A stretch of DNA of 34,219 nucleotides from Candidatus Aminicenantota bacterium (GTDB lineage: Bacteria > Acidobacteriota > Aminicenantia > Aminicenantales > Saccharicenantaceae): NCBI GenBank assembly GCA_017883305.1, contig JADGNU010000006.1, positions 1 through 34,219 on the forward strand, read 5' to 3'. This document shows positions 1 to 34,219 of the stretch, in pieces. The number at the start of each line of letters is the position of its first letter. Within the stretch, counting starts at the first letter, position 1. A program made the translations under genes and the position numbers. The notes beneath the pieces were generated by a model. It made no database searches. It saw nothing but the letters and a program-made list of their open reading frames with translations, and was not told where the DNA came from.

Positions 1-2212
1 TCGTCCCCCGATAGAGCGCCTTGGTCAGGTTGACGATCGTGTAATCGAGGGCGCCGCCGCGGGCTGACGCAAAGATGAGATCGCCGTCCGTTTCGAGACC
101 GTCGACGGCGATCCGTCCGGCGTCATAGGTATAGCGGGGGCGGCGATAATCGCGGCCCATATCCTGGCGCAGGTCGTTCTTGACCCCGACGACGATCTCC
201 CGATCCCCGTCCTTGATCACCACTCCGGCCGCGCCGCGGGCCGGCTCGGCGGCGGCGACGGAGACCCGGCCGAGCCAGCTCTGGACGTCCTCCCCCGCGC
301 CGTGCGGGACGAGAACGGTGACGAACGCGCAGGTCTCGCCGAGCTCGAAGTGCTGGGCCCAGGACTGGTGGATGAGCCATTCGTCCTGGTAATGGCGCTT
401 CTCCGGCTCGACGCCCTCCATTCTTGGCTCCGCCGAAGGGAAGAGGACGAGCAGGTGCTTATCCTGGGGGAGAACGGCCGTCTGGATCTGGTCATAGCCC
501 GTGTCGTACCAGTGCTCGCCCTGTCCGAAGATCTTCCGGGTGTGCCAGAGGGCGCCCAATGTGAAATAGTCCTCGCGGAGAGCTTTGAAGATGTCGAAGA
601 CGACGTAGCACTCGGGGTCCTTGACGTAGACCACGACCCGGTCGGCCTGATAGCCCCAGCCGTCGTCGACGACGCGCGTCCGGCTGTAGTCAAAATCGTC
701 GAACGTCAGGAAGTCGACTTTCCGCGTTCGGACAGCCCGATAAGAGCCGGCATCGCGCATGAACTCGAGCAGCGATTGGCCGGGGACGGCGTCCCGGACG
801 CTGTAGCGGAACTCGCCCGGCTTCTGGCCCCAGAAGATCTTCTCCGGCCGGACGCAGAGACGGTTGTGGAAGTAGTCCTGACGGTAGGCGCCGTAAGGCC
901 CCGACGGCATGTAGTCGCGATAACCCCCGTCATGAAGCAAGACCGAGCCGCCCGACATCAGCAGAACGATGCTGTTCTCGTCGGCGTGGCCGTGGGTCAT
1001 CTTCTCCTCTTCGACGGGGATCGTGTCCCGGAGATAATCGCGGAAATTGAGTCCGCCGTCGCCTTCGTCACGGTAGTTCAGAAGGAGGTAGCTCGAGAGA
1101 GGGGACCAGCCGTTGCGGAAGACGATCTTCTTGCCTTGGACGTCCTCCATGACCTCCATGGACAGGCCCGTCGGCACGGCGGCCTTCACGGCGTCGGAGC
1201 CCCAGCGATACGCGTCGAGGAGCATGACGCCGAGTCCCGCGCTCGTCGGCTTGGCGAAGTCGACGAATTTGGCGGCGATCGTCTCGGCCGCCCATTTGAG
1301 ACCCGGGTCCCCGAGCGCGGCCGACGCGGCCTCGAAATAAACCAGGAAGTGCGTCCAGTTCGTGGTCCAGTGGGCGTCGCCGAGGTCGGGCACGATGCCG
1401 GCCGGGCAGATGAGGTTCAGGTAGTACTGGGCGTAATAGTACATCTCCGGCGTGGCGAAGAGCTCCTTGATCCTGTTCGAGGCGTCGGCATATCCGAGAA
1501 GAGAATAGAGCCAGACGCCGTTGTAGAGCGTCGCGTCCTCGATCTGCCAATTCCCCCAGCTGTCGTCGCCGAGGGCCCGTTTCTGCATCTCCCATTTCGG
1601 GGCGTCCGGATGACCGGGCAGGGCCTTGACGGCCCAGGCCAGCGACTCGGCCCGCAAGGCGGAGCGGTTCATCGGCCCCCATTCGGCCGTCCGAAGGAGA
1701 TAGCGCATGCTGCCGGAGATCAGGTCTGTGGCGACCCGGACATCGGCGGGGGAGAGGCGGCCGAGGCGGCGGAGCGTGTCGAAGGTCTTGATGTAGCGCA
1801 TGGCCGTGAAGAAATCCGACAGGGCCGGCACCCCGTCGGCGTAGTCGGACCGGAGCTTGACCGACGATTCGGGATAGGCGGACCGATAATCGCCGTAGGT
1901 CAGGAGGACATCCTTGGCCCGGGCGGCGTATTCCGGTCTCTTCTCCGTTTCGAAGAGATAGGCATAGATGACGGCCATTTCGAGAAGCCCGCCCGGGGCC
2001 CGATAGCCGAAGACGTTGAGCGGGTCGAAGGACTTTTTCCATTGGGCCAGGAGCTCGTCCTTGTGGGCGAAGGTCCAATCCGCGGCGGCCCGGGCATAAG
2101 CCAGATAGCGGCCGCGCGGCTCTGCCCGGAGCGCCGGGGCGAGGAGGAGGAGAAGGAGGCCCAAGGCGGTGAGGCTCTGCATCCGGGTCCTTCGCGCTGG
2201 GGTTTTTCTCAT
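1..2212 (-). CDS. Heparinase II/III-like polysaccharide lyase family protein, secreted, C-terminus truncated by window edge
   Basis: Reverse-strand frame from ATG at 2212 (MRKTPARRTRMQSLTALGLLLLLLAPALRAEPRG..., signal peptide) reads into the window edge, so it is absent from the ORF track. Contains EEEKMTHGHADENSIVLLMSGGSVLLHDGGY, typical of the heparinase II/III-like fold. Confidence 0.75.
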   Translation of the reverse strand, partial: MRKTPARRTRMQSLTALGLLLLLLAPALRAEPRGRYLAYARAAADWTFAHKDELLAQWKKSFDPLNVFGYRAPGGLLEMAVIYAYLFETEKRPEYAARAKDVLLTYGDYRSAYPESSVKLRSDYADGVPALSDFFTAMRYIKTFDTLRRLGRLSPADVRVATDLISGSMRYLLRTAEWGPMNRSALRAESLAWAVKALPGHPDAPKWEMQKRALGDDSWGNWQIEDATLYNGVWLYSLLGYADASNRIKELFATPEMYYYAQYYLNLICPAGIVPDLGDAHWTTNWTHFLVYFEAASAALGDPGLKWAAETIAAKFVDFAKPTSAGLGVMLLDAYRWGSDAVKAAVPTGLSMEVMEDVQGKKIVFRNGWSPLSSYLLLNYRDEGDGGLNFRDYLRDTIPVEEEKMTHGHADENSIVLLMSGGSVLLHDGGYRDYMPSGPYGAYRQDYFHNRLCVRPEKIFWGQKPGEFRYSVRDAVPGQSLLEFMRDAGSYRAVRTRKVDFLTFDDFDYSRTRVVDDGWGYQADRVVVYVKDPECYVVFDIFKALREDYFTLGALWHTRKIFGQGEHWYDTGYDQIQTAVLPQDKHLLVLFPSAEPRMEGVEPEKRHYQDEWLIHQSWAQHFELGETCAFVTVLVPHGAGEDVQSWLGRVSVAAAEPARGAAGVVIKDGDREIVVGVKNDLRQDMGRDYRRPRYTYDAGRIAVDGLETDGDLIFASARGGALDYTIVNLTKALYRGT

Positions 2213-2267
2213 GGCGGTTCTCCTCTCGGGTCGTGTTTTTTCTATCACACTTTCCGCCTCGAATCCA

Positions 2268-2276
2268 TGCTATAAT
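2268..2276 (+). promoter_or_regulatory. Extended -10 promoter element TGCTATAAT upstream of the outer-membrane protein gene
   Basis: Exact TGnTATAAT match 20 nt before the start at 2297; no good -35, as expected for an extended -10. Confidence 0.6.
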
Positions 2277-2296
2277 CGCGCCCGAAGGAGAACGGG

Positions 2297-3529
2297 GTGA
2301 AACGAACGCTCTTTCCGTTCGCTCTCCTCGCCGGCTGTCTGTTTTTCCGCGGCGCCGCTGCGGCCCAGCTCGTCCTCGGCCAATACGAAGACGAAGCCCC
2401 GCTCGGGACCTGGAACATCTTTGGCTCCCCGCCCGCCCCGTCCATCGGCCTCGGAGGGGCCCAGTTCGCCCGGGCCTGGGACGGCTCCGTGTCCCTGGTC
2501 AACCCCGCGCTTCTGCCGTCCCTGCCGCGGCTCTCCGCCTTCGTGTCGGGGTCCTATGCGGCGGCTTCCCTGTCCAAGTACTCGCTCATCAACACCGGGG
2601 TCGTCGAATCGATCGGCAACCCGACGGTCGGCGTTTTCGGCGTCGACGGCGGCGGATTCGCGGCCCGACTCGGGCCCTGGGCCTTGGCCGTCGTCGCGGC
2701 CGCTCCCGAGAACTACGATCGTCCTGCGATCGCCGTCGGCGACGGGGGCTATCAGCTGACCTTCGACCAGACCGGGTACCTGCGCGTTTTTCATGCCGGG
2801 ATCGCCCGTCGTCTGCCGGCCGGATGGTCCCTGGGCCTGGGACTGAACTACGCGGCCGGCCGGCTCGATCGGACGACGGTCGAAAGGTCCGCCGGCGTCG
2901 TCAATGTCGTGACCATCACGGACGACAAGGCCGAAAAATTCCATAGTTTCTACTTGAACGCCGGCCTGGCCTGGGAGGCGACGGGTCGCCTGACGGCGGC
3001 CCTCGTCGTCCGCTCACCCTTCGTCAAGAAGGGGACTGGCCAGAGTCTTATTCGCTACGAAGCCTCGCCGGAGGGGACGGACATCCGGATCGCCGCCCAG
3101 GCCGTGAATTCCTATCACCAGCCGTGGGTCCTCGGGGCCGGGCTTTCGTACCGGTTATCGACGGCGTGGAGCTTGGCCGCCGACGCGGCCTACTACGGCT
3201 GGTCACGCTATCGTGTAGATTCCTTCGATGAGCCGCTGGCGAGGTCTTTCCGTGATGTCCTCAAAGCGGGCGCCGGGGTCGAGTATCTCGCTCCGGCCAG
3301 GATGTACGGCCGGTCGGCCCGGATCCCGTTTCGCTTTGGGTTTTTCGTCGACCCGCAGCCGATGAGTACGGTCCATTCGTCCTATTTGGCATTGACCTTC
3401 GGGACGGGCCTGGAGCTCAAGGCCCTGGCCTTCGATATTTCCGCCTATTTCGGCCGGGAGAAGGGCTCCGGAAATTCTCTCAGGGCCGGGAAGATCGTGC
3501 TGTCCGTCCGCTATATCATCCAGGAGTGA
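2297..3529 (+). CDS. Outer-membrane beta-barrel protein (FadL/PorV-like)
   Basis: Signal peptide MKRTLFPFALLAGCLFFRGAAA; PSIGLGGAQFARAWDGSVSLVNPALLPSLPRL resembles the N-terminus of FadL/PorV-type barrels; alternating hydrophobic strands to the C-terminus. Confidence 0.6.
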   Translation: MKRTLFPFALLAGCLFFRGAAAAQLVLGQYEDEAPLGTWNIFGSPPAPSIGLGGAQFARAWDGSVSLVNPALLPSLPRLSAFVSGSYAAASLSKYSLINTGVVESIGNPTVGVFGVDGGGFAARLGPWALAVVAAAPENYDRPAIAVGDGGYQLTFDQTGYLRVFHAGIARRLPAGWSLGLGLNYAAGRLDRTTVERSAGVVNVVTITDDKAEKFHSFYLNAGLAWEATGRLTAALVVRSPFVKKGTGQSLIRYEASPEGTDIRIAAQAVNSYHQPWVLGAGLSYRLSTAWSLAADAAYYGWSRYRVDSFDEPLARSFRDVLKAGAGVEYLAPARMYGRSARIPFRFGFFVDPQPMSTVHSSYLALTFGTGLELKALAFDISAYFGREKGSGNSLRAGKIVLSVRYIIQE

Positions 3530-3549
3530 TGTCGCTCTACGGAGGTGCC

Positions 3550-4866
3550 ATGCGCGCGACCAAGCTGACGGTTCTCGTACTGGCCGCAGCGGCCGTCATC
3601 GGCCTCGCCTGCCCCGGCTGGGCGTCCGATGACGGCCAGGTCGTGAGCATCGCCGCTAAAGATTTCGTCGCGGCCGGCCTCGGCCGCAAGGGATTCGATC
3701 TCCTCATGGAAAAGAACGGCCGGGTATTTTTCGTCGCATCCCCTGGGGAGATCGCGGCCCTGGCCGCACTTCGCGTCTCCACCGTCATCGAAACGGCTCG
3801 GTTCCTTCAACAGGCCGGCCAGGGTCTGAGTGCCGGCGGCGGCATCAACGGCGCTTTCCATAGCACGCTCGAGCTCGAGACCGACCTGAGGACCCTGGAG
3901 CGGGATCACCCCGGTCTGGCCAGCCTCCACGAGATCGGGGAGACGCTGGAGAAGAGAAAGATCTATGCCCTGAAGATCAGCGACAACGCGTCTTTGGACG
4001 AGCACGAGCCGGCCGTCCTCTTCGCCGGCTGCCACCACGCCCGGGAGTGGATCTCCGTCGAGGTGCCCTATCTCTTCGGGAAATACCTCCTCGAGAACTA
4101 TGACCTGAGCCAGGAGGTCCGGGCCCTGGTCGATGCGAGCGAGATCTGGATCGTCCCGATCGCGAACCCGGATGGTCTCGAATACAGCATCCACGTCTAT
4201 CGATACTGGCGGAAGAACAGGCGGGCCAACGCCGACGGCACGTACGGCGTCGACATCAACCGGAATTATGGCTATGCGTGGGGCTCTGATAACGTCGGGT
4301 CGAGCGGCCAGCCTGGATCTGACGTCTATCGCGGGACCGGGCCCTTCTCGGAACCTGAGACGGCCGCCATCCGGAATCTCTTCCTCGTTCACGATTTCCG
4401 GGCGATGATCTCCTTTCACAGCTTCGCCCAGGACATCCTTTTTCCCTGGGGGTACACGACCGATGCGGCCCCGACAGACGCCGAGCTCGGGGCCATCGCC
4501 GGGACCATGGCCGGGCTCATCGCCGGGGTCCACGGCAGTGTTTACAGCTATGGCGAGGGTTCGCGCCTGCTCTATCTGACCAACGGCGATACCGTCGACT
4601 GGACCTACAGCATCGCCGGGGCCCCCTCCTATACGATCGAGCTTCCGCCTGTCGATATCGACCACGGCGGGTTCTTCAACGACGAGGCCGCGATCGGGGC
4701 CATCTTCGAGGAGAACCTCCCGGCCATGCTCTACCTGACCCGGTATGCCGTCGACCACCCCTTGTCATTGCGGCCCCGGATCCTCCCCCTGAGGGAGCGC
4801 GCCGAACCCGCCCTCGTCCGCAAGCCCAAGCTTGCCGCCCGCCCGGCTTCCGCCCCGCACAGGTGA
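3550..4866 (+). CDS. M14 family zinc carboxypeptidase, secreted
   Basis: FAGCHHAREWISVE (HxxE zinc site), IWIVPIANPDGLEYS, GVDINRNYGYAWG, FHSFAQDILFPWGYT, SYTIELPP (catalytic Glu). Start at 3550 chosen from GGAGGT 4 nt upstream and signal peptide MRATKLTVLVLAAAAVIGLA; the ORF-track start at 3526 is a GTG. Confidence 0.9.
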   Translation: MRATKLTVLVLAAAAVIGLACPGWASDDGQVVSIAAKDFVAAGLGRKGFDLLMEKNGRVFFVASPGEIAALAALRVSTVIETARFLQQAGQGLSAGGGINGAFHSTLELETDLRTLERDHPGLASLHEIGETLEKRKIYALKISDNASLDEHEPAVLFAGCHHAREWISVEVPYLFGKYLLENYDLSQEVRALVDASEIWIVPIANPDGLEYSIHVYRYWRKNRRANADGTYGVDINRNYGYAWGSDNVGSSGQPGSDVYRGTGPFSEPETAAIRNLFLVHDFRAMISFHSFAQDILFPWGYTTDAAPTDAELGAIAGTMAGLIAGVHGSVYSYGEGSRLLYLTNGDTVDWTYSIAGAPSYTIELPPVDIDHGGFFNDEAAIGAIFEENLPAMLYLTRYAVDHPLSLRPRILPLRERAEPALVRKPKLAARPASAPHR

Positions 4867-4947
4867 ACTTCCCGCGATAGCCTGCCCGACGCCCGATCCC
4901 TTAGCCCGTCGTGTAGAATGGAGAGAGAAGGATCGAGGAGACAGGCT

Positions 4948-5991
4948 ATGGCTAAAACCAAACGCGCAACGGTCGCCTGGATGAGCACATCCGCCGGCGA
5001 GATGGCCGGACCGCATGGCCCGGCGGAGACCCCGACGGAGGAAACCCTCCGCGACTCCGAGCTTCTCGACGCCTACTCGCGGGCTGTCGTCGGCGTCGTC
5101 GAGCGGACCGGGCCGGCGGTCGTCAGCATCTCGATCGGCGCCGCAGACAGGGCCGAAGAATTCGAACCCATGGGGGCAGGGTCGGGCTTCGTCATCGCCC
5201 CCGACGGCTATATCCTGACGAACAGCCATGTCGTCCTGGACGCGCCGCGCATCGACGTCACGTTCATGAACGGGGACCGGCGCAAGGCCAGCCTCATCGG
5301 GCTCGACGAATCGACCGATCTGGCCGTCGTCTGCGTCAATACGTCAGGACTGCCGTACGCCGATCTCGGAAACTCGGCCGGGCTTCGCGTCGGACAGCTC
5401 GTCATCGCCGCCGGGAACCCCTACGGCTTCCAATCGACGGTTTCGACGGGCGTCGTCTCGGCCCTCGGGCGCTCGCTCCGGACCCGGCAGGGCAGGCTGA
5501 TCGAGAACGTCATCCAGCACACCGCCCCGCTCAACCCCGGCAACTCGGGCGGCCCGTTGCTCGATTCGCGCGGCCGGGTCATCGGCATCAACACGGCCAT
5601 CATCGCCATGGCCCAAGGCATCGGCTTTGCCATCCCGGCCGACACCGCCCGCTCGGTCGTCTCCCAGCTCATCACCAAGGGCAAGGTCACGCGGAGCTAT
5701 CTCGGGATCGTCGGGATGCGGCGCCCCCTGGACCGCCGTTTTATTCGCTTTTATCGGCTGGGAAAGGACCAAGCCGTCGAGATCGTTTCGCTGGCTGGGG
5801 ACGGCCCGGCGGCCGAGGCCGGCCTGCGCCGCGGGGACATCATCGTGGTTTTGGGCGGCACGGCGGTCGCCAGCGTCGACGAGATCTTCCATGTCCTCGC
5901 GGATTGGCCCGTCGCCAAGCCCATGGCGGTGGGCTTCCTCCGCGGCAAGGACCTCAAGGAGACGACGGTCACGCCGCGCGAAGCCTCCTAG
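4948..5991 (+). CDS. HtrA/DegP-like S1C serine protease with PDZ domain
   Basis: TNSHVVLDAPRIDVTF (His), STDLAVVCVN (Asp), NPGNSGGPLLDSRGRVIGINTAI (Ser), followed by a PDZ-like region (GDGPAAEAGLRRGDIIVVLGGTAV). Start at 4948 or 4981. Confidence 0.88.
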   Translation: MAKTKRATVAWMSTSAGEMAGPHGPAETPTEETLRDSELLDAYSRAVVGVVERTGPAVVSISIGAADRAEEFEPMGAGSGFVIAPDGYILTNSHVVLDAPRIDVTFMNGDRRKASLIGLDESTDLAVVCVNTSGLPYADLGNSAGLRVGQLVIAAGNPYGFQSTVSTGVVSALGRSLRTRQGRLIENVIQHTAPLNPGNSGGPLLDSRGRVIGINTAIIAMAQGIGFAIPADTARSVVSQLITKGKVTRSYLGIVGMRRPLDRRFIRFYRLGKDQAVEIVSLAGDGPAAEAGLRRGDIIVVLGGTAVASVDEIFHVLADWPVAKPMAVGFLRGKDLKETTVTPREAS

Positions 5992-6056
5992 ACAGTTGCG
6001 GCGCGGTCCGCCGCTGTGAGACAATGGCCGCGAACGACCCGCAAGGAGGAGGCCTC

Positions 6057-6992
6057 ATGAGCCGGACGATCGGACGACGCGACTTCATCAAAACGAGCGC
6101 CGGAGCCGGGCTGACCCTGGCGATGGGCAAGGCCCTGGCGGCCGCTTCGACAGGCGCGGCCAAAGCCAAGGCGCCGACGGTCGGCGTCGGCATCGGCGAG
6201 GACTACGGGCAGGCCGCGGTCAGGGCCGTAGCTCTTGCGGGCGGCATCAAGCGGTTCGTGCCGAAAGGCGCCAAGGTCGCTCTTCTCCCGAACGTCCAGA
6301 GCCGTCATCCCGGCGCGTATACCAATCCCGAGGTCCTGCGGGCCGTCATTCGGCTCTGCAAGAAGGCCGGGGCCTCGGAGATCAACTGCCTGAGCTGGCA
6401 GACGGCCAAGCAATGGGACGATACGGGGCTCAAGGCGATCCTCGATGCCGAGGGCGCCGGGCTCAAGCTCTTCGAGAAGGACGAGTCTCTCTTCAAGCCC
6501 GTCCCTGTGCCCAACGGCGTCGTCCTCAAGGAGGCGCGCGTCCTGGCCGCTCTCTTCGACCATGATGTTCTCATCAACATGCCGATCACCAAGGACCACG
6601 CGGGCAACAAGTTCACGGGAGCGATGAAGAACCTCATGGGCCTGAACTCGCCGGAGAGCAACCGGACCTTCCACCGGCCGAACTGGAAGACGGACCCGGA
6701 CGACGTCGCCCACCTCGATCAGTCGATCGTCGATCTGAACAAGGCGGTCAGACCGGCGCTCAACGTCGTCGACGCCACGGAATTCATCGTCAGCAACGGC
6801 CCCTTCGGGCCGGGCCAACTCTTCAGGCCCCAACGGGTGGTGGCGGGCACGGACCGCGTCGCCATCGACGCCCACTGCGCCTCGCTCTGGGGCCTCAAAC
6901 CCAGTGACATCGTCCAGATCAAGCGGGGCGGCGAACAGGGGCTGGGCGAGATCAATCCGGAGAAGATCGTCCTCAAGGAAGAAAATATCTAG
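6057..6992 (+). CDS. DUF362 domain-containing protein with Tat signal
   Basis: AAGGAGGAGG before ATG 6057; N-terminus MSRTIGRRDFIKTSAGAGLTLAMG is a twin-arginine signal; LLPNVQSRHPGAYTNPEVLRAVIRLCKKAGA and LINMPITKDHAGNKFTGAMKNLMGL are DUF362-like. Confidence 0.85.
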   Translation: MSRTIGRRDFIKTSAGAGLTLAMGKALAAASTGAAKAKAPTVGVGIGEDYGQAAVRAVALAGGIKRFVPKGAKVALLPNVQSRHPGAYTNPEVLRAVIRLCKKAGASEINCLSWQTAKQWDDTGLKAILDAEGAGLKLFEKDESLFKPVPVPNGVVLKEARVLAALFDHDVLINMPITKDHAGNKFTGAMKNLMGLNSPESNRTFHRPNWKTDPDDVAHLDQSIVDLNKAVRPALNVVDATEFIVSNGPFGPGQLFRPQRVVAGTDRVAIDAHCASLWGLKPSDIVQIKRGGEQGLGEINPEKIVLKEENI

Positions 6993-7025
6993 ACGGCTCC
7001 GGACGCGGAGCGTGGACGTGGTCTA

Positions 7026-7937
7026 ATGGCAGATGTCCGGCGCTGGCCTGCCGCATGGGCCCTGGCGGGCTTTCTCCTGGCGGGCGCCTGGGCAGCCCCG
7101 ATTTGTCTCAGCCAGGGCACCCTTGGCGCCCTGCTCCCTGAGACCGGCGCGGCGCCGGGATGGTCGAGGGACGGCACATCTCAAGAATATGTCGGAGAGG
7201 ACCTTTACACCTATATCGACGGCGGGGCCGAGATCTATCAGGAATACGGCTTCCGCCGGGTCGTCCTGCAGGATTACAGGAATGCCGCGGGTAAGTCCGT
7301 TTCGCTGGAGATCTTCGAGATGGAGACGCCTGCGGCCGCCTACGGCATCTACACCTTCAAGAGGTCCGGAAAAGGGAAGAGCGTGCCTCTCGGCTCCGGC
7401 GCCGATCTCGAGGACTACTACCTAAATTTCTGGAAGGGCCGGTTCGTGGTCACGCTGACCGGGTTCGATGAGACCGCTGCGACGATCGACGGGATTCTGG
7501 CCGTCGGCGGCGCGGTCGACGCGAAGATCGCCGACAAATCGGATCTTCCGGCGCTTGTCGAGGCCTTGCCCGAGGCAGGACTCAAGCCGGGCAGCGTCAA
7601 GTACTTTAAGGGGCTCCTTGGACTCAACAACGTCTATTCCTTCTATACGGCGCGAGGCTTCAATTTCCTGGAGGCCGTCAAGGGGGACTATGAGGGCGGA
7701 GCGATGCTGATCGTCATGGATTATGGCACGGCCGCGGCCCGCGACAAGGCCTGGACCGAACTCAGGGCCTATCTCGAAAAATCGGATCGGTTCACACGGC
7801 CCGTGACAGGAGAGAAGGTCCCGCTTTTCCGGGACACCAAGGACCTCTATCTGGCCTTCGCGCAGGCGGGACCCCGCCTCCGCGTCGGCATCAGCCCCGA
7901 CCCATCTGCCTCTACCGCCATCGTCGGGCAGCGCTGA
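7026..7937 (+). CDS. DUF6599-like secreted protein
   Basis: Signal peptide; LYTYIDGGAEIYQEYGFRRVVLQDYRN...LEIFEMETPAAAYGIYTFKRSG...DYYLNFWKGRFVVTLTG matches my recollection of the DUF6599 family. Confidence 0.7.
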   Translation: MADVRRWPAAWALAGFLLAGAWAAPICLSQGTLGALLPETGAAPGWSRDGTSQEYVGEDLYTYIDGGAEIYQEYGFRRVVLQDYRNAAGKSVSLEIFEMETPAAAYGIYTFKRSGKGKSVPLGSGADLEDYYLNFWKGRFVVTLTGFDETAATIDGILAVGGAVDAKIADKSDLPALVEALPEAGLKPGSVKYFKGLLGLNNVYSFYTARGFNFLEAVKGDYEGGAMLIVMDYGTAAARDKAWTELRAYLEKSDRFTRPVTGEKVPLFRDTKDLYLAFAQAGPRLRVGISPDPSASTAIVGQR

Positions 7938-7967
7938 CCCGCCGGCCGATCCCTTCGTCGTCAGCCA

Positions 7968-7984
7968 GCCCCGCCTTGCGGGGC
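7968..7984. terminator. Possible bidirectional hairpin in the convergent intergenic region
   Basis: GCCCCGC-CTT-GCGGGGC, 7-bp perfect stem with 3-nt loop between convergent genes; no U-tract. Confidence 0.35.
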
Positions 7985-8028
7985 AGTCCCGTTTGGAGCG
8001 GCGCAGTCCTGCTAGGCGTTCTGCGGCC

Positions 8029-8682
8029 CTACTGCAAGATCTGCTTGACGATGTCGACGAGTCCCAGGGCGTATTCGATCTCGGTCAGCGGGATCTTCTT
8101 GGCCGCGGCCAGCTTGGTGAAGCGGCCGTCCTTGTTGCTGTCCTTGGTCACGACAAGGTAGTCCGCGAAAGGGGCCACGGCGTCGATCATCCGCTCATTG
8201 TCGCTCCCGGCCGGGCCGCGCTTCGATTCGCCGCCGATGTGGACGGCCATGACGAAGATCTTCTTCTGCTTGCAGAATTCGATGACCTTCTTCAGCCGGG
8301 CCTCCTCGCTGTCGAGGGTCAGGCCCGAGGCGCCCATGCCCTTGAGGCTCGCGCCGATGGCGAAGATGACGGCTTTGTAGGGTGTGCCGGCGGGGACCTT
8401 GGCCGGGTCGTTCGTGGTCTCGACGTGGAAGCCCGGGCCGGATTCGCGGCCGCCGAGCCCCACGCCGTCGGCCACCATTTCCGGCGTCGGCACATCGCAG
8501 TAGTCGTAGGGAATGCCGGCGTCCTCGAGGACGATATTGAGGGTCGTGACGTCGGTGCTCTGCCCGGCCGAAGTGGTCAGGACGGGCAAGCCGACCTTGG
8601 GCAGGGCCTGCTGGCCGGCGACGAGAAAGGCCAGGCCGGCCAGGGCGACCGCGGCGAGTCCCAGGAAGATTCTCTTGTTCAT
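8029..8682 (-). CDS. DUF6305-like secreted protein
   Basis: Start moved to ATG 8682 (MNKRIFLGLAAVALAGLAFLVAGQQ signal peptide), which avoids overlapping the upstream C69 gene; LPVLTTSAGQSTDVTTLNIVLEDAGIPYDYC...AVIFAIGASLKGMGASGLTLDSEEARLKKVIEFCKQKKIFVMAVHIGG. Confidence 0.65.
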   Translation of the reverse strand: MNKRIFLGLAAVALAGLAFLVAGQQALPKVGLPVLTTSAGQSTDVTTLNIVLEDAGIPYDYCDVPTPEMVADGVGLGGRESGPGFHVETTNDPAKVPAGTPYKAVIFAIGASLKGMGASGLTLDSEEARLKKVIEFCKQKKIFVMAVHIGGESKRGPAGSDNERMIDAVAPFADYLVVTKDSNKDGRFTKLAAAKKIPLTEIEYALGLVDIVKQILQ

Positions 8683-8693
8683 CGCATGCTCCT

Positions 8694-10415
8694 TCACTTC
8701 TTGTCCGGCTCCATGAGGATGTCGAAGGCCCGGGCGGCCTTCTTCCACCAGTCGGGGGTGGCCGGTTGGCCGCGGGAGAAGCCGCGCTTCTCGGCGTTGT
8801 AGAGGTAGAGCCGGTTGTACTTGACGAGCAGGTCGTCACCGAGCTTCCACCAGGCGTTGGTGACGGTGGTGGCGTTGTTGATCGCGAACCCGTTCAGGAA
8901 CTCAGCCGCCTTGGCCGGCTTGGTCTTGTAAAGGGCCAGCGCCTGCTGGTCGATCTCGGGGATGCGCATGACGAGCTCACCCTCATATTTCGCCTGGGCC
9001 GCCTGGACGTCCTTGATGGCCTCGGAATAGGCGACCTGGACATGGAAATCCGTGTAGTCGAAGGCCCAGCGGACCGAATCACGGCTGAAGGTCCAGTGGT
9101 CGCCGACCATGAACGACTTGGGGATCTCGGTCAGGCCGGCGTAAAGCGGCATATAGCAGGAGGTGTCCTGCGAGCCGAAAGCGATCCAGACGATGCCGCC
9201 GATGGGGTCCGGAAGCCCCGCCCGGCTCTGCGTCACCGTGGAGTACTCGGCCAGACCGTGATCGATGACCCGGGTCTGCCGGTAATAGTTAGGGTTCTTG
9301 AACGGGCCGCCGCGGATGCCCTGGACGGGATCGAACGGCGTGCCATAGCTGCGGTCCCGGGTCATGGCCATGACGTCTTGGACCGAGATCTTCTTGTCGG
9401 GCTTGACGGAAAAGGGCAGGTCCATGTTGGGCATGTCGGCTTTGAACTTCTTCGACGGGGCGACCAGGTCAAAGAAGCGCCATAGGCGCTGGATGCGCCC
9501 GTTCGTGCTCAGGGCGCTGCCCTCGACGGGGGAGTAGGCCCGCTTGAAGTTGAAGGGCTTGCCGCTTTTGGGATCGTAATAGCCCATCTCGACGGCGAGC
9601 GATACGACGTTCGGCGAGGCCATGAAGAAGTCCTTGTTCCCGAGGTCGATCTCGCCGATCCGCGACTCGTTCGGGCAGACGCTGACCTCGTCGTCGGGGA
9701 CGCGCTGGGCGGCCCAGACAGCTCCGGGCTTGCCGCTCTCGGGCGTCCACAGCGGGCCGGCGGGCATGATCTCGAAGATCCAGGCCTCTTTCGCGTCGGC
9801 GACGGCCAGCATTTCGCCGTCGTCATGGAATCCGTAGCCGTACTTCTCGGCGAGCGAGCCCATGATCTGGATCGCCTCGCGGGCCGTGGCCGCCCGCTCG
9901 ATGCCGAGCAGGGTCAGCATGCTCAGATCGAGCTTGGCCGCCGGGGTCGGGTTCTGCATCTTGCGCTGGCAGCCGATCGTCGACTCGCCCATCGACACCT
10001 GCTTTTCGTTCATGTAGCCGAACATGCCGTGGTGGTAGGCGTAGGTGTGGGCGACCTCGGGGATCTCGAGGCCGGCGAAATCCTTCTTATAGACGTCCCA
10101 CTTCAGGCCTTCCGACGGCGGCCAGGTCTTGTACTGGGAGATGTGGTAGATCTTGCGGGTCGAGCCGGGCTTGTGGTCGGCCGCCGGGACGTGCCGCCAG
10201 GTCCAATCGCACGTGCCGCAGTCGCAGGTGTGCGTGGTCATGACCGAGCGGTCGGTCGAGGCGTCCTTGCCGACGAGGATCGAGGTGCAGCCTTCGCCGG
10301 CGATGACGGCATCGGCCCCTGCGGACGGACCACCGGCCGCCGCGGGGACGTGGCCGGCCAGGAAGACGGCCAGAACGAGCGTCAGGCCGAGCGGGATGAG
10401 GCGTTTGAAATTCAT
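8694..10415 (-). CDS. C69 family (PepD-like) dipeptidase, secreted, copy 2
   Basis: Ntn-hydrolase N-terminus EGCTSILVGKDASTDRSVMTTHTCDCGTCDWTWRHVPAADHKPG; HTYAYHHGMFGYMNEKQVSMGESTIG; AAGGAGCT before ATG 10415. Confidence 0.88.
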   Translation of the reverse strand: MNFKRLIPLGLTLVLAVFLAGHVPAAAGGPSAGADAVIAGEGCTSILVGKDASTDRSVMTTHTCDCGTCDWTWRHVPAADHKPGSTRKIYHISQYKTWPPSEGLKWDVYKKDFAGLEIPEVAHTYAYHHGMFGYMNEKQVSMGESTIGCQRKMQNPTPAAKLDLSMLTLLGIERAATAREAIQIMGSLAEKYGYGFHDDGEMLAVADAKEAWIFEIMPAGPLWTPESGKPGAVWAAQRVPDDEVSVCPNESRIGEIDLGNKDFFMASPNVVSLAVEMGYYDPKSGKPFNFKRAYSPVEGSALSTNGRIQRLWRFFDLVAPSKKFKADMPNMDLPFSVKPDKKISVQDVMAMTRDRSYGTPFDPVQGIRGGPFKNPNYYRQTRVIDHGLAEYSTVTQSRAGLPDPIGGIVWIAFGSQDTSCYMPLYAGLTEIPKSFMVGDHWTFSRDSVRWAFDYTDFHVQVAYSEAIKDVQAAQAKYEGELVMRIPEIDQQALALYKTKPAKAAEFLNGFAINNATTVTNAWWKLGDDLLVKYNRLYLYNAEKRGFSRGQPATPDWWKKAARAFDILMEPDKK

Positions 10416-10446
10416 AGACAGCTCCTTTTTCATGCGGGCCCGTTCG

Positions 10447-12168
10447 TCACTTCTCGGGTTCGCTCAGGACATCGAAGGCCCGGACGGCCTTGTTCCACCA
10501 CTCGGGGTTGGCCGTCGGGATGCGGCCGCCGCGGCGCTTCTCGGCGTCGTAGAGGCCGAGGTGGTTGTATTTCACCCACAGGTCGTCGCCGAGCTTCCAC
10601 CAGGCGTCGACGACGTTCTGGGCATTGTTGAGGCTGAACCCGGTGACGTACTTGACCGCCTCCCGGGGATTCCGCTTGTAGAGGTCGCCGGCCAGGGCGT
10701 CGATCTCGGCGATGCGGTCGAGGGCGCCGCCCTCCCATTTCTGCCGGGCCGCCTGGACGTCCTCGATCGCGGCGTTGTAAGCGACCTGCGTGTGGAAGTC
10801 GACGTAGTCGAAAGCCCAGCGGGCCGACCCGCGATCAAGGACGAAATGGTCGCCGACGGAGAACGACTTGGGGATATCGGTCGCCCCGGCGTAGAAGGGG
10901 ACATAGCAGGAGGTATCCTGCGGGCCCAGGGCGACCCAGACGATGCCGCCGATCGGGTCGGGGAGCCAGGAGCGGCACTGGGTCAGGGTCGTGTATTCGA
11001 CGTTGGAGACGCTGATGAGCCGGGTCCCCTTGTAGTAGTTGGGGTTCTTGAAAGGGCCGCCGCGCAGGCCGCGGACCGGGTCGAAGACCGTGCCTTCCGA
11101 CTTGTCCCGGGTCAAGGCCATGACGTCCTTGGCCGAGAGCTTGGCGTCAGGCTGGACCGAGAAGGGGAAGTCCATGTTGGGGGTCTCGGGCTTGAACTTT
11201 TTCGAGGGCGCGACGAGGTCGAAGAAGCGCCAGGTGCGCGAGCGGCGGCCGCCCGTGCTCATCGCGCTCCCGTCGGTCGGGGAATAGGCCTTCTTCCAGC
11301 TGAACGGCTTGCCCCCCTTGGGGTCGTAGAGACCCGCTTCGACGGCGAAGGACTCGGCGTGGGCCGAAGCCATGAAGACGTCCGGGTTGCCGGGATCGAT
11401 CTCGCCGATGACGGATTCGTTCGTGCAGACTGCGACATGGTCGTCGGGGACGCGCTGAGCCGCCCAGACCGCGCCCGGCTTGCCGCTCTTCGGCGTCCAG
11501 AGCGGGCCGACGGGCATGATCTCGAAGGCCCAGATCTCCTTGGGGTCGGAGACGGCCAGCATCTCGCCGCCGTCGTGATAGCCGTAGCCGTACTCCTCCG
11601 CCAGTGAACCCATGAGCTTGATGGCCTCGCGGGCGGTCCGGCAGCGCTCCATGGCTAGAAGCGTCAGCATGGTGATGTTCGTCGCCGGGGTCGGCGTGGG
11701 GTTGCTGAGCTTGCGCACATTGCCGATAGTCGATTCGGCGATGGCCAGCTGCTGATCGTTCATGTAGCCGAAGACGGCGTGATGGTACCCGTAGGTGTGG
11801 GGCGCCTCGGGGATCTCGACCGTGGTCGGGTCCTTGAGGACCATGGCCCATTTGCCTCCCTCGGAGGGCGGCCAGGTGCGGACCTGGTCGATGTTGTAGA
11901 GTCGCCGTTTTTCGGCCGGCTTGTGGTCGGCCGCGGGGACGTGGCGCCAGGTGAAGTCGCAGACGCCGCAGTCGGCCGCGTGCGTGCTCATGACCGAGCC
12001 GTCGGTCGACGCCTCCCGTCCGACCATGATGACGGTGCACGCTTCGGAGGCCAGGTCGAGGTCGGATGACGGGCCGGAAACGCCGCGGGGAGCCAGACTC
12101 ACTCCGCCGGTCAGGACCAGGACCGCGGCGAAGATCAGGATCGCGGGGATCGCTTTCTCCTTGAACAT
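10447..12168 (-). CDS. C69 family (PepD-like) dipeptidase, secreted, copy 1
   Basis: SEACTVIMVGREASTDGSVMSTHAADCGVCDFTWRHVPAADHKP; highly similar along its length to the protein at 8694-10415. Confidence 0.88.
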   Translation of the reverse strand: MFKEKAIPAILIFAAVLVLTGGVSLAPRGVSGPSSDLDLASEACTVIMVGREASTDGSVMSTHAADCGVCDFTWRHVPAADHKPAEKRRLYNIDQVRTWPPSEGGKWAMVLKDPTTVEIPEAPHTYGYHHAVFGYMNDQQLAIAESTIGNVRKLSNPTPTPATNITMLTLLAMERCRTAREAIKLMGSLAEEYGYGYHDGGEMLAVSDPKEIWAFEIMPVGPLWTPKSGKPGAVWAAQRVPDDHVAVCTNESVIGEIDPGNPDVFMASAHAESFAVEAGLYDPKGGKPFSWKKAYSPTDGSAMSTGGRRSRTWRFFDLVAPSKKFKPETPNMDFPFSVQPDAKLSAKDVMALTRDKSEGTVFDPVRGLRGGPFKNPNYYKGTRLISVSNVEYTTLTQCRSWLPDPIGGIVWVALGPQDTSCYVPFYAGATDIPKSFSVGDHFVLDRGSARWAFDYVDFHTQVAYNAAIEDVQAARQKWEGGALDRIAEIDALAGDLYKRNPREAVKYVTGFSLNNAQNVVDAWWKLGDDLWVKYNHLGLYDAEKRRGGRIPTANPEWWNKAVRAFDVLSEPEK

Positions 12169-12207
12169 GTCGGATACCTCCAGGGGCGCGCGCCGGGCCG
12201 GCCCCGG

Positions 12208-13371
12208 TCAATTCATGACGACACCGCCTGCCGGGGTCTTGGCCGGGTCGGCAAGGAAATGCCCGACGCCGTTCTTGACCAGGTCGGCATAGCGGGGGAC
12301 GCCGCTGACGGCGATGGCGCGGTCGGCGGCCTTTTTTGAAAACTGGCGGAAGATCTCCAAAGTCACGGACAGGTTCTGGCCGACCCTCTTCTCGAGCGGC
12401 CAGCCGCTTTCGTCGTAAGGGACAAATAGCTTCTTTTTCTTGGACAGGCTGAGGAGGAAGGGGTCCTTGCCGTCGAGGAGGAGCTTGGTCGTCTTCGGCC
12501 CGGTCGGCTGGTCGAGGAAGGGGATGGGCGCCTCGAGCAGGAAGGGCAGCGCCGGGCCGTGGTCTCCGATCTCCCGGTGGGAGAGGCCGCGGAAGCCCAC
12601 CGGCGACCGCTCGACGTGGCTCTCGAAGCCCTCTTTGGCCTTGACCGTCAAGGAGGCCAGGGTCGCGATCTTGACCGAGCTTTCCGGGGCGACGATGCAG
12701 TTGGTCACGGGGAACATGGTCTCGGCGCCGTGGACATCGATGGCCAGGTCGATCTTCTCGCGTCGCATGAGCTCCATGGCCCCGAACGTCACTTTCTCCA
12801 TCAGAGGCCCGTTGGCCCGGCCCGGCCAGGTCCGGTTGGTGTTGCGGATGTCGATGTAGGAAAGAAGCTGGCGTTCGGGGTAGTGGATGTAGACATCCGG
12901 GTCGGGCCATTGGTCGAGGGGCGAGGCGTCGCGGTTGCCGAAACGGAAGCGCCGTTGGCCCCAGTCCGTGGCGACGTCGAAATAGAGCGGATAGCCGTCA
13001 CCCGGCCGCGTGTTCCGGCTGCCGCTGTTGTTGAAGACGGGGATAACGTAAAGTGTCCCTTTCTCGACGATGCCGTTCTCGACAACGATGATGGCCGAGA
13101 GCATGCCTTCCGGCTCGTTCGAATGGGTATCGCCCATGAGCAGGGCCTTGCCGCCCGGCTCGCGGCCCTGAAGGACATATATAAAGGTATCGCCGGGCGT
13201 GCCCTTGAGACCGGGCGAGTACTCGCTCAGCCGACGGACCGCCGTGACGCCCGGGCCCTTGACGATCGGGACGTCGTGGTGCCGATGACGGAACAGGGGC
13301 AGGCCGCCCCAAAGGACGAACGCGACGAAGGCCGCGGCCAGGACCGTCTTGAGAAATGCGTCTTTTCTCAT
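12208..13371 (-). CDS. Succinylglutamate desuccinylase/aspartoacylase-like (M14 superfamily) metallohydrolase, membrane-anchored or exported
   Basis: MRKDAFLKTVLAAAFVAFVLWGGLPLF signal/anchor; LLMGDTHSNEPEGMLSA (HxxE zinc ligands) and LAIDVHGAET (third His). Confidence 0.75.
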   Translation of the reverse strand: MRKDAFLKTVLAAAFVAFVLWGGLPLFRHRHHDVPIVKGPGVTAVRRLSEYSPGLKGTPGDTFIYVLQGREPGGKALLMGDTHSNEPEGMLSAIIVVENGIVEKGTLYVIPVFNNSGSRNTRPGDGYPLYFDVATDWGQRRFRFGNRDASPLDQWPDPDVYIHYPERQLLSYIDIRNTNRTWPGRANGPLMEKVTFGAMELMRREKIDLAIDVHGAETMFPVTNCIVAPESSVKIATLASLTVKAKEGFESHVERSPVGFRGLSHREIGDHGPALPFLLEAPIPFLDQPTGPKTTKLLLDGKDPFLLSLSKKKKLFVPYDESGWPLEKRVGQNLSVTLEIFRQFSKKAADRAIAVSGVPRYADLVKNGVGHFLADPAKTPAGGVVMN

Positions 13372-13381
13372 GCGGCCCGGC

Positions 13382-13531
13382 TCACTTCCACCTGAGCAGT
13401 CTGAGGAGCAACGGGACCATGACCAGAAGATACAGGGCAAGGTCGCCCCGGCGGCTTTTTTCCCGGACGAAGTTCCAGGCGAGAAGCCCGAGGAGGAAGG
13501 CGGTGATAACGTAATACGCGATCATGATCAT
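13382..13531 (-). CDS. 49-aa predicted two-helix membrane microprotein
   Basis: MIMIAYYVITAFLLGLLAWNFVREKSRRGDLALYLLVMVPLLLRLLRWK*, translated by hand; GGAGG upstream; below the ORF-track length cut-off; fits a 19-nt/10-nt gap between co-directional operon neighbours. Confidence 0.65.
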   Translation of the reverse strand: MIMIAYYVITAFLLGLLAWNFVREKSRRGDLALYLLVMVPLLLRLLRWK

Positions 13532-13550
13532 CGCTGCGCCTCCATGACCC

Positions 13551-14858
13551 CTACATGCTCCATCTGACCAGGAAGGCCAGCTTCGAGCTGAAGATGATCA
13601 TGCCCATGGCCACCGCGGTGACGGCCAGCCAGGGCAGCCAGGTCGCCTTGAGGAAATCTTTGTAAGAACCTTCATAGCCGGAAACCATGGTGCTCAACCG
13701 GCCGATCAGGGCCGTGGGGGGCAGGCCGTCGCCGAGGGGCCAGAGCAGGCTCAGCCCGGCGATGACGACCGTCGCGTGGAACCCGATCGAGTCCAGGAAC
13801 CAGATGAGCGGGATGCCGATGATGGCCGCCCCGCCGTAGGTCAGGAGGCCCTCGGAGAAGGGGATGATGATCGGCAGGAGGAAGAACAACAGCACGAGGG
13901 GGGTCGAGATGACGGCGAACGACAGCAGGCCGCGGACGCCGGTCGCGGTCATGATCTGCTGGAGCATGCCGACGGCCACCATGGTCGCGAGGAGAGGCAA
14001 AAGCCTTTTCGCCGTGTCCCGGGCGAGGGTGAGGAAGGCGATCCGCTTCGGGCTGAGGAGGAGGGCGGCCGCCCCAGCAACGGTGAACTCGAGAGACAGG
14101 CCGAAGATGGGCGTCGAGAAAGGCCAGATCCTGTAGGCGACGACCATGCCGAAAAAGACGGCGAACGGGATGGTCACCCGCCACCAGGTCATTCCCGGGG
14201 TCGTCAGGGGCAGGTCCGCGTTTCCGGACATCGTCCCGGTGTCCTTTTTCCAGCCCAGCACGAGGATCGTGAACGTCCCCAGGAAAAGGACGGGGATGCC
14301 CAGGGTGAACTCGAATCCGACGTAAGGGATGGCCGTCCCGGCGCAGAGGATCATGGCCCAGATGTTGACCGGCGGGGCCGCGGCGCTCAAGCCGGCGACG
14401 ATGAACAGGATGGCGGCCACCCTCTTCTTGGGCACGCCCAGCCGGCCGAGGGCCAGAGCCACGGGGGCCCCGACGACGAGGAGGGAGACACTGCCGGCCC
14501 CGGTCAGCGCGCCCGGAACAAGGACGATGATCATCAGGACGAGCAGGGCCGGAAGGCGCATTTTGCCGAACGCCCGGAGCGTCGCCCGAACGACATAATC
14601 GACCCCGCCGGATTCGTTGACGATGGTCATGAACAGCGTCGCGGTGAAGAAGACCAGGATGACGTCGAGGTAGGTCGTCGAGCCCTCGACGAGGTGACGC
14701 CCGAGCTCGCCGATCGCCGGAGTCTTGAGGAAGGCCCCGGCCAGGCCGCCGCCAACGGCTGCAGCGAAGATGCCCAGCTCGACCGAAAGCTTGGCCGCTT
14801 TGGCCGCGGCGTACGCCGCGATCATGACCGCCAATATCACGAGGATCTGTGTCGTCAT
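13551..14858 (-). CDS. Ion-transporter-superfamily permease (TRAP DctM/DcuC/citrate-transporter-like), about 12 TM
   Basis: Strongly hydrophobic throughout; VLVPGALTGAGSVSLLVVGAPVALALGRLGVPKKRVAAILFIVAGLSAAAPPVNIWAMILCAG resembles the re-entrant hairpin region of this superfamily. Confidence 0.7.
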   Translation of the reverse strand: MTTQILVILAVMIAAYAAAKAAKLSVELGIFAAAVGGGLAGAFLKTPAIGELGRHLVEGSTTYLDVILVFFTATLFMTIVNESGGVDYVVRATLRAFGKMRLPALLVLMIIVLVPGALTGAGSVSLLVVGAPVALALGRLGVPKKRVAAILFIVAGLSAAAPPVNIWAMILCAGTAIPYVGFEFTLGIPVLFLGTFTILVLGWKKDTGTMSGNADLPLTTPGMTWWRVTIPFAVFFGMVVAYRIWPFSTPIFGLSLEFTVAGAAALLLSPKRIAFLTLARDTAKRLLPLLATMVAVGMLQQIMTATGVRGLLSFAVISTPLVLLFFLLPIIIPFSEGLLTYGGAAIIGIPLIWFLDSIGFHATVVIAGLSLLWPLGDGLPPTALIGRLSTMVSGYEGSYKDFLKATWLPWLAVTAVAMGMIIFSSKLAFLVRWSM

Positions 14859-14870
14859 GCTCAGCCCTGC

Positions 14871-14900
14871 ATCTTACAGGAATTGCGGCGGCGCGGTCAA
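14871..14900 (-). promoter_or_regulatory. Sigma70-like promoter of the permease-peptidase operon
   Basis: Reverse strand TTGACC (14895-14900), N18, TAAGAT (14871-14876), ending 12 nt before ATG 14858. Confidence 0.5.
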
Positions 14901-14970
14901 CCGACGCTCCTCGATCACTCCGGCCTTGCGGACGCCGGATCCGGCAACGTGCGTCGCACCGCCCGCGTTA

Positions 14971-14999
14971 TAGACAAAACGGGACGATATTGCTAAGAT
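14971..14999 (+). promoter_or_regulatory. Promoter P1 of the peptidase/Omp85 gene
   Basis: TAGACA (14971-14976), N17, TAAGAT (14994-14999) with extended TGC before the -10. Confidence 0.5.
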
Positions 15000-15012
15000 A
15001 TCGGCGGAAAGG

Positions 15013-15032
15013 GGTCGAAAGGAGTTTCGACC
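15013..15032 (+). promoter_or_regulatory. Perfect hairpin or dyad 1 in leader
   Basis: GGTCGAAA-GGAG-TTTCGACC, 8-bp perfect stem, 4-nt loop. Confidence 0.6.
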
Positions 15033-15048
15033 TATGCACGCACCTCAA

Positions 15049-15064
15049 CCTCCCGTCCGGGAGG
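15049..15064 (+). promoter_or_regulatory. Perfect hairpin or dyad 2 in leader
   Basis: CCTCCCG-TC-CGGGAGG, 7-bp perfect complementary arms. Confidence 0.5.
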
Positions 15065-15091
15065 GCATTTCCCATCCGTCCGGTCTTCCGC

Positions 15092-15097
15092 TACAAT
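15092..15097 (+). promoter_or_regulatory. Candidate second -10 box (P2), TACAAT
   Basis: GCTACAAT about 30 nt upstream of ATG 15127; weak -35. Confidence 0.4.
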
Positions 15098-15126
15098 TGT
15101 TGCATGTCTTCCAAAGGAGGCCCTCC

Positions 15127-18100
15127 ATGCGGACTCCCGCATTCACGAAATTCTTCGCCGCTCTGAGCCTGGCAGGTCTGCTGGCCGGGGTCGGCGTGCC
15201 CGAGCTTCAGGCCCAGTACTACGGCCGGAACAAGGTCCAGTACCAGAAGTTCGACTTCCAGATCATGAAGACCCGCCACTTCGACATTTACTTCTATCTC
15301 CAGGACCAGGAGACCGTCAAAATGGCCGGCCTCATGGCGGAACGCTGGTACTCGCGCCTGTCCCGGATGTTCAATCATGAGCTCAAGGGACGTCAGCCGC
15401 TCGTCCTTTACGGCAGCAGCCCCGAATTCCAGCAGACGACGGTCATCCCCGAGATCCTGGGGGAGGGGACCGGCGGCGTCACTGAATCGTTCAAGCGCCG
15501 CATCGTCTTGCCCTACGGCGCCTCGCTGGCAGAGACCGACCACGTCATCGGGCACGAGCTCGTCCACGCCTTCCAGTACGACATCATGGCCCAAGGCCAT
15601 TCCGACCAGTCCCGGGGCAACGATATGGGTCTGCGCATCCCTCTCTGGTTCATCGAGGGCATGGCCGAGTACCTGTCCATCGGGCCGGTCGACCCCAACA
15701 CCTCGATGTGGATGCGCGATGCCGTCCGCCGCAAAGAGGTGCCGGAGATCAAGAAGCTCGGCGACTCCTATAAATATTTCCCTTATCGTTGGGGCCAGGC
15801 CGTCTGGGCCTACATCTCCGGGCGCTGGGGCGATGAAGTCATCGGCAAGATGATGAAGGTCGTCGGCCGCACCGGGGACTACGAGGTCATCCTGGAGAGC
15901 GTCCTGGGCATCAAGATGAAGCAGCTCTCGGCCGACTGGCGCAAAGCCATGCAGGACGCCTACGGTCCGCTGATCGAAAAGACGCAGCTGGCCGACTCGT
16001 TCGCAAAACCTCTGTTCAAGGGAAGCCGATCCAATCCCTACAACATCGCGCCGTCCATCAGCCCGGACGGGAAATCGCTCGTCTTCCTGTCGAGCCGCGA
16101 CCTGTTCTCGATCGACCTCTTCCTGGCCGACGCCGATACGGGCAAGATCCGCCGCAAGATCATCTCGACGGCCGTCGACCCCCACTTCGAAAGCATCCAG
16201 TTCATCAAGTCCGCCGGTGCATGGGACGCCACCGGCGAGAAGTTCGTCTTCGGCGGCGTGGCCAAGGGCCGGCCGGTCCTGACCATCATCGACATGAAGA
16301 AGGACAAGATCGAGCGCGAGATCCCCTTCGGCGAGCTGTCCGAGATCCTCAGCCCGGGGTTTTCCCCCGACGGCCGCTACATCACCTTCTCCGGCCTCGC
16401 GGGCGGCGTTTCGGACCTCTTCATCTACGATCTCAAGGACAAGATCCTCAAACAGATGACCCGCGACTCGTACGCCGACCTGCAGCCGGTCTGGTCGCCG
16501 GATGGGAAGACCATCGCCTTCGTCACGGAGAGGTTCTCGACCAACCTCGAGTGGGTCGACATCGGGCACTACGAATTGGCCCTCCTCGACGTCGAGTCCG
16601 GCCGGATCCAGAAGCTGCTGGCCTTCCCGGACGGCAAGAACATCAACCCCCAGTGGACCGCCGATTCCTCGGCCCTCTATTTTCTATCGGACCAGAACGG
16701 CAAGACCGACCTCTATCGGATCGACATCACCTCGGCCAAGATCTTCGAGGTCACGAACCTCTATGCCGGCATCGCCGGGATCACCGAGCTCAGCCCCTCC
16801 ATTTCCATCGCCCTGGCCACGGGGCGGCTCGTCTTCTCGGGCTACCATGACGGCTACTACACGATCTACTCGATCGACGACCAGGCGTTTCTGCAGGGGC
16901 AGTCGTTCCTGGCCCAGTTCGAGCGCAACCCGGCCCTCCTGCCCCCCCGGAAGGAACCGGAGGGGGCCTTGTTGGGGCTTCTCAAGAACCCCCTGTTCGG
17001 GCTGCCCAAAGACACCAACTTCGCCGTCGTCGCATATAAGCCCAAGCTCGGTCTCGATTATGTTTCGCCTCCGAACATCGCCCTCGGCGTCGACCGTTAC
17101 GGCACCTACGGAGCGGGCGGCGTCGCGGCCTATTGGAGCGACATGCTGGGCTATCACACGGTGGTCACGACCGCCTTTACCGGGTCCCGGATCATCGATA
17201 CCTCGGGCGTCCTGGCCTACCTCAACAACCGGGGCCGGTTCAACTGGGGCGCGGCGGCCCAGCGGATCGTCTATCCCTATCCGTACTATCTCTTCTATCA
17301 GACGCAGGACGGCCTTTACCACGAGATCGAAGACGTCTTCCGGCTCATCAATTATGACATCTCCCTCTTCGGGTCCTACCCGTTCAGCCAGGTCAGCCGG
17401 TTCCAGCTCAGCGCCGGCTACCGGATCCAGGATTTTAACCACACTGTTTACGAACGCATCTACGACCCCAACGGGTTCCTCCTCGATTACCAGAAATATC
17501 ACCCGGCGGATACGCCTCCCGCCCTGTCCTATGCTTACGCGACGGCCGGCTATTTTTACGACACTGGCATTTTCGGCGCGACGAGCCCGATCCTGGGCCA
17601 GAACGCCGGCATCTCGCTTTCACCGGCCTTGGGCAAGGTCACGTTCACGACCTTCCTGGCGGATTTCCGGAAATACATCATGCCCGTCAAGCCCTTCACC
17701 CTGGCTTTCCGGGCCCTGCACATGGGTCGCTACGGCAAGGACTCCGAGGACACCCGGTTCTACCCGCTCTACATCGCCTACTGGGACCTGGTGCGCGGCT
17801 ACGAATCGATCACCAACGCGGAGTTGAACGAATACCAGGCTAATCCGTCTGAAGCGTTCGATTTCAACCGGCTTTTCGGCAGCAAGATGATCGTGGCCAA
17901 CGCCGAACTGCGCTTCCCGCTGCTCGGGCTGCTGGGGATCGGCAAGGGCTTTTACGGCGCCTGGCCCCTGGAGTTCTGCGCCTTCTATGACTGGGGCGTC
18001 GCTTACGCTTCGAACCCGAGTCAATGGTGGGGCGGGTTCGCCGCGGATGGGACTCCCGACCCCAACCTGGTCAAACCGTGGTTCGTCAGCGGCGGGCTGC

Positions 18101-18240
18101 GGAAGCCCGTGAGGAGTTTCGGCATCGGCCTCCGAACGAACCTCTTCGGCTATATCGTCATGGGGCTCAACTACGTCTATCCCATCGACAGGCCGGTGCG
18201 CGGCTGGCATCTCCAGCTGAGCATCAGCCCGGGCTTCTAG
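15127..18240 (+). CDS. Secreted peptidase MA-like gluzincin + TolB/PD40-like beta-propeller + Omp85 (BamA/TamA-like) outer-membrane barrel
   Basis: AAAGGAGG before ATG 15127 and signal peptide MRTPAFTKFFAALSLAGLLAGVGVPELQA; IGHELVHAFQYD (HExxH) with downstream WFIEGMAEYLS; repeated ISPDGKSLVFLSS/FSPDGRYITFSG/WSPDGKTIAFVTE blades; C-terminal DLVRGYES, ANAELRFPLLG, FYDWGVAYA and terminal Phe (SPGF*). Confidence 0.82.
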   Translation: MRTPAFTKFFAALSLAGLLAGVGVPELQAQYYGRNKVQYQKFDFQIMKTRHFDIYFYLQDQETVKMAGLMAERWYSRLSRMFNHELKGRQPLVLYGSSPEFQQTTVIPEILGEGTGGVTESFKRRIVLPYGASLAETDHVIGHELVHAFQYDIMAQGHSDQSRGNDMGLRIPLWFIEGMAEYLSIGPVDPNTSMWMRDAVRRKEVPEIKKLGDSYKYFPYRWGQAVWAYISGRWGDEVIGKMMKVVGRTGDYEVILESVLGIKMKQLSADWRKAMQDAYGPLIEKTQLADSFAKPLFKGSRSNPYNIAPSISPDGKSLVFLSSRDLFSIDLFLADADTGKIRRKIISTAVDPHFESIQFIKSAGAWDATGEKFVFGGVAKGRPVLTIIDMKKDKIEREIPFGELSEILSPGFSPDGRYITFSGLAGGVSDLFIYDLKDKILKQMTRDSYADLQPVWSPDGKTIAFVTERFSTNLEWVDIGHYELALLDVESGRIQKLLAFPDGKNINPQWTADSSALYFLSDQNGKTDLYRIDITSAKIFEVTNLYAGIAGITELSPSISIALATGRLVFSGYHDGYYTIYSIDDQAFLQGQSFLAQFERNPALLPPRKEPEGALLGLLKNPLFGLPKDTNFAVVAYKPKLGLDYVSPPNIALGVDRYGTYGAGGVAAYWSDMLGYHTVVTTAFTGSRIIDTSGVLAYLNNRGRFNWGAAAQRIVYPYPYYLFYQTQDGLYHEIEDVFRLINYDISLFGSYPFSQVSRFQLSAGYRIQDFNHTVYERIYDPNGFLLDYQKYHPADTPPALSYAYATAGYFYDTGIFGATSPILGQNAGISLSPALGKVTFTTFLADFRKYIMPVKPFTLAFRALHMGRYGKDSEDTRFYPLYIAYWDLVRGYESITNAELNEYQANPSEAFDFNRLFGSKMIVANAELRFPLLGLLGIGKGFYGAWPLEFCAFYDWGVAYASNPSQWWGGFAADGTPDPNLVKPWFVSGGLRKPVRSFGIGLRTNLFGYIVMGLNYVYPIDRPVRGWHLQLSISPGF

Positions 18241-18282
18241 GAATTCTCCGGAGGTCCGGGGGCGAAGGGGCTCGTCCCGCGG

Positions 18283-19602
18283 TTAGCCTCGATCCGTCTC
18301 AGCCTGCGCCGGCGGCCGGAAAGCCAAGGCCAGCACGATCGCGGCTCCCAGCGCGGTCAGGCAGGGGAGCAGGAACAGGGACCGAAAGTCCGTGACGCCG
18401 TTGGCGGTGAAGACCGATTGCATCAACCACGGGCCCAGCGTGTTGGCGGCCAGGACGCCCAAGCCGAGGATCATCACATTGAACAATCCCTGGGCGCTCG
18501 AACGAACGTCCTTGGGGAAATAGGTGTCCACGAAGATGTAGACCGTGGCGAAGAAGAAGGCGTAGCAGATGCCATGCAGGACCTGGATGGCCACGATTAT
18601 CCACGGCTGAGAGGGGAAAAAGGCGTAGACCGCGAAACGGGCGGCATGCCCGAGAATGCCGATGAGCATCGTGAACCGCCAGCCCAATTTTTTCAGCACC
18701 ACTCCCAGGACGAGCATGGTCAAGAGCTCGGAGACCTGGCCCAGGCTCATGACGGGCATGATCCAGTTGCCGGGAATGCCCACACCTCCGGCCGCCGGGC
18801 TGGCGCCCAGGAACGAGCCGGTCCAGTTGAAATACAGGTTATGGACGAACGCATCGATAAAGGTGATAAGCCACAAGATCAGGACGAATGGGCGCTTGAG
18901 CAGCCGGACCGCTTCCAGCCAGGCGAAGCGTTCCGTGGAAGCCCCCGGAGTCTTTTTCTTTGGAGGCGTGTGAGGGAGAAGCAAGCTGTAAGCGGCCAGG
19001 GCGAGGGAGACGATGCCTGCCACCACGAACGTCCAGCGCGTGGCCTGTTTCAGCGCCTGACCTGTGAGGCCTGAGCCGAGGACCGTACCGATCCAATCAA
19101 CCAATCCATGAGGCGCCGCGGCCTTGACCCGGGCCCAGTCCACGAGAATGAACGTGAACGGCCAGGCGGCAAGGATCCAGCCCAGGGTGCCGCCCATGCG
19201 GATGAGGCCGAACTCCTTCTTCGAGTCCTTCATATGCGCGAAGGCGATCGAGTTGGCGATCGAGATGGTCGGAACATAGAACAGGCAATGAACCAACATC
19301 AAGATGAAGAATGGCCAGAAGTTGCGGGTGAATCCCAACCCGAGTATCGCCAGGCCGCCGATGAGATGACTGAAACCCAAGAACTTCTCAGCGGAGAAAT
19401 GGCGATCGGCGAATTGGTTGCTGAAGAACATGCCGACGATGGCGGCGAGGGGGAAGGCGTTCAGGATCCAAGCCTGCTGGATGGGCGTGAAACCGAGGCT
19501 GGGCAGATAGCCGAAGATCAGCGGAAGCCACGCGCCCCAGATGAAAAACTCCATGACCATCATCAGGAACAGCTTGTTGCGCGTACTCTTGGTCTCTGTC
19601 AT
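18283..19602 (-). CDS. MFS transporter, nucleoside:H+ symporter (NHS/NupG)-like
   Basis: KLFLMMVMEFFIWGAWLPLIFGYLPSLGFTPIQQAWILNAFPLAAIVGMFFSNQFADRHFSAEKFLGFSHLIGGL is typical of the NHS family; 12 TM-like pattern. Confidence 0.78.
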   Translation of the reverse strand: MTETKSTRNKLFLMMVMEFFIWGAWLPLIFGYLPSLGFTPIQQAWILNAFPLAAIVGMFFSNQFADRHFSAEKFLGFSHLIGGLAILGLGFTRNFWPFFILMLVHCLFYVPTISIANSIAFAHMKDSKKEFGLIRMGGTLGWILAAWPFTFILVDWARVKAAAPHGLVDWIGTVLGSGLTGQALKQATRWTFVVAGIVSLALAAYSLLLPHTPPKKKTPGASTERFAWLEAVRLLKRPFVLILWLITFIDAFVHNLYFNWTGSFLGASPAAGGVGIPGNWIMPVMSLGQVSELLTMLVLGVVLKKLGWRFTMLIGILGHAARFAVYAFFPSQPWIIVAIQVLHGICYAFFFATVYIFVDTYFPKDVRSSAQGLFNVMILGLGVLAANTLGPWLMQSVFTANGVTDFRSLFLLPCLTALGAAIVLALAFRPPAQAETDRG

Positions 19603-19651
19603 GCTCGATTCTCCTTATGTCCTGCCGCTCTCCCGGATGTCCAGCCGCCGA

Positions 19652-21121
19652 TCAGAGCTCTTTGAGATAGACGTTGCGGAAGAACGGCGGCGACTGGCTG
19701 TCGTGGTTCTGGAGGCCGATGTAGCCCTCGGGGGAGAGGTCGCGGACCTTGCCTCCCGGATGGGCCTGCCAATCGAGGACCGTCTTGCCGTTGAGGTCGA
19801 CCTTGAGGTGCATCCCCTGGAACTCGATGCGGATGTGGTTCCATTCCCCGGTCGCGCGAGACGTCAGGACCTTGGGCGCCTCGATGTCATAGGCCGCCCC
19901 AGTGTGGTGGATGCCCGTCGAGGTGTCGTCGATCTGGATCTCGATCGAGTGGGTGATGTAGTCGTCGCTCACGGGGACCTCGGGGACGCGGAGGAAGATC
20001 CCTGAATTCGTCGTCGGCGTCGAGCAACGGAAATCGCACTCGAGGACGAAATCCTTGACCTTCTTCGTGTACCAGAGCAGGCCCATGCCGCCCTGGCCCT
20101 TGAGGATGCCCGTCTTCGGGTCGCACTCGAAGTACCCCGGGCCGTAGTGGTTCCAGCCGTATTTCTCGTAGCCGCCGCCGGAGCGCCGCAGGATCTGGGT
20201 GTAGCCGTCATAATAGGTGATGCTCTTGACGTAGGCCATGCTCTTGCGGAAGGCCGGCATGGGGTCGCCGACCTCGGACTCGTTCTCGTACTCCATCGTC
20301 AGATAGCCGTCGTAGTCCTGCAGGGTCAGCTCGGCCAGGAGATCGCGGATGTGGCCCCGGCCGGAGCCCCAGGCGACGTCGTCGACGCCCTTGGCCGTGC
20401 CGAAGTCCGTGCGGTCCTTGAGATGGACGTCGAGGATGCGGCCCGAGAGCAGCTTGAAAGCCTCGCGCGGATCGTTCAGGCCGCGCATCCAGTGGCCGCT
20501 GTCGGCGCAAGACCCGATGCGCGGATCCTTGCCGTCGACATGGCTGAAGACCGTCTCGGGCAGGTTGTACTTGGCCGGTGCCGGGTGATTGTGGATGGCG
20601 ATCTTGATGTTGTATTCGTCGACCAGCTTCTCGAGGAGCGTGAAGTCGTCGTCGGCCGGCTCGCAGACGAGGACGCGGATGCCCATCTTGCGGGCGAAGT
20701 CGAAGACCTTGCGCATGCTCTCTTCGGTCGTGCCGATGTCGACGACGCCGTAGCCGTAGAGCGTGATGCCCGCGGCCTTGAGCGCCTCCTTGACGAAGGC
20801 GACCTGCTCGTCGGTCATCGCCTCGCTGAACTGGGCCCCCGGGAACTCGGCCGCCAGGGCCTGACCCGGGAAAGCCTCGACCGCGCCGACGCCGAGCTCC
20901 CGGAGCTTCTTGAGCATGTCGGCGAAGGTGAACTTACGAAAGGTCCAGGCCTCCGAGGCGACGGGGAAATTCTTGATGCGGACGCCGGCATAGTCTGTCT
21001 TGGCGACGGCCTCTTGCAGCTCGGGCGAGATGTGCCGGATCTGCGGCGCCGCGCCGTAGGCGGGGCCCGCGGTCAGGGCGGCAAAAACGATCAGGGCGAG
21101 GGCGGAGATGGTGCGTTTCAT
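19652..21121 (-). CDS. Secreted sugar-phosphate-isomerase/epimerase-like TIM barrel fused to DUF1080 (3-keto-disaccharide hydrolase-like) domain
   Basis: Start at ATG 21121 (GGAGGACTT upstream; MKRTISALALIVFAALTAGPAYG signal). TIM part: KKLRELGVGAVEAFPGQ, IAIHNHPAP, GSCADSGHWMRG, ILDVHLKDR. C-terminal part: SGIFLRVP...THSIEIQIDD...TGAAYDIEAP...GEWNHIRIEFQGMHLKVDLNGKTV...GYIGLQNH. Confidence 0.82.
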   Translation of the reverse strand: MKRTISALALIVFAALTAGPAYGAAPQIRHISPELQEAVAKTDYAGVRIKNFPVASEAWTFRKFTFADMLKKLRELGVGAVEAFPGQALAAEFPGAQFSEAMTDEQVAFVKEALKAAGITLYGYGVVDIGTTEESMRKVFDFARKMGIRVLVCEPADDDFTLLEKLVDEYNIKIAIHNHPAPAKYNLPETVFSHVDGKDPRIGSCADSGHWMRGLNDPREAFKLLSGRILDVHLKDRTDFGTAKGVDDVAWGSGRGHIRDLLAELTLQDYDGYLTMEYENESEVGDPMPAFRKSMAYVKSITYYDGYTQILRRSGGGYEKYGWNHYGPGYFECDPKTGILKGQGGMGLLWYTKKVKDFVLECDFRCSTPTTNSGIFLRVPEVPVSDDYITHSIEIQIDDTSTGIHHTGAAYDIEAPKVLTSRATGEWNHIRIEFQGMHLKVDLNGKTVLDWQAHPGGKVRDLSPEGYIGLQNHDSQSPPFFRNVYLKEL

Positions 21122-21140
21122 AAGTCCTCCTGGGATCTCA

Positions 21141-22394
21141 TCAAGCTTTCGGATTCCATTTCCCCTGGGCCACGGGAGGGATATAGCTCTCGAGGCCCTT
21201 GATCGGGAAGGGGAGGGTCCGGCCGAGCTCGGCGCTCCGGTAGGCGGCCATGAGCAGCTCGGCCACGGCGACGCCGTCGGCAAAATTCTCCTCGGGCCGG
21301 ACGCCTTTGAGGAACGACTGGACCATATGGCGGTTCTCGGCGACGTAGCCGTATTCCCCGGCTTCGTCGGCGACGACGGGCATGAGCCCGATCTCGGCAT
21401 TCTGCTTCTCGACCAGGTCTTCTCCGGCCTTGCCCCGGACCTCACGGCTGAAGAAGACCCTGAGGCTGGCGTCGAGCGTGTTGATCTGGAGGGCATACTC
21501 GGGACCGAGGAGCTCCATGCTCAGGCGCAGCCCGGCGCCGACGTAGCACCAGCTGGTCGTCGTCTCGACGACCAGGGTCTTGCCGGCCTGGTTCTTGTAC
21601 TCGACCAGGGACCGGGCGAAGTCCTCGGACGGCCGCCGGAGGTAATCGGTCTTGCCGCCGCTCGTCTTGGCCAGGATCGCGGCGTACTTGGGTTCCTGCC
21701 ACTTGAGGCAGTTGGTGTAGGCGGTGATGCTCACCGGGGTCAGAACGCTGCGGGGCGCCCCCGGCGGGGTCAGCATGAAGCGGGCTTCCTCGACCGAGTG
21801 GCACATCATGTCGTTGAGGACGCCGCCGCCCTGCAGGGTGCCTTCCCAGAACCAGGGCATATGCGGTCCGCTGTGCTCCTCGGCCGCCCGGGCGAGGTAG
21901 GGAGGGCCGGAGAGGGCCGCGCCGCGGGCCCAGATGATCTCTTTGCCGCGGACGACGGCCGGGGAGAAGACCTGGTTCTCGAGGTAGCCGTCGAGGAGCC
22001 GGGCCTTTTCCGCGAGCTCGAGCATCTTCCGGGCTTCGCGGACGTTGCGGCCGAGCGGTTTCTCGCAGCAAACGCCGATGAGCTCGGCCTTGCCGCTGAC
22101 GACGGCCTGGCTGATCTCCTCCATGACCTCGCCCCGGGTGAAGTTCGGAGCGCAGATCCAGAGGGCGCCGATGCGCGGGTCGGCGGCCATCTCCGTGATC
22201 GAGGCATAGGGTTTGGCCTCGCCGACGCCGAGCGACCTGGCCAGGGCGCAGGCCTCCCGGGCCCGTTTCGTGTCCGGGTCGAAGATGCCGAGGATGTCGG
22301 CGTCGCGGACGCCGACCCAGGACTTGATATGGAAGCGGGCGATGAACCCGCCGCCGATGATGCCGATGCCGAGAGCCTGTGCTTTCTGGGTCAT
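21141..22394 (-). CDS. Gfo/Idh/MocA family NAD(P)-dependent oxidoreductase
   Basis: GIGIIGGGFIARFHIKSW Rossmann motif, GVCCEKPLGRNVREARKM motif. Start at 22394 or 22403. Confidence 0.87.
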   Translation of the reverse strand: MTQKAQALGIGIIGGGFIARFHIKSWVGVRDADILGIFDPDTKRAREACALARSLGVGEAKPYASITEMAADPRIGALWICAPNFTRGEVMEEISQAVVSGKAELIGVCCEKPLGRNVREARKMLELAEKARLLDGYLENQVFSPAVVRGKEIIWARGAALSGPPYLARAAEEHSGPHMPWFWEGTLQGGGVLNDMMCHSVEEARFMLTPPGAPRSVLTPVSITAYTNCLKWQEPKYAAILAKTSGGKTDYLRRPSEDFARSLVEYKNQAGKTLVVETTTSWCYVGAGLRLSMELLGPEYALQINTLDASLRVFFSREVRGKAGEDLVEKQNAEIGLMPVVADEAGEYGYVAENRHMVQSFLKGVRPEENFADGVAVAELLMAAYRSAELGRTLPFPIKGLESYIPPVAQGKWNPKA

Positions 22395-22420
22395 GTCGCG
22401 CATCTCCTTATAAGTGTTTT

Positions 22421-22450
22421 TACATATCCCAAGTGTCGAGGGGTTGTCAA
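22421..22450 (-). promoter_or_regulatory. Sigma70-like promoter of the Gfo/DUF1080/MFS operon
   Basis: Reverse strand TTGACA (22445-22450), N18, TATGTA (22421-22426). Confidence 0.5.
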
Positions 22451-22454
22451 TCCG

Positions 22455-24374
22455 TCACGGTGCCTCTTCGAGCCGGCTGATGATCGTCCGGTTCTGGGCG
22501 TGGACGATGTCCTTGGCCTCGGCGGTGAAGAGGCGGTCGAGCCGGTTCCGGTAGAACTCGGTGATGCGGCCGCGGACCATTTTCATGGTCGAGTTGAGGA
22601 GGTGGTTCTGCTCGGTGAAGCCCTCGCCGAGGACGGCGACGGCCGCGGGAAGCCAGCGGGCCGGGAACTCGCCGGCGTGCGCGCCGCCCTCGCGGAAGGC
22701 GTCGATCTGCCGCTCGAGGAGCCGCAGGGCGGCCTCCTGGCCTTCGGGGGTCTTGGCGCTGAGGCCCCGGCCCTTGAGGAAGCGGAGGAGGACCTCCTTG
22801 TTCGGAACGACGAGGGCCACGGTGTAGGGGGACTGGTCGTTGAAGAGCATGATCTGCTCGATCGCGGGAGAGGCGGCGGCGACGGCCTCCTCGATCATCT
22901 CCGGGCTGTATTTTTCGCCGTCGCTCCCGATGAGCAGGCTCTTCACCCGTCCGAGGACGAAGAGGAAGCCGTCGGCATCGAGATAGCCGAGATCTCCGGT
23001 GTAGAGCCAGCCCTCCCGGATCGTCTCGCGGGTCGCCTTGTCGTTCTTCCAGTATCCGGCCATGACGTTCTCGCCCCGGACGACGATCTCGCCCGTGCGG
23101 CCTTGGGGGAGCTCGGCGCCATTGTCGTCGCAGATGCGCAGCTCGAGGCCGGGCGCGACCCGCCCGGAGGAGCCGAGCTTGTGGGCCTCGAGACTGTTGG
23201 CCGATATCACCGGCGCCGCTTCGGTCAGGCCGTAACCCTGGAACATCGGGATGCCGAGGGCATAGAAGAAGCGCTGGAGATCGATGTCGAGAAGCGCGCC
23301 GCCGCCGACGAAGAACTGAAGACGGCCCCCGAAGTTCGCCCGGATCTTGCTGAAGATGAGCTTGTCGGAGAGGGCGACGAGCGGCTTCTTCAGCTTCTTC
23401 CGGCCCTGGCCCCTGTTCCAGCCTTCGGCGTTGTAGTCGATGGCCGCCTTCATGGCCTTGGCGAAGAGGGCTTCCACCCGGGGTCCTTTCTCCCGAACGC
23501 CCTTCTCGATCGTCCGACGGAAGCTCTTGGCCAGTGACGGAACGCTCAGGAGAAGCTGCGGCCGGGTCTCCTTGATATTCAGCGGGATGTTTCGCAGCGT
23601 CTCCATGGGCGTCCGGCCCAGCTCGATCGAGGCGATAGCCGCGCCGCTGGCCATCAGGCTGTAGATGCCGCAGGTGTGGGCGAAGGCATGGTCCCAGGGC
23701 AGGATGAGGAGCGAAACGTAGTCTTCATGACAGTCGACGAGGGCCCGGGACTGTTCGATGTTGGCCGTGTAGTTGCGGTGGGTCAGAACGATGCCCTTGG
23801 GGTCGGCCGTGGTGCCCGAGGTGTAGCAGATGTTGGCCGGGTCGGCCTCCTTGACGGCGGCGATCGCGTCTTCGACCGCGGTCGGGCGCGAAACGAGCAG
23901 GTCACGGCCGCGGCTCAGGACCTCGGCCATCGTGATCTCGTCCGGGGTCCGGGCCTCGACCGTGTCGAGCACCACGATCGTGGCCAGATCGGGCAGGTCT
24001 TTGCCGACCTGGCGGACCTTGCCGAGCTGGGACTTCGATACAATGGCCATCCGGCATCCCGAATGGGCCAGGCGGAACTTGAGGTCGCTGAGCTCGTCGA
24101 CCTTGACCGAAATGGGAACGTTGATGGCCCCTGTCGCCAGAATGCCGAGCTCGGCCGTGATCCAATCCCGGCGGCCTTCCGAGACGAGCGCTGCCCGGTC
24201 GCCGCGCCGGAGGCCAAGGGCCAGAAGCCCGGCGGCGAACTGGTGGACAAGGGGATGCATGTCCGCAAAAGTCGTCGGCTCATAGCGCGATCCGGTCTTC
24301 TCCCAGATCAGGACGTTCGAGGAGAAGGCCTTGACGCTCTCTTCGAAGAGCCCCGGCAGTGTCCGTTCCGGCAT
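22455..24374 (-). CDS. AMP-dependent long-chain fatty-acyl-CoA synthetase
   Basis: ICYTSGTTADPKGIVLTHRNY P-loop; MFQGYGLTEAAPVIS; GWLYTGDLGYLDADGFLFVLGRVK; GAGGAGGG before ATG 24374. Confidence 0.9.
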   Translation of the reverse strand: MPERTLPGLFEESVKAFSSNVLIWEKTGSRYEPTTFADMHPLVHQFAAGLLALGLRRGDRAALVSEGRRDWITAELGILATGAINVPISVKVDELSDLKFRLAHSGCRMAIVSKSQLGKVRQVGKDLPDLATIVVLDTVEARTPDEITMAEVLSRGRDLLVSRPTAVEDAIAAVKEADPANICYTSGTTADPKGIVLTHRNYTANIEQSRALVDCHEDYVSLLILPWDHAFAHTCGIYSLMASGAAIASIELGRTPMETLRNIPLNIKETRPQLLLSVPSLAKSFRRTIEKGVREKGPRVEALFAKAMKAAIDYNAEGWNRGQGRKKLKKPLVALSDKLIFSKIRANFGGRLQFFVGGGALLDIDLQRFFYALGIPMFQGYGLTEAAPVISANSLEAHKLGSSGRVAPGLELRICDDNGAELPQGRTGEIVVRGENVMAGYWKNDKATRETIREGWLYTGDLGYLDADGFLFVLGRVKSLLIGSDGEKYSPEMIEEAVAAASPAIEQIMLFNDQSPYTVALVVPNKEVLLRFLKGRGLSAKTPEGQEAALRLLERQIDAFREGGAHAGEFPARWLPAAVAVLGEGFTEQNHLLNSTMKMVRGRITEFYRNRLDRLFTAEAKDIVHAQNRTIISRLEEAP

Positions 24375-24406
24375 GGATCCCTCCTCGTGGGACGCGCGTT
24401 TTCCTC

Positions 24407-24435
24407 ATCCTATGTTCAGCCGGATCAAATGTCAA
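24407..24435 (-). promoter_or_regulatory. Sigma70-like promoter of the acyl-CoA synthetase gene
   Basis: Reverse strand TTGACA (24430-24435), N17, TAGGAT (24407-24412). Confidence 0.6.
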
Positions 24436-24590
24436 AGTTCATCCTCCAGGCGTGGGGAACGACTAAACGGATGCGGGAAGCAGGGGATTAGACTGCGCCC
24501 GCGAAGGGAGTTGCTGTCCGAGCAGGGAGCGATGAGGCACCAGGCGACCGGCATGGGCGCAGAGGGATCCTGGTCCCGGGGAACCGCCCC

Positions 24591-24953
24591 GTGAAGGACC
24601 TGCGGCGCGACGTCCGGATCATCGAAGAAAATAAGGTCGTCGTTTCCCTGATGACCGGCGAGGTCCGGGCCGGCGTCCCGGGCGTTTTTTATTCCCTGAC
24701 CCGGGACATTTCCGTGGGCGGGCTCCGCCTCATGACCGGCGCCCCGCTCGAGGCCGGGACCCGAGTCCGCGTGGACGTCACCCTGAGCCGCTCCCGGAAA
24801 CGGATCAAGGCCGTGGCTGAGGTCCGTTGGGTCCGGGACCTCTATGCCGGCGAAGTCTTCGAGGCCGGGCTCGAGTTCGTCGGCCTCGACCCGGACGCCG
24901 AATTCGCGCTGATGGAACACATCTTCGGTGGCAAGGACAACACTTTGGACTGA
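24591..24953 (+). CDS. PilZ domain protein (putative c-di-GMP receptor)
   Basis: GTG start; RRDVR (RxxxR) and DISVGG (DxSxxG) motifs with typical PilZ spacing. Confidence 0.8.
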   Translation: MKDLRRDVRIIEENKVVVSLMTGEVRAGVPGVFYSLTRDISVGGLRLMTGAPLEAGTRVRVDVTLSRSRKRIKAVAEVRWVRDLYAGEVFEAGLEFVGLDPDAEFALMEHIFGGKDNTLD

Positions 24954-24967
24954 TCCCCGTTCCCGGC

Positions 24968-24996
24968 TTGCATTTCTCCCTGTCCTGGGCTACAAA
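24968..24996 (+). promoter_or_regulatory. Candidate promoter of the GH29 gene
   Basis: TTGCAT (24968-24973), N17, TACAAA (24991-24996), about 30 nt upstream of the GTG start at 25027. Confidence 0.5.
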
Positions 24997-25026
24997 TGGG
25001 GCGCTCTCTGCCGAAAAGGAGGTCCC

Positions 25027-26406
25027 GTGTTCAGAGCGTTCCTCGCCTGCATCTGCCTGCTGGGACTGGCCGCCGCCGCGGCAGGGTCTCCGGCCCAGCC
25101 CGAAACGGAGGCTGCGAAGAAGGCCCGGATGGAATGGTGGACCGAGGCCCGCTTGGGCATGTTCATCCATTGGGGGCTCTACACCCTGCCCGCTCGCCAC
25201 GAGTGGGTCAAGAGCCGGGAGCGCATGACCGACGAGGCCTATGCCCGGTACTTCGACCGCTTCGACCCCGACCTCTACAACCCCCGAGAGTGGGCCCGGG
25301 CCGCCCGGATGGCCGGAATGAAATACTTCGTCGTGACCACAAAGCATCACGACGGCTTCTGTCTCTGGGATTCCAAGCTCACGGACTATCAAGCGACCCG
25401 GACGCCTTACGGCAAGGACCTCATCAAGCCGCTCATCGAGGCCATGCGGGCCGAAGGGCTCCGCGTGGGCTTCTACCATTCCCTCCTTGACTGGCACCAC
25501 CCCGAATACACGATCGACATGCATCACCCGATGCGCGACGACGAGGCCTTCGTCGAAAAGGCCCGGACACGCGACCTCGCCAAGTATGACGACTACCTCT
25601 TCGGCCAGATCAAGGAGCTCCTGACGGACTACGGACGGATCGACACCCTGTTCCTCGACTTCTCATTCCCGGGCCCGAACGGCAAGGGCCGGAACGAATG
25701 GAAGTCCGAGCGGCTCCTGGCGATGATCCGCGAGCTCCAGCCCGGGATCATCATCAACGACCGGCTCGACCTCCTCGACATTCCCGGCGGCTGGGATTAC
25801 AGGACCCCCGAGCAGTTCATGCCCCGGGAATGGGTCAGCGTCGACGGCCGCCCCGTGCCCTGGGAAACCTGCCAGACATTTTCCGGATCGTGGGGTTACG
25901 ACCGCGACGAATCAACCTGGAAATCGGTCCCCCAGCTCATCGTCATGCTCGCCGAGACGGTCAGCAAGGGCGGCAACCTGCTGCTCAACGTCGGCCCGAC
26001 GGCCAGGGGGACGTTCGATGAGCGGGCCCTGGGGCGGCTGCAGGGGATCGGGACCTGGATGGACAGGAACGGCCGGGCGATCTACGGCTGCACCCAGGCC
26101 CCGCCGGAGTTCCCCAAGCCGGCAAACTGCCTCCTGACCTACAACCCCAAGACGGGACGCCTCTATGTCCACGTTCTCGAGTGGCCGCTCGGGGTTTTGG
26201 CCCTGGACGGGTTCGCCGGCCGTGTCGAATACGCGCAGCTCCTTCATGACGCCTCGGAGGTCACCTTCGCCGAAAAGGGCGGCGAGACCGGCTTCATGCC
26301 CGGTTCGCGAGGCCGGGAGCGCGAGAACACGTTGACCCTTCGCCTGCCCGTCCGCAAGCCTGATGTCGAGGTCCCGGTCATCGAGCTGTTCCTGAAGAGG
26401 CGCTGA
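25027..26406 (+). CDS. GH29 alpha-L-fucosidase-like glycoside hydrolase, secreted
   Basis: WWTEARLGMFIHWGLYTLPARHEWV, KYFVVTTKHHDGFCLWDSKLTDYQATRTPYGKDLI, IDTLFLDFSFPG. GTG start at 25027 after AAAGGAGGTCCC, with signal peptide VFRAFLACICLLGLAAAAAG. Confidence 0.88.
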   Translation: MFRAFLACICLLGLAAAAAGSPAQPETEAAKKARMEWWTEARLGMFIHWGLYTLPARHEWVKSRERMTDEAYARYFDRFDPDLYNPREWARAARMAGMKYFVVTTKHHDGFCLWDSKLTDYQATRTPYGKDLIKPLIEAMRAEGLRVGFYHSLLDWHHPEYTIDMHHPMRDDEAFVEKARTRDLAKYDDYLFGQIKELLTDYGRIDTLFLDFSFPGPNGKGRNEWKSERLLAMIRELQPGIIINDRLDLLDIPGGWDYRTPEQFMPREWVSVDGRPVPWETCQTFSGSWGYDRDESTWKSVPQLIVMLAETVSKGGNLLLNVGPTARGTFDERALGRLQGIGTWMDRNGRAIYGCTQAPPEFPKPANCLLTYNPKTGRLYVHVLEWPLGVLALDGFAGRVEYAQLLHDASEVTFAEKGGETGFMPGSRGRERENTLTLRLPVRKPDVEVPVIELFLKRR

Positions 26407-28283
26407 TGAAGCGAAGAGGCGTCGGTCGTTTCGTTCCGGCACTCGTCGCCGCCGCGATCCTGGCCGTCTCAATAGGGCCTGCGGCTGCACCCGGCGCGGA
26501 CAAGGACTATTATTTTTCGCAGGTCCGGGTCGAGGTCGCGATCGAGCGGGACGGATCGTTCCTCGTCGACGAGTTCCGAACGTTCGAGTTCCAGGGCTCT
26601 TTCCACTATGCCTTCATCGTCATCCCCCTCGGGGTCGAACGGGCCGGCGTCCGCGGGGACGTCAAGATCTCGGATCTCTCCGTGACGGATGAGCAGGGTC
26701 GGGCCCTGAAGACGGAGATCTCCGAGAACGACCGCGAGCTCACGGCCAAGTGGTTCTATTCCGCTCGGGACGAGCGCCGGACGTTCCATATCCACTATCG
26801 TGTCGCCGGCGGCATCACCAGCTATCCCGACATCACCGAGTTCTACTGGCAGATCATCGGCGGCGGCTGGGACAAGCCGGCCCGCAACATCCAGGCTACC
26901 GTGATCCTTCCCGGACCCGTCCCATCGAAGGCCGATCTCCTTGTTTGGGGACACGGGCCGCTGGCCGGCTGGGCCGAGGTCGTCGACGAACGAACGGCCC
27001 GCTTTTCGGCGCCGGACCTCGCTTCGCACCAATTTTTCCAGGTCCGTGTCGTCTGGCCGGCGGGGCTCGTCTCCGGCATCCCTTCCGACCAACTGACGCT
27101 CGCGGCGATCAAGGCCGAAGAGGAAAGCTATGTCCAGGATACGATCGCTCGGGTCCAAAGAGCCCAAGCCGACGAGGCGGGTCGGAGGCAGGGGGTGGAA
27201 GCGACCAAACAGAAAGCGTTGAAACTCCTGGGTATCTGGGGGATCTGGCAGATCGTCGGCCCGCTTCTTTGGCTCGTGGTCTTCTTCCGGGTCTGGTCGG
27301 CCGTCGGCAAGGACTACCGGTTCGGCAGCCTGCCGGACTATGTCCGCGAGATGCCGGCTGACAGGCCGCCCGCCGTCGTCCAATCGCTGATGCGCGAGGG
27401 GCGGACGGTCACGACGACCGCTTTCACGGCAACCATTTTCGACCTGGCCCGGCGGGGCGTTCTCGAGATCGAGGACCGGAACGTCTCCAAAAAACGACTT
27501 TTCGGCACCAAGGAGGTCGTCGAGACGACGATCACGCTCAAGAAGGACCCCGGCCCGGATTCCGGCCTGAGGCCGTTCGAGCACTCGCTCCTGGGCTTCC
27601 TTTATGAAGAGCAGGCCGGCTGGATGTCGAAGGGGGCCTCCCTCACGGTCGACCAGCTCCAGGACTATCTCAAGAAGAACCCGCAGAAGTTCCAGACCTG
27701 GTACCGGAAGTGGACCAAGGAGATCAAGGACGAGGTCAAACCGCTCGGCTTCCTCGAGCCCGAAAGCGTCCGCTCCCGGAATCGCTTCTATCTCTTCACG
27801 ATGCCCGTGGCCGTTCTGACCCTCAGCCCTGTCCTGTTCATTCTGGCTCTCGGTCTCATCCCGACGCTCACGCGTCGGACAATGAACTGGGCCCGCGAGA
27901 ACGAGGCCTGGAAGGGACTCGACCGCTTCCTCGACGACTTCTCCGACTTCAAAGAGATCCCGCCCGAGGCCTACAAGCTCTGGGAATTCTATCTCGTTTT
28001 CGGCATCCTCTTCGGCAACGCCAAGAAGATCCTGAAAATGCTTCCGGTCATCCTCAAGGACGAGCGGGCCGCGGCGCCCGCATGGTACACGGGCTTCGGC
28101 CAGCCCAACCTGCTGATGAGCGGCGGTTTCGACCACGTCATCGCCAGCATCCAGCATACGGCCACGGCCATCAGCCAGGCCAGCACTTCGGCGGCCCATT
28201 ATTCCTCGGGCGGCGGAGGCGGTTTCAGCGGCGGAGGAGGCGGCGGAGGCGGGGGAGGGGGCGGCGGCGGAGGGGCCGGGTGA
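26406..28283 (+). CDS. DUF2207 domain-containing membrane protein with C-terminal polyglycine tail
   Basis: N-terminal YYFSQVRVEVAIERDGSFLVDEFRTFEFQGSFHYAFIVIPL typical of DUF2207; TM segments; tail SSGGGGGFSGGGGGGGGGGGGGGGAG. Start overlaps the GH29 stop (TGATG). Confidence 0.85.
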   Translation: MKRRGVGRFVPALVAAAILAVSIGPAAAPGADKDYYFSQVRVEVAIERDGSFLVDEFRTFEFQGSFHYAFIVIPLGVERAGVRGDVKISDLSVTDEQGRALKTEISENDRELTAKWFYSARDERRTFHIHYRVAGGITSYPDITEFYWQIIGGGWDKPARNIQATVILPGPVPSKADLLVWGHGPLAGWAEVVDERTARFSAPDLASHQFFQVRVVWPAGLVSGIPSDQLTLAAIKAEEESYVQDTIARVQRAQADEAGRRQGVEATKQKALKLLGIWGIWQIVGPLLWLVVFFRVWSAVGKDYRFGSLPDYVREMPADRPPAVVQSLMREGRTVTTTAFTATIFDLARRGVLEIEDRNVSKKRLFGTKEVVETTITLKKDPGPDSGLRPFEHSLLGFLYEEQAGWMSKGASLTVDQLQDYLKKNPQKFQTWYRKWTKEIKDEVKPLGFLEPESVRSRNRFYLFTMPVAVLTLSPVLFILALGLIPTLTRRTMNWARENEAWKGLDRFLDDFSDFKEIPPEAYKLWEFYLVFGILFGNAKKILKMLPVILKDERAAAPAWYTGFGQPNLLMSGGFDHVIASIQHTATAISQASTSAAHYSSGGGGGFSGGGGGGGGGGGGGGGAG

Positions 28284-28807
28284 CGGGCCGCGGGGTCCGT
28301 CCCGCGGCGATCGCAGCCGTCCTCGCGGCCGTTCTCTTTTCGACCCCTCATTGCGGAAAGCCCTCCGATATGTCGGCCATCCACGCGCTGCTCGAGAAAT
28401 CCGTGGCCCTGGCCGGGAACAAGGATGCCCGCGGCCTGATGGAATTTTTTGCGCCCGATTATGTGGATTTCACCGGTCGCGACCCGGCGGGCACGCTCCG
28501 ACTCATCACCGATTATCTCGACCGGTACCGCGGCATCGTTATCCATCTCCTTGGCGCCCGCGTCGGCGATGTCGGCCCGGACGGACGGGCGTCCGTCGAA
28601 TGCGAGGTCTCCCTCTCGCACGGGGCGGCCGAGGTCCTGCGCAAGCTCATCCGCTACAGCGGCGAATACTACCGCTTCCGGATCGATCTGCGGAAGAGCG
28701 AACGAGGGGAGTGGCGCTTTACGTATGCGGAGTGGCAATCGATCGGGCTCGCCGCGCTCTTCCCGGAATCGCTCGACATCCTGAAGAAACTCTTCCCCGG
28801 CCTCTGA
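28280..28807 (+). CDS. Small exported protein with NTF2/SnoaL-like domain
   Basis: GTG at 28280 overlaps the DUF2207 stop (GTGA); hydrophobic N-terminus; IHALLEKSVALAGNKDARGLMEFFAPDYVDFTGRD is NTF2-like. Confidence 0.6.
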   Translation: MTGRGVRPAAIAAVLAAVLFSTPHCGKPSDMSAIHALLEKSVALAGNKDARGLMEFFAPDYVDFTGRDPAGTLRLITDYLDRYRGIVIHLLGARVGDVGPDGRASVECEVSLSHGAAEVLRKLIRYSGEYYRFRIDLRKSERGEWRFTYAEWQSIGLAALFPESLDILKKLFPGL

Positions 28808-28860
28808 CGTATCTTCCCTTGAACGACTTATTTCTCTGCGGCCGGGCCGCTGAGGGCGTC

Positions 28861-28869
28861 TGCTATAAT
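28861..28869 (+). promoter_or_regulatory. Extended -10 promoter element TGCTATAAT for the DUF4342 gene
   Basis: Exact TGnTATAAT, 24 nt before ATG 28893. Confidence 0.65.
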
Positions 28870-28892
28870 ATTAAGAGATAGGGAGGGCAAAA

Positions 28893-29159
28893 ATGACCGA
28901 GGAAAAAAAAGAACCCAAGACGCGATTCGAGGAATTCCGGGTCAACGGAGGCGAGCTCCTCAACAAGGTCAAGGAGATCATTCACGAGGGGAACGTCCGC
29001 CGCATCATCCTCAAGGATGAACACGGCAAGACGTTCATGGAGATCCCGCTCACGGTCGGCGTCGTCGGCGCCATCGTCGCGCCCGTCCTGGCCGCCATAG
29101 GCGCGATCGCCGCCCTGGCTTCGAGCCTGACCATCGTCGTCGAGAAGATCGAAAACTGA
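28893..29159 (+). CDS. DUF4342 domain-containing small membrane protein
   Basis: VKEIIHEGNVRRIILKDEHGKTFMEIPLTVGVVGAIVAPVLAAIGAIAALASSLTIVVEK is characteristic of DUF4342. Confidence 0.88.
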   Translation: MTEEKKEPKTRFEEFRVNGGELLNKVKEIIHEGNVRRIILKDEHGKTFMEIPLTVGVVGAIVAPVLAAIGAIAALASSLTIVVEKIEN

Positions 29160-29176
29160 ATCGGACCGACTGCGTT

Positions 29177-29204
29177 TTGCCGCGGCTTCTCTCTGTGCTA
29201 TAAA
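29177..29204 (+). promoter_or_regulatory. Candidate promoter of the GH20 gene
   Basis: TTGCCG (29177-29182), N16, TATAAA (29199-29204) with extended TGC. Confidence 0.5.
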
Positions 29205-29238
29205 GGGGCTTCAGGACCCCGATCGGAGAGGAGGACGC

Positions 29239-31341
29239 ATGATCCCCGGTATTCGGAATTTCAGATCCGGCTTTGTCTTCGCCCTGACCATACTGGGCCT
29301 GGCCGTCGTCCTGGGGGCCCCTGCCTTGGCCTCTGCGCCGCCGCGGATTGAGGGCCTCGTCAACCTGATGCCCGTCCCGGCCAGCGTGACCGTCGTCGAC
29401 GGCCGATTCCGCGTCGACGAGAGCCTGGCCGTTGCCCGTGCGATCACCCCAGAGCTCAAAGGCGGGCCGAAGGACCGCGCCTTCCGGGCCGCGGCGCGGT
29501 TCATGTCGCGCCTCGCCGGACGGACGGGGCTTTTCCTCAAGCAGGACTTCCTGGCCTCCCAGGCTTCGTCCGGAGACGGGGGCATCCGCTATGCCTTCGG
29601 CCGTCCCGGCCGGCTCATCCCCAATGAAGACGAATCCTACGTGCTCAAGATCGAACCCGCCGCGATCGTTCTCGACGCGAAGACCGACATCGGCGTCCTG
29701 AGGGGCTTCGAGACCCTGCTCCAGCTGCTGAGCGCGGACGAGAAAGGCTACTACTTCCCCTGCGTCACCGTTGCGGACAAGCCGCGTTTCACCTGGCGGG
29801 GGCTGCTCATCGATGTCGGCCGGCACTTCCAGCCCGTCGACGTCATCAAGCGGAACCTCGACGCTATGGCGGCCGTCAAGATGAACGTCCTCCACTTCCA
29901 CCTGACCGAAGACCAGGGCTTCCGCGTCGAATCGAAGGTGTTCCCGAAGCTCCACGAGCTCGGATCTGACGGGATGTATTTCACCCAGGCCCAGATCCGG
30001 GACCTCATCGATTACGCGTCGGACCGGGGCATCCGGGTGATGCCTGAATTCGACATCCCCGGGCATTCAACGAGCTGGTTCGTCGCCTACCCCGAATTCT
30101 CGAGCGCCCCGGGCCCTTACGCCATCGAGCGCAAGTTCGGCGTTTTCGGCCCGGCCTTCAACCCAGCCGACGAAAGGATTTATCCTTTCTTCGACGCCTT
30201 CTTCAAGGAGATGGCCGGGCTTTTCCCCGACCCCTATCTCCACATCGGGGGGGACGAGGTCGAAGGCCACCAATGGGACGCGAACCCGGCCATCCAGTCG
30301 TTCAAGAAGACGCATGGCCTGGCCGACAACAACGCCCTGCAGGCCTATTTCAATGGCCGGCTGCTCAAGATCCTGACCAAGCACGGCAAGAAGATGGTCG
30401 GCTGGGACGAGATCTTCCAGACGAGCCTGCCCAAGGACATCGTCATCCGCTCCTGGCGCGGCCCGAAGTCGCTCATCGAGGCCGCCCAGAAAGGCTACCA
30501 GGGGATCCTGTCCAACGGATACTACATCGACCTCTGCCAGCCGGCCGAAGCCCATTATCTCAACGACCCGCTGCCGGCTGACTCGCCGCTTGACGACAGT
30601 CAAAAAGCCCTCATCCTTGGCGGGGAAGCCACCATGTGGGCGGAGCTCGTGACCCCGGAGACGATCGACTCGCGGATCTGGCCGCGCACGGCGGCCATCG
30701 CCGAGAGATTGTGGTCTCCGGCCTCGGTCCGGAACGTCGACGACATGTACCGGCGGCTCGGCCCGGTATCGGCCGCCCTCGAGGAGCTCGGCCTTCTCCA
30801 TCTCAAGAACCTGGACATGCTCCTGAGGCGTCTGGCCGCAAGCCCGCGGATCAAGCCGCTGAAGGTGCTGGCGGAAGTCGTCGAGCCTCTCAAGGGCTAC
30901 GACCGTCACGGTCAAACCGAATATACGAGCCTTTCGCCCTTCACCCGGTTCGTCGATGCCTGCGCTCCGGAATCGATGCCCGCCCGTAAGTTCAAGACTG
31001 GAGTCGACAAGTTCCTGGCGGGCAGGGACCCCCTGACCGCCGAGGAGCTCCGGACGATCATGATGACCTGGCGGGAAAACCACGCCCTCGTTCTGCCGTT
31101 CCTGGCCTCCTCGCCGGCGTTGAGAGAGATCGAGCCTCTTTCGCTCAACCTGGCTCGGGCCTGCGAGATCGGGATCGAAGCGCTGGGTCACCTCACGAAG
31201 GGCGAAGGCCAGCCCGCATCCTGGGTGCAGGAGAAGGGCGCCGTCCTGGCCGAGGCGTCCAAGCCGGCCGCCCACGCCGAGCTCGCCGTCGTCAAGGCCA
31301 TCGGCCGGCTGGTCGAGGCCTGCGGAGTTCCGGCCAAATGA
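29239..31341 (+). CDS. GH20 beta-N-acetylhexosaminidase, secreted
   Basis: WRGLLIDVGRHFQPVDVIKRNLDAMAAVKMNVLHFHLTEDQGFRVES, MPEFDIPGHS, LHIGGDEVEGHQW (catalytic Asp-Glu). Confidence 0.93.
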   Translation: MIPGIRNFRSGFVFALTILGLAVVLGAPALASAPPRIEGLVNLMPVPASVTVVDGRFRVDESLAVARAITPELKGGPKDRAFRAAARFMSRLAGRTGLFLKQDFLASQASSGDGGIRYAFGRPGRLIPNEDESYVLKIEPAAIVLDAKTDIGVLRGFETLLQLLSADEKGYYFPCVTVADKPRFTWRGLLIDVGRHFQPVDVIKRNLDAMAAVKMNVLHFHLTEDQGFRVESKVFPKLHELGSDGMYFTQAQIRDLIDYASDRGIRVMPEFDIPGHSTSWFVAYPEFSSAPGPYAIERKFGVFGPAFNPADERIYPFFDAFFKEMAGLFPDPYLHIGGDEVEGHQWDANPAIQSFKKTHGLADNNALQAYFNGRLLKILTKHGKKMVGWDEIFQTSLPKDIVIRSWRGPKSLIEAAQKGYQGILSNGYYIDLCQPAEAHYLNDPLPADSPLDDSQKALILGGEATMWAELVTPETIDSRIWPRTAAIAERLWSPASVRNVDDMYRRLGPVSAALEELGLLHLKNLDMLLRRLAASPRIKPLKVLAEVVEPLKGYDRHGQTEYTSLSPFTRFVDACAPESMPARKFKTGVDKFLAGRDPLTAEELRTIMMTWRENHALVLPFLASSPALREIEPLSLNLARACEIGIEALGHLTKGEGQPASWVQEKGAVLAEASKPAAHAELAVVKAIGRLVEACGVPAK

Positions 31342-32018
31342 CGGGGCCGGTTCGCGGCGCAGTCCCCGCGCGGCCGTCTTATCTCGTCCGGTCCATCGCC
31401 GCGGATTTCCGGCCCGGCGACGCGGCGGCGCCTTGGGCCGCCGTCCCGCCGCTCCGGGTGGGCCACTACCTCTGGTTGAACAACGGCTACCGTCCGACGG
31501 TCGAGGCCAAGCTCTGCTGGACGCCGCGTTTTCTTTACGTCCGCTTTCGGGTCGAGGAGAAGAGGGTCCTGGTCCGATACACGAAGTTCCAAGACCCGGT
31601 CTATAAGGATAGCTGCGTCGAATTCTTCATCGACGCTTTCCCGGAACTCGGGCGGGGCTACGTCAATTTCGAGACGAACGCCATGGGAACTCTGCTCGCC
31701 CAATTCGGACCGGACCGTTCCCACAGGGCGTCGCTCTGGCCCGAGGACCTGGCCGAATACGAGGCGGCCGGTCCGATCCGCGGTCCGGTCGAGGGGGAAT
31801 ACGGCGCCGACTCCTGGACGCTCGAGTACCGGCTGGCGCTCGGGCTCTTCCGCAAACTCTACGGGGAGGATATCCGCTCCGGGCGGAAAGCCACGGCCAA
31901 CTTCTACAAGTGCGGCGACGAAACCGAGGTTCCCCACTACGGGGCCTGGAGCCCGGTCGGAACGCCATCCCCCGATTTTCACCAACCGGAGTTCTTCGGC
32001 GAGCTCGTGTTCGGGTAA
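31338..32018 (+). CDS. CBM9-like carbohydrate-binding protein
   Basis: ATGA overlap with the GH20 stop; KLCWTPRFLYVRFRVEEKRV...PVYKDSCVEFFIDAFPELGRGYVNFETNAMGTLLAQFG is a CBM9-like/DOMON-type sandwich pattern. Confidence 0.75.
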   Translation: MTGPVRGAVPARPSYLVRSIAADFRPGDAAAPWAAVPPLRVGHYLWLNNGYRPTVEAKLCWTPRFLYVRFRVEEKRVLVRYTKFQDPVYKDSCVEFFIDAFPELGRGYVNFETNAMGTLLAQFGPDRSHRASLWPEDLAEYEAAGPIRGPVEGEYGADSWTLEYRLALGLFRKLYGEDIRSGRKATANFYKCGDETEVPHYGAWSPVGTPSPDFHQPEFFGELVFG

Positions 32019-32038
32019 GGGCCGCGGCCTGGCCCTTT
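32017..32038. terminator. Candidate compact bidirectional terminator
   Basis: AAGGGCC-GCGGCCT-GGCCCTTT, perfect 7-bp stem between convergent stops (TAA 32016-32018 and reverse stop 32042-32044). Confidence 0.5.
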
Positions 32039-32041
32039 GGC

Positions 32042-34219
32042 TTACTCGATCGTGAACCAGGTCAGCGAGCGCGGCGGCAGGCTGACGGCAATCGAGATGC
32101 AATAGCTACGGTCCAGCCGGTACGTTCGGGCCGGCCCGCCTTTTTCGCTGACCCGGGCCGTGGCCCCGAGCCCCGTGTAATAGAGAGGCAGCGTCCATTC
32201 CCTTGAGATCGTCCGGTCGGTTGGATTGAAGACCGCGGCCAATCCCTTGGTCGTGAGGCGGGGATTGACATGGAGGAATCCGTCGAGATCGCGGCCGTCG
32301 GGCCGGCGGACATGGATGATGTCGGAGTCCAGGATGGCCCGGTGGGCCTTGTAGAAATCGACCCATTTCTTGACTAGGGCCCGCGTCTCCTCGGCATCGT
32401 AGAGGCGCGTGCCGCGATAGCAGGCCTGGACGCCGGCCAGGAAATTCTGGGCCAGGTGGGCTTCATAAGCGTCGAGGTGTTCGGCCAAGGGCTCGATCGT
32501 CGCCGCGGCGCCGCCGCCTTGATACTGGACCAATGGAACGAACATCCAGCCCATGCTCGGCGTCTTTTGCCAGGTCCCGTCGAAGATGTTCTGACGGGCC
32601 AGGATGATCTGCCGGTCGCGCGGCAAGGACCAGTTGACCTCCCGGTAGCCCATGGCGCACTTATTCGAGCCGCTGAGGAAATACCAGTCGGGGACGTTGA
32701 GATAGATCCCGCGCCCGCGGCACCAGTGGTAGAAGTCGGTGATCCGCGTCCATTGGGCCCACTGCGAGTCGGCCAAGCCCCGGTGCCCGGGGTGGACGGT
32801 CGAGGCGCAGACATCACCCGGATAGGAGCCGTCGTGTTCAAGAAGGTCGAAGCCCGTCCGTTCGAAAAACGTCCGAAGCTTGCGGAAATACTCATGGCCC
32901 CAGGCGCTTTCGAGGCAGGGCGAATGGCCGAAGGCGGCCCCGCCGGGCCGGCCCGTCTTCGGGTCGATGACATCGGTCTCGTCGTCGATCCGGCGTGAGG
33001 CCAGGAGCGAATAGCCGCCGATCTCGACGCCGCGGCCGTGGGCATAATCGGCCAGCTCGCGGAGACGGTCCAGGACTGCGGGGTCTTCGCCCTCCATGTC
33101 AAGGCCGCTGCCGAAGCTGAGGACGATCATCTCGAAGCCCGTCGCGGCGCATTGGTCGACGGCCTCCTTGACGACGCCGGGCTCGACCGACTTCAGGTGC
33201 ATCAGGACGGGGTTCTCGGTCACCCACGGGGCGATCGTTCTGTACATGCGCCGCAGCGCCAGGCCGCGCCGCTCCCGGTCCGTGGAGTCGAACAGGAGCT
33301 CGAAGGTCGTGAACGACTCGAACCGCCCTCCCGGCGGCACGACGGCGCCAGGACCGACCGGAGGCCTGGATTCAAGGAGACAGGGCGTTTTCAGCTCGTA
33401 ATTGACCTGCGACGTGTAGGAGGGGTCGCGGGTCCAGAATGTGGTTTTCGCGGCCGTCTGGGGGGAGTCGGCGAGGAAGGCGAGATCGCTCTCGACGTGG
33501 AGCCCCTGAGGTTCCCAGGCCTCCGGCGTGTTGACCGACGATTCGGGCTCCGCCGCGGCCAGGATCTCTGCACAATAGGTGTCCAGGCGGATCGAGGCTG
33601 CATCCGAGTTTTCGATCTCGAGCCTTTTCGCCAGAAGCGGGAGGCCATCGTAGAGCTCGTAGACGATCGAGACCCGGGGCCCATGCGTCAGCGAGGCCGG
33701 AGGATCGAAACGAAGCACGAGCCGGATACCCGGAGGCGGCCAGGGCCGGTCCTCCGCGGGGCGCTTGCGCATCCATCCGAAGCGCTCGGTGATCGGCCCC
33801 GTTTCATAATCGCGGAAGCGGTAGGCGCCGGGATCGGAGGTCATGGAGGGGAGCCAGGATCCCAAGAGGTAGCCCTGTTCCGGCTGGCCGAGAAGACCGC
33901 CGATATCATAGGCTTGTCCGTCCAGGACGATCGAGGCCTCCGGGCGGACGGCGCGAAGGACAGCTTCTCCCGTGGCCAAATTGAGAAGATCGACGCTCGC
34001 GGCGTTCGGCGAAAGGCGAAGAGTGCGGCGGACGAGTCCGTTCTCGAGGTGAAGCGTGGACGGATCATTCGGATCGACCCGGACCTGGGCCCGAAAGGGG
34101 GCCGGATCGACAAGCCAATCGAAAGCCGCTCCCGTCGTGGCGCCCTTTTTCACGGAGGGTCCTGAGCAGGCGCAAATGAGAAGCGCTCCCAGCATGAGCG
34201 CCAGGAAAGCGACTTTCGG
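32042..34219 (-). CDS. TIM-barrel glycoside hydrolase, alpha-galactosidase-like (clan GH-D-like), probable lipoprotein, N-terminus truncated by window edge
   Basis: Frame stays open from ATG 34195 to the window edge (PKVAFLALMLGALLICACSGPS, lipobox-like); FEMIVLSFGSGLDMEGED, FDLLEHDGSYPGDVC, YLNVPDWYFLSGSNK and a C-terminal beta-sandwich resemble GH36/GH27-like enzymes. Confidence 0.6.
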   Translation of the reverse strand, partial: PKVAFLALMLGALLICACSGPSVKKGATTGAAFDWLVDPAPFRAQVRVDPNDPSTLHLENGLVRRTLRLSPNAASVDLLNLATGEAVLRAVRPEASIVLDGQAYDIGGLLGQPEQGYLLGSWLPSMTSDPGAYRFRDYETGPITERFGWMRKRPAEDRPWPPPGIRLVLRFDPPASLTHGPRVSIVYELYDGLPLLAKRLEIENSDAASIRLDTYCAEILAAAEPESSVNTPEAWEPQGLHVESDLAFLADSPQTAAKTTFWTRDPSYTSQVNYELKTPCLLESRPPVGPGAVVPPGGRFESFTTFELLFDSTDRERRGLALRRMYRTIAPWVTENPVLMHLKSVEPGVVKEAVDQCAATGFEMIVLSFGSGLDMEGEDPAVLDRLRELADYAHGRGVEIGGYSLLASRRIDDETDVIDPKTGRPGGAAFGHSPCLESAWGHEYFRKLRTFFERTGFDLLEHDGSYPGDVCASTVHPGHRGLADSQWAQWTRITDFYHWCRGRGIYLNVPDWYFLSGSNKCAMGYREVNWSLPRDRQIILARQNIFDGTWQKTPSMGWMFVPLVQYQGGGAAATIEPLAEHLDAYEAHLAQNFLAGVQACYRGTRLYDAEETRALVKKWVDFYKAHRAILDSDIIHVRRPDGRDLDGFLHVNPRLTTKGLAAVFNPTDRTISREWTLPLYYTGLGATARVSEKGGPARTYRLDRSYCISIAVSLPPRSLTWFTIE

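What the first reader, a model, noticed from the sequence alone, without database searches (positions are those of the whole stretch)
8029..14876. Six-gene operon: permease + 49-aa membrane microprotein + aspartoacylase-like enzyme + two C69 dipeptidases + secreted DUF6305-like protein
Seen: six co-directional minus-strand genes with gaps of about 10-40 nt and one good promoter upstream. The products are an ion-transporter permease, a two-helix microprotein, an M14/AspA-like deacylase and two Ntn dipeptidases, most with signal peptides, plus an uncharacterised secreted protein. Inference: a system that hydrolyses N-acyl amino acids or dipeptides (or D-/unusual peptides) outside the cytoplasm and imports the product. 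The DUF6305-like protein would be a candidate periplasmic partner and the microprotein a candidate small transporter subunit. I know of no characterised system with this composition.
Basis: partly seen in the sequence, partly recalled or inferred. Interest (0 to 1): 0.75.

Follow-up and report, generated by a model that had tools for sequence, protein, structure and literature searches.

The report
Polyglutamate-linked transporter–hydrolase operon with microprotein
This is a real six-gene bacterial operon whose conserved four-gene core (a transporter, a 47-51-residue membrane protein, a zinc amidohydrolase and an uncharacterised secreted protein) occurs almost only in bacteria that carry the genes for poly-gamma-glutamate, and is sometimes built into that polymer's operon, so it most likely breaks down and recycles, or processes, that polymer.

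Summary
The six-gene minus-strand operon is real (8029-14858, gaps 10-39 nt) and lies in a Candidatus Aminicenantes genome. The 49-aa ORF is a genuine gene: a 47-51-aa homologue follows the permease in 44 of the 45 loci where the contig reaches that point, and pN/pS is about 0.24. The core is four genes: DUF6305, permease, microprotein and AspA/AstE-like zinc hydrolase. The C69 dipeptidases are accessory (0-3 copies). Two paralogous versions of the core, with permeases only 45-49% and about 30% identical to the window's, keep all four parts. One sits beside or inside pgsB-pgsC-pgsW, the poly-gamma-glutamate (PGA) synthesis genes. The other sits beside gamma-glutamyltransferase. In Cetobacterium (Fusobacteriota) one run reads ggt-DUF6305-permease-47aa-AspA-pgsB-pgsC-pgsW. 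Across 396 Acidobacteriota genomes, 36 of 37 module genomes have pgs genes and 36 of 38 pgs genomes have the module. The window genome has pgsB, pgsC and pgsW elsewhere. Best reading: a periplasmic system that hydrolyses gamma-glutamyl material and moves the product through a DctM/INDY-fold carrier. The PGA link is strong (about 0.85). Substrate, transport direction and the roles of DUF6305 and the microprotein are inferred. I found no description of this module in the open literature searched.

The parts
13551..14858 (-). Permease, 435 aa, ion-transporter-superfamily fold (DctM/INDY/ArsB-like); core component
   Evidence: AF2 model pLDDT 74.5; Foldseek SiaM of TRAP 7qha_B TM 0.65, ArsB 10tp_A 0.55, VcINDY 6okz_B 0.50; group 3 paralogues over the Pfam DctM cut-off
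13382..13531 (-). 49-aa two-helix membrane microprotein; core component; conserved C-terminal LR...K motif
   Evidence: 47-51-aa homologue after the permease in 44 of 45 window-type loci that reach that point and in the paralogous modules, including Fusobacteriota; pN/pS 0.24
12208..13371 (-). AspA/AstE-like zinc amidohydrolase with N-terminal membrane anchor; core component
   Evidence: AstE_AspA_cat found in 32 of 32 homologues (weak for the window protein itself); H83, E86, H214, N179-R180 and E280 invariant over all three paralogue groups; PDB relatives DoeB and succinylglutamate desuccinylase
10447..12168 (-). C69 (Ntn) dipeptidase A, predicted secreted; accessory
   Evidence: Pfam PF03577 E 7.5e-58; Cys44 column is Cys in 53 of 54 sequences, gap in one; 0-3 copies per locus
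8694..10433 (-). C69 (Ntn) dipeptidase B, predicted secreted; accessory
   Evidence: Pfam PF03577 E 1.2e-58
8029..8682 (-). DUF6305 protein, N-terminal signal-like segment plus Rossmann-like domain; core component
   Evidence: Pfam PF19823 E 1.7e-38; AF2 pLDDT 90.7; no confident PDB fold match
14871..14900 (-). Possible sigma-70-like promoter of the operon (weak)
   Evidence: TTGACC-18-TAAGAT, 9 of 12

Best explanation
The operon is the dipeptidase-type member of a family of four-gene modules (DUF6305, DctM/INDY-fold permease, 47-51-aa two-helix membrane microprotein, membrane-anchored AspA/AstE-like zinc hydrolase) that serves poly-gamma-glutamate or gamma-glutamyl-peptide metabolism. Most likely cycle: the PgsB/PgsC/PgsW synthase, encoded elsewhere in this genome, puts the polymer into or through the periplasm. 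The anchored AspA/AstE-like enzyme cleaves gamma-glutamyl amide bonds. C69 dipeptidases here, or gamma-glutamyltransferase in the sister module, finish the small products. The permease imports the released glutamate or short oligomer, with the microprotein as a small permease subunit and DUF6305 as a periplasmic partner. Shown: gene layout of an operon, coding status of the microprotein, conservation of the four-gene core, genomic linkage and co-occurrence with pgsBCW and ggt, permease fold class, conserved catalytic residues. Inferred: single transcript, substrate, direction of transport, subunit roles.
For: Conserved core in 47 Aminicenantes loci. Paralogous modules keep DUF6305, permease, microprotein and AspA; the permease tree gives three clades, with the window 45-49% and about 30% identical to the other two. 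Group 2 lies beside pgsB-pgsC-pgsW (L086, L088-L092, L132, L133) or in one co-directional run C69-pgsB-pgsC-pgsW-DUF6305-permease-microprotein-AspA (L083). Group 3 lies beside gamma-glutamyltransferase. Fusobacteriota: ggt-DUF6305-permease-47aa-AspA-pgsB-pgsC-pgsW. PgsB, PgsC, PgsW and GGT pass NCBIfam cut-offs. Over the same 396 genomes: permease 36, DUF6305 36 over cut-off, PgsW 36, CapC 37; module and pgs genes together in 36 of 37 and 36 of 38 genomes; outside the class 7 of 8 module genomes have pgs genes, against 9 pgs genomes in 349. The window genome has pgsW on C56 and pgsB/pgsC on C255. F. nucleatum is reported to make polyglutamate (Candela 2009, cited in PMC3815933). The permease fold is that of dicarboxylate carriers. 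The AspA-like profile also reaches Csd4-type M99 carboxypeptidases weakly.
Against: The window-type module is not physically linked to pgs genes. Group 1 AspA has G215 where groups 2 and 3 have Glu (HG versus HE), so its substrate may differ. No biochemical data exist. A carrier fold fixes neither direction nor substrate. The AspA-like enzyme shows no Pfam match to a known PGA-hydrolase family. The co-occurrence probabilities ignore relatedness of genomes.
Confidence: 0.55

Rival explanations
1. The module is a maturation or export arm of PGA synthesis in bacteria with two membranes: permease and microprotein help move or counter-transport during polymer export, AspA-like hydrolase and GGT trim or anchor the polymer, DUF6305 is a periplasmic chaperone.
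For: Module lies inside the pgs run in L083 and in Cetobacterium; in Bacillus the small PgsE/CapE protein belongs to the PGA synthase; GGT-type CapD processes PGA in Bacillus (own knowledge).
Against: The permease fold is that of small-anion secondary carriers, not a polymer exporter; many loci have the module unlinked to pgs and with extra hydrolases instead.
Confidence: 0.25
2. General scavenging of N-acyl amino acids or dipeptides, unrelated to PGA.
For: Window copy carries two C69 dipeptidases and an AspA/AstE-type deacylase; AbgT-like carriers are used for N-acyl glutamate uptake in other bacteria (own knowledge; the AbgT-family YdaH is a fold match).
Against: Near 1:1 co-occurrence with pgsB/C/W and linkage with pgs and ggt; C69 also turns up next to pgsBCW itself (L083, L117, L120, L123, L124).
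Confidence: 0.15
3. DUF6305 and the microprotein are regulatory or assembly factors for the hydrolase or synthase and not subunits of a transporter (compatible with either metabolic reading).
For: No direct interaction data; DUF6305 fold matches no binding protein with confidence; DUF6305 can be first or last in the set.
Against: The microprotein directly follows the permease in nearly every locus that shows the junction, in all three paralogue groups.
Confidence: 0.3

Closest known systems
pgsBCW / pgsBCAE (capBCAE) poly-gamma-glutamate synthesis systems
   Same: Modules are linked to and co-occur with pgsB, pgsC, pgsW; GGT homologues are used in PGA processing; a tiny protein (PgsE/CapE) is also a feature of Bacillus systems.
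   Different: The module is not the synthase; a carrier, an AspA/AstE-like hydrolase and DUF6305 are not parts of the Bacillus system; homology of the microprotein to PgsE/CapE was not tested.
TRAP transporters (DctP-DctQ-DctM)
   Same: Permease has the DctM fold (SiaM TM 0.65) and its group 3 relatives pass the Pfam DctM cut-off; a small membrane protein and a periplasmic protein accompany it.
   Different: Small protein is a 47-51-aa two-helix protein, not DctQ; DUF6305 (about 190 aa mature, one Rossmann-like domain) is not a DctP/TAXI binding protein; a hydrolase is part of the set.
AbgT with AbgAB (p-aminobenzoyl-glutamate uptake and cleavage)
   Same: A carrier of the same superfamily paired with an enzyme that frees glutamate from an N-acyl glutamate (own knowledge; AbgT-family YdaH 4r0c).
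   Different: AbgAB are cytoplasmic amidohydrolases of another family; here the enzymes have export signals; no DUF6305 or microprotein there.
AstE/AspA/DoeB zinc deacylases and Csd4 (M99)
   Same: AspA-like protein has the zinc motif, NR motif and catalytic Glu, and its profile matches DoeB and succinylglutamate desuccinylase.
   Different: Membrane-anchored with an N-terminal export segment and far below the DoeB equivalog cut-off (18.5 against 402.7 bits).

Membership tests
Poly-gamma-glutamate-linked gene module | Physical linkage to pgsB/pgsC/pgsW in some members | tested here: met
   L083, L086, L088-L092, L132, L133, and L115 in Fusobacteriota
Poly-gamma-glutamate-linked gene module | Co-occurrence with pgs genes across genomes | tested here: met
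   36 of 37 module genomes and 36 of 38 pgs genomes among 396
Poly-gamma-glutamate-linked gene module | pgs genes adjacent to the window copy itself | tested here: not met
   They lie on other contigs, C56 and C255, of the window genome
Poly-gamma-glutamate-linked gene module | Enzymatic activity on gamma-PGA | not testable with these tools
   No assay
TRAP transporter | DctM-type large permease | tested here: met
   By fold for the window protein; by Pfam cut-off only for group 3 relatives; window protein alone has no Pfam hit
TRAP transporter | DctQ small subunit (4 TM) | tested here: not met
   A 49-aa protein with two hydrophobic stretches sits in its place
TRAP transporter | DctP or TAXI substrate-binding protein | tested here: not met
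   DUF6305 only; no fold match to a binding protein
AspA/AstE (M14-like) zinc deacylase | Zinc ligands HxxE...H, NR motif, catalytic Glu | tested here: met
   H83, E86, H214, N179-R180, E280 invariant in A6
AspA/AstE (M14-like) zinc deacylase | Pfam AstE_AspA_cat above cut-off | tested here: inconclusive
   Window protein 13.4 bits against a cut-off of 25; relatives at 28.7-30.5 bits pass
C69 dipeptidase | Peptidase_C69 domain with N-terminal nucleophile Cys | tested here: met
C69 dipeptidase | NCBIfam equivalog C69_fam_dipept cut-off (250 bits) | tested here: not met
   185 and 175.5 bits: Pfam family members, dipeptidase activity not assured

The most novel reading that the evidence does not exclude
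A TRAP-like three-part carrier not yet described, in which a 47-51-aa two-helix microprotein takes the place of DctQ and DUF6305 that of the binding protein, coupled to a membrane-anchored AspA-like hydrolase, forms a dedicated poly-gamma-glutamate recycling system of bacteria with two membranes.
Probability: 0.35. Interest if true: 0.8.

Novelty: new variant of a known kind. Interest (0 to 1): 0.66.

Why it matters
It gives a first functional context to DUF6305 (no paper found in 5.4 million open papers) and to a tiny membrane protein that carries no family annotation. It also suggests how polyglutamate-making bacteria outside the Bacilli, such as Fusobacteriota and Acidobacteriota, handle the polymer outside the cytoplasm, which can be tested in culturable Fusobacteriota such as Cetobacterium.

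Tried and rejected
Rejected: the 49-aa ORF as a chance ORF; C69 dipeptidases as core (0-3 copies); the system as specific to this genome; DUF6305 as an SGNH esterase (best Foldseek hits only TM 0.31-0.36) or as a relative of anything in PDB by sequence.
Full report
Observation. The six genes are as described, with one start corrected: the AspA-like gene begins at 13371, after the microprotein stop. Gaps are 10-39 nt on one strand. DUF6305 and C69 are confirmed by Pfam. The promoter claim is weak: one 9-of-12 sigma-70-like match ending 13 nt before the permease start.

Is the microprotein real? Of 47 Aminicenantes loci found with the permease, the contig reaches past the permease in 45; in 44 of these a 47-51-aa homologue follows the permease (46 aa where the contig cuts it), the exception being L029, where none was found in the 300 bases before the contig end. 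Against the closest relatives pN/pS totals 0.24, while the same DNA read in the other two frames gives 1.7-1.8. It has two hydrophobic stretches and a conserved C-terminal LR...K; Y6 and R44 are invariant across all paralogue groups.

What is the core? In the window-type loci C69 genes number 0 to 3, whereas permease, microprotein, AspA-like gene and DUF6305 are constant in complete loci. A second cluster in the same genome (contig C56, L050) holds paralogues of the four core genes; there DUF6305 lies 2.8 kb upstream, beyond an M28 peptidase gene on the other strand. A search of 396 Acidobacteriota genomes gave further paralogous modules. Their permeases form two more clades, 45-49% and about 30% identical to the window's, and almost all keep the four genes. 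In several divergent cases where a window-type profile missed the microprotein, the gap between permease and AspA gene encodes it (L102, L103, L104, L107, L098). Most remaining gaps are at contig ends; in L081-L085-type clusters DUF6305 is up to a few kb away, and in L085 and L090 it was not on the stretch fetched.

What does it travel with? Group 2 modules lie next to pgsB, pgsC and pgsW, convergent in most Aminicenantes and co-directional in L083, where the run is C69, pgsB, pgsC, pgsW, DUF6305, permease, microprotein, AspA. Group 3 modules lie next to gamma-glutamyltransferase in most loci, inside and outside the class. In Cetobacterium somerae, another phylum, the run is ggt, DUF6305, permease, 47-aa protein, AspA-like, pgsB, pgsC, pgsW. 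PgsB, PgsC, PgsW and GGT identities pass NCBIfam equivalog or subfamily cut-offs. C69 genes also appear within about 2.2 kb of pgsBCW in five loci of two families (L083, L117, L120, L123, L124).

Co-occurrence. Over the same 396 genomes the permease is found in 36, DUF6305 over cut-off in 36, PgsW in 36 and CapC/PgsC in 37. The union sets overlap in 36 genomes (37 with module, 38 with pgs). Outside the window's class, 7 of 8 module genomes have pgs genes, among 9 pgs genomes in 349 (hypergeometric about 2e-12; relatedness not corrected, but these seven fall in five families). Two genomes, G060 and G093, show only a window-type module, with pgsBCW elsewhere. The window genome carries pgsW on C56 and pgsC plus pgsB on C255.

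Parts. The permease model (pLDDT 74.5, low in places) has the ion-transporter-superfamily fold; best by TM-score is SiaM of a TRAP transporter (0.65), then ArsB and VcINDY. The AspA-like enzyme keeps zinc ligands H83, E86, H214, the NR motif and E280 in all three groups (roles assigned from known AspA/AstE/M14 enzymes) and has an N-terminal hydrophobic anchor. Its nearest solved relatives are DoeB and succinylglutamate desuccinylase, with a weak match to 4wcm/4wck and to the Pfam M99 family, which from my own knowledge is Csd4, an enzyme that cleaves the gamma-D-glutamyl bond of peptidoglycan peptides. DUF6305 models well (pLDDT 90.7) as a Rossmann-like domain without a confident PDB match; its conserved blocks are TS-x-GQ, G-x-S-x-KG-x-G and D-x-x-F.

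Mechanism. The simplest reading is hydrolysis of gamma-glutamyl material outside the cytoplasm with uptake of the product by the carrier. An N-acylated glutamate such as gamma-glutamyl-glutamate resembles the succinyl-glutamate of AstE (chemical reasoning). Direction, substrate and the roles of microprotein and DUF6305 are inferred. F. nucleatum has been reported to make polyglutamate (Candela 2009, as cited in PMC3815933), so Fusobacteriota are the natural test bed. Group 1 differs from groups 2 and 3 in the AspA active-site motif (HG against HE), so its substrate may be a variant of the same theme.

Novelty. No paper in the held library mentions DUF6305 or joins PGA with a desuccinylase. The pgs genes, GGT, C69, AspA-type enzymes and DctM-type carriers are known singly; their stable combination with DUF6305 and a microprotein appears undescribed. 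Subscription papers were not searchable.

Noticed in passing
window 15034-18240 (+): Divergent neighbour of the operon: a 1068-aa protein with PD40 propeller repeats, a weak Omp85-like C-terminus and weak metallopeptidase matches around an HELVH motif; an unusual peptidase-propeller-barrel arrangement. A family of similar proteins stands near the operon in 9 Aminicenantes loci (cluster 7).
   Followed up: no
window 7026-7937 (+) and 5904-6992 (+): DUF6599 protein and a TAT-signal DUF362 protein downstream of the operon on the other strand.
   Followed up: no
L050 5697-7796, L086 10333-12411: An M28-type peptidase gene sits between DUF6305 and the permease in many group 2 clusters.
   Followed up: partly
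L098 638-1468 and 5628-6725: Two AspA-like genes flank one GGT-DUF6305-permease-microprotein set.
   Followed up: no
L115 5393-6997 and 10220-11923: Cetobacterium plasmid p1 carries two ggt genes, chromate-transporter genes and a two-component system next to the PGA operon.
   Followed up: no
G267:C15:273094-273987: Two CapC-like matches in one 992-aa open frame in an Acidobacteriota genome without the module; possibly a different use of the CapC fold.
   Followed up: no
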